Origin: a virus
IMG/VR virus record: IMGVR_UViG_3300025276_000081
Span: 1 to 36,842 of that record
Direction: 5' to 3' (one strand)
Length of the DNA stretch: 36,842 nt
How positions within the stretch are numbered: position 1 is the stretch's first letter; each line of letters starts with the position of its first letter. Shown here piece by piece: positions 1 through 36,842 of this stretch. A program made the position numbers and the translations under genes. Under the pieces are notes generated by a model, which searched no databases, had not been told where the DNA came from, and saw only the letters and a list, made by a program, of their open reading frames with translations.

Positions 1-127
1 CTTTCATAATATTTTGTTTTTGTTTGTTTGTGTTATGTAAAGATAGAAACAATATTCATGTAAAAAAACTTTTATTGATTTATTTTTATTTTTTCTTTAA
101 ATAAATTTTAACTCCTATAAGTACAGC
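1..127. repeat. Terminal direct repeat, left copy (circular closure)
   Basis: Bases 1-127 are identical to 36716-36842. An exact overlap of 127 is the typical mark of a circular molecule assembled with a k-mer of 127, so the true length is 36,715 bp. The first seven bases hold the ATG and first codons of the 57-aa gene at 36549..36722, and bases 30-85 hold its promoter region. A biological terminal repeat is possible but less likely given the exact length. Confidence 0.93.
30..85 (-). promoter_or_regulatory. Class B start-associated promoter module, copy 2 (left end)
   Basis: Same DNA as 36745..36800 through the terminal overlap. Read on the minus strand it has a TATCTTTA box (+ strand TAAAGATA at 38-45), close to the Bacteroidota TAnnTTTG -7 element, then an A-rich leader with ACAAACAAAC before the ATG at 5-7. 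It drives the 57-aa gene that crosses the closure point. A second, slightly diverged copy lies at 36484..36541. Confidence 0.6.
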
Positions 128-439
128 ACATATAAAAGCTAGACCACCTATTAGTATCAATGGACTCTTATTCATCTCTGTTGGGACCGCTACGAGAACT
201 AAATAAGCTAGGGTTATAATTAACCATGTATTAACCGAGACCCCATCTAACACGCTCTGAGTAGCTTCCTTCTTTCTCAGCTTTACTATTCTACTTAGAG
301 CGTGCTGTAAGTCTTTACCAAATACTGGAATAACCTCAGTAGTATCGTCTTCGTTTAATAATGTTACTTCATATTCTGTAAACTCATTTAATTTAACATG
401 TTTACTTTTTGTCTTTACTTCTATTACTTTTGCTTTCAT
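86..439 (-). CDS. Small membrane protein with two C-terminal transmembrane helices
   Basis: A 117-aa protein I do not recognise. Residues 1-60 are hydrophilic and charged. Residues about 71-86 and 93-113 form two hydrophobic helices joined by a short turn (PTEMNKS), and the chain ends in KKK, so both ends should be cytoplasmic. It is the last gene of the primase operon (4515 down to 86). It starts 6 bp after the nuclease gene's stop, behind an AAATAAATAAAT leader that overlaps that stop. Possible roles are anchoring replication at the membrane or superinfection exclusion, but nothing in the sequence decides this. No terminator is visible before the next promoter. Confidence 0.75.
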   Translation of the reverse strand: MKAKVIEVKTKSKHVKLNEFTEYEVTLLNEDDTTEVIPVFGKDLQHALSRIVKLRKKEATQSVLDGVSVNTWLIITLAYLVLVAVPTEMNKSPLILIGGLAFICAVLIGVKIYLKKK

Positions 440-445
440 ATTTAT

Positions 446-688
446 TTATTTATTTACCCAGCTACAAAACGCCTTAAATCCTAATGCGTTTAATTCTTTA
501 ATTCTAAATGCTTGCAAAGGTTTAAGCGTGTCTGTTTTTTCTTTACACTCAATGAACAAAGGTTTTTCTCCTTTCTTTAAACAAAGAAGATCAGGTATAC
601 CGTTTTTGTTAGTCTTTATTAGATTTATCACAAAATAACCTTCTGCTTCATATTTCTTAATTGTTTTTGTTTGATGCTTTGATGCCAT
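446..688 (-). CDS. VRR-NUC domain nuclease
   Basis: 80 aa, the usual size of free-standing phage VRR-NUC proteins of the PD-(D/E)xK superfamily, which cut branched or flapped DNA. The catalytic signature is visible: G30-I-P-D33 followed by F45-I-E47-C-K49, then PLQ at 57-59, as in family members. The residues expected to bind metal are D33, E47 and K49. It lies 1 bp downstream of the SF2 helicase gene and in the same operon as the primase-helicase, so it probably processes replication or recombination intermediates, such as resolving joints before packaging. The family assignment is firm; the exact substrate is inferred. Confidence 0.88.
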   Translation of the reverse strand: MASKHQTKTIKKYEAEGYFVINLIKTNKNGIPDLLCLKKGEKPLFIECKEKTDTLKPLQAFRIKELNALGFKAFCSWVNK

Positions 689-689
689 G

Positions 690-1925
690 TTATATTATTT
701 TTTTAAAGTAACTATTCGTAAAATCTAATTTATTACTAACCCTTTCGTATATTTTTTTTTCTATTCCTCCTTTAGCAAATATAAAGTAAACATCATTTGA
801 TTTAGTTCTTTCTTTACTAGTCATTCTATCCTTACCTTGTATATAAGATAGCGCGCTAAACTCAATATTAAAATATATTAATGCGTCAGCACTTGAAAGG
901 TTAACCCCTTCTCTAGAACTTCTTGTCTGACCTAAGAAAACTAAATTATCAGACTCATTAAATTCTTCAGGTGATTCAGTAAAGTTAGTAAAAGTTTCTT
1001 TGAGCATATTAAACTCTTCTTTGAATATATAAAATATAGCTATCTTCTTACCTTTAAAGTGATCCTTTATGAAATCAGCTTTAGAAGTATCAATAATCAT
1101 ACTATTACCGCTTTCAAATTTAACAGTCCCTGAAGATAGCTGATGGATCTTCTGTTGCAGCTTAACACTTGTATCAGCTAGTATAACTTCATTCTTTCCT
1201 TCTATAACTAAATCTCTTTTTAATATCTTCACAAAATCATAAATCTTTGAGTCCATTTCAACTTCTAATATATGTTCATTAACCGTTTGATTAAACCCTG
1301 CTTCAGCTTGGGTATAACTAATAAAATACTTATCTAGTACACTCATAATCTCCCCTTTCTTTGCACCTGAATAATCATTGACTTTTGCATAACCTAAGTT
1401 TTTTATCTCTACATTAACAAAATCTTTAGCCCACTTATAAAAATTAGCATACTTATTAAACGGTGAGAACCTATCGATTAATCTAAACTGGTGAAACAAC
1501 TGAGAATAACTTTCTGGCGAAGGTGTACCCGATAAATAAATAACTTTAGTATAAGCGTTTCTGTTAGCTATAACTTTTAGGTCCTTATATCTTTTACTAG
1601 GTTTAGGATAAGTTCCTATAGAGTGAGCTTCGTCTATTATAATTATATCAAAGTCTCCTTCTATTTTATGAAGTGATTCGTAGTTTATAACTGTTATTTT
1701 ATATTCAGGGTTTAACAAAGCATAATCATTTTCAATAGATTTAATAGCTTTCTTTTTAGTAACAAATAGAACGCCTTTTGTATTAGTAAATTTATCAGCT
1801 AAAGATAAGGCTGTAAGGGTTTTACCCGTTCTTACCTCCATTGATAGGTATACCATGTTTAGATTTAACAATTTTGAATATCCCTGATCTACTATTTTAT
1901 TCTGGTATGGTCTTAATTTAATCAT
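690..1925 (-). CDS. SF2 (SNF2-like) DNA helicase
   Basis: 411 aa with a two-RecA-domain SF2 layout. Motif Q-like RPYQ lies at 5-8, Walker A MEVRTGKT at 29-36, DEAH at 98-101, motif III SGTPSPES near 132-140, and motif VI-like GKDRMTSKERTK in the C-terminal third after the motif V region GQTRSSREGVNLS. The form is compact, as in phage SNF2-like helicases that sit next to VRR-NUC genes, and that neighbour is present here. Likely role: ATP-driven unwinding or remodelling of DNA during phage replication or recombination. It starts 13 bp after the end of the 69-aa gene and is co-transcribed with the primase-helicase. Confidence 0.92.
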   Translation of the reverse strand: MIKLRPYQNKIVDQGYSKLLNLNMVYLSMEVRTGKTLTALSLADKFTNTKGVLFVTKKKAIKSIENDYALLNPEYKITVINYESLHKIEGDFDIIIIDEAHSIGTYPKPSKRYKDLKVIANRNAYTKVIYLSGTPSPESYSQLFHQFRLIDRFSPFNKYANFYKWAKDFVNVEIKNLGYAKVNDYSGAKKGEIMSVLDKYFISYTQAEAGFNQTVNEHILEVEMDSKIYDFVKILKRDLVIEGKNEVILADTSVKLQQKIHQLSSGTVKFESGNSMIIDTSKADFIKDHFKGKKIAIFYIFKEEFNMLKETFTNFTESPEEFNESDNLVFLGQTRSSREGVNLSSADALIYFNIEFSALSYIQGKDRMTSKERTKSNDVYFIFAKGGIEKKIYERVSNKLDFTNSYFKKII

Positions 1926-1938
1926 GATTTAAAAGTTT

Positions 1939-2148
1939 TTATTTAATTATCGGTTTGTATTGTCTTAACTTCTCTCTGGATATTTCAGTAATCTTATTAG
2001 TATCTAGGTTCTTAACCTCCTCAATCATATTCCATATATTACTATTATATAAATTAAAGCTACCTATTATTCTTAGTCTCTTATCAGAGTCTTGGAACGT
2101 AAATTCTTTATGCTTATTTACGCTCCCATCTTCATTAATTAATTTCAT
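1939..2148 (-). CDS. Hypothetical protein in replication operon
   Basis: A 69-aa hydrophilic protein that I do not recognise. It starts 6 bp after the primase-helicase stop and ends 13 bp before the helicase start, so it is clearly part of the operon. The N-terminal half has alternating polar and hydrophobic residues suggesting beta strands (KEFTFQ, KRLRIIGSF), followed by a helical C-terminal half. There is no signal peptide or membrane segment. Tight packing between two replication genes suggests a replication accessory role, by position only. An overlapping opposite-strand frame is AT-rich noise. Confidence 0.7.
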   Translation of the reverse strand: MKLINEDGSVNKHKEFTFQDSDKRLRIIGSFNLYNSNIWNMIEEVKNLDTNKITEISREKLRQYKPIIK

Positions 2149-2154
2149 TGCAAC

Positions 2155-4515
2155 TTAAAATTTTTCTATTGATAATTCATTTTCACCTTCCCCTTCTCCT
2201 ATTCCTACCTTAAAATGGACCAGTCCGTTATACTTAATCTCTTCAAAGTATATATTTTTATGTACACAGTAATCTCTGACCTTTCCGTTAAATGATTGAG
2301 CTGATATTTTTACTTTTGGATATAGCTTATCAAATTTATCTCTAAAAGTTTTTCTATTTAGATAACTACCGTCAAAATGATTAGACTCCATAAACTCAAT
2401 AAACTCTATTCCCATGTTATTCTTAAACTTTCTAAATTCTAGATTAACCTTATTAGACTCTACTAATCCTTCTTTTAAAAAAAACTGAACGCATCTTATC
2501 ATGAAGTTGTCAAACTTTGCCCACTCGTCATTGGACCACTCAGAAAAAAATTGATGCCCAAATTCTTGTTCAGGCGTATAATTCTCATTAAAGTGATTAG
2601 CTATTTCTACTTCAAAAACTCTTCTAGCATGAGATGCCCCTTCCCCTTGAATAGTATAATTTGTTGTAATACTAATTTTAGGTGATTCATTAAAAGGAAT
2701 TAAAAACGCATCTTGCCCTTTCTTTTCAACAGTCATACCTTCAGTAATAACACTAAACAAAGCTTCAAAATGAAAGTTTTTAGGAACATCATCCATTAAG
2801 AATATCTGAGAGTCTTTATTAACTTTTTGATACGCGAATTGGTTTCTTGCATCAAACTTTTTTCCATCCTCAATTACTACGTTTTTTATTTGCCCTATAG
2901 CTCTATGGATTAATCCCTTACCAGAACCCCCATTAGGTACGTCTTCACTTATCATTTCGTCATTAAAAATAATCGCCTTAGGTTTACTCTCATTTTGATA
3001 TGAATGCATAAGGTATCCTATAACTGATTTTAAAGTGTAGTATCTGTCTTTATTTTCACCTGACAGTCTCCAGATAAAAGTTTTAAACTCTCCGTCTGAC
3101 TCCTCATTAAGATCTATTTTTCTATCGATAACTTGATTTTTCCATACCAAACTACCCACTTCACTATAAGGAATTAATTCAATATCATTCTTAGTAGTTT
3201 TAACAGCTCCATTTTCATAATATATAAATGATGCGTCTTTAGTATCCCTATTTATCTTAATATCTTTAGTGGATAACATTGATAAATATTGTGTACTAAA
3301 ATTATTGTTAGTATTAGCCATTAACTCAAAAGCATCTATTGAACCTCTTTTTTGAAGATCTCCCAAAGTAAAGTCTTTAATTTTTGTTTCTCCGAATTGA
3401 CTAATAAAATTACTATCTATTTTAATGAATGAGTATACGTCAGAATTTTCATCCGGATAGTATTTTGATATATTGTTATTCTCTAAGTATTGTTTAAATC
3501 TATAGGTGGCTAATTTAATTGTATCCTTCTCTGTATAATACCAAAATTCCTCTAAAGATAATTTATCCTTATTTTTAGCTATTTCATTTGTTAAGGACTC
3601 CTCTTTTAAATCCGGTATTATACTTTTGATTACCTCAATAGACTTCCCAGAAATTACTAAGTTTTTAATTTGAGATACCTTCTTTTTATCCTCAAAACTT
3701 TGAGTATTATACTCAGATGTGTATCTGTAAGCCGAGTCAATTAATAACGTTATTTCAGTAGCTTTAAAGTCACTCATTTCATATCTCATCAGATATTGTT
3801 CGCATATATTTTTATCTACTCCAAACGCATTCATTTGTCTTGCGTAAGCATGTAGATTAGTATTCCTATTTGTTGAAGTCCATTTTTTCGTAAACCACTT
3901 TTCTAAACGTTCTGCTATTTCGTTTTGATCAGTTAAGGGAATGTTAACTATTTCATTATTTACTGGTATAGGTTTATTATATTTATCAGCAAATAAAACT
4001 GACTCGGTATTAAGATACATATTTTCATCATAAGATAAATAACAAGCGTTAGATATTGCTTTAGTAGCATCGTCAGTTTTAGCATATTGATCGTAATGTT
4101 TTTGTATTTCAAAATAGTAATCTTGATAATCTGAGTTATTATCTACTAAAGGCATTCTTACCAAAACCTTTAAACCGTTTCCGGAAGGACTGATAAAAGA
4201 AGCAAAAGTATATTTGTCTTTATTTATGTTTTCTATTAATGTAGGTAGATCGTCAATACCGTCAAAATCTAGGCATGCCAACCCTGAAAATTTTTTTAAA
4301 CTATTATTACCTCTAACTGAAAAGGTACCGCTAAACGTCACGTAATGCAGTTTAGATTTTAATTGGTTCCTTATTTCTTTATCTGATTCAATTCTTATAT
4401 TAGCTATAAGACTTTTATACGTTCCGTCCTTTATTGATCCTAATACCGAGTAAACGCATTTGCTACCAGTCTTAGGAGTTGTATTTTTAATGTTTTGAAA
4501 TAGTGAAACTTTCAT
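2155..4515 (-). CDS. Replicative primase-helicase (VirE_N/BT4734-like primase plus SF3/D5-type helicase)
   Basis: 786 aa. The N-terminal VirE_N/BT4734-like primase domain carries LACLDFDGIDD (acidic D83 and D85) and FISPSGNGLK at 107-116. Residues about 217-265 look like the helical PriCT-type linker. The C-terminal ATPase has Walker A NGGSGKG at 528-534, Walker B IFLMDD at 571-576, sensor-1 ISITTN at 614-619 and an ARRVFE arginine motif near 630, typical of SF3/D5-type helicases. The protein should both prime and unwind phage DNA. It is the first gene of the 4515-86 operon, driven by a class A module at 4546..4595, and lies directly beside iteron element copy 1, a classic place for an origin-specific replicase. 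Confidence 0.9.
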   Translation of the reverse strand: MKVSLFQNIKNTTPKTGSKCVYSVLGSIKDGTYKSLIANIRIESDKEIRNQLKSKLHYVTFSGTFSVRGNNSLKKFSGLACLDFDGIDDLPTLIENINKDKYTFASFISPSGNGLKVLVRMPLVDNNSDYQDYYFEIQKHYDQYAKTDDATKAISNACYLSYDENMYLNTESVLFADKYNKPIPVNNEIVNIPLTDQNEIAERLEKWFTKKWTSTNRNTNLHAYARQMNAFGVDKNICEQYLMRYEMSDFKATEITLLIDSAYRYTSEYNTQSFEDKKKVSQIKNLVISGKSIEVIKSIIPDLKEESLTNEIAKNKDKLSLEEFWYYTEKDTIKLATYRFKQYLENNNISKYYPDENSDVYSFIKIDSNFISQFGETKIKDFTLGDLQKRGSIDAFELMANTNNNFSTQYLSMLSTKDIKINRDTKDASFIYYENGAVKTTKNDIELIPYSEVGSLVWKNQVIDRKIDLNEESDGEFKTFIWRLSGENKDRYYTLKSVIGYLMHSYQNESKPKAIIFNDEMISEDVPNGGSGKGLIHRAIGQIKNVVIEDGKKFDARNQFAYQKVNKDSQIFLMDDVPKNFHFEALFSVITEGMTVEKKGQDAFLIPFNESPKISITTNYTIQGEGASHARRVFEVEIANHFNENYTPEQEFGHQFFSEWSNDEWAKFDNFMIRCVQFFLKEGLVESNKVNLEFRKFKNNMGIEFIEFMESNHFDGSYLNRKTFRDKFDKLYPKVKISAQSFNGKVRDYCVHKNIYFEEIKYNGLVHFKVGIGEGEGENELSIEKF

Positions 4516-4545
4516 GTTTTATTTATTTTTTTTGTTTGTTTGTTT

Positions 4546-4595
4546 GTATATTCAAAAGTAGTTTATTAGAATGAGACTACCTAATTTATTTTGAT
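4546..4595 (-). promoter_or_regulatory. Class A start-associated operator/promoter, copy A1
   Basis: Member of a family of eight near-identical ~50-bp modules. Minus-strand -7 box TACTTTTG (+ strand CAAAAGTA 4553-4560), 37 bp before the primase-helicase ATG. Two overlapping inverted repeats sit just upstream: GTAGT 4558-4562 with ACTAC 4576-4580, and ATTAG 4565-4569 with CTAAT 4581-4585. There is no TTG at the -33 position; TTAGG occupies it at a 21-bp spacing. That fits a promoter needing, or blocked by, a dyad-binding regulator. Confidence 0.75.
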
Positions 4596-4614
4596 CTTTT
4601 TTTAATTTATTTTT

Positions 4615-4959
4615 ACTGGCAAACTTAGTTTATTGATTATAAATACTTTACCTTATTTAGGGTAGAATTGGCAAACTTTAAAATATTTTTTGCCCCAGCC
4701 GAAAACCTTTAACAGTAAGGGATACAACGATTTTGGGGTAGAAAAGTAAACTTTTTTCTCTATTCTCCTATACACAAAAATACATTTCATATATATTTTA
4801 CGTTTTAAAAAGGCAAAATATATATGAAATTCTTTTTTTAGCATATTGCAAATACGCCTAAAAAGTTTGCCTTTTTGCCAGTACCCTATAAACACTGGGC
4901 TAATCTGGGGCAAACTTTGTTTTTCAAGTTTACCAGTTAAGCCCTTTTCTGCCCCAAAA
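4615..4959. repeat. Iteron/palindrome element, copy 1 (candidate replication origin)
   Basis: This 345-bp element fills most of the 576-bp gene-free stretch 4516-5091; the rest holds promoter A1 and a terminator. It is about 88% identical to 22999..23355, differing by one 12-bp indel. It contains six copies of a 12-mer related to TGGGGCAAACTT: 4615, 4667, 4742 and 4906 in + orientation, 4863 and 4926 in minus orientation. The outermost pair, ACTGGCAAACTT and AAGTTTACCAGT, form near-perfect inverted ends. The centre is a perfect 16-bp inverted repeat, ATTTCATATATATTTT at 4784-4799 with its complement at 4815-4830, separated by a 15-bp loop. An 86-codon frame across it has only a TTG start and diverges mainly at amino-acid-changing sites, so I read it as non-coding. 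Confidence 0.85.
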
Positions 4960-5038
4960 GTTAAAAAATATTAAAAAATAAGATTGAATAAAATTAAATA
5001 AACCTATTGAACTAAATTTACATCCTAAATAATTAGAT

Positions 5039-5069
5039 AAAAAAACCCCTATTAATTTAATAATAGAGG
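5039..5069 (-). terminator. Intrinsic terminator after the SSB-like gene
   Basis: On the minus strand CCTCTATTA pairs with TAATAGGGG (8 of 9) around the loop TTAAAT, followed by a run of seven T. It lies about 23 bp past the stop of the 222-aa gene. Terminators at 8199..8228 and 23368..23401 have the same loop and TATTA/TAATA or ATTA/TAAT stem base. Confidence 0.85.
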
Positions 5070-5091
5070 TCTTGATTTTAGTTTTATGCTT

Positions 5092-5760
5092 TTAGAACGG
5101 CATGTCTTCAGCAGATACTTCTACCGTAGCTTCTACTGTAACCTCTTTGTCATCTCTACCAAAGTAAGAATCCATGTAAGTCTGTAAAGCATTAGCCGCC
5201 TCATCAGCTACCTTATTCTCTTCTTTAGATATCGTACTACCTAAAGTAAATTCTGGAGTAGTATATTTAACAGCTCCTTTTTTACCTTCTTTAGCCGAAT
5301 TGATCTCAATCCAATTATTATCTAACAAGTGGTTATTATCATTATAAAAATCTGAATAAGCCTTAACTGCCGATCCTTTAAAAGATACATTGATTAAAGA
5401 ACCTTCTGAAGTCATTGCATATATAGATCTATTGTATACTGCTCCGGCATTCTTAGTATTCTCTTTAATGTCTTTATAAAGTCCTTCACCAATTACACCA
5501 CCTTTAAATGCTTTAACTGTTAACGGTTCTTTACCGATAGAGTAAACCTCGTTAGAATAGATACCTGACTCGCTAGCATCATTCCAACCTTTTACTGTAT
5601 GGTAATGTTCTAAAAATAGTATTTTAATAGGTAACTCTACTAATACGTTCTCACCTTTAGCTTTGTCATAATAAGCGAAAGCTTTATCATTTGACTTCCA
5701 GTTTAAATACTGAGTTACTGGTGAACTCGTTTCGTTTGTTGGGCGTTTTAATCGTGCCAT
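5092..5760 (-). CDS. Single-stranded-DNA-binding-like protein
   Basis: 222 aa. The last residues, SAEDMPF, copy the acidic SSB tip (DDDIPF-like) that recruits replication proteins, and an acidic, low-complexity linker (about 185-215) precedes it, as in SSB proteins. The N-terminal part is beta-rich and could be an OB fold, but I do not recognise a named family there. It ends an operon with DnaA domain IV-like and Sipho_Gp157 genes and stops just before a strong terminator. A TATATTTG -7 box at 5825..5832 may give it a promoter of its own, and its ~65-nt leader contains two CTGAGG motifs that could serve self-regulation. Role inferred from the tail motif and context. Confidence 0.65.
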   Translation of the reverse strand: MARLKRPTNETSSPVTQYLNWKSNDKAFAYYDKAKGENVLVELPIKILFLEHYHTVKGWNDASESGIYSNEVYSIGKEPLTVKAFKGGVIGEGLYKDIKENTKNAGAVYNRSIYAMTSEGSLINVSFKGSAVKAYSDFYNDNNHLLDNNWIEINSAKEGKKGAVKYTTPEFTLGSTISKEENKVADEAANALQTYMDSYFGRDDKEVTVEATVEVSAEDMPF

Positions 5761-5824
5761 ATTTATATATATTTTTATCTCGCCTCAGAATTATACGGCC
5801 CTCAGCATACCGCTTTATTATTTA

Positions 5825-5832
5825 CAAATATA
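5825..5832 (-). promoter_or_regulatory. Candidate -7 promoter box before the SSB-like gene
   Basis: Exact TATATTTG on the minus strand (+ strand CAAATATA), matching the Bacteroidota TAnnTTTG element, 65 bp before the start at 5760. No clear TTG -33 partner is seen. It lies in the only sizeable gap (about 108 bp) inside this operon, which supports an internal promoter. Confidence 0.45.
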
Positions 5833-5868
5833 GGTATAATTATATTAGTAATTGCATCTATTTCGTAT

Positions 5869-6360
5869 TTATTTTATTTTTAAATTGTACTGTTTAACGA
5901 TATACGCATTTTTTATTTCTTTTCCTTCTTTTAACGCTTTTTTTATTTCTACTTTATTAGCTTGCTCAGTTACCTTAATAGTCTTAAATTCCTTAGGTAA
6001 TAAGTTAACGTCTTCTACTTCTACTCTTTCAGATTTGCGAAGCCCAAAAACATTGGTCCCGATAGTAAACTCTCCGAAGGTTTCAACAGCAGACAGTAAA
6101 CTATTCTTTAATCTATCTATTAAGTTGTTATTTCTTTTCTTAAGGGCTTGTAGCCTTTTAATCTCATTATCTATGGTAGAAGTAAAAGCCTCTTTAGATA
6201 GTATCACAGAGTGATAAGCTATAGCTTTAGATTGCAATTCAGATTGGTTAATCTTTAGTTTATACTCAGTCTCAGGGGTTAACTCTCCTTCCAGTTCTTC
6301 CACTTCGTTTATTAGATCCAAGTAGTCTTGTTTAATTGAGTGTAGTGTAATTTTATTCAT
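5869..6360 (-). CDS. Sipho_Gp157 family protein
   Basis: 163 aa with the layout of the Sipho_Gp157 family: a helical coiled-coil front part (about 30-95, with NEIKRLQALKKRNNNLIDRL in the core), then FTIGTNVFGLRKSERVEVED, a P-x-EF-K-T-I-K segment, and the conserved C-terminal EIKKALKEGKEI followed by an I-x-x-YNLKIK end. Streptococcus phage members have been linked to phage resistance; in many siphoviruses the gene lies next to single-strand annealing or SSB genes, as here with the SSB-like gene downstream. The start overlaps the preceding gene by 8 bp, which suggests translational coupling. Biochemical function is unknown. Confidence 0.85.
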   Translation of the reverse strand: MNKITLHSIKQDYLDLINEVEELEGELTPETEYKLKINQSELQSKAIAYHSVILSKEAFTSTIDNEIKRLQALKKRNNNLIDRLKNSLLSAVETFGEFTIGTNVFGLRKSERVEVEDVNLLPKEFKTIKVTEQANKVEIKKALKEGKEIKNAYIVKQYNLKIK

Positions 6361-6577
6361 TGATTATATTTATTAGTTTTTGTTGTTTTAGTTTCCAGTA
6401 GTTGGAGCTATCTAATTCAATAGTTACAAAATAAATTACATTTTCTAACTCCTTTCTGGCTAACTCTTTTATTTCTTCAGAAGTATATTTGTAATATACT
6501 TTTAAGAACTCCGCTCTAGTATAATTACCAAAGTTAACTGTGTTATTCTCTACTAAACTTATTTTTTGATTATCCAT
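6353..6577 (-). CDS. Hypothetical early protein
   Basis: A 74-aa protein I do not recognise. It has a short N-terminal strand-like part and a helical stretch from about residue 33, YTSEEIKELARKELENVIYF. It overlaps both neighbours by 8 bp (DnaA domain IV-like gene upstream, Gp157 downstream), a pattern kept through the whole operon, so it is very likely translated. No membrane segments, cysteine clusters or catalytic motifs are visible. Confidence 0.7.
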   Translation of the reverse strand: MDNQKISLVENNTVNFGNYTRAEFLKVYYKYTSEEIKELARKELENVIYFVTIELDSSNYWKLKQQKLINIINE

Positions 6578-6986
6578 TTTTATATTTATTTATTATATTA
6601 TTAATTATTTCTTCGTCAATATTAGTTTCTATTCTTTTTAATTCGCTTTTAATTCTTATATTTATTTTTCTACATGTAGCCTTTACAACCTTATCCGTTT
6701 CTATCCAGTCTGAAATCTGCCGATCTGAATGTATAATAGTACCATGATCCTTACCTATAACGAAAGCTATACTCTCTAAAGTTTCCCTAGTGTACTTTCT
6801 ACTAAAATAAGCGTATAAATGTCTAGCAAAAACATGTTCTTTTTTTCTAGAGCTATAGAATAGCTTTACCTTTTCTACTGTTATATCTAGAGATTCGCAA
6901 ACGCAATTCATTATATTGTCAAGACTTATAATTCCAGCCCGAGTAGAATTTTCTTCTAGCCCACAAAATACGATAGGACTAATCAT
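6570..6986 (-). CDS. Free-standing DnaA domain IV-like DNA-binding protein
   Basis: 138 aa. Residues 23-93 match the C-terminal DNA-binding domain of DnaA (Bac_DnaA_C): an initial helix (IMNCVCESLDITVEKVKLFY), then RKKEHVFARHLYAYFSRKY, then the signature GKDHGTIIHSDRQI at 78-91, equivalent to GRDHSTVLHAVRKI in DnaA. No AAA+ domain is present, so it cannot be an initiator ATPase; it should bind double-stranded DNA only. Candidate targets in this genome are the iteron element and the class A dyads. It overlaps the genes on both sides by 8 bp. The domain call is strong; the target is inference. Confidence 0.87.
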   Translation of the reverse strand: MISPIVFCGLEENSTRAGIISLDNIMNCVCESLDITVEKVKLFYSSRKKEHVFARHLYAYFSRKYTRETLESIAFVIGKDHGTIIHSDRQISDWIETDKVVKATCRKINIRIKSELKRIETNIDEEIINNIINKYKNG

Positions 6987-7260
6987 TACAGCTTAATATT
7001 AACTCGTTAATTATATCTCTATCATTTTTATTTGCTTTCATGTAGTTACTACAACATCTTTCAAATAATTGCTGAACTGCAAAATTATTTTCTTCAGTTA
7101 AATATATATTACCTCTTATTATTCCGGTTAAAAAATGAGGCGATAAATTGTTTTCTTTAGCTGTATACTCAATATCATTTTCTTTAATGTTATACATTAT
7201 ATAAGCCGCTAATTTATTACTGATCACGTCTCCGTAATGCTTTCTTTCAAAAATTGCCAT
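6979..7260 (-). CDS. Probable helix-turn-helix early protein
   Basis: 93 aa and the first gene of the 7260-5092 operon, 30 bp downstream of the -7 box of class A module A2. Residues about 31-58 (EYTAKENNLSPHFLTGIIRG and following) look like a helix-turn-helix: a short helix, a turn around NLS, then a recognition helix. The rest is helical and polar, with a CC pair at 69-70. As a small DNA-binding protein translated first from a class A promoter it is a reasonable candidate regulator of the class A modules, including its own. HTH assignment by eye only. Confidence 0.6.
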   Translation of the reverse strand: MAIFERKHYGDVISNKLAAYIMYNIKENDIEYTAKENNLSPHFLTGIIRGNIYLTEENNFAVQQLFERCCSNYMKANKNDRDIINELILSCND

Positions 7261-7282
7261 AATATTTTGTTTTTGTTTGTTT

Positions 7283-7332
7283 GTATATTCAAAAGTAGTT
7301 TATTAGAATGAGACTACCTAATTTATTTTGAT
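7283..7332 (-). promoter_or_regulatory. Class A start-associated operator/promoter, copy A2
   Basis: Identical over its core to A1 and A3, with -7 box TACTTTTG (7290-7297 on +), both inverted repeats, and the A-rich leader ACAAACAAACAAAAAC leading to AATATTATG at 7260. It lies just downstream of the terminator of the 76-aa unit, so terminator, promoter and leader form one ~110-bp intergenic block. Confidence 0.75.
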
Positions 7333-7346
7333 TTATTTTAAAATAA

Positions 7347-7370
7347 TTTAAAAGGGCTTTTTACAGCCCC
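7347..7370 (-). terminator. Intrinsic terminator of the 76-aa unit
   Basis: Minus strand GGGCT, loop GTAAAA, AGCCC, then TTTT, 15 bp past the stop at 7385. A one-gene unit between A3 and this terminator. Confidence 0.75.
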
Positions 7371-7384
7371 TTGTTTTATAAGTA

Positions 7385-7615
7385 TTATATTTTACAATCT
7401 AAGTGGTAAGCGGATGCTCCGTCAGGATATTCGCCTAACCAAATTAATTCTTTTTTTTCTAAAGAACCTATTACGCCTTTAAGTTGGTTTTTAGTTCCTT
7501 TAAATGAGTTTGCAATTTCCTTAAAGCATTCTGTTGGAGTTTCTTCGTAATCGTCACCCCATGATATAATAGTTAATACTTCCTTTTCTAATTGTGTTAA
7601 ATTTAAGTTTGTCAT
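7385..7615 (-). CDS. Probable small winged-helix protein
   Basis: 76 aa, transcribed alone between class A promoter A3 and a terminator. The pattern LEKEVLTII, then FKEIANSFKGTKNQLKGVIG, then LEKKELIWLGEYPDGASAYHL resembles a short winged-helix domain: three helices followed by a two-strand wing. I cannot name a family. It is a second candidate, with the 93-aa protein, for a regulator acting on the class A modules. The start follows the shared leader ending in ACAAATATTATG. Confidence 0.6.
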   Translation of the reverse strand: MTNLNLTQLEKEVLTIISWGDDYEETPTECFKEIANSFKGTKNQLKGVIGSLEKKELIWLGEYPDGASAYHLDCKI

Positions 7616-7636
7616 AATATTTGTTTTTGTTTGTTT

Positions 7637-7686
7637 GTATATTCAAAAGTAGTTTATTAGAATGAGACTACCTAATTTATTTTGAT
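7637..7686 (-). promoter_or_regulatory. Class A start-associated operator/promoter, copy A3
   Basis: -7 box TACTTTTG (7644-7651 on +) about 29 bp before the ATG at 7615, with both inverted repeats present and unchanged from A1. It follows the terminator of the 103-aa unit directly. Confidence 0.75.
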
Positions 7687-7702
7687 TTATTTTTAAATTA
7701 AT

Positions 7703-7724
7703 TTAAAAGGGGCTTTTAAACCCC
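7703..7724 (-). terminator. Intrinsic terminator of the 103-aa unit
   Basis: Minus strand GGGGTTTAAAAGCCCC followed by TTTT, 8 bp past the stop. The same sequence recurs at 36249..36270, also immediately upstream of a class A module. Confidence 0.8.
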
Positions 7725-7731
7725 TGTTTTT

Positions 7732-8043
7732 TTAGTCTGTGATTAACCATAAATCCCTACCTCTTTTAAGGTAGTTACCTTCTATAGTGAAAGAAGTTCT
7801 ATAGCCTTTAATGTAAACAATATTACCTTCTTGTTTTTTAACAATTAATTGGAAAAAGTGTCCTTTCATTTTACCTGCTTCCCCCTTAAGTTGAATATAA
7901 TTACCATCACTTAATTGTCTAACTTCAGTGCTCTCAATTTCTCTAGCTTTTAACATTTTTTTTCTGTTGTTTATAGCTTGTTTACATAGTTCTAAGAATT
8001 GATCTTCCGTTATTTTGTTTGTGTTTGTGTTTGAATTTGTCAT
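7732..8043 (-). CDS. Hypothetical early protein, single-gene unit
   Basis: 103 aa from the ATG at 8043, which I prefer to an in-frame ATG at 8055 because only 8043 is preceded by the shared leader end ACAAATATT and lies about 30 bp from the -7 box, as at other class A starts. The N-terminus is rich in Asn and Thr (MTNSNTNTNK). A basic helical part follows (NNRKKMLKAREIE), then strand-like segments (NYIQLKG, HFFQLIVKKQ, NIVYIKGYRTSF). It is possibly a small nucleic-acid-binding fold, but no family is recognised. It is flanked by A4 and its own terminator. Confidence 0.7.
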   Translation of the reverse strand: MTNSNTNTNKITEDQFLELCKQAINNRKKMLKAREIESTEVRQLSDGNYIQLKGEAGKMKGHFFQLIVKKQEGNIVYIKGYRTSFTIEGNYLKRGRDLWLITD

Positions 8044-8066
8044 AATATTTGTCATTTTGTTAATTG

Positions 8067-8116
8067 GTATATGTAAAAGTAGTTTATTAGAATTAGACTA
8101 CCTAATTTATTTTGAT
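8067..8116 (-). promoter_or_regulatory. Class A start-associated operator/promoter, copy A4
   Basis: Both inverted repeats are kept, with one base change in the spacer (AGAATTAGAC for AGAATGAGAC). The -7 box is TACTTTTA (8074-8081 on +). The leader differs from A1-A3: CAATTAACAAAATGAC in place of ACAAACAAAC. Copies A4, A5 and A6 share this leader type and so form a sub-family. Confidence 0.7.
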
Positions 8117-8150
8117 CTTTTTTTAATTATTTATTTGTTTTTGTTAATTG

Positions 8151-8190
8151 GTATATGTAAAAGTAGTTTATTAGAATGAGACCGCCAAAT
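8151..8190 (-). promoter_or_regulatory. Orphan class A module, copy A5
   Basis: A tandem copy 35 bp upstream of A4. The right arms are changed (ACCGCC for ACTACC), so both dyads are weakened, while the TACTTTTA box and leader remain. No gene lies between A5 and A4, so this looks like the promoter of a lost small gene or a second start site for the 103-aa unit. It lies in the ~216-bp gene-free stretch 8044-8259, together with A4 and a terminator. Confidence 0.6.
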
Positions 8191-8198
8191 AAAAATGC

Positions 8199-8228
8199 AA
8201 AAAAAAAGCAATTAATTTAATAATTGCT
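8199..8228 (-). terminator. Intrinsic terminator of the 8805-8260 unit
   Basis: Perfect minus-strand stem AGCAATTA with TAATTGCT around TTAAAT, followed by eight to nine T, about 32 bp past the stop at 8260. Same loop as the terminators at 5039 and 23368. Confidence 0.85.
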
Positions 8229-8259
8229 CTTAACCTACTGACTATCACTTAGAAAACTT

Positions 8260-8493
8260 TTAAAAATTTGTATTATCTATCAAATATTTTAATTCTTGTT
8301 TTGTTAAATCCCAATTTTCTATCATTTCGCTAAAATCCTCTTCAATATAATTCCAATAATTAAAAGTACCTAATCCTCCGCACTCTTCGCATTCTACTTC
8401 TTTGGTGCAACCTCCGCAGCATTCGCTACTTTGGTTATTACAATTCATTACCTCAATTTTTCCTACTCCATTACATTCTTTACATTCTCTCAT
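8260..8493 (-). CDS. DnaJ-type zinc-finger protein
   Basis: 77 aa. Two CxxCxGxG motifs typical of the DnaJ cysteine-rich domain are visible, CKECNGVG at 4-11 and CEECGGLG at 35-42, with extra cysteines C18, C25, C26 and C29 between them. This should make one zinc-binding hairpin pair without a J domain. The C-terminal half is acidic and helical (EEDFSEMIENWDLTKQELKY). Small phage proteins with isolated DnaJ-type zinc fingers are common, and their roles (protein folding or binding host factors) are mostly unknown. Last gene of a three-gene unit behind A6. Confidence 0.75.
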   Translation of the reverse strand: MRECKECNGVGKIEVMNCNNQSSECCGGCTKEVECEECGGLGTFNYWNYIEEDFSEMIENWDLTKQELKYLIDNTNF

Positions 8494-8495
8494 GA

Positions 8496-8687
8496 TTAAT
8501 TATTTTGATTGTTTTCGTACATCTTTAAATCTTTAATAAGGCCCTCTGCGACTGCTTTATAAAAACCTAATAACCTAGCATCTTTAAATATCTGCTCTTC
8601 GTTACGGGCTTCTATTTCCATCCCTATGTCTTTAATTCTTGCTTCGTAGTATTCACTACCTAGTGTACCGATCTTAAAATTTATCAT
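8496..8687 (-). CDS. Hypothetical early protein
   Basis: 63 aa, not recognised. The N-terminal third is strand-like (MINFKIGTL) and the rest helical (EQIFKDARLLGFYKAVAEGL, KDLKMYENN). It has 2-bp and 4-bp gaps to its neighbours, so it is part of the 8805-8260 unit. Leader of the AAATAAAG type. Confidence 0.65.
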   Translation of the reverse strand: MINFKIGTLGSEYYEARIKDIGMEIEARNEEQIFKDARLLGFYKAVAEGLIKDLKMYENNQNN

Positions 8688-8691
8688 ATCT

Positions 8692-8805
8692 TTATTTATT
8701 TATTATTAAATTTATAACCTCATTCTGTTCTACTGGTCCTAACTTATCAAAGTCTTTTCCGAACTCTTCATTAGCCACTATATTAAACTCATCTAATTCT
8801 CTCAT
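8692..8805 (-). CDS. Short acidic early protein (37 aa)
   Basis: A 37-codon frame starting MRELDEFNIVANEEFGKDF and ending INLIINK. It is the first frame after class A module A6, with its ATG about 29 bp from the -7 box and directly behind AACAAAAAAACATG, the spacing seen at other class A starts. It ends 4 bp before the 63-aa gene. It is acidic, with no motif I know. Promoter position and tight packing are the main reasons to call it a gene. Confidence 0.6.
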   Translation of the reverse strand: MRELDEFNIVANEEFGKDFDKLGPVEQNEVINLIINK

Positions 8806-8826
8806 GTTTTTTTGTTTTTGTTAATT

Positions 8827-8870
8827 GATATATGTAAAAGTAATCTATTGAAATTAGACCACAAAACTTA
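8827..8870 (-). promoter_or_regulatory. Diverged class A module, copy A6
   Basis: The most diverged copy. The TACTTTTA box is kept (8834-8841 on +), but the dyad arms are altered (GTAAT for GTAGT, ACCAC for ACTAC). It lies between the last methyltransferase stop (8902) and the 37-aa gene. No terminator is visible between, so the methyltransferase transcript may run through. Confidence 0.55.
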
Positions 8871-8880
8871 TTTAAACTTA

Positions 8881-8925
8881 TTTTTATAATTTATAATCAT
8901 TCTAAATAAGCTTACAGTTTTCTAT
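8881..8925. repeat. 45-bp direct repeat, copy 1 (3' end of methyltransferase 1)
   Basis: Matches 11137..11181 with one mismatch. Here it covers the last codons of methyltransferase 1 and the sequence beyond its stop; the other copy covers the last codons of the 112-aa gene. As a result both proteins end in KLI (ENCKLI and ENSKLI). The repeats bracket the three-methyltransferase block, which points to duplication by recombination. Confidence 0.85.
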
Positions 8926-9642
8926 TCTTTCTTTAGCTATGTTAAAATAATTTTCGTCCATTTCAATACCTATAAAGTTTCTGTTTAAATTCTTTGCAGC
9001 AACTCCTGTAGAACCTGAACCCATAGTGAAATCTAATACAGCTTCATTTTCGTTCGTGTAGGTTTTAATTAGATACTCCATTAAAGCTACAGGCTTTTGT
9101 GTTGGGTGTTTCACTTTGTCGGCAGAACTATTGTGTACGCATTTAATTCCCTCTATGACTCTACTTGGATATACTAAATCTGTTTGATTGTCTTTAAAGG
9201 TTTTACTATAATCACCATAGTTATCTGTAGATGTTGAATGCTTTTTATTGCCTGCCTTTATAGTTGTTCTTGATTCCATAATAGGATTGTATGTTGGCGG
9301 TTTTTTATAAAAGACACTTACTATCTCGTTATTCAATAAAGGCATCTTCTTTGCATTTAAGAATCCTGTCTTTAAATTCTTTTTCCAAATCCAATCATAT
9401 TTGTAATTCTTAATATTACTAATTCTTAACGCACTACTAAAAGGTTCACTACCAAACAAAACTATTGCCCCGTTAGGCTTAATAATCCTGTTCAACTGTT
9501 CCCACATAAGCTCAAAATCAATTACACTATCCCACTTGCACGCTGTTGTACCATAAGGCGGGTCCGTTATTATAGCATCAATGCTATTATCTTCAATCGT
9601 TTTCATTACTTCAAGGCAATCGCCTAATCTTAAATCAATCAT
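8902..9642 (-). CDS. DNA methyltransferase 1 (beta-class, N6-adenine or N4-cytosine)
   Basis: 246 aa of the N6_N4_Mtase family, transferring a methyl group from S-adenosylmethionine to an exocyclic amino group of a DNA base. The catalytic motif IV is TDPPY at 26-30; the SAM-binding motif I FTMGSGSTG is at 205-213, after HPTQKP at 179-184. The order IV, target-recognition region, I makes it beta class, and DPPY favours N6-adenine. The middle (about 99-178) differs strongly from the two paralogues, so the target site probably differs too. Its last codons belong to a 45-bp repeat shared with the 112-aa gene. No partner restriction enzyme is present, so the likely role is shielding phage DNA or marking it. 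Confidence 0.93.
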   Translation of the reverse strand: MIDLRLGDCLEVMKTIEDNSIDAIITDPPYGTTACKWDSVIDFELMWEQLNRIIKPNGAIVLFGSEPFSSALRISNIKNYKYDWIWKKNLKTGFLNAKKMPLLNNEIVSVFYKKPPTYNPIMESRTTIKAGNKKHSTSTDNYGDYSKTFKDNQTDLVYPSRVIEGIKCVHNSSADKVKHPTQKPVALMEYLIKTYTNENEAVLDFTMGSGSTGVAAKNLNRNFIGIEMDENYFNIAKERIENCKLI

Positions 9643-9656
9643 TTATTCTGTTTTTT
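9566..9656. repeat. 91-bp direct repeat, copy 1 (5' end of methyltransferase 1)
   Basis: Identical by eye to 11050..11140. It covers the first ~25 codons and the leader of methyltransferases 1 and 3. Identity includes third codon positions and the leader, so the copies arose, or were converted, recently. Methyltransferase 2 does not share it. Confidence 0.85.
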
Positions 9657-10369
9657 GCTATGTTAAAATAATTTTCATCCATCTCTATACCTATAAATTT
9701 TCTGTTTGTATTCTTACAAGCTACGCCAGTCGTTCCACTTCCCATTGTGAAGTCTAAAACTGTTTCATTTTCATTGGTATAGGTCTTGATTAGATATTCC
9801 ATTAATAATAACGGTTTTTGTGTTGGGTGTAGACCTTTATCTCTCTTGAATGTTAAGATAGTTTTAGGATAGTTTGTGTGAGTTGAAATAAACTCTTTTT
9901 TATGAGAAGGTCTACTTGCAAAAGAAACATTACTTGTTACAGTCTTTGTTCTCTTTTTATTAATCTCAACTAATCCTTGTGGATAGTAGTCCATTCTGTT
10001 TTTAGATTGACCTTTGTGAACTGTTGTTCCATTGCTGAAAATTATAATATTTTCATGTTGTTTCATAGGCTTATTTTTAGCATGAACAAAATTAGTAGCA
10101 CTTGCTTTATTCCAAATCCAATCGTACTTATAGTTTTTAATATTACTCATTCGTAAAGCAGAACTAAACGGCTCACTTCCAAATAAGACTATTGCTCCAT
10201 TAGGCTTTATTATTCTATTAAGCTGCCCCCACATAGGCTCAAAAGGTATTACTGAATCCCACTTACAAGCTGTAGTTCCGTATGGAGGGTCTCTTATAAT
10301 AGCGTCTATGCTACCTGTAGGTATAAGTTTCATTTGTTCTATACATTCTCCTTTAATTAAGTTTATCAT
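9635..10369 (-). CDS. DNA methyltransferase 2 (beta-class paralogue)
   Basis: 244 aa, the middle gene of three. DPPY is intact at 27-30 but preceded by R26 instead of T. Motif I reads FTMGSGTTG, and HPTQKP is present. The N-terminal ~98 residues and C-terminal ~65 are closely alike in all three genes; the centre (about 99-175, with MKQHENIIIFSN and a basic stretch INKKRTKTVTSN) is unrelated to the other two and should set a different target. The stop region overlaps the start of methyltransferase 1 by 8 bp. The N-terminus (MINLIKGECIEQMK) is more diverged than that of 1 and 3, so this is the older duplicate. Confidence 0.92.
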   Translation of the reverse strand: MINLIKGECIEQMKLIPTGSIDAIIRDPPYGTTACKWDSVIPFEPMWGQLNRIIKPNGAIVLFGSEPFSSALRMSNIKNYKYDWIWNKASATNFVHAKNKPMKQHENIIIFSNGTTVHKGQSKNRMDYYPQGLVEINKKRTKTVTSNVSFASRPSHKKEFISTHTNYPKTILTFKRDKGLHPTQKPLLLMEYLIKTYTNENETVLDFTMGSGTTGVACKNTNRKFIGIEMDENYFNIAKNRIND

Positions 10370-10382
10370 TTTTTATTTATTT

Positions 10383-11126
10383 TTAAAATAGTTTTTTTGG
10401 TATGTTATTAATTCTATCGGTCGCTATGTTAAAATAATTTTCGTCCATTTCAATACCTATAAAGTTTCTGTTACATTGCTTTGCAGCTACTCCAGTTGAT
10501 CCACTACCCATTGTAAAATCAAGTACCGTTTCACCCTCGTTGGTATATGTTTTAATTAGGTATTCCATTAATTCAACAGGTTTTTGTGTTGGGTGGTTGT
10601 AGTTTGTTTGTTTGTCGCTTTTAAAGACTATGTTCGTTCGTGGATACCTGTCCGTATTACCCCCAAAAGGCAATTCTTTTGTGGCTTTACCATACACTTG
10701 TGTTTTATTTTGTACTGCAAGTCTTCTAACTCCGCTATTCATAGGTTCGTGTCCTTGTGTTTTTTGAGGATTATAAACGCATTGTTTTTTATAAAATACA
10801 GATATCAATTCATTACTTCTTAATGGTTGTTTGTTAGCGTTTAAGTGTCCTGTTGCCTGTGTTTTTTCCCATACCCAATCATACTTGTAGTTCTTAATTT
10901 TACTCATTCTTAAAGCACTACTAAAAGGTTCACTACCAAACAAAACTATTGCACCATTCGGTTTTATAATTCTATTTAATTGTTCCCACATTAACTTAAA
11001 ATCAATCACACTATCCCACTTACATTTTGTTGTACCATAAGGTGGGTCTGTTATTATAGCATCAATGCTATTATCTTCAATCGTTTTCATTACTTCAAGG
11101 CAATCGCCTAATCTTAAATCAATCAT
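10383..11126 (-). CDS. DNA methyltransferase 3 (beta-class paralogue)
   Basis: 247 aa, first of the three in transcription order. It has TDPPY at 26-30, HPTQKP and the motif I segment FTMGSGSTG. The first 25 codons and leader are identical in DNA to those of methyltransferase 1, while the central target-recognition region (about 100-175: ELISVFYKKQ shared with 1, then a different stretch with GVRRLAVQNKTQVYGK) has diverged. It follows the 112-aa gene by 31 bp. All motifs needed for activity seem intact, so each of the three could be active on its own site. Confidence 0.92.
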   Translation of the reverse strand: MIDLRLGDCLEVMKTIEDNSIDAIITDPPYGTTKCKWDSVIDFKLMWEQLNRIIKPNGAIVLFGSEPFSSALRMSKIKNYKYDWVWEKTQATGHLNANKQPLRSNELISVFYKKQCVYNPQKTQGHEPMNSGVRRLAVQNKTQVYGKATKELPFGGNTDRYPRTNIVFKSDKQTNYNHPTQKPVELMEYLIKTYTNEGETVLDFTMGSGSTGVAAKQCNRNFIGIEMDENYFNIATDRINNIPKKLF

Positions 11127-11140
11127 TTATTCTGTTTTTT
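11050..11140. repeat. 91-bp direct repeat, copy 2 (5' end of methyltransferase 3)
   Basis: Partner of 9566..9656. Its upstream edge runs into the 45-bp repeat that starts at 11137, so the two repeat systems abut here, as expected at a duplication junction. Confidence 0.85.
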
Positions 11141-11181
11141 TATAATTTATAATCATTCTAAATAAGCTTAGAGTTTTCTAT
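11137..11181. repeat. 45-bp direct repeat, copy 2 (3' end of the 112-aa gene)
   Basis: Partner of 8881..8925, with a single G/C difference. It includes the stop and last codons of the diphosphohydrolase-like gene. Confidence 0.85.
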
Positions 11182-11496
11182 CTCTATTTGTAGATTAGCT
11201 AACGCCCTCCATGCTATCTTAGCTGAATGCCTAAGCCCATCAGTATCAAAAGTTCCTGCATCCATTGAATGTCTAATAAGGCAGTCTAAATGGTCATTAC
11301 TCTTATTTTTATCCCAATGTAAGGGTTTGTCTTTATGGTGCTGTATATTACCTTGTAAACTACATCTAGCAACCTCCTTAATTGCATCAGGGAAGTATTT
11401 TAATACCCCTGAATATATCGGAGTATTTTTTCGCTCTTTTGCTTTATCCTCATCCATTTTATCTATCATTTTGTCCTTCCAATCCTTATCTATCAT
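11158..11496 (-). CDS. dATP/dGTP diphosphohydrolase-like protein (dGTP_diPhyd_N/MazZ type)
   Basis: 112 aa. From residue 28 on, the pattern Y-S-G-V-L-K-Y-F-P-D-A-I-K-E-V-A, a tract with H and W (HHKDKPLHWDK), DHLDCLIRH, and the late D-G-LRHSAKIAWRALANLQ fits the small phage family annotated as dATP/dGTP diphosphohydrolase N-terminal domain, an all-helical MazG-like fold that hydrolyses nucleotides. The family includes MazZ of 2-aminoadenine phages, but no purZ or datZ is present here, so a base-substituted genome is not supported. Lysine-rich N-terminus. It stands just before the methyltransferases, suggesting a DNA-modification or nucleotide-pool role. Confidence 0.7.
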   Translation of the reverse strand: MIDKDWKDKMIDKMDEDKAKERKNTPIYSGVLKYFPDAIKEVARCSLQGNIQHHKDKPLHWDKNKSNDHLDCLIRHSMDAGTFDTDGLRHSAKIAWRALANLQIEIENSKLI

Positions 11497-11507
11497 TTTC
11501 TTATATT

Positions 11508-11714
11508 TTAATTTGTTGGGTTAATTAATCTCTCTAAGCCTTGAAATAAGTTCTCAGCGTTTTCGTTCCAAAAATAGAAACAATCTTTATTATCTTTATT
11601 GCAAGGTACATTTTCAAAATACATTTCTTCTTTAAATCTACTTTTTTTTGTGTACCTAAGGCAGTGAAATCTCAATAGACAATCACCACCATCACATTTA
11701 ATTAGATCCTCCAT
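11508..11714 (-). CDS. Cys-rich hypothetical protein
   Basis: 68 aa with five cysteines in zinc-like spacing (C7, C12, C18, C38, C45) and several aromatic residues. No family recognised, though short Cys-rich proteins of this kind are frequent in phages of Bacteroidota. Its start overlaps the end of the metallophosphoesterase gene by one base, so translation is probably coupled. 11 bp to the next gene. Confidence 0.65.
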   Translation of the reverse strand: MEDLIKCDGGDCLLRFHCLRYTKKSRFKEEMYFENVPCNKDNKDCFYFWNENAENLFQGLERLINPTN

Positions 11715-12964
11715 TATACAGAGCCATTAAAGAACTGAGGTCTGCCTTTTCCGTTATTCCATACGCTAAAATAACCAGCGTTAGTTGTATATCCTAAAGT
11801 AGCAGAGTAATAATTTCCGGTAAAGAAAGAAGGTAAGTAAAAACGTCTATGAAGTATACTATCGTCTTTGACTATTTCAAAAGTTTCTCTTTGCTTAACG
11901 CTTAGTTTTTCAATAACTGAATGCAAATGTCCTTCGTTGATTAAATTATATTCGCCTTGCATACCATAATCTAAAATTATTTTTTCTGTGCTCTTCTTAC
12001 TAATCCCTTTGTCTCCATGCAAATTAATATGATTAATCCCATCAACAAAATGAGTAATTACATACGGATGAAATTCTACATCATATCCCATCAACTCTAA
12101 ACAGTAAGCAATTAACTCAGCAGCTCCTCCTTTTACATCTTCTTTATTGTCTTTAGAAAGTCTATCATGATTACCGGCTACAATTTTAATGCATCCTAAA
12201 TTATCCACCTTTTGAAAAGCTGTATGAAGCATTTTAGAGCACATTTTAATAGCATTAGATCCTATCATTTCAGTGTCCATGCTCATCCATGAATTAATAT
12301 GATTTAACCCACTGAAAGACTCGATTAAATCGCCATTAATATGTATATGAGTTTTCTTAAATCCAAAACCATTAATTACGTTAATTGAGTCCAATAATCC
12401 ATCAAGTAAAATATCGGGGCTAAAATCGTCAACATTCATTAGGTTCTTAATATAAGCCCCAAAATGTAAATCGGACCACTTCAATACATTTTCTTTATCA
12501 AAGGTATAAGAACTCTCCTTATAAGTATAAACTCTTTTAGTCTCATTTAAAAGAACTTCTTTTATACCCTCTAAATCATTTGCCCCTTCTATTACTTGTT
12601 CCTTAAAAGCAATATTATAGTAAGGTGTTCCAGTGTGCGAGACCAATTTATAAGAAGATATAGAGTTTCTAGGTAAATTATAATGCTCACAATATTTTTC
12701 AATATCCATCATATACCCCTCTTCATTCCAAGCCGACAAAACAAACTCTTTCTTTTTTTTGTATTCGTTAGTTTTGGTTTTGGTGGTCGTACTTATATCA
12801 AATGATTCTTTAGATTTTCTAGCGTGTCTAATTTTCTTAGAAACGGTATTTAATATTCTTTCAGAATTAAACTCTTTCAAAAATAACCGAGCTAGTTCTG
12901 TATTGTTTTCATATTCGTCAATATTACTATTGATAAAATTTAATTCTTTTTTAGTGTATTTCAT
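11714..12964 (-). CDS. Calcineurin-like metallophosphoesterase with N-terminal DNA-binding-like part
   Basis: 416 aa. The five metallophosphoesterase motifs are in order: SDLHFGA (D165, H167), INGDLIES (G211-D212), AGNHDRLS (G264-N265-H266-D267), NLHGDKG (H316-D318) and GHLHS (G345-H346-H348). These bind two metal ions and hydrolyse phosphodiesters, as in SbcD/Mre11-like nucleases. Residues 1-110 are basic and helical, with a TKKELNFINSNI start and a stretch (ISTTTKTKTNEYKKKKEF) like a linker after a helix-turn-helix. This suggests targeting to DNA. Phage homologues are often called DNA repair exonuclease. First gene of the 12964-8902 unit, behind a TACATTTG box. Confidence 0.88.
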   Translation of the reverse strand: MKYTKKELNFINSNIDEYENNTELARLFLKEFNSERILNTVSKKIRHARKSKESFDISTTTKTKTNEYKKKKEFVLSAWNEEGYMMDIEKYCEHYNLPRNSISSYKLVSHTGTPYYNIAFKEQVIEGANDLEGIKEVLLNETKRVYTYKESSYTFDKENVLKWSDLHFGAYIKNLMNVDDFSPDILLDGLLDSINVINGFGFKKTHIHINGDLIESFSGLNHINSWMSMDTEMIGSNAIKMCSKMLHTAFQKVDNLGCIKIVAGNHDRLSKDNKEDVKGGAAELIAYCLELMGYDVEFHPYVITHFVDGINHINLHGDKGISKKSTEKIILDYGMQGEYNLINEGHLHSVIEKLSVKQRETFEIVKDDSILHRRFYLPSFFTGNYYSATLGYTTNAGYFSVWNNGKGRPQFFNGSV

Positions 12965-12986
12965 GTTTATTATGTTTTTATTTTTT

Positions 12987-12994
12987 CAAATGTA
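12987..12994 (-). promoter_or_regulatory. Candidate -7 box before the metallophosphoesterase unit
   Basis: Exact TACATTTG on the minus strand (+ strand CAAATGTA), 22 bp before the ATG, followed by an A-rich leader (AAAAAATAAAAACATAATA). T-rich DNA precedes it without a clear TTG at -33. It separates the lysis genes from the modification genes. Confidence 0.5.
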
Positions 12995-13027
12995 AACAAA
13001 AAAAACTAATAAAAAAAAAGGAATTAA

Positions 13028-13432
13028 CTATTTTATTTTTTTAAATATGTAAAAGCCTATAAATAAAGTAATTAAAAGAAAAATAAAGTTTTTATATTCT
13101 AAAGGTTCTTTATAATACCTAATTGGGATCTTTCTTATTATTATTTTTTCTAAATATATAGTATCACATGATCCATTAATATATATGCTATCACGTATTT
13201 TAAGAACTTCTATAGTTAGATTGTCTTTTTTTATTACCACACCATCTTCTAGCGCTTTATATTGGACCACCGTATCCAATTCTATTGCGGTAGTAAATAA
13301 CCTTACTGTATCAATTAATTTAACACTATCTACAGTATGAACATAAGGAAACCTCTTAACTATTCTAGCATGCCTTTTTATAGGGCTACAACTAAACAGT
13401 ATTATAGTGGTAATAAATAATATATATTTCAT
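13028..13432 (-). CDS. u-spanin-like lipoprotein (lysis)
   Basis: 134 aa. The N-terminus has a lipoprotein signal with lipobox L12-F-S-C15. The C-terminus has one transmembrane helix at about 116-131 (IFLLITLFIGFYIF) followed by KKIK. A lipid anchor at one end and a membrane helix at the other is the topology of unimolecular spanins (T1 gp11 type), which fuse inner and outer membranes in the last step of lysis. The ~100 residues between are rich in strand-forming residues. It follows the amidase and a small membrane/coiled-coil protein, completing a lysis cassette. Topology is read from sequence; spanin function is inferred. Confidence 0.72.
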   Translation of the reverse strand: MKYILFITTIILFSCSPIKRHARIVKRFPYVHTVDSVKLIDTVRLFTTAIELDTVVQYKALEDGVVIKKDNLTIEVLKIRDSIYINGSCDTIYLEKIIIRKIPIRYYKEPLEYKNFIFLLITLFIGFYIFKKIK

Positions 13433-13434
13433 TA

Positions 13435-13785
13435 TTACGGGTGATTAGATTTATAAATTTCAAACTGCTTCCTTAGAGCGTTATACTTACTCCTCCAGCT
13501 CTTAACCTCTTCTTTCAGCTTCTGGCTGTCATCCTTTACAGCTCTCAGCTCCTCTTTTACTTTGTAAAACTCTAAATTGGTCTCAGCGTTTTGCCTTCTT
13601 TGTTCCATTACAAAGTCTATCTGATCGATCACAAATTCATTATAAGCATTTTGCATAGAAGTTAATGCTCCAGCTTCCTCCGTCTTTTCCTTACTCTCCT
13701 TACTTTTGCGCCCACCAAAAAAAGCCAACACAGCTCCACAGCCTAAAGCTATTTTATCCCAATGTTCAATTATTACTTCAATCAT
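13435..13785 (-). CDS. Membrane/coiled-coil protein of the lysis cassette (holin candidate)
   Basis: 116 aa. One short hydrophobic segment at about 12-25 (IALGCGAVLAFFGG) is followed by a charged, heptad-like helical region (about 55-112, including FYKVKEELRAVKDDSQKLKE). One membrane segment at the N-terminus and a long coiled coil at the C-terminus fit small holin-like proteins that sit beside amidases in Bacteroidota phages, or an inner-membrane spanin subunit paired with the lipoprotein downstream. It lies 4 bp after the amidase and 2 bp before the lipoprotein. I cannot separate the two roles from sequence. Confidence 0.6.
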   Translation of the reverse strand: MIEVIIEHWDKIALGCGAVLAFFGGRKSKESKEKTEEAGALTSMQNAYNEFVIDQIDFVMEQRRQNAETNLEFYKVKEELRAVKDDSQKLKEEVKSWRSKYNALRKQFEIYKSNHP

Positions 13786-13789
13786 TTGT

Positions 13790-14203
13790 TTACTTTATTA
13801 TATGTTTGTATTCTTTCTGTACATCAAAACTAGGGCATGCTTTAGAACTAAACTCATTGTGGCCATGTAAAGTAGCATTAGGATATTGTCCCATTAAATC
13901 CGATAAAAGTACCATTATAGAATTTTTCTGAGCTTCTGTACGTGTATCTTTAGCCTTCATGTTCTTATCACATCCTCCTACGTAGCATATTCCTATAGAA
14001 CCTCTATTTTGACCTCTTACATGAGCCCCCATCCTCTCTACAGGTCTACCTTTACTTATTTCTCCTTTTAAGCCTATTACATAGTGATAGCCAATGTCAG
14101 ACCAACCTTTATCTGTGTGCCACCTTCTTATAGTATCTACCGATACTGTGCGACCTTCAGGGGTAGCCGCACAATGTAGTATTATTTTATTTATTTTTCT
14201 CAT
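13790..14203 (-). CDS. N-acetylmuramoyl-L-alanine amidase (endolysin)
   Basis: 137 aa of the Amidase_2/T7 lysozyme type, cutting the bond between muramic acid and L-alanine of peptidoglycan. Expected zinc ligands are H10 (in IILHCAA), H115 (in HGHNE) and C123 (in KACPSF), with K121 in the position of the T7 catalytic lysine. GYHYVIGLKGEI at 38-49 is the typical core. No signal peptide, so it needs a holin to reach the wall; the next gene downstream encodes a holin candidate. It starts 4 bp after the fibre gene. Confidence 0.93.
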   Translation of the reverse strand: MRKINKIILHCAATPEGRTVSVDTIRRWHTDKGWSDIGYHYVIGLKGEISKGRPVERMGAHVRGQNRGSIGICYVGGCDKNMKAKDTRTEAQKNSIMVLLSDLMGQYPNATLHGHNEFSSKACPSFDVQKEYKHIIK

Positions 14204-14207
14204 TTTA

Positions 14208-17200
14208 TTACGGCGTGTCTGTTACTAAATCACTAGAAGTAAAGTTATAACCACCTAAGTTAGCGTTTCCTTCTTTATCAGTTATAGTAGTTATACTATT
14301 TTCAATCTCGTAATAATGAGTAGGAGCTGTAGTCAATAAACTTAAATCATGAGTAACACCTGAATTATATATATCAGCTATATTAACACTCTCATCTGTA
14401 GACCAAATAGCTACTTGGTTTATAACACCATCAAAGTAGTTATTATGTACATTACTAGCCCTACCTATTCTAAAGATATTATCCGCAGTATTTTCACCGC
14501 TTATAACTCCCGTATAACCTGAGGCTGAAGAGCCTCCAATCATAGAGGTTAAAGCTCCGTTAACATATACGTTAAATCTACTGTAGTAATCATTCACATC
14601 TGCAGAATTATTACCCGTAGTTCCACCATCAAAAGTCACCATTAAGTGACTCCAATTACCATGAGTAAAGGCGTTACCAAATAGTATAATATTTTCGGTA
14701 GTAGTACCGTAGTTAATAATTATATTATTGGCATTCACTTTCTTAATAGTTATAGCCCCACCGTTTACATCGTCTCCAGCACCGTATACGAATAAGGTTT
14801 GTGTACCTGTATTATTGTTAGGCTTAACCCACATCGATATACTCCACTCATTACCATCTCCGTTAGTAGCTCTATCCATAGAATCCATCAAAGTAGCGTT
14901 TCCGTTTAAATATGAGCTAGTACCATTTAAAGATAATGATTTAGTATTAGTATAACTAGCGACAATTTCAGTAACTGACACAGTGACAGTAAAAGCTATA
15001 GTTCCACCAATAGCATTACCTGCTTTACAATTTACGACAATAGTATCTGCACTTGTTCCTAAGAATGATGGAGATGTACCGCTTAATACGCCAGTAGACT
15101 GATCCATACTCATCCATGAGGGTGCATCTACTTCTACATATTGATTAACAATATTATCCGAATCAATTATAGTATAATTTAATACGTCACCCTCTTCAAC
15201 AGAAACCGTTTGATCAGCTACTGTAGGGGCAAAATTTACATCAGGCTGAGAACCTCCATTAATATTCTGTTTAGATATTACTGGAATAGAGTAATATGCT
15301 CTATTACCTTTTACGCCCATGTAAAAATTAACACTAGAACCTACTGTAGGATCCATCTTAGCTGTTGCTACTTTAACCCCTGCATCTTCGTCATATATAG
15401 TTAACTTACCATCAGTATTAAATCTCAAAGAGAACATACCTTGAACCGTTCCAGAACCACCACCTTCTCTATATTGATCTAGTGAAGCGGCGAAGAAGTA
15501 ACCGTTTGCGTTAGTATTCATATTCCAATCATTAGCACCACCTTGAGTAAATACTAAAGCCTCATTTGTTTGATATACAAAGGTATTGTCTAATTGTGTC
15601 TCAGCTGTTATAATGCTCGTAGCTGCGTTAGTATAATTAGTACCAAAGAAATCTCCAGCTCCTACTTCGTCTAACATAAACATAATCTTCTCACCTATTT
15701 CAATAGATATATCACTCTTAATAACCGTATGGTCTAGTATACCATTAAGTATACCTGACTCAGTACCGTTATAATCGTGTGCAATCTCCCAAAGATTAGC
15801 TGTATCCGTTACTACAAATTGAGGGAATACAAACTGTGCATCACACCCTAATTGTAACTGAAACGAAGTATCTACTAAAGCGTTATTTGTCCTAGCTATC
15901 TCTACTTCTGTAGCTCCGCTTAAATCCATAAGAACTATATGCCCATCATTTAAGAATCTCATAGCTAAAGTAGCACCAAAACTAGGTACATATCTATCTG
16001 TAGTAGTAGTATTAGTAAGCGTTACATTAGTACCATTTCTAAAACCACTAGTATCACGCCAAAAACCGGTGGACCAATTAGCTTGTTGTCTTGAGTTGTA
16101 AGTACCTGAGTGGTTATATGTAGCTCCGTCCCAAACACCCAATACAAAAGCCTTGTTATTGTTAAAATTCCATCTAAACTCTGTACCCCTTGTTAAATCT
16201 CTATCCCAATAGAAGGGAGCTCTTTGCGCTATACCTAAACTCATATCGCTCACAGTGTTATTAACACTTTCATTAGCTCTATCACCATAAGAGTAATGCC
16301 ATTGATCATTAATAGCTGTTTCTGTAGAACCATTAATCATGTTAGTAGCGTCTATAGTTATCTCTGTAGCATCATTCATAGTTAACACTAAATCAGAACC
16401 ATTTAAAGCTCCACTTGATACAAACTTATTCTCATCTACTCCTAAAGTAGTTACATCTACAGTATATGAAGTACCATCCTCTAAACCTATAGTTAAATCG
16501 TCTCCACTTAATACAAAGCTAGTTACTGGATTACCACCACCTGAAGCAAAACCTTCTGTGTTAGTAAACAAATTATTTAATTGTACTACAGCTTGGTTAA
16601 GTACCGAGTTTACAAAAGAACCATTAATAGACACAGCATTAACAGGTAAACTTTCAACTAATATTTTAGCGCCCCCTTTTATTTTAACCTTAATTTCTGT
16701 ACCTTCTACTACAGCTTCCAATGTATTAACTGCATGAGGGACTAATAAACTATCAGCTCCGAGACTTAAGTCTCTTAGAAGTACCGTAGAGCCCGTAGAA
16801 TCTAATCCAAAGTCCATAGCTTTGTACTTCAAATAAGGACTAATTAATTCTAAATCCTTATCTTCAAATAATCTATTATGAACTGTTGATTGATATTGAA
16901 AAGAACCATCACTATTAGCCACATCACCTTCTCTTACTAAAAAAATTCCTAAATCTGTGTCCGTTGCTTTATCTACTTTCATTATCTCAGCATATAGAGT
17001 AGTCCCTGCCCTAACATCTACTGGATGGTCGAAAAACCATTCGATGACATCACCCGCATAAACCTGAGAAGCTGCAGAAGAACGTGCTGCAGAACGGGGT
17101 AGAACTTGCTTATAAACATTTTTACCCGAGATTTCAATCCTATATTCTAACCTTACTGATGAGCTAACATCTTCCGCTGCTGTAGTAGTTATCCCTAGTC

Positions 17201-17810
17201 CCGTAATATTAACACCAAAATAGTTATCACCCGAATAAGGTACGGATGTAATCGGATTAGGATTACCCCTTAATGGTAAGCTAAACATATCGCTATAAAT
17301 ACGCCCACTAGGAGGTATAAAACCTGAAGCACCCTGATTAACTGTAAGAGACTGGTCTTTTAAACCACCCCACATAGGAAAAAAGTTAACATCTGAAGTT
17401 AAGTTAGTAAAGAATATGTTTTCAGAACCTGAACTCATCTTATGTTGTTCACCTAAGAATAGTGAGTTAAGAGTAGTTTCTATAGCTCTATCAGCTTCTA
17501 ATTTGTCTGTTACCGGATTGTAAATAAAATGCTTTAGCGTTTCATTATGCGCCCCACTGAATGAGGCAGAATTAAAAAGTACCGAAGAGAGAGCTAGCTG
17601 TAAGTCTAAAATATTTGAAAATACAACATTATTAACAGTATATTGGTTAAAAGAAGTATAAGGGACTAAAATGTCATCACTATCAAATTTACTGCTTATC
17701 TGTAGTTTATTACTTGATACGTAATTTTCATATCCTTTAGGTTTAATTTGAACCTCTCCAAAAGCCTCTATTTTGAAACTGTAATCGTTTACCGTTGTAA
17801 TTTTAATCAT
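14208..17810 (-). CDS. Tail fibre/receptor-binding protein with Ig-like and lectin domains
   Basis: 1200 aa. The N-terminal part begins MIKITTVNDYSFKIEAFGEV and is presumably the tail-attachment end. The middle is beta-rich and repetitive (segments such as LDDTFVYQTNEALVF, SGALNGSDLVLTMNDATEI). Near 860-950 a cadherin/He_PIG-like Ig domain has the hallmarks APTVADQTVSVEEG and WMSMDQSTGVLSGTSP. The last ~250 residues are a LamG/concanavalin A-like lectin domain (SLSLNGTSSYLNG, ISMWVKP, NWSHLMVTFDGG, NVYVNGAL, DGVINQVAIW). These suit binding of surface glycans on the host. It follows the connector gene behind a (AAAT)n leader and precedes the lysis genes. Host-range role inferred from domains and position. 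Confidence 0.82.
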   Translation of the reverse strand: MIKITTVNDYSFKIEAFGEVQIKPKGYENYVSSNKLQISSKFDSDDILVPYTSFNQYTVNNVVFSNILDLQLALSSVLFNSASFSGAHNETLKHFIYNPVTDKLEADRAIETTLNSLFLGEQHKMSSGSENIFFTNLTSDVNFFPMWGGLKDQSLTVNQGASGFIPPSGRIYSDMFSLPLRGNPNPITSVPYSGDNYFGVNITGLGITTTAAEDVSSSVRLEYRIEISGKNVYKQVLPRSAARSSAASQVYAGDVIEWFFDHPVDVRAGTTLYAEIMKVDKATDTDLGIFLVREGDVANSDGSFQYQSTVHNRLFEDKDLELISPYLKYKAMDFGLDSTGSTVLLRDLSLGADSLLVPHAVNTLEAVVEGTEIKVKIKGGAKILVESLPVNAVSINGSFVNSVLNQAVVQLNNLFTNTEGFASGGGNPVTSFVLSGDDLTIGLEDGTSYTVDVTTLGVDENKFVSSGALNGSDLVLTMNDATEITIDATNMINGSTETAINDQWHYSYGDRANESVNNTVSDMSLGIAQRAPFYWDRDLTRGTEFRWNFNNNKAFVLGVWDGATYNHSGTYNSRQQANWSTGFWRDTSGFRNGTNVTLTNTTTTDRYVPSFGATLAMRFLNDGHIVLMDLSGATEVEIARTNNALVDTSFQLQLGCDAQFVFPQFVVTDTANLWEIAHDYNGTESGILNGILDHTVIKSDISIEIGEKIMFMLDEVGAGDFFGTNYTNAATSIITAETQLDNTFVYQTNEALVFTQGGANDWNMNTNANGYFFAASLDQYREGGGSGTVQGMFSLRFNTDGKLTIYDEDAGVKVATAKMDPTVGSSVNFYMGVKGNRAYYSIPVISKQNINGGSQPDVNFAPTVADQTVSVEEGDVLNYTIIDSDNIVNQYVEVDAPSWMSMDQSTGVLSGTSPSFLGTSADTIVVNCKAGNAIGGTIAFTVTVSVTEIVASYTNTKSLSLNGTSSYLNGNATLMDSMDRATNGDGNEWSISMWVKPNNNTGTQTLFVYGAGDDVNGGAITIKKVNANNIIINYGTTTENIILFGNAFTHGNWSHLMVTFDGGTTGNNSADVNDYYSRFNVYVNGALTSMIGGSSASGYTGVISGENTADNIFRIGRASNVHNNYFDGVINQVAIWSTDESVNIADIYNSGVTHDLSLLTTAPTHYYEIENSITTITDKEGNANLGGYNFTSSDLVTDTP

Positions 17811-17826
17811 TTATTTATTTATTTAT

Positions 17827-18348
17827 TTATTTAATTAGTGTGTATCCAAAACCACCTTTTTTAGTGGCACCACTTTCGCAGCTATCGCTTTTATTAGTCC
17901 ATACGGTAAAATTAGATTGATCTAAAAAAAATCTTATAACATCAAAATAACTATTAGCCCTTTGCTTACACTCTTTCCAAATATCTTTTCGGTCCTCATT
18001 ATGAGTAGGATTTGAAAATTCAAAAGTCTTTATAGTGTTACCTGAAGGCGTATCGTTATATCCACCATAGTAAGTGTAACGACCATACGCAAACTCACTT
18101 AATACAGCCCTCAAACCGCTGTGAGTCCACGTATTGCCGTCTATAATAAAATCCCCTCCATTTAACAAAGATTGATAATCTGGTAAGGCTATATTTTTTA
18201 ATACATCAAAGTAAAAATCGTAGCCCAATAAAGGACAAAGATCTTGTAATTGTGCGTCATTTATATATTCGTCTATTTTATCGTTAGTAGTGAATAAAGA
18301 AATATCTTTATAAGTAGAAATATCTGATTTAGTTATTAATAATGTCAT
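17827..18348 (-). CDS. Head-tail connector/adaptor (DUF6712-like)
   Basis: 173 aa. The opening LITKSDISTYKDISLFTTND, with an early KIDEYINDAQLQDLCPLLG segment and a later AYGRYTYYGG motif, resembles the adaptor protein family that follows the portal in Bacteroidota phages (DUF6712). Such proteins form the ring below the portal. It starts 2 bp after the portal stop. The C-terminus has two cysteines and a Gly/Lys-rich end. Family call from memory of pattern. Confidence 0.68.
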   Translation of the reverse strand: MTLLITKSDISTYKDISLFTTNDKIDEYINDAQLQDLCPLLGYDFYFDVLKNIALPDYQSLLNGGDFIIDGNTWTHSGLRAVLSEFAYGRYTYYGGYNDTPSGNTIKTFEFSNPTHNEDRKDIWKECKQRANSYFDVIRFFLDQSNFTVWTNKSDSCESGATKKGGFGYTLIK

Positions 18349-18350
18349 AT

Positions 18351-19460
18351 TTAATTGTTTAAGTTCGTTTCTTCAGTTATAGAAACTAAAGGGTTAATAG
18401 TAAAATCTGCGCTATTCAAATCACTATTAACGGTCCCAACAAATAAGTCCTTAAAGCAATCTTCTATATCTCTTTTGATATTGTCCACTCTAAATTGTAC
18501 GTTTAACATCATTTGTTGTATTGCATCACCACCACCACCAAAAAGAGCATTGTCATCATTTTTAATTAATGAAGGCGAAACTCCATAAGCGATACATATC
18601 TTATCACTTACGTTTTTATCTGTATATTCAAAAAGTTTATCATTAAGATCAGTTCCTACTTCTTGGATAAATACTTCTTGACTCAAATCGTCACTATCTA
18701 GCTCTGCTTCGTAATGGTTAATACCTCCTACTCCGTCAGCCCCTAACTGAGACTTCATACCAGCTTGAAAGTTCGCTTTACTTTTGTCATTATCAAATTC
18801 TTTTGTAACAACTATAGAGTTTTTCATAAAACCCTTAGTAATAAGATTTTTCTTATATACACTAGACTTCCACTCCGATATACAATCGTCAATTACTGGA
18901 TCGATCCATGATTTAGGATATATGTCTTGGTAACTAAAAGAAACGTATAAAATTTGACCTTTATAGTTTTCAATAGTATCTCTATTTATTTGATTTAATA
19001 CTTGGCTAGGATTGTAAATATCATATTCAATAGGATCAACTTTTCTATCGGCCCAATCTTTAGAAACTTTTAATTTTGAAATATATCCGTTATTATCTTC
19101 TTGACATTTTCTAACCCACTCGAAAGGTATTACCTTGAAAGTTGTTTTTTCTCCTAAAGCGTTATATCCTACATGAATAGCAAAACCATTATAATAAGAA
19201 GACTCTACGGAAACTTTTCTTAGTAATTTATTAGGAGTATCTCCTTCTCTATTAATATAAAAACCATTATTAACAAATCCTTTTCCGTAAAGGAACGATC
19301 CTATTAAATTAGCGCATGATTTAGCGGTTACAGAACTGTTAATTAATTTTTTTATATTACTAGGATAATCATTGTCTACCCCAAAATTAAAAACGTCTTT
19401 ACGTTTGTTAAATTCTTTAGGCGTAGTATTATCTATTTGTATGAAATTTGAGGATGCCAT
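18351..19460 (-). CDS. Portal protein
   Basis: 369 aa, short for a portal but with the family's pattern: an N-terminal FGVDNDYPSNIKKLINSS segment, NLIGSFLYGKGF, the central WKSSVYKKNLITKGFMKNSI, and the late IAYGVSPSLIKNDDNALFGGG (the YGVSP-L-G core of portals), then QQMMLNVQFRVDNIKRDIE for the final helix. Forms the dodecameric ring through which DNA enters and leaves the head. Unusually it comes after the capsid and tube genes rather than directly after the terminase. A run of four glycines (307-310) is coded by CCACCACCACCA on the plus strand. Confidence 0.88.
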   Translation of the reverse strand: MASSNFIQIDNTTPKEFNKRKDVFNFGVDNDYPSNIKKLINSSVTAKSCANLIGSFLYGKGFVNNGFYINREGDTPNKLLRKVSVESSYYNGFAIHVGYNALGEKTTFKVIPFEWVRKCQEDNNGYISKLKVSKDWADRKVDPIEYDIYNPSQVLNQINRDTIENYKGQILYVSFSYQDIYPKSWIDPVIDDCISEWKSSVYKKNLITKGFMKNSIVVTKEFDNDKSKANFQAGMKSQLGADGVGGINHYEAELDSDDLSQEVFIQEVGTDLNDKLFEYTDKNVSDKICIAYGVSPSLIKNDDNALFGGGGDAIQQMMLNVQFRVDNIKRDIEDCFKDLFVGTVNSDLNSADFTINPLVSITEETNLNN

Positions 19461-19480
19461 ATTGTATAGTATTTTTTAAA

Positions 19481-19939
19481 TTAATTTTTTTTAACCTTCT
19501 TTTTTCTTGGTTTTTTAACCTCCTCAGGCTCTACTAGTTTTTCAATTTTAGCAACTTCTTTTTTTTCTATCTTAACAATTTTCTTTTTACCGTTTAATAA
19601 TTCGTCTAAATTATCAGGATATTCTGAAAACTGGTTTAATCTGTTAATGTTTACTTTTAAATAATCTAAAGCAACTTTATCTGTTAATGTCAAATTTGTA
19701 TGAATTACAGTAGAACTAAACTCCCTAATATTAGAAACTTTTAGTTTGAAATTACATTTTTTCTCTTCCATCTTAAATTCGTGTTTTAAGTATACGCTTA
19801 ACTCTACAAATTGCGTATGTATACAAGATCCGCAACTAACTTTCAGCTGTTTGCCGAACGTAGAAAAATAAAGAGATGCCAACTCTTTTATTAGTTTAGC
19901 ATCTCTTTTAATTATATTGATATCTTTATTAAGAATCAA
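19481..19939 (-). CDS. Hypothetical protein, possible tail assembly chaperone
   Basis: 152 aa, not recognised. The N-terminal ~80 residues have a C-GSC pair (about 36-39) and helical stretches. The C-terminal ~40 are strongly basic (lysine-rich, ending PRKKKVKKN). It follows the tail tube gene by 4 bp, the place where many siphoviruses keep a tail assembly chaperone. A run of eight A near the stop could support slippage, but the -1 frame adds only about 20 residues, so a classic G/GT frameshift is unlikely. DNA contact through the basic tail is an alternative. Confidence 0.55.
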   Translation of the reverse strand: MILNKDINIIKRDAKLIKELASLYFSTFGKQLKVSCGSCIHTQFVELSVYLKHEFKMEEKKCNFKLKVSNIREFSSTVIHTNLTLTDKVALDYLKVNINRLNQFSEYPDNLDELLNGKKKIVKIEKKEVAKIEKLVEPEEVKKPRKKKVKKN

Positions 19940-19943
19940 AAAT

Positions 19944-20537
19944 TTATACTGTAGGAGTCTGAAGTGCTACAACCGCAGCTTCTGTAGTCGCTAAATCAGT
20001 TACAAAGAAAGCATATGGAAACTGGTTGTTTTCGTATCCTTCTTTATTAGCTAAAGTAAAAGGAAGTCCTCCGTTTTCATTAGCATCAAATACCGACTCA
20101 GTCATTACCATACCAACTTCGTATCCTAATACTTTAAATGCAGTAGATCCGGTACCGTCTGCACCTTCATATTTAGTTCTTACAATAGCACAAATCTCAG
20201 CACCATTAGTATAAGCCTGAAGCTCTACTAAGTTAGCCGGATTTAAGTCTGCAATGTATCCACTTAAAGTATGGTTCCATGCATCAAAAGTATCTTCTTT
20301 AGACACAAATGAAGCTGAAGCATTTAGTAAGTTTTTTACCCCATCCATTAGGTAAGCTCTTTTAGCTCCTCCTTTTAACGTAAGTCCCTCGATTGTTACA
20401 CCGTCAGCATTAAACGTTGTTGCCGTTCTATCGATATCTGCCCTATTCATGATAGTAACAGACTGTACCAGTCCCTTTACGGGAACTGAAGTACAATCAA
20501 TAGAAAAACCTGCTGTTATATCTTTATTACAACTCAT
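19944..20537 (-). CDS. Major tail tube protein
   Basis: 197 aa. Alternating strand-like segments, a Gly/Thr-rich composition, and the block VELQAYTNGAEICAIVRTKY followed by STAFKVLGYEVGMVMTESVF fit tube-forming proteins that are common in Bacteroidota siphoviruses directly after the capsid gene. It should polymerise around the tape measure to form the long non-contractile tail. It starts 27 bp after the capsid gene with an AT-rich leader. Call rests on position, length and strand pattern; no signature motif. Confidence 0.65.
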   Translation of the reverse strand: MSCNKDITAGFSIDCTSVPVKGLVQSVTIMNRADIDRTATTFNADGVTIEGLTLKGGAKRAYLMDGVKNLLNASASFVSKEDTFDAWNHTLSGYIADLNPANLVELQAYTNGAEICAIVRTKYEGADGTGSTAFKVLGYEVGMVMTESVFDANENGGLPFTLANKEGYENNQFPYAFFVTDLATTEAAVVALQTPTV

Positions 20538-20564
20538 AGTTTATCTTTTTTTTAAATTTATTAA

Positions 20565-21638
20565 TTAATATGCAACCATTACAGCTTCATCTAATGCCAC
20601 TTTAGCATCTATTTTAATCTCTTCTCTTACGATATTTTTCATAGTATCTTCAGAGTAATGAGAAGTAAAACTAGATAATGCAGTATCACTTTCTGTACCG
20701 ATCAAAAGGTTATCCCTTGAAGTCATTACAGCTCTGTGAGGTAAGTCATAAGTAGTTCCGTTGTCAAAGTAAGATTTAATGTTTCTATCCCAGTCTTTTC
20801 TCTCAATGATTGTAACACCATACTGAGCTAAAGTAATACTTCTAAAGTCCATTCCTTCTACTGCTGTAGCTGTATCAAAAGAATTATCTACTAACCACTT
20901 GAAATAGTTATTAAATAAAGAACGAGTACACATGATAACCGCATCATTAGGTACATCTTCAGAAGCTCCTAAAATCATACCTTCAAAAGTTAATTTAGCT
21001 GTATCTGCTGCTAAAGTCATTTGAGCCGCTTTAGTCGCTTCTCCATTTTCAGAGATAGCTACTAATTGTTCTGCATTAGCCGTTCCGATTGCAATGAATT
21101 GAGACCAAAGTCCGTCAATAGCATTCATTCTAGCAACACCAGAAGCCCCTAAAGAAGTTGTAATTTTACCACCACCAGAAACTAAAGCCGCTGTAGTATC
21201 AGAAAAGTCTGCTACTCTTACGATAGCTTTTTTCACTGCATCTTCAATTAAGAAAATTAAATAGTTTAATTCTCCAGAGTTTGTTAAGTCGTACTTTTCA
21301 ACTAAGTTAGAATTTCTAGACTGCCAAAAGTGGAATTTACTTTCAGTGTCATCTTTACATAACCTTTGTTCTTGTTGTAGAGTTTTTGGAGTCCATGTTT
21401 TCTCAGTTACTACTACAGCTCCTCCTTCTGGGAATTCGCAGTTAGCACTTTTAGTTTGCATAATATCCGACAATAATCCAATGATTGGAATATGTTTATC
21501 GAATGATACGTTAGGAACTAAAGAATAAAGTTCCTGAATAGTCTTATCTTCTCTAATTTGTTTGAAGATTAACTCACTAACTTCGTTAGCCTCTTCTGGA
21601 GTTCTAGCACTCATAGCGCTAATGTTAAATACTGCCAT
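20565..21638 (-). CDS. Major capsid protein
   Basis: 357 aa directly after the protease/scaffold gene. Features fitting a capsid subunit: a helical N-arm (TPEEANEVSELIFKQIRED), a central helix-rich region (FLIEDAVKKAIVRVADFSDT), the loop VIMCTRSLFNNYFKWLVDN, and the C-terminal GVTIIERKDWD and LLIGTESDT strands. The leader carries eight to nine AAAT units, unusually long, which could help strong translation of a protein needed in hundreds of copies. No cleavage site can be placed by eye. Fold probably HK97-like. Confidence 0.85.
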   Translation of the reverse strand: MAVFNISAMSARTPEEANEVSELIFKQIREDKTIQELYSLVPNVSFDKHIPIIGLLSDIMQTKSANCEFPEGGAVVVTEKTWTPKTLQQEQRLCKDDTESKFHFWQSRNSNLVEKYDLTNSGELNYLIFLIEDAVKKAIVRVADFSDTTAALVSGGGKITTSLGASGVARMNAIDGLWSQFIAIGTANAEQLVAISENGEATKAAQMTLAADTAKLTFEGMILGASEDVPNDAVIMCTRSLFNNYFKWLVDNSFDTATAVEGMDFRSITLAQYGVTIIERKDWDRNIKSYFDNGTTYDLPHRAVMTSRDNLLIGTESDTALSSFTSHYSEDTMKNIVREEIKIDAKVALDEAVMVAY

Positions 21639-21652
21639 CTTTTTTGTTTTTG

Positions 21653-22806
<1,154 letters not shown>

Positions 22807-22813
22807 CATGAAA

Positions 22814-22821
22814 CAAATATA
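22814..22821 (-). promoter_or_regulatory. Candidate -7 box before the protease-capsid unit
   Basis: Exact TATATTTG on the minus strand, ending 7 bp before the ATG at 22806. If used, transcription would begin at or beside the start codon, giving a leaderless or nearly leaderless mRNA. A TTG lies 24 bp upstream, slightly far for the -33 element. The gene-free stretch 22822-22998 is AT-rich, with no other motif I can support. Confidence 0.4.
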
Positions 22822-22998
22822 GTAAAATACAGCTAACATTGTTTCCAATAGAAGTTGTAAATTTATAATTAATACCCTTAGTTAAAAAAAGTTAATATTA
22901 TCAATAGTTTTATTAAGAAGTTATTACCATTCTATTAAATAACTACTCTTTTATATATATAGTATAGTATAATATACTTAAGTAACTGTAAGTCAATC

Positions 22999-23355
22999 AG
23001 TGGTAAACTTTGGGGCAAACTTAGTTTACTGATTATGATTACATTACCTTATTTAGGGCAAAATTGGCAAACTTGAAAATATTTTATGCCCCAGCCGAAA
23101 CCCTTTGATAGTAGGGGTTTGGAGACTTTTGGGGTAGAAAAGCAAACTTTTTCCTCTATTCTGCTATATAGAAAAATACATTTTGTATATATTTTACGTT
23201 TTGAAAAGGCAAAATATATATGAAATTCTTTTTTTAGTATATTGTAAAACCGCCTAAAAAGTTTGCCTTTTTGCCAGTAGCCCGTAAATGCTGGGCTAAT
23301 CTGGGGCAAACTTTGTTTTTCAAGTTTGCCAGTTAGTCCATTTTCTACCCCAAAA
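22999..23355. repeat. Iteron/palindrome element, copy 2
   Basis: 357 bp, homologous to 4615..4959 with about 88% identity over the core and one extra 12-bp unit at the left end, which adds a seventh iteron. Iterons related to TGGGGCAAACTT: 22999, 23011, 23063, 23138 and 23302 in + orientation, 23259 and 23322 in minus orientation. Ends are inverted (AGTGGTAAACTT and AAGTTTGCCAGT). Central hairpin 23180-23195 with 23211-23226 pairs in 14 of 16 positions; both changes would be G-U wobbles in a plus-strand RNA. With its terminator and the AT-rich 22822-22998 stretch it fills the ~630-bp gene-free gap 22807-23433. Confidence 0.85.
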
Positions 23356-23367
23356 AAGTAAAAAGCA

Positions 23368-23401
23368 TAAAAAAACTCCTATTAATTTAATAATAGGAGT
23401 T
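23368..23401 (-). terminator. Intrinsic terminator of the TerS-to-HTH late unit
   Basis: Perfect 11-bp minus-strand stem AACTCCTATTA with its complement around TTAAAT, followed by a T run; 33 bp past the stop at 23434. It directly precedes iteron element copy 2, as the terminator at 5039 precedes copy 1. Confidence 0.9.
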
Positions 23402-23433
23402 AACACTTTGCTTTTATTTTTTAAATTATAGCT

Positions 23434-23664
23434 TTAATTTTTCATAATATTAATAACATATCTTACCATGTTATCAGAGTAGTTAAATTTTTCCGCTGTA
23501 TTTGATACGCATTGCATTTTACTTTTTTCTATTTTTAATTGATAAATATAAAAATCATAAAGATCAATCCAAATAGTGTAGTTAAATGATATTACCCCTT
23601 TGTTAATACAATCCTCTAAAAGTCCTGACTCTTTTAGTTTTTTTATTAGTTCTGATGTTACCAT
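23434..23664 (-). CDS. Helix-turn-helix protein following the tape measure genes
   Basis: 76 aa. The C-terminal NTAEKFNYSDNMVRYVINIM (55-74) is a homeodomain-like helix-turn-helix, and the opening ELIKKLKESGLLEDCINKGV matches small Bacteroidota phage proteins that end in such a motif. It is the last gene of the TerS-to-terminator unit and overlaps the Cys-rich gene by 7 bp. It could act as a late regulator or bind the adjacent iteron element; neither is shown by the sequence. Confidence 0.65.
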   Translation of the reverse strand: MVTSELIKKLKESGLLEDCINKGVISFNYTIWIDLYDFYIYQLKIEKSKMQCVSNTAEKFNYSDNMVRYVINIMKN

Positions 23665-23903
23665 TTATTTATTGGACAATTTTCGTTAATACTTCTTACT
23701 TTCATAGCTATAGGGCAATTACATTTACCGCAAACGGTGGAGGATATTTCTTCTACCTCATCTTTAACCCACCCAAAAACCTTACTCTCTTTTTTTTCTG
23801 GACATTTAATACACTCCTTAACTCTTTCTTTAGCCATCTCTTCTACCTCACTATTATTAGTGAAGTAGTGTTTCCAGCCGTTTATAATTTTAGATAGTTG
23901 CAT
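23658..23903 (-). CDS. Cys-rich zinc-binding-like protein
   Basis: 81 aa with six cysteines in paired spacing: C31-x2-C34, C58-x2-C61-x-C63 and C76. The pattern IINGWKHYF, then ECIKCP, then VCGKCNCPIAMKVRS and ENCPINKW recurs in small proteins beside tape measure genes of Bacteroidota phages. The four best-spaced cysteines could bind one zinc. The start overlaps the tape measure end by 14 bp. Function unknown; tail assembly is possible from position. Confidence 0.7.
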   Translation of the reverse strand: MQLSKIINGWKHYFTNNSEVEEMAKERVKECIKCPEKKESKVFGWVKDEVEEISSTVCGKCNCPIAMKVRSINENCPINKW

Positions 23904-26900
23904 CCTTTACTTTTACGTTTAAATTTTCTAGCCCTATTGCTATATCTTTTACGTCTACAATATACGAAATATTTTCGTTATTTTGAGAATTATTATTTAT
24001 ATTAGAATTATTAATTACATTGTTATTTATAGCTCCAGTTTGAGAGGCCCCAGTAAATGTTGTTCCGTCAGCATATCCCTTTACAGCGTATTTAATAGCA
24101 TCAAACCCTAAAAGGTTATTTAGTCTACTCTGTTGCTTATTATTTAAGATAGCTTCACCCGTTTTAATTGTAGCTAGCATATTATCACCGTTAGGTAATG
24201 GGCTTATATTACCTTGACCAGTAATAATTCCGGTATGATTAGTATAATCTGCAAATCCTAAGGGGCTTGTACTTTCAGAACCATCAGCAAAACCTTTAAT
24301 TTTAGTCAAATTAGCAACCCCACCAGCAACAGCTACAGCGGCGGCTAGCTGTGCTCTTATTATAGAAGTAGGATCACCAACTATTAACTGAGAACTATAC
24401 GCTTTTTGAGCTGCTATATATGTATCGATACCGACCTGAACAACAGAAAACGCTTTATAAGCTGAACTCTCTTCGTCAAGTAATCCCTTCATGCTTTCTA
24501 GTGTATCATTAGCAAGCTGTAGTTTTTGATCCTGAATAGATTTAGCGATTTTTTCCTTTCTTTGTTCTTCAGCTATAGATTTATCGGTATATTTTTTTTC
24601 TATCTCTGCTATTTTTTCAGCTTGTTCTAAAGCTAAAGCCACCTCTAGTTCTGAATTATTAACGGCTAACAAATATTTTTCTTCATATTGTAATACAACC
24701 TCATCTATTTCATTTTCCTGATCACTTTGTCTTAATGTTCTAAGCTGTTGAAATTGAGAATCTAGTTTATCATAATAAATAACTTGTTCAGCTATTTTAG
24801 CTTCTGCAATTCTTTTGCTTATTTCTTTAGTGGACTCTAATTCCTGAGCATTGTAAATATTATTTAATTTTTCTTTTTGATCTGCCGTTAGTTTATCATT
24901 GGATAAAAGATCTTCTCTAAGAATCCTATATTTATTTCTATTAATTGCTAGCTCCTTCTCTCCAGCGTCTTTAATTAAAGAAAGTTTAAAGGCTATTCCA
25001 GTTCTTGCTATATCTAAGTCATTTTTAGCATTTAATTCCGCTGTTTTTTTTGCAGAATCACCAGCACTTCCACCTCCGCTTCCACCACCAGCATCAGCAT
25101 CAGCACCAGCACCAGCACCACCGGCAGAAGCTAATATGTTTTCCGTACTACTTTTCTTTAGTTCTTCTATAAGAAGTTCTCTTTGTTCTTCTAAGGATTT
25201 AGTCTCCTCTTTCATGTTTTCCGTAGCTTTTGATGCTACAGCTTGAAATGTTGCCTGAAAAGCACTAGTGCTGTTAAGTGGATTTGATGCAAAACCCTTA
25301 ACGGCTGCGGTCGCTTTGTCAAGGAAACTAAGTTGTTCTGAAGCCGGTTTATTTCTATTTTTAATTAGCTCCTCCTCTATTCTAATTAGCTCGTTATTTA
25401 TTGCGGTAGCTTTTGCTTTTTTCTGTAATGCGTCAACATATTTATTTAGTGCTGCGGTACCTTCATTAGTTCCTATAGTTTCTAAAGTTAAATTACCTAA
25501 ATATTCTGGGCTTATTTCATTTAGTTTTTTTATTGCTAATTCTCTATCTTCTTTACTTCTGGCTTCGTCTTTTGCTACGGCTATTAATTTATCTAATTCC
25601 ACTCTTTCTGAAGCTATAGCTAACTCAGCATCCTTTTGCGCTTTGTTTAAACTCTTTTGAGCTTTCTCTGCTGCCGTAGTAGATCCTGTAAGTTTATCTA
25701 AGTTAGTTATAAGGGCAACAACACCTAATACTAATAAACCAATCCCAGTACCAGCTAATGCTACTTTGAACGATTTAATACCTATAATAGCTTTTTTTAA
25801 ACCACCATTTAAAGCAACAACAGATAACCTATAAATCTTATTTGCTAAAGCTGCTATTTTTTGTACTCTGCTTGTTGCAGCGATTACAGTTTTATAAGCT
25901 AAAAATGCTCCTACAGCATAACCTATAGTATTAATTATTGTACTTAAATTTTCACCCAAAAACCTAATACCTCTGGTTAAATTATTGCCTCCATTGGTCG
26001 CATCATTTAAGTTTAAGATATAAGCCTCCCATTTAGAACTTAATGCCTTTAATGATCCTGAAAGCGTATTTTGTTGTGTTTCCGCCATCTTCTTAGATGC
26101 ACCCTCAGCATTTAAAAGTTCTTTAGTTAATTCTGCTGAATTTTCAGCACCTTCAGCAAGCACTAAAAAAGCTGGGGCTGCTAATTTACCTACTAAACTT
26201 ACAGCGGTTCCTAACTTATCAGAACTATTTTTAACTTTGTTAAATGCATCATTCATAGTAACACCCTTAGCATTAAGTTCTATAAATGTTTTCTTTAATG
26301 CATTACCAGCGAGTGACCCGTTAATCCCTGCGTTAGCTAATGTACCTAATAATCCAGTAGTCTCCTCTACACTAATACCTACAGCCCTTGCTGCTGGGGC
26401 TGCCCCCTTCATTGATTCCTTAAACTTTTCTAGGTCCAATGCCGATTTGCTAAATGATTTAGCCATAACATCTGTAACTCTCTGAGTCTGTGAAGCATCT
26501 AATCCAAAACCACCTAAAGTAGATCCAGCAATAGCTGCCGCTTCACTCAATTCAGATCCAGTAGCCGCTGCTAAATCTAAAGTGGCCTCAGTAGCATTTA
26601 ATATTTGTTCTTCATTAAATCCTAACTTAGCAAATTCCGTTTGTAATTCTGATACTTGACTAGCTGCAAATATTGTTGACTCTCCTAGTCTCTTTGCGTC
26701 ATCTGTTAATGCATTTATTTTATCCGGCGTAGTTCCTAATACAGAAGCTAATTTAGCCACACCTAATTCAAAATCTTTAACGGTATTAATTGAACCTTTT
26801 ATAAGCCTAATAGCTGAGGCAGCACCAACAAATATACCTAATTGACCAGCTACCCTTTTTAAAGTGGCCCCGTAATTACCTACGTTAGCTTGACTGTTAC

Positions 26901-27348
26901 CGATAGTTTTTGATAACCTTTTGTATTGAGCGTCTTGCTGTCTTATAGTTGTAAGTAATTGTTTACCGGCAGTCGTATTTTCTCTTTCATGCTTAGTTAA
27001 AGATCTATATGCATCTCTATTAATATTTAAGGCATTCCTTAAAGAATTAATTGATCCGTTAGTTTTAGTTACTATCGTTTGATTAGCTTTTTGTTCTTTA
27101 GTTTGGTCCTTAAGGATTTTAGTATATTTTCTACTATCTTCTTGTAAGGATTTAATCTTTGCGTCAGTTTTTACATAAGCCTGAGCTTGTTTATCTGTTG
27201 CTGTAGTTAATCCGTTAGTATTACTCTTTAAGTCCTTTTGTTCCTTCTTAAGTCTAGCAATAGACTGAGTTAACTCAGCATTAGCTTTTACCGCACTTGA
27301 ATTATCAATATCAGTCCTTAATAATATTACTCTTTCTTCTCTAGCCAT
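23890..27348 (-). CDS. Tail tape measure protein
   Basis: 1152 aa. N-terminal coiled coil (about 20-155), then a TP901-type core at about 190-400 (VKDFELGVAKLASVLGTT, TEFAKLGFNEEQILNATEA, AGINGSLAGNALKKTFIEL), hydrophobic segments around 470-560 (NTIGYAVGAFLAYKTVIAA, GIGLLVLGVVALITNL), a Gly/Ala/Asp low-complexity stretch (AGGAGAGADADAGGGSGGG) and further coiled coils. The C-terminal ~60 residues are rich in Asn. It sets tail length: at about 0.15 nm per residue, roughly 170 nm, which supports a long flexible tail. Opposite-strand frames inside this gene are shadows of its biased codons. Confidence 0.92.
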   Translation of the reverse strand: MAREERVILLRTDIDNSSAVKANAELTQSIARLKKEQKDLKSNTNGLTTATDKQAQAYVKTDAKIKSLQEDSRKYTKILKDQTKEQKANQTIVTKTNGSINSLRNALNINRDAYRSLTKHERENTTAGKQLLTTIRQQDAQYKRLSKTIGNSQANVGNYGATLKRVAGQLGIFVGAASAIRLIKGSINTVKDFELGVAKLASVLGTTPDKINALTDDAKRLGESTIFAASQVSELQTEFAKLGFNEEQILNATEATLDLAAATGSELSEAAAIAGSTLGGFGLDASQTQRVTDVMAKSFSKSALDLEKFKESMKGAAPAARAVGISVEETTGLLGTLANAGINGSLAGNALKKTFIELNAKGVTMNDAFNKVKNSSDKLGTAVSLVGKLAAPAFLVLAEGAENSAELTKELLNAEGASKKMAETQQNTLSGSLKALSSKWEAYILNLNDATNGGNNLTRGIRFLGENLSTIINTIGYAVGAFLAYKTVIAATSRVQKIAALANKIYRLSVVALNGGLKKAIIGIKSFKVALAGTGIGLLVLGVVALITNLDKLTGSTTAAEKAQKSLNKAQKDAELAIASERVELDKLIAVAKDEARSKEDRELAIKKLNEISPEYLGNLTLETIGTNEGTAALNKYVDALQKKAKATAINNELIRIEEELIKNRNKPASEQLSFLDKATAAVKGFASNPLNSTSAFQATFQAVASKATENMKEETKSLEEQRELLIEELKKSSTENILASAGGAGAGADADAGGGSGGGSAGDSAKKTAELNAKNDLDIARTGIAFKLSLIKDAGEKELAINRNKYRILREDLLSNDKLTADQKEKLNNIYNAQELESTKEISKRIAEAKIAEQVIYYDKLDSQFQQLRTLRQSDQENEIDEVVLQYEEKYLLAVNNSELEVALALEQAEKIAEIEKKYTDKSIAEEQRKEKIAKSIQDQKLQLANDTLESMKGLLDEESSAYKAFSVVQVGIDTYIAAQKAYSSQLIVGDPTSIIRAQLAAAVAVAGGVANLTKIKGFADGSESTSPLGFADYTNHTGIITGQGNISPLPNGDNMLATIKTGEAILNNKQQSRLNNLLGFDAIKYAVKGYADGTTFTGASQTGAINNNVINNSNINNNSQNNENISYIVDVKDIAIGLENLNVKVKDATI

Positions 27349-27354
27349 TTTATT

Positions 27355-30300
27355 TTAGTTTATTTTTATTAGTTCCCATTTATTTAACCCTCCTTTTAAA
27401 GTTGTAATATTGTTTACTACAAAGTTACTCCCCAATTCTCTGATATAAATTTTTTCTTTAAAGTCATATTCATTAATTATATTTAACGGAACGTTCATTA
27501 TAACAGTGTATTTTTCATATCTGTTAAGAACCTTATCCCTTAAATTATTAAATTGTGTATCGATTAAAGTGTTCCAGTCTAATCCTCCAAAGGTTAAAAA
27601 ACTTTGATCGCTTGTAACAGAAGTCGTAACGCTATTTTTATCTATATAGCTTACTGTAACTGGATCAGATACATCTGTTTCAACTCTAATAACTTGGTTA
27701 AATCTATCTCCTATATTAGAAGTTTTTGCATTAACGCTCTGGCTATCATAAGCATCAACAGTAGTTAGTAAAGCATCAACAGATCCTAGAGTTAAAGGCG
27801 TATAATTTAATGAGGCTGTTAAGTTACTATCTATAATTGTTTTGTCTTCATTAGTATTATTAGCCTCCATAATACCGTTAGACGTTGCTATAGACGAATC
27901 ATTCTCTACATACTTGTATTTAAACTTGTTATTTTTACCGTATGAACTTTGGAAAACTCTACTTTCTGTTTTGTTATAATACCTACTAAAATCATTAATT
28001 ACTCCACCGTCTCCATAGACTGAGTTAAGACTATATAACTCAATGGTATTATTTATTGCGTTAACATTAACCCCTAAATTAAAAGTCTGTAAAATATTCT
28101 TAACAAATTCTGTTTGCGTATATTCGCCTAATATATTCTCATGATATACTTTATAACCTAAAGTATAATAACCTTTAAAGTAAGCATCAGTTAAATAAAC
28201 AGAAGTACCGCTGCCTATACTAGTAGCATCAAAATATATTTGTATAAGATCACCAGCATTAAATTCTGCTGGGCTTGAATTTAAAGTGGTGCTAATTAAA
28301 GCCCCTCCTACTGTTAACGTATAAGTCGCAATAGTAACACCATTAACCAAGATATTAATGTCTGGATCATTAGGCAATCCATTACCAGCGATAACTCTCA
28401 TTAACATTTGTTCAAAGTTTAAAATCCCGTTAACAGTCATAACATGAGACCAAATTAATCTTTGTTCTTCTACTATTTCTTCGTATCTAGAAAAAAGCCT
28501 ATTACTAACAAAAGAAGTGGCTCTAGTATCAAAGGTAGGTGGTTCGTTTTTAGTGAAAACATAATCCTTTAAATCTAGACCGATATTAGTATAAGTATAT
28601 CCTATAGCATTAGCAATTTTATCTAGTCCGAAATCTAAATAATATCCTATCGTTTGTTGGTAATCCGCTATCGGATTAATACCGCCTAAATCCATAAGGG
28701 GTACGCAATATCCTTCTGCGTCCCTAATAGCAATAGTGTTACATAGTGTTGTTTCCTGATGCCTCATTTCAGATAAGGTAGTCTTAAAAGGTTCGTACGC
28801 TTCATGTAAAAACTTACCTCTAATCTTATCAAAGAAATCATTCTTACCGTGTAAAACTTCAACCTTGTAACCCTTCTCACTCATCTCATTAACCTTCAGT
28901 CTACCGTTAGTTATTAACTCCACACCACCCTCAGAATATCTAACATAGTTATCCTCATAAGGGAAGTTAGAAACACTACCTATTAAATTTAGATAGTTAA
29001 ATATTTCATTATTATTTGCTGTAGTTGGTAATCTAAATGAGTTAGTGGTCCCTGACTCCGTATTAGCTATATTGTCTATATTAACACCTTCTGTTTTTAC
29101 ATTGATAGGCTCACCTACGAATAAGTCGAACTCTTCAGTCTTAACGGTAGAAGTAACAACTACTGGAGAAGTATTGGTAAAATCCTCTCTTATTGTATTA
29201 TTTATTCTAGTTAATCCTCCTACACTAGTAGTTATAGTTCCTACCGTTCCATTCACGCCAGTAGAGGTAGCTCCGGTCGCGTCTGTGAAGTGAAAGCTTT
29301 CTTTTAAGCCTAATGTACCAGATGGATAATAAGTGTCCTTATCGGAGCTTATTTGTGTTGGCGTTCTAGATATAGTCCAGTATTGAAGGTTTTTTATAGT
29401 AAAATTACCTAATTCAGATAAAGGATTGAACAAACCGTTTATATATGTTTTAACCGATATAGATTTAAGTTGTGTTACTGGGCTACCAAGTGAACCAGCT
29501 TGTAAAACCCCATTTATATATATAGCTATTACTCCAGCGGTATTAATTAATGCAACATGATAGTATTGATCTGCATTAAAATAAGCCCCCGTATTACTTG
29601 ATATGGTAACGCTAGAGGTACCAGTAGTAAAAATCTCCCAGTCTAATATCCCTTTGTTAATAGATACAATTTGTCTACCTCTATTTGCATTGCTAACGTC
29701 ATAACTACTTATCATAGAGAACTTAGACGTTCCAGAATTAGTTGTTACTGGTACTTTAAACCAAAATTCAGTAGTCTTAACGTTATTCTCTACAGACGAT
29801 CCTAAATCAATTCTATCGTTTTGGGTTACACTTATAGTATTAGCATTCCACATGCTAGCATTTATATAAGTTATTCCAGTTACATTAGAAGTATTTAAAG
29901 TAGCTTGATAACTAGGTAAAGGTAAAGAATCTATAGTTGCCCCAGAACCTTCTGTTAAAGGATAGTAGGCAATTAAATTTGACTCAGTTCCATCTAAATC
30001 TGTAGTAACATCAGTTAATATTTGTGCCGGAGTCCTATTGACGCTCCATAATGAAATCTTACTTATTTTTGAACTAATATACCTAATGTTTGCCGGTATG
30101 TTACCTCCTATAAAAATATTACCAGTTGAAGAGGGCATAGCGTTAGTAGATGCATTAGTTATTGTTTGTACAACACCATCTATATATAATTTCATTCCGG
30201 TACTCGAATCGGATACCCAATGGATATCGTATTCCTGCCCAGCGGTCCAAGTTGTAGAATTAGATTGACATACCTTAGCAACCCCACTAATATATATACT

Positions 30301-30612
30301 AAAATACATTTTACCAGCAAAGAAAGTCACGTCAACTCTTTCAGCTTGGTTTCCTGATGAGTTACCAGTATATCTACTAACTAACGTAACAGTAGGTCCA
30401 GAATTAATTGTATTTATAGGAGTGAATTTAAAGTGAAACCCCCTAGCGGCCGGTATAGTATTAGGTAGCTCATGGTAATCTTGATTGCTTGAATCTGTTT
30501 TTATTTTATAGAAAGTTTCACTCTCTTCTTTCTCTAAATTCATTTGATTGTAAGTAGTGGTTACTCCTCCACTTGTAACATTCTCAAGGCTAATAAGTTC
30601 TAATTTTCTCAT
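27355..30612 (-). CDS. Tail hub/tip protein with two N-terminal LamG domains
   Basis: 1085 aa. Two LamG/concanavalin A-like domains lie at the N-terminus, about 45-225 (MKLYIDGVVQTITN, ISKISLWSVNRTPAQI) and 265-440 (YHVALINTAGVIAIYINGVL, LQYWTISRTPTQI). The rest (480-1085) has the look of a tail-tip hub: mixed alpha/beta with FDKIRGKFLHEAYEPF and, near the end, LNRYEKYTVIMNVPLNIINEYDF. Lectin domains on the hub would let the tail tip hold surface glycans before or during DNA injection. It precedes the tape measure by 6 bp, whereas in most siphoviruses the hub follows it. Hub role inferred from size and position. Confidence 0.72.
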   Translation of the reverse strand: MRKLELISLENVTSGGVTTTYNQMNLEKEESETFYKIKTDSSNQDYHELPNTIPAARGFHFKFTPINTINSGPTVTLVSRYTGNSSGNQAERVDVTFFAGKMYFSIYISGVAKVCQSNSTTWTAGQEYDIHWVSDSSTGMKLYIDGVVQTITNASTNAMPSSTGNIFIGGNIPANIRYISSKISKISLWSVNRTPAQILTDVTTDLDGTESNLIAYYPLTEGSGATIDSLPLPSYQATLNTSNVTGITYINASMWNANTISVTQNDRIDLGSSVENNVKTTEFWFKVPVTTNSGTSKFSMISSYDVSNANRGRQIVSINKGILDWEIFTTGTSSVTISSNTGAYFNADQYYHVALINTAGVIAIYINGVLQAGSLGSPVTQLKSISVKTYINGLFNPLSELGNFTIKNLQYWTISRTPTQISSDKDTYYPSGTLGLKESFHFTDATGATSTGVNGTVGTITTSVGGLTRINNTIREDFTNTSPVVVTSTVKTEEFDLFVGEPINVKTEGVNIDNIANTESGTTNSFRLPTTANNNEIFNYLNLIGSVSNFPYEDNYVRYSEGGVELITNGRLKVNEMSEKGYKVEVLHGKNDFFDKIRGKFLHEAYEPFKTTLSEMRHQETTLCNTIAIRDAEGYCVPLMDLGGINPIADYQQTIGYYLDFGLDKIANAIGYTYTNIGLDLKDYVFTKNEPPTFDTRATSFVSNRLFSRYEEIVEEQRLIWSHVMTVNGILNFEQMLMRVIAGNGLPNDPDINILVNGVTIATYTLTVGGALISTTLNSSPAEFNAGDLIQIYFDATSIGSGTSVYLTDAYFKGYYTLGYKVYHENILGEYTQTEFVKNILQTFNLGVNVNAINNTIELYSLNSVYGDGGVINDFSRYYNKTESRVFQSSYGKNNKFKYKYVENDSSIATSNGIMEANNTNEDKTIIDSNLTASLNYTPLTLGSVDALLTTVDAYDSQSVNAKTSNIGDRFNQVIRVETDVSDPVTVSYIDKNSVTTSVTSDQSFLTFGGLDWNTLIDTQFNNLRDKVLNRYEKYTVIMNVPLNIINEYDFKEKIYIRELGSNFVVNNITTLKGGLNKWELIKIN

Positions 30613-30614
30613 AA

Positions 30615-31790
30615 TTATATACTTTGATTATATTTAATACCTAAGTCAAAAGAAAACGAATAGTTTTTATTCTCTGTTTGAGAATCGATATCTGCGTCAC
30701 TCCTTATTAAATTAACCCTTTGCCATTTGTCACCTCCTAACCAAAGCTCTATAATCGGACTAAGGACCATAGCTTGTAAATAATCATTATCTATTTTATT
30801 AGTCGCTTGGTGATGACATATTAAAGAGTATCTAGTTGTATTACCAGTAGATACTATCCTACTAGATGCACTTTCTAAAGAATTGAAACGTCTGTTAATA
30901 CTATCTAAGTTCTTTCTAGATACCTCGGTTTGATAAGCATTCTCAAATAGGAAAAATGCCTGACCTCCGTTAATATTTGTAAACCTAAAGTATTTTGAAC
31001 AATCAGCATCAATAGGAGTTCTATAATCAATCTTACTAAACGACCCTCTATTACCTCCTCCAGTCATTTGTATATATAAATCATTGGCTCCGTTATCTGA
31101 AATACCGCTTATCTCAATACCATTAGAATCTATAAGCGATTGCCTAAACATTCTATTGTTTTCATAACTAACACTAATAGATTTAGTTAACTTCAAAATA
31201 TTACCAATAGAAAGATCGATTGAAGTGCTGTTTAATGCATCAAATTGAATATCTAAAGGAAAACCTTTATAGGCTATTACTCCTTCATCAGATAGATTAA
31301 GGCACTCAGAATAAGATGGTCCAGTACCAACAGTAGAGCTTACACTATTCATTACTGGAGAACTACCTACCTGAGTAGATGCCTTCATGAAGTAATATCC
31401 TCCACTACCAGACGTATCTATCTGAGTATTATTATTATCATATATATATATATCCCATTCAACGCCGGAGGCTATTGTATCATCTGAAAATAAAGAATTT
31501 GCTACAGTAGTATTATCAGGTGAATTATATTGTGGTTCTAAATAGTTTTCTGCCTCAGCTAATAAGTTTTTTAATATACCGCTAAAGTCAAAATAAAATA
31601 CACCAGCAGAACTAGGAGTTATATTCTGTAAAGAAGCGGCAGTAGTACCTAGCTTACGTACCTCTACAGCAGCCCTAACACCTCCAGATACGTTTGTACT
31701 AAATTCTATTATACATGGATTAAAAGCAGATATTAATTGATTAGCATTAACATTAGTAAATGATAAATCTCCGTTTATTGTTATAGCCAT
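30615..31790 (-). CDS. Distal-tail-like structural protein
   Basis: 391 aa, not matched to a family by signature. Mostly beta-rich with short repeats of the type GVFYFDFSGILKNLL, a segment ECLNLSDEGVIAYKGFPLDI, and a helical piece SRKNLDSINRRFNSLESA. Length, beta content and position next to the hub fit a distal tail (Dit-like) or baseplate protein. It starts just after the 67-aa gene (10-bp overlap) and ends 2 bp before the hub. Confidence 0.6.
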   Translation of the reverse strand: MAITINGDLSFTNVNANQLISAFNPCIIEFSTNVSGGVRAAVEVRKLGTTAASLQNITPSSAGVFYFDFSGILKNLLAEAENYLEPQYNSPDNTTVANSLFSDDTIASGVEWDIYIYDNNNTQIDTSGSGGYYFMKASTQVGSSPVMNSVSSTVGTGPSYSECLNLSDEGVIAYKGFPLDIQFDALNSTSIDLSIGNILKLTKSISVSYENNRMFRQSLIDSNGIEISGISDNGANDLYIQMTGGGNRGSFSKIDYRTPIDADCSKYFRFTNINGGQAFFLFENAYQTEVSRKNLDSINRRFNSLESASSRIVSTGNTTRYSLICHHQATNKIDNDYLQAMVLSPIIELWLGGDKWQRVNLIRSDADIDSQTENKNYSFSFDLGIKYNQSI

Positions 31791-31984
31791 TTTTTAATTA
31801 TTTTTTTAAACCAATTTTCTTTATTTGAAATTTGCAAAGATCTTATTATTTCTTTTGACTCATCACGATATTGTAATCTACAGCAATCTCTACTGTTATT
31901 AAATATCCTACTAGACCAATAAGGTACCAATAAAAAAAACCTTTTCCTTTTTATTAAATAGAAAAAAGCAATATCATTTTCCAT
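31781..31984 (-). CDS. Small basic hypothetical protein
   Basis: 67 aa from the ATG at 31984, which lies 20 bp after the preceding stop; an in-frame ATG at 32017 would overlap that gene. The chain is basic and aromatic (FYLIKRKRFFLLVPYWSS) with a C-terminal EIIRSLQISNKENWFKKIIK. It resembles small phage proteins with a Y-x-I-K-R-x-F-F start, of unknown role. Weak coding evidence; it is supported by filling the only gap between two tail genes. Confidence 0.5.
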   Translation of the reverse strand: MENDIAFFYLIKRKRFFLLVPYWSSRIFNNSRDCCRLQYRDESKEIIRSLQISNKENWFKKIIKKWL

Positions 31985-32003
31985 CTTAAACTTCTTAACT
32001 ACT

Positions 32004-32459
32004 TTAAAATACACCATAAGCCTTTATAATTTCTCTTTGAATATTTGCCCTAACCTCCTCATATATCTCATCCTCTAATCTATCTAAACGACCATCTGTT
32101 AATACAGAGGTTATTACTTTACCGATATTATATTTAGTAGGCACTTTTATTCCTTCTCTACTTATTTTTCTACCAATTAAATAAGCTAAACTCTCATCCG
32201 ATATATTACTTCTCTTTTGTATCTTACCAAGTCTAACCCACCTTAAAATCTCATCAGGTGGCGGAAACTTTCCGGCCTTCCTTCCTTGTTCCATCATTCG
32301 AGCATGAAACGGCGCACTAATCTCCATACCTAATTCAGTGGCTACAGCTTTAGTGCCAGCTTCAAATTCTCCGAACGCTTTTAAACCTAACTTTATATAG
32401 TTGGCTATTAAGTCATTAACAGTTTTATCTCCGAATTGTTGTAACCTATCTTTTAACAT
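32004..32459 (-). CDS. HK97 gp10-like tail completion/neck protein
   Basis: 151 aa. The core APFHARMMEQGRKAGKFPPP, then EILRWVRLGKI, then ESLAYLIGRKISREGI fits the gp10-like virion morphogenesis family, whose members join head and tail. It is the second 151-aa gene after the terminase block. It has no signal or membrane segment. The start is separated from the upstream gene by 53 bp of AT-rich sequence with no clear promoter. Assignment from motif pattern only. Confidence 0.7.
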   Translation of the reverse strand: MLKDRLQQFGDKTVNDLIANYIKLGLKAFGEFEAGTKAVATELGMEISAPFHARMMEQGRKAGKFPPPDEILRWVRLGKIQKRSNISDESLAYLIGRKISREGIKVPTKYNIGKVITSVLTDGRLDRLEDEIYEEVRANIQREIIKAYGVF

Positions 32460-32512
32460 GCGCGTAATATACGTAAAATAAACGAATAAACTACATACGA
32501 AATAATTTATTT

Positions 32513-32968
32513 TTAATATATTTTTATTGTTGCCCCTATAGAATATCCGTCTAAATTATGATCTTGATAATTAACCCTCTGAACAATAGGAGATATATTC
32601 TCAAAACTAACCCTATCACAAACCGATAAATAATTAATGAAAGATTTCATCTCATCAAATAAAGGTACAAAGGTTTTGTTAAATGAATATTCGCCAGAGT
32701 CAACTACAACTCCACTATCTTGTTTATAGAAAGCGGTACCATGCACTGAAGGCTGCCCTAAAAATAGATCCACTTGAAAGGTATTAAACTCTACGCCTAT
32801 CTCTAATACTTTAGGCTGAGTCTTTACATCAAAAACTTGTAACAGTATATCACTATCCGATTCATTTTGTTTTTGGTTAACTTGACTAACAAAACCATGG
32901 GCAAACCCCCAAGTTTTATTGCTTGCATAAATATTCATCTGCGTTATTAAGTATTCTAATTCATTCAT
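32513..32968 (-). CDS. Hypothetical virion assembly protein
   Basis: 151 aa, not recognised. The first 35 residues are helical and the rest strand-rich (SDILLQVFDVKTQPKVLEIG, SGEYSFNKTFVPLFDEMKSF). Sits between the 188-aa gene and the gp10-like gene, where tail terminator or neck proteins are common. One base separates it from the upstream gene. No catalytic or binding motif is visible. Confidence 0.6.
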   Translation of the reverse strand: MNELEYLITQMNIYASNKTWGFAHGFVSQVNQKQNESDSDILLQVFDVKTQPKVLEIGVEFNTFQVDLFLGQPSVHGTAFYKQDSGVVVDSGEYSFNKTFVPLFDEMKSFINYLSVCDRVSFENISPIVQRVNYQDHNLDGYSIGATIKIY

Positions 32969-32969
32969 G

Positions 32970-33536
32970 TTAACTTATTTTATTTAGTTGTTCGTAATTC
33001 TTTTGAAACCTTTTGTTTAGATCTCCGCTCATAGCATTGAAAGCTACCATTATTTTTATATCGCTATACTTTAAATTTAAAAAGTAATCCCAGTTTCGTT
33101 TTTCACCTTTGCTTAATGTTTCTATAACGTTATATAATCCGAATTGATTCATTACCTCGCTTTTACTCATCTTCATAGCCATATCTACCTTTTTATCTGA
33201 AAAGAATGATAACTTGTTCTGGTCCGCTATATCTCTTTCTATATCGTTTTTAATAGTTTTAAGGCACTTTAATACAGTAACTATGTTAGTATTCATTAAT
33301 GAGTTTAAAGGTAGCTTAAAGCATTCCTGAACACCTTTAATTAAACTTTCCATGTCGTCTTCAAAGAATAAACGTTTTATATAATCAGCCTCTTTATAAG
33401 AATGATCACCTAAAGGAATGTAATTATAACGCTTAAATCTATACCTAAAACTATCTAAACTCTTTACTACTTTTATATTCCAAAAAACATCTTGCTGATC
33501 CTTAGTATTTAATTTTAATACTTCTTTTAATTTCAT
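32970..33536 (-). CDS. Hypothetical protein after the large terminase
   Basis: 188 aa, helical and rich in Lys and Asp, not recognised. Notable pieces: SLDSFRYRFKRYNYIPLGDH, a central LMNTNIVTVLKCLKTIKNDI, and a C-terminal FNAMSGDLNKRFQKNYEQLN. It lies 4 bp after the terminase large subunit stop, so it is co-translated with packaging or neck genes. A role in tail assembly is possible, but nothing in the sequence confirms this. Confidence 0.6.
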   Translation of the reverse strand: MKLKEVLKLNTKDQQDVFWNIKVVKSLDSFRYRFKRYNYIPLGDHSYKEADYIKRLFFEDDMESLIKGVQECFKLPLNSLMNTNIVTVLKCLKTIKNDIERDIADQNKLSFFSDKKVDMAMKMSKSEVMNQFGLYNVIETLSKGEKRNWDYFLNLKYSDIKIMVAFNAMSGDLNKRFQKNYEQLNKIS

Positions 33537-33540
33537 AACA

Positions 33541-34839
33541 CTAAACTTTTAATGAGGACGTTCGTCTCGGTATTAACTCAAACCAATATCTCATAAAAAT
33601 AGTATCCCATTCATCTGGAGACCTACCTATTAATTCCTTAACTCTTTCTTTAGGCAATACTTTAATTTTACCGTCTTTATCCATGTCCACCAATTTAACG
33701 GTTTCCATCTCTTCAGATATAATATCTATCAAACTACTATCCTCACAAATTTCACCAACTTCACCCCTAACAATCTTAAGGCCCATTTTATGCGAGCATT
33801 GACTTTTAAGGTTTGAATAATTTTCGTTATTTAATGCCCTAGAGTTATTTACAAATCCTTTACATCTTAGTATATCTACGAGCCCACCTCCTACCCCGTC
33901 CTCATCCGCAATAACATTAATACGACTTATCTTATATTCCTTCATTAACTTAGTAACTGACTCAGCTAATCCGGTAATAGTATTTTTTGCAAATGATATT
34001 CTTTTTATGCATAACCACTCATCCCAAACTCTAATAACTGACTTATCTTTACCCTGACGCGCTACATCTATAGTAATATACTTCTTACCACCGGTTTCTA
34101 AATGTATAGGATTAAAATATCCTAATATACTATCATAATCTATAATAGTTGAAGGATCATTATCAAATTCCCAGTTCCCAAAGTAAAGACGTTCCCTACT
34201 TTGCTTATCTAATTCTAGTAATGAGTCTAAGTAAGATTGAGGTAAGTGTTCGTTATCTGTAGGTAATGCAGATATAAACTTTCTATAGTTAACCAGCTCA
34301 CCAACCTTAGACGGTTTATAAAACCTTTTATAAGTCCAATTCTTAGAAGGGTTACAAGTACCTAACACTTTGGGGATTAAATCAAACTCCTTTAGCTTAT
34401 ATCTAATCCTAGACTTAACAATCTGCCATGCTTTAAATACTACTTGATTACACTCATCTATAAAGGCCCCTGATATCTCTAGTGATCCTAGCTTATCAAA
34501 CAAAGGATCCGAAGGGTACAAAAATAAATCCTTTAAGATTATTTCACTACCATTACTCCAATAAATAATATTTGATTGAGCATTATAATTAAACTGATCC
34601 GATATACCTAAGTCACTCGCTATATCAAAAAACGAATTAAGAGTAGTTTCTTTTAATGCTTTCAATTTAGATCTGCCCATTAACCACCTAGAACCAGCAT
34701 GAGTTTGACACATCTCAATTAACCATAAACAGCCTAAAACAGATTTACCACCACCAGCAGAACCACCGTAAAGCAATTCCGTAGTAACCCTATCTTTTAG
34801 AAAGTGGACCGCATGTTCTTGCTTCTTAATTAGTTTCAT
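33541..34839 (-). CDS. Terminase large subunit
   Basis: 432 aa. The packaging ATPase domain has Walker A GGSAGGGKS at 25-33, Walker B AFIDE at 125-129 and the coupling motif GTCNP at 160-164. The RNase H-like nuclease domain shows YITIDVARQGKDKS (D258), VIADEDGVGGGLVD (D312, D314) and the late DEWDTIFMRYWFEL. Together they drive DNA into the head with ATP and cut it at the start and end of packaging. The start overlaps the small subunit by 14 bp, as usual. Order ATPase then nuclease as in other TerL proteins. Confidence 0.95.
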   Translation of the reverse strand: MKLIKKQEHAVHFLKDRVTTELLYGGSAGGGKSVLGCLWLIEMCQTHAGSRWLMGRSKLKALKETTLNSFFDIASDLGISDQFNYNAQSNIIYWSNGSEIILKDLFLYPSDPLFDKLGSLEISGAFIDECNQVVFKAWQIVKSRIRYKLKEFDLIPKVLGTCNPSKNWTYKRFYKPSKVGELVNYRKFISALPTDNEHLPQSYLDSLLELDKQSRERLYFGNWEFDNDPSTIIDYDSILGYFNPIHLETGGKKYITIDVARQGKDKSVIRVWDEWLCIKRISFAKNTITGLAESVTKLMKEYKISRINVIADEDGVGGGLVDILRCKGFVNNSRALNNENYSNLKSQCSHKMGLKIVRGEVGEICEDSSLIDIISEEMETVKLVDMDKDGKIKVLPKERVKELIGRSPDEWDTIFMRYWFELIPRRTSSLKV

Positions 34840-35224
34840 CAGGGGATAATCCTTTTCCTAAGTTAATTATATTTGTAGGCTGTATATTTTCTCCATTAGT
34901 TGTATGATCAATAAATTCTTTTGCCTTACCAGCTATTCTATTCATTACAGCGTTATAGGCATTAGTATCGCCATCTTTAATAGCCTTCTCCATTTGTTTT
35001 AGATGCATAACCGTTTCTAAGTTTATCTCTTCCACGTTAAGCCCTAAATATACAGCTAATGGTTTTAGTGCATCCTTAACCCCTCCTTTTACTATTTGTG
35101 AAGCTATATCCTTTATTAACTTTGCTTTCTTTTTACCTAAGCTCTTTGCTTTTCCTGAAGGCTGTAAGTCTTTAGAGAACCTAGTAGCTGATGAGTGTTC
35201 GTTTAATTTATGTTCTTTCTTCAT
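34826..35224 (-). CDS. Probable terminase small subunit
   Basis: 132 aa and the first gene of the packaging unit. The opening SATRFSKDLQPSGKAKSLGK, with a basic stretch (KKKAKLIKDIASQIVKGGVK) after it, resembles DUF5681-like proteins that recognise phage DNA, and the C-terminal ENIQPTNIINLGKGLS is a typical TerS tail. It should select the packaging start and load TerL. Overlap of 14 bp with TerL. Likely targets lie in the 296-bp stretch upstream (35225-35520). Confidence 0.75.
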   Translation of the reverse strand: MKKEHKLNEHSSATRFSKDLQPSGKAKSLGKKKAKLIKDIASQIVKGGVKDALKPLAVYLGLNVEEINLETVMHLKQMEKAIKDGDTNAYNAVMNRIAGKAKEFIDHTTNGENIQPTNIINLGKGLSPDETN

Positions 35225-35333
35225 GTTTCAATACCGTTTCAACACCGATTTGCATCAGTTGTTTAATTTAGCAATATAGTTATAATTTATATATATTATT
35301 TAAAAAGTTATTGACAAATTATTACCAATCTTC

Positions 35334-35381
<48 letters not shown>

Positions 35382-35414
35382 GATAATACCTTTTAACCAG
35401 TATACAAAAGGAAA

Positions 35415-35465
35415 CACCGTACAACATAATTAGGTGACAAATTAAACCTATTATATTATACGGTG
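35415..35465 (-). terminator. Long stem-loop after the lipoprotein gene (terminator or packaging site)
   Basis: CACCGTA at 35415-35421 pairs with TACGGTG at 35459-35465; inside, an interrupted second stem pairs ATAATTAGGT with ACCTATTAT. On the minus strand the stem is followed by TTTCCTTTTG, a weak T tract. It may end the lipoprotein transcript, about 56 bp past its stop. Being the only strong dyad directly upstream of TerS, it may instead belong to the packaging site. Confidence 0.5.
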
Positions 35466-35520
35466 CATTAAAGGCTAACAAACAAACCTATCCCTATACT
35501 GTTGTTACTATTTATTTTGT

Positions 35521-35868
35521 TTAAAAAGTGTGTGTTAAAGTTAATGTTTCACCAGAGTTTAAATCTTGTTCAGTTCCTTTAATAAAGTTGGTATTAACTG
35601 ATAATAATATTTCAACATTTTGAGGCTGAAAGCTAGTATTTTTAGCGGTAACTGTTAACACGTCTCCGCATGAATAATTTGTTATGCTAGGATCTAAAAC
35701 TACAGAACCGTTCTTATACATTACTTGAGTAGTAGAACTTAACTGATCACTATTTATTTCAACTGTTGCATAGTGAGTTGTGCTGTTTACTATTGTTAAT
35801 AGCTCTTCTTTTTTACAGCTAGTTAATGATATTGTTACTGCCGCGATAATTGTTATTAATTTTTTCAT
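35521..35868 (-). CDS. Predicted surface-exposed lipoprotein
   Basis: 115 aa. A clear lipoprotein signal MKKLITIIAAVTISLTSC ends in the lipobox L15-T-S-C18. The mature start C-K-K-E-E matches the Bacteroidota lipoprotein export signal K-(D/E)2 that sends lipoproteins to the outer leaflet. The rest is beta-rich (YATVEINSDQL, QPQNVEILLSVNTNF) and resembles a small Ig-like or host lipoprotein domain. Transcribed alone early from class A module A7. By analogy with phage lipoproteins that block receptors, it may prevent superinfection. Confidence 0.72.
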   Translation of the reverse strand: MKKLITIIAAVTISLTSCKKEELLTIVNSTTHYATVEINSDQLSSTTQVMYKNGSVVLDPSITNYSCGDVLTVTAKNTSFQPQNVEILLSVNTNFIKGTEQDLNSGETLTLTHTF

Positions 35869-35890
35869 GATATTTTATTTTTGTTTGTTT

Positions 35891-35940
35891 GTATATTTAA
35901 AAGTAGTTTATTAGAATAAGACTACCTAATTTATTTTGGT
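35891..35940 (-). promoter_or_regulatory. Class A start-associated operator/promoter, copy A7
   Basis: Both inverted repeats kept. Two changes from A1: GTATATTTAA for GTATATTCAA (so the box reads TACTTTTA) and GAATAAGAC for GAATGAGAC. It precedes the lipoprotein gene. Confidence 0.72.
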
Positions 35941-35946
35941 TTATTT

Positions 35947-36162
35947 TTAAAATAATGCTATTATTTGAGTTACTATTACTTTAGCGGGTGATTTGCTATT
36001 AAGCTCATCACATACGATTTTGGCAGAATCTGCATCATTCCAGATCTTAATAGTTTTGTCATTTCCGAATTTAGGAATCATAAATCCATTTAAGTTGTAG
36101 TTTTTGATCCAAAAGTTACCCCTTGAATCTTCTATTGCAAACATTTGTTTTGAGTTAGTCAT
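35947..36162 (-). CDS. Hypothetical early protein, single-gene unit
   Basis: 71 aa. Strand-like segments MFAIEDSRGNFWIKNYNL and KIWNDADSAKIVCDEL suggest a small alpha/beta fold of the kind seen in short phage proteins rich in W and Asp, of unknown role. It is a one-gene unit between class A module A8 and A7, starting at the ATG behind the shared leader. No terminator before A7 is visible. Confidence 0.65.
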   Translation of the reverse strand: MTNSKQMFAIEDSRGNFWIKNYNLNGFMIPKFGNDKTIKIWNDADSAKIVCDELNSKSPAKVIVTQIIALF

Positions 36163-36183
36163 AATTTTTGTTTTTGTTTGTTT

Positions 36184-36233
36184 GTATATTCAAAAGTAGT
36201 TTATTAGAATGACACTACCTAATTTATTTTGAT
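36184..36233 (-). promoter_or_regulatory. Class A start-associated operator/promoter, copy A8
   Basis: Core as A1 except GACACTACC for GAGACTACC, which leaves both ACTAC and CTAAT arms intact. -7 box TACTTTTG (36191-36198 on +). Together with the terminator at 36249..36270 it is nearly identical to the block 7637-7724. Confidence 0.75.
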
Positions 36234-36248
36234 TTATTTTAAATTAAT

Positions 36249-36270
36249 TTAAAAGGGGCTTTTAAACCCC
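36249..36270 (-). terminator. Intrinsic terminator of the 59-aa unit
   Basis: Minus strand GGGGTTTAAAAGCCCC then TTTT, 12 bp past the stop at 36283. Same sequence as 7703..7724. Confidence 0.8.
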
Positions 36271-36282
36271 TTATTGTTTTTG

Positions 36283-36462
36283 TTATTTGATTAATGTTAG
36301 TCCTAGCTCTGAAGCTGCGTAGTTGATATGTTTCTGAGTAGTTACACTCCAATATCCTAGTTGGTGAAGTTCATTCCCTTTGATTTCAGCTACTTTAGTA
36401 GTGTAAGAGATAATAAAATTCCCTTCCTGTCTTAAGTTTTGTTTGTACTTTGTAAATTCCAT
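36283..36462 (-). CDS. Hypothetical early protein (59 aa)
   Basis: MEFTKYKQNLRQEGNF to the end GLTLIK. A short frame with strong context: ATG behind the same ACAAATATT leader as other early genes, class B promoter upstream at 36484, terminator 12 bp past the stop. Aromatic and polar, perhaps a small alpha/beta protein; no family recognised. It overlaps an unrelated longer frame in another register at 36395-36583, which I reject. Confidence 0.68.
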   Translation of the reverse strand: MEFTKYKQNLRQEGNFIISYTTKVAEIKGNELHQLGYWSVTTQKHINYAASELGLTLIK

Positions 36463-36483
36463 AATATTTGTTTTTGTTTGTTT

Positions 36484-36541
36484 GTGTTATGTAAAGATAG
36501 AAGTAATATTGATATAAAAAAACTTTTATCGATTTATTTTT
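36484..36541 (-). promoter_or_regulatory. Class B start-associated promoter module, copy 1
   Basis: Contains TATCTTTA (+ strand TAAAGATA at 36492-36499), the leader ACACAAACAAACAAAAAC, and an imperfect dyad (ATTGATATAAAA facing TTTTATCGAT). It differs from copy 2 (36745..36800) at only a few bases. The class A dyads are absent, so these two genes may obey a different signal. Confidence 0.6.
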
Positions 36542-36548
36542 AATTATT

Positions 36549-36722
36549 TTATCCGAGGACATAAAATGTTCCATCCTTTTCAATAACCGCTTTTGACTTA
36601 TCGTAAGAAGGACCTTTATACATTATTGCGGAAGTTCCATCCATATTCAAATTATAAAAACCTCTTTTTTCTAATTTAGCTATTGTAGTTTTTTGTGCCG
36701 ATGTTAATTTAATTGCTTTCAT
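36549..36722 (-). CDS. Hypothetical early protein crossing the closure point (57 aa)
   Basis: 57 aa from the ATG at 36722 (MKAIKLTSAQKTTIAKLEKR). An upstream in-frame start at 36767 would translate the promoter leader itself (HNTNKQKQN), so I reject it. The N-terminus is a basic helix; the rest is strand-like (SAIMYKGPSYDKSKAVIEKD). No family recognised. Promoter at 36745..36800. Its first codons also appear at bases 1-7 because of the terminal overlap. Confidence 0.7.
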   Translation of the reverse strand: MKAIKLTSAQKTTIAKLEKRGFYNLNMDGTSAIMYKGPSYDKSKAVIEKDGTFYVLG

Positions 36723-36842
36723 AATATTTTGTTTTTGTTTGTTTGTGTTATGTAAAGATAGAAACAATATTCATGTAAAAAAACTTTTATTGATTTATTT
36801 TTATTTTTTCTTTAAATAAATTTTAACTCCTATAAGTACAGC
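36716..36842. repeat. Terminal direct repeat, right copy (circular closure)
   Basis: Exact copy of 1-127. One of the two must be dropped to obtain the 36,715-bp circle. Confidence 0.93.
36745..36800 (-). promoter_or_regulatory. Class B start-associated promoter module, copy 2 (right end)
   Basis: The same DNA as 30..85. TATCTTTA box at 36753-36760 on +, about 30 bp before the ATG of the 57-aa gene, matching the box-to-start spacing of class A modules. Confidence 0.6.

Follow-up and report, generated by a model that had tools for sequence, protein, structure and literature searches.

A family of eight candidate promoter modules before non-structural genes of a flavophage

The closest published analogue of the repeat family described here appears to be the extended start-associated sequences (ESAS) of cluster K mycobacteriophages. 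As given in the accessible parts of two reports, Adephagia carries seven copies of a promoter-containing block of 46-47 bp with an imperfect inverted repeat (PMC11373665, PMC3203893), and the consensus of this inverted repeat differs between subclusters (PMC3203893, PMC11373665). In Flavobacterium, sigma-A promoters have a TAHHTTTG -7 box, the last G of which is nearly invariant in F. johnsoniae (PMC6847099). The -33 motif of the latter species is "much less evident", and AT-rich motifs at -18 and -28 are more pronounced (PMC6847099). We found no report of multi-copy promoters in flavophages in the open-access literature, and little there on transcription timing in Bacteroidota phages.

The stretch of DNA analyzed in this study (the window) is the whole viral contig of record IMGVR_UViG_3300025276_000081, with a length of 36,842 bp and a G+C content of 31.5%. 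Its first and last 127 bases are identical, and the contig is therefore probably circular, at about 36.7 kb (36,715 bp). The terminase shares 68% identity with its counterpart in Cellulophaga phage phi10:1 and 58% with the one in Flavobacterium phage 11b, which makes a host among the Flavobacteriia likely. The virus is a flavophage of marine-type bacteria, related to these two phages. All genes used in the analysis are transcribed leftward. Late genes (terminase, portal, protease, tape measure, and amidase) occupy the middle of the genome, and the non-structural part encodes a BT4734-like/PriCT primase, a helicase, a DnaA domain IV protein, Gp157, and methyltransferases. Three consecutive genes at 8902-11126 are apparently tandem duplicates (direct repeats D2 and D4, 69-89%), with a DNA methyltransferase-like match at least for 10383-11126. 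A long ATT trinucleotide run is located at 35338-35380, between the terminase genes and the early block.

The window also contains a 300-bp segment in two copies (4618-4917 and 23014-23313) that are 88% identical, one before the primase and the other in the late region. The segment harbors GGCAAACTT in both orientations, and nine exact copies of this sequence were counted in the window against 0.38 expected. Both copies have an open 86-codon frame with a TTG start, but this frame does not look like a coding sequence, since its 32 differences are spread 7/12/13 over the codon positions and cause 19 residue changes. The segment possibly represents an origin of replication or some other cis site.

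A repeat search revealed eight blocks, referred to as class A, in one orientation and all on the coding (minus) strand. A search for a 20-letter core that tolerated 3 mismatches yielded exactly eight matches, all on the minus strand, compared to a mean of 0.06 in 100 shuffles. The stricter GTAGT..ACTAC core, searched at a tolerance of 2 mismatches, yielded seven, compared to 0.00 expected. An initial sequence-only reading had described eight near-identical blocks of about 50 bp. Their number, places, and orientation were confirmed, whereas near-identity applies to six copies only, 8151 and 8827 being diverged. The copies, together with neighboring hairpins and two candidate promoters of another type (class B, TATCTTTACATAAC), are as follows:

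4547..4590, minus strand: class A module, subtype A1 (copy 4546), before the 786-aa primase gene
7284..7327, minus strand: class A module, subtype A1 (copy 7283), before the gene of a 93-aa protein, first of the DnaA-IV/Gp157 run
7351..7372, minus strand: terminator-like hairpin after the 76-aa gene, directly upstream of the 7284 module
7638..7681, minus strand: class A module, subtype A1 (copy 7637), before the 76-aa winged-helix-like gene
7708..7725, minus strand: terminator-like hairpin, directly upstream of the 7638 module
8068..8111, minus strand: class A module, leader subtype A2 (copy 8067), before the 107-aa gene; both dyads intact
8152..8195, minus strand: class A module, subtype A2 (copy 8151), tandem upstream copy; left dyad arms lost; TTG-N20 at -33
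8829..8872, minus strand: class A module, subtype A2 (copy 8827), most diverged, before a 37-aa ORF; all dyad arms lost; TTG-N19 at -33
35892..35935, minus strand: class A module, subtype A1 (copy 35891), before the 115-aa gene (lipoprotein-like N-terminus, by eye)
36185..36228, minus strand: class A module, subtype A1 (copy 36184), before the 71-aa gene
36253..36272, no strand assigned: hairpin directly upstream of the 36185 module; called on the plus strand only, near-palindromic
36486..36529, minus strand: class B candidate promoter, before the 59-aa gene
36747..36790, minus strand: class B candidate promoter, before the 57-aa gene; equals window 32-75 across the circle joint

The distance from the box of the module to the first ATG was 18, 28, 28, 29, 29, 29, and 37 nt for seven of the eight copies, which bears out the earlier statement that seven modules are start-associated. 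For the 107-aa gene, a second ATG at 30 nt from the box suits the other leaders better, as judged by eye. Copy 8151 has no start codon of its own and represents a tandem second copy 84 bp upstream of 8067. Class A is absent between 8,902 and 35,224, a 26-kb block extending from the methyltransferase genes to the terminase. The hairpins before the 7284 and 7638 modules have T-rich tails. Hairpins directly upstream of three modules would make the genes that follow separate transcription units.

As had been proposed, every copy carries a -7-type box, TACTTTTG in four and TACTTTTA in four. Tested against the Bacteroidota TAnnTTTG, the box ends in TTTG in half of the copies (4/8) and in TTTA in the other four. 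It is followed by an A-rich leader of one of two subtypes, AATATACAAACAAAC in A1 (4546, 7283, 7637, 35891, and 36184) and CATATAyCAATTAAC in A2 (8067, 8151, and 8827). Relative to the first T of the box, pairwise identity averaged 0.81-0.90 from -30 to +30 and 0.59-0.66 from -50 to -30. It dropped to 0.29-0.40 beyond -60 and was 0.50 or less beyond +30. Conservation reaches beyond a bare promoter. The 18 nt directly before the box, with the core GGTCTnATTnnAATAnAn, are conserved with few departures, at about -30 to -13 from the expected start. Above this element, six copies carry ATTAGGTA; 8151 and 8827 carry TTG there instead, a replacement that, with two copies, is suggestive only. The sequence of the spacer between the -33 position and the box is normally free, and the fixed stretch at this place is what remains unusual about class A.

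The sequence-only reading had placed weight on the lack of TTG at -33. Six copies indeed lack it, but it is present in 8151 and 8827, with spacings (N20 and N19) derived from motif positions. We compared this to 151 boxes found by pattern before ORFs of relatives, a set in which near-duplicate loci were kept and L063, L087, and the window were excluded. TTG was found in 46 of these candidate promoters, with a spacing of 17-23 that peaked at 19, and was absent from 105 (70%). Because most candidates in relatives lack TTG and the -33 motif is weak in F. johnsoniae (PMC6847099), its absence is ordinary and does not carry the weight placed on it. The missing TTG as a mark of activator dependence is weakened by the same 105 candidates.

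Class A appears to be private to one phage, as no relative with the module was found in the records scanned. A weight-matrix scan of loci L008 to L062, from which the window's own copies (L001 to L007) were excluded, gave no class A match above 14 bits, and a 24-letter class A pattern had no matches in genome_contigs. In viral_contigs, an exact 19-mer matched once (L063), in what by eye is coding sequence, and was taken as chance; the relaxed core also matched once (L097), likewise coding by eye. A BLAST search of the records from which 32 of the 89 outside loci derive gave a best E of 0.0019, with short stretches, the best ones in the leader.

Start-associated families were also counted in 54 records of 9 kb or more, the window among them; shorter loci were dropped, and most of the other records are fragments. 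Starts of window genes were linked by upstream blocks to up to five other starts. Among the 53 other records, mostly of the flavophage type, each start was linked to one other at most. In a comparison of the window with seven named phage records at a slightly looser setting, with only 50 kb covered for four of them, the largest families in the seven had 2, 2, 2, 0, 0, 2, and 9 members. The family of nine belongs to MW202828.1, the primase of which is 38% identical to that of this phage. It consists of a perfect 14-bp palindrome, TGTCGTTAACGACA, with 14 copies in 50 kb (10851-60850), at positions 32896-44305 of L102. Seven of the 14 copies lie 17-24 nt before the first downstream ATG, and some seem, by eye, to lie inside coding sequence. 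The TGTCGTTAACGACA family is start-associated and operator-like. Another member of the wide group therefore has a start-associated repeat family too, one that is unrelated in sequence and contains a true dyad. In another phage, two neighboring genes (L070 and L071) share the upstream block TATTTTGTTTATTAGTTGTTAATTAAAAAAAA, a small promoter pair.

The record has no sigma-70 region 2 match, and no Rfam match was obtained. The 76-aa winged-helix-like protein, which owes this label to the sequence-only reading, had been put forward as a candidate regulator. Twenty-four orthologues were found, 15 of which were aligned and are 58-86% identical. Their genes have different upstream sequences, in several cases a TTTTGTTTATAACT-type sequence and then TATATTTG or TATATTAG. 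Class A was absent upstream of them, and no match at an E of 0.001 or less occurred in nine of their records searched whole. As orthologues occur in phages that lack class A, this protein is an unlikely regulator. Its segment QLKG..GSL is nearly invariant across the aligned orthologues, which makes it unlikely that the DNA target of the protein has changed in this one phage. The 93-aa protein has no relative in viral_contigs and a low-confidence predicted fold (mean pLDDT of 54.8), and is a candidate regulator by position only. The suggestion that the module governs all early genes was too broad. A promoter-like family does extend across the non-structural gene blocks, but the 222-aa gene (5092-5760) has a different candidate, TATATTTG, and two genes have class B, which resembles class A in the A-rich leader and lacks its upstream element.

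We put at about even the chance that class A is a phage-private, multi-copy promoter of the sigma-A type that has a conserved element ahead of the box and is probably recognized by a phage regulator. Given eight copies, each in the position of a gene switch, a set of non-structural genes would probably be switched together. Host sigma-A RNA polymerase would read TACTTTTG/A as the -7 box and start transcription 4-5 nt downstream of it, giving rise to a short A-rich leader. The 18-nt element, together with ATTAGGTA in the six copies that have it, would replace the usual -33/-28 region and serve as a candidate contact site for a phage-encoded or phage-modified factor. The genes would then form a single regulon under this factor. 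Activation of weak promoters is its most likely mode of action, and shut-off by repression a less likely one. The match to sigma-A is weak because TTTA replaces the nearly invariant TTTG in half of the copies and six are without TTG. The fixed spacer and the boxes ending in A would fit weak sigma-A promoters with an added contact element. If regulated, class A would supply ready-made promoters that respond to the phage, along with a bait for a new phage factor directed at RNA polymerase. Another reading, which we consider unlikely, is that the modules form a private promoter class where -33 recognition by the divergent Bacteroidota sigma-A has given way to a new phage factor. The six ATTAGGTA copies, which lack TTG, would depend on the factor, and the two TTG copies would be versions of the same promoter that are independent of it. 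If true, ATTAGGTA and TTG copies would represent a natural comparison within one genome.

A further reading takes the modules as the operator family of a phage repressor, acting via the two overlapping dyads of the sequence-only reading, ATTAG/CTAAT and GTAGT/ACTAC. Both dyads are intact in six of the eight copies and not in every one, as had been described. Their number is at chance level: the 44-nt consensus contains two perfect 5-bp inverted repeats, compared to 1.54 expected from dinucleotide-preserving shuffles of the same 44 nt (P = 0.42). No 6-bp perfect inverted pair occurs in this consensus, and its best 10-bp imperfect pair was not above the shuffles (P = 0.92). The result most favorable to the dyads is a borderline one. 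When only arms with at least two G/C were counted, one pair (GTAGT/ACTAC) was obtained against 0.06 expected (P = 0.054). In 8151 both left arms are lost and in 8827 all four arms, and neither copy shows a compensating change. The dyads were rejected as operators on account of their chance-level number and this uncompensated loss, and the record has neither an integrase nor an HTH_3 repressor match. We consider the operator reading improbable.

The main rival is simple cassette duplication. An ordinary constitutive sigma-A promoter and its leader would have been spread with small genes by recombination, and the modules would reflect shared ancestry with no dedicated regulator. This is quite possible, if short of probable. 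Recent duplication could by itself account for the near-identity of the five A1 copies, the likeness of some copies runs into hairpin and leader (D1: 135 nt, 87%, 7602 versus 36149), and lack of TTG is common among relatives. What speaks against plain cassettes is the pattern of loss in the diverged copies. Of the 19 nt before the box, one keeps 17 and the other 13 that agree with the A1 consensus, but the sequence above is not always kept, 8151 having just 4 of 15 positions from -45 to -30 before the box. That the repeats are replication or packaging sites (iterons) which happen to precede genes, and not promoters, would account for multiple copies in the same orientation near the primase and DnaA-IV genes. 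This is very improbable, since seven of eight copies stand 18-37 nt before an ATG. The window contains no exact DnaA box and shows no excess of one-mismatch boxes (43 compared to 55 expected), and the separate GGCAAACTT cluster resembles such a site more.

The promoter reading with a conserved upstream element can be placed beside three described systems. Middle promoters of T4 consist of a MotA box and a -10 element. Class A would resemble them in that the core box is kept and the upstream box is replaced by an element for a phage factor, as proposed here; the spacing differs, and no MotA-like protein is known from this phage. With Flavobacterium sigma-A promoters, as far as the accessible parts of the reports describe them, class A shares a leader of tens of nucleotides and, in part, the -7 box (TTTG in four of the eight copies) and the weak or absent -33 motif (TTG in two of the eight) (PMC6847099, PMC9723704). 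The host promoters have AT-rich -18 and -28 motifs in those descriptions, whereas class A has one fixed sequence of about 25 bp (PMC6847099, PMC9723704). Unlike in Flavobacterium promoters, the boxes end in A in half of the copies (PMC6847099).

According to the accessible parts of the cluster K reports, ESAS and class A are alike as multi-copy blocks of about 50 bp in one orientation, intergenic and upstream of non-structural genes, with a candidate SigA (sigma-A) promoter inside. In the same parts, ESAS has an imperfect inverted repeat of 15-17 bp, which was not found in class A (10-bp imperfect pair, P = 0.92; no 6-bp pair), and usually occurs with a 13-bp SAS located 3-9 bp before the start codon, whereas class A leaders are A-rich and without the GGGATAGGAGCCC element. 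The Bacteroidota-type -7 box is a further difference from ESAS as described there. The likeness to cluster K SAS drawn earlier fits, within these descriptions, the layout of ESAS (about 50 bp, promoter plus inverted repeat) and fits the 13-bp SAS less well. Since class A shares the ESAS layout but differs in the inverted repeat and the SAS, we file it under the general kind "multi-copy phage promoter module", to which it appears to be a phage-private addition.

Follow-up and report, generated by a model that had tools for sequence, protein, structure and literature searches.

Two iteron loci, ori and crr, are carried by P4; crr contains iterons, is not an origin, and is a helper site. The alpha protein of P4 is a multifunctional primase-helicase whose winged-helix origin-binding domain reads repeats (PMC4234260). 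In PICI/SaPI origins, two sets of iterons flank an AT-rich region, and the iteron words, which differ among members, are read by the C-terminal domain of SaPI Rep (PMC6092414, PMC7581432), a protein described as binding apparently as two hexamers. Proteins that combine AEP, PriCT, helicase, and winged-helix domains are a known arrangement, for which a role in origin recognition has been proposed (PMC5862659).

Here, a 36,842-bp stretch of DNA from a Bacteroidota phage (the window) was analyzed. It contains two copies of a ~345-bp element that, from its sequence and setting, is very probably the replication start site of this phage. It is likely an iteron-type origin similar in kind to those of PICI/SaPI and P4, with the phage's own primase-helicase as its reader. 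An initial annotation of this DNA had also proposed an origin and had considered its design to be described nowhere. The latter view is not upheld, as PICI/SaPI origins share the two iteron sets around an AT-rich region.

A two-copy iteron element in a circular phage genome

The window is a circular phage contig, with identical first and last 127 bases (1-127 and 36716-36842) that reduce it to a 36,715-bp circle. A circular relative (G002) also overlaps by 127 bp; thus, this length probably reflects an assembler k-mer and a circular genome. A third copy of the end repeat, 70% identical, lies just inside, at 36455-36581. Terminase (33.5-35.2 kb), portal, and other structural genes are encoded in the window, which is not the makeup of a helper-dependent satellite island. 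Nearly all genes are on the minus strand. The GC skew showed no switch at either copy of the element and was monotonic along the genome because the genes all lie on one strand, which would mask a switch. The features of the element and its surroundings are listed here.

4615..4959, minus strand (the strand of the genes served): copy 1 of the element, iteron origin candidate, with the terminator of the SSB-like gene on one side and the primase-helicase promoter on the other
4615..4757, strand not given: promoter-side iteron set of copy 1, consisting of ACTGGCAAACTT (4615-4626), TTGGCAAACTT (4668-4678), TTGCCCCA (inverted, 4690-4697), TTGGGGT (4733-4739), and AAACTTTTTT (4748-4757)
4758..4860: AT-rich core of copy 1, candidate melting region, 77% AT
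4784..4830: central inverted repeat of copy 1, 16 bp with a 15-bp loop (arms 4784-4799 and 4815-4830); in copy 2 at 23180-23226
4863..4958, strand not given: far-side iteron set of copy 1, consisting of AAGTTTGCC (4863-4871), TTGCCAG (4875-4881), GGGGCAAACTTT (4907-4918), AAGTTTACCAG (4926-4936), and TGCCCCAAA (4950-4958)
22999..23355, minus strand: copy 2 of the element, direct relative to copy 1 and 88% identical to it, between the terminator after the gene at 23434-23664 and the head protease gene
5037..5092, minus strand: terminator-like hairpin after the SSB-like gene, duplicated along with the element (copy at 23367-23422)
2155..4515, minus strand: primase-helicase, 786 aa, with a BT4734-like primase domain, PriCT-1, an SF3 helicase, and a predicted C-terminal winged helix (residues 692-771)
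5092..5760, minus strand: SSB-like protein gene (PHROG 6706, no Pfam match), ending in the SSB-type acidic tip EDMPF
6570..6986, minus strand: free DnaA domain IV protein (PF08299, E 2e-15), frequent in the family but not universal
4526-4611, 7263-7348, 7617-7702, 8047-8132, 8131-8216, 8808-8893, 35871-35956, and 36164-36249: leader/promoter-like repeat of 86 nt (TGTATATTCAAAAGTAGTTTATTAGAATGAGACTACCTAATTTATTTTGAT), eight copies, before early operons

A gapless alignment of the two copies (4618-4959 with 23014-23355) contained 41 differences in 342 bp, and copy 2 has one additional iteron, at 23000-23010, at its low-coordinate end. There are nine exact occurrences of the core word GGCAAACTT in the genome, four in copy 1 and five in copy 2, compared with a mean of 0.38 and a maximum of 2 in shuffled sequence. 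With one mismatch, five sites were found in copy 1, eight in copy 2, and eight elsewhere in the window. These results bear out the two-copy iteron element of the initial annotation.

The inverted ends and the hairpin that had been ascribed to both copies fared less well. Copy 1 has ACTGGCAAACTT (4615) and AAGTTTACCAGT (4926), while copy 2 has AAGTTTGCCAGT (23322) at one end but TTTGGGGCAAACTT at the opposite end; neither copy has both ends perfect. The central inverted repeat is perfect in copy 1, where it is the genome's only perfect 16-bp one (loops of 3 to 24 bp considered), whereas copy 2 has two uncompensated mismatches; the DNA fold z scores were −5.2 and −1.9, respectively. On the basis of these mismatches, a conserved cruciform was rejected. 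The core of copy 1 holds ACGTTTT, and its minus strand reads TATAGGAGAATAGAG where relatives have CTCTATAG. The genome as a whole is 68% AT and 9% of 100-bp windows reach the value of the core, which is thus AT-rich but not extreme.

Substitutions between the copies were less frequent in the iterons and inverted repeat (6 of 123 positions) than in the rest of the element (35 of 219; Fisher P = 0.003), with the iteron spans picked by eye. Because these parts have changed less, binding to copy 2 probably persists. Both copies contain an open ORF of 86 codons; it was rejected as a gene because the substitutions are spread over all codon positions and show no codon pattern.

Copy 1 was confirmed to lie upstream of the primase-helicase gene, next to its promoter, in a genome that encodes the free DnaA domain IV and SSB-like proteins named in the initial annotation. 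That promoter, unlike the terminator, was not carried along in the duplication. The TGTATATTCAAAAGTAGTTTATTAGAATGAGACTACCTAATTTATTTTGAT repeat has the look of an early promoter in multiple copies, with a short inverted repeat. Three paralogous genes for N6/N4 DNA methyltransferases (PF01555) stand in tandem at 8902-11126; they encode proteins of 244 to 247 aa and share 69 to 89% DNA identity in places.

Layout and place of the iterons in related phages

A search with the primase-helicase yielded 55 loci. In many of these, the intergenic stretch upstream of the gene contains repeat arrays whose words differ by phage: GGCAAAAAA, CAATCCAAA, AAACTTCGT, TTGTGACGA, ATTTGTACG, CGGGAAAAA, TTTACACACT, AGTACGAAGTT, CGTGACGAT, and TGTGGCAC. 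The arrays were assessed against dinucleotide shuffles, using up to two upstream gaps per record and control gaps from the same records. A significant repeat cluster (P ≤ 0.02) was present upstream of the primase-helicase in 12 of 30 records versus 3 of 91 control gaps; 18 of the 30 related records were above the threshold.

Nine close relatives could be aligned with both window copies, and all have one common layout, more or less complete. From the outside inwards, GGCAAA-type iterons are followed by a double GGCAAAAAAGCAAAAAA and then by the AT-rich core with TACGTTTTTTTTATT and CTCTATAG; inverted iterons (TTTTTTGCC...TTTTTTGCCAGT) come next, and the promoter lies directly after the last iteron. 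In one record (L016), the iteron word is altered within this layout. The order of SSB-like gene, iterons, and primase gene is also kept in relatives. A kept place and layout with a changing word is the behavior expected of iterons and their reader. Conservation in related phages, the lack of which would have spoken against the initial annotation, was seen in the place and, in nine relatives, the layout. A search of phage-record DNA with the element gave no real match, Rfam gave none, and the exact long element pattern had no match in viral contigs; a looser pattern had one match in viral contigs, within coding sequence, which was judged to be due to chance. When the helicase gene was used to look for close relatives that include the early region, none was found with the element.

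Several other features were noted. Between the iterons and the primase gene, four loci (L015:9850-10000, L011:3190-3297, L114:3250-3376, and L110:11000-11140) have a leader resembling a structured RNA, with a stem (GCTGGGAACTTC...GGTTCTCCCAGC, for example) and, after it, an attenuator-like AAAGAGGTTTTTTTT. A dense array of ATTTGTACG/CGTACAAAT words at L055:9240-9870 (11 within a single 350-bp window) is located ~2.5 kb upstream of the primase-like match, and a contig end (G010:31850-32461, L079) holds an array in which a CGCTAACCT-like word, unrelated to the iterons, is repeated up to 22 times. In Polaribacter phage Leef_1 (L123:12111-12600), seven GATTACAGA words cluster after an integrase gene and could represent an origin or attachment-site region. 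In the cultured Bacteroides phage BT-TP2, GGTTACAAA-like words facing both ways cluster at 5040-5296 of its record, 3′ of a DUF5906-like primase-helicase gene.

The primase-helicase as the likely iteron reader

Pfam matches to BT4734_N and PriCT_1 (the latter slightly under the curated cutoff) and SF3 motifs read in the sequence (Walker A GGSGKG, Walker B FLMDDV, ITTN, and RR) mark the primase-helicase as an SF3 helicase fused to a primase, as in P4 alpha. In the AF2 model, its C terminus has H-H-E-H-H-E-E topology with a pLDDT of 86, a predicted fold that places a winged helix, a candidate origin-binding domain, where P4 alpha has its own. Foldseek with the whole model returned AsfvPrimPol and the SaPI5 primase-helicase. 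The C-terminal domain alone had no Foldseek match at E ≤ 0.001, and the primase profile gave no match when run against the sequences of solved structures. The P4 origin-binding domain (1ka8) was the fourth match to the C-terminal domain (Z 7.1, rmsd 2.1, 70 residues), although a middling Z of ~7 for a winged helix may reflect only a common fold or arrangement. The primase-helicases of six relatives (L012, L013, L015, L016, L020, and L022) were also compared; many have an acidic -PF tail (VDSEMPF, DESCPF) like the tip of bacterial SSB, comparable to the EDMPF of the SSB-like protein in the window.

Covariation between the iteron word and the C-terminal domain, controlled for the rest of the protein, was not significant (partial r = 0.20, P = 0.077), and this domain was rejected as the part that tracks the word. 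Residues 290 to 440 tracked it better (r = 0.49, P = 0.0005); consequently, covariation does not settle which domain reads the iterons. Because some iteron-bearing records show no gene for the DnaA domain IV protein, the primase-helicase is the likelier reader of the two.

Origin and role of copy 2

Two close relatives, L084 and L085, share the head region with this phage at ~84% DNA identity. At the site of copy 2, both have a small ORF on the other strand and no element. The absence of the element from this orthologous place indicates that copy 2 is an addition or replacement in this phage lineage. An assembly chimera is unlikely, since copy 2 lies inside a stretch that is syntenic with L084 and L085 on both sides. 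No second copy was found in the circular relative G002 or in the other records, many of which are fragments.

The two copies are 18,396 bp apart on the circle, 38 bp off an exact half. The chance of a spacing so near half is ~0.2% (77/36,715 bp), a figure for a spacing noticed post hoc in one genome. One tentative reading is that two complete iteron origins stand diametrically opposed and are driven by one primase-helicase, which would either halve the replication time or form a communicating bipartite pair like ori/crr.

A possible but doubtful alternative is that copy 2 has no function and represents a decaying or selfish duplicate, a transposed or recombined fragment. Its absence from L084, L085, and the other relatives, the opposite-strand ORF in its place, and the mismatches in its inverted repeat would all be accounted for. 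However, 342 bp have been kept without any indel, the iterons are almost unchanged while the spacers vary, and an iteron is present in addition to those of copy 1. The terminator was duplicated as well, which argues against a mobile element having its own ends, and a scan of 84,980 bacterial and archaeal species (one genome per species) found scattered matches but no family of copies. A host-derived MITE or insertion element was rejected on these grounds: the 24 pattern matches in bacterial and archaeal genomes were scattered one-offs with no extended similarity, in a collection that may not include the host species. With its iterons intact, copy 2 is most likely a working second binding site.

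Other explanations concern the element itself. It is rather improbable that the free DnaA domain IV protein (or host DnaA) reads the iterons and nucleates the origin, with the primase-helicase merely being loaded. This protein is a DNA-binding domain whose genes are frequent neighbors in the family, 1.6 kb from the element in the window. Its gene was not found in iteron-bearing G001 (32 kb), G015 (43 kb), G006, G023, and G028, records that may be fragments, and the element contains no exact DnaA box (TTATNCACA), a single one-mismatch site, at 4768, being present near copy 1. Both observations weaken this explanation. The 36.7-kb genome as a whole has no exact TTATNCACA although it encodes a DnaA domain IV protein. 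It is less probable still that the element serves as an operator through which the two operons that it precedes are coordinately controlled. Each copy does lie between a terminator and an operon start, and in relatives the primase promoter directly follows the last iteron, but the operon promoters that recur in this genome (D1/D3 repeats) are found at many other starts that have no element. The length (~345 bp), the pair of inverted sets enclosing an AT core, and, in relatives, the SSB-like and primase genes alongside are a better fit to an origin, with which autoregulation by the initiator can coexist. Least probable by far are recombination sites for multimer resolution, integration, or packaging. 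Two direct copies per circle with inverted repeats at their ends would suit such sites; yet a Pfam scan of 30 genes found no recombinase or integrase, the terminase genes are distant from either copy, recombinase sites do not typically consist of iteron arrays with changing words, and recombination between direct copies would split the genome in two.

DISCUSSION

The origin reading of the initial annotation is well supported because of the position of the element, its conserved architecture, and the neighboring initiator-type primase-helicase; the hairpin is not conserved between the copies. By analogy and from the predicted fold, we propose that the C-terminal winged helix of the primase-helicase binds the iterons of the two oppositely facing sets. 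Two SF3 helicase rings would then assemble, one on each side of the AT-rich core, melt it, travel outwards, and prime. Copy 1, at the conserved place before the primase gene, would be the primary origin. Copy 2 would have arisen by duplication of a terminator-plus-origin module into an intergenic gap among head genes, and it may act as a second origin or as a helper like P4 crr. Between phages, the iteron word would turn over, with layout and place being retained.

As a design, the origin is of a kind known from phage satellites (SaPIs and P4). What is new is its wide occurrence in Bacteroidota phages with BT4734-type primase-helicases, usually 5′ of the gene, and the second, well-preserved copy almost half a turn away, where two close relatives have none. 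A broad group of Bacteroidota-type phages, many with an iteron word of their own, offers a natural series for joint change of initiator and iteron, and candidate origins are supplied for phages in which replication has not been studied. How one SF3 initiator handles two copies per circle can be tested directly with the duplicated origin. BT-TP2, which is cultured and has a comparable cluster, would make experiments possible.

Comparison with known systems

One of the closest known systems is the pri-rep-ori arrangement of PICI/SaPI. Two iteron sets surround an AT-rich core in the window and nine close relatives, and the whole primase-helicase matches that of SaPI5 in Foldseek. In PICIs, the origin is 3′ of the gene, whereas in the window and the relatives that were read it is 5′; moreover, the carrier here is a phage that encodes a terminase and head proteins of its own, the primase domain is BT4734-like, and the element is present in two copies. 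P4 alpha is matched by the predicted C-terminal winged helix, through its fold similarity to 1ka8, but has a TOPRIM primase domain where this protein has a BT4734-like domain and PriCT-1. The two separate iteron loci per genome resemble P4 ori plus crr, although copy 2, unlike crr, retains the whole module, including the AT core.

Replicons of the pRN1 type (PMC4234260) also combine an AEP primase, an SF3 helicase, and a C-terminal winged helix, with a stem-loop near the gene. Their origin is iteron-free and downstream, and copy 2 has not kept the stem-loop of the phage element. In iteron plasmid origins (Rep, DnaA boxes, and DUE), iterons likewise lie by an AT-rich stretch and an initiator gene. 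In contrast to their single tandem array, the iterons here face both ways around the core, without exact DnaA boxes, and the initiator is itself helicase and primase.
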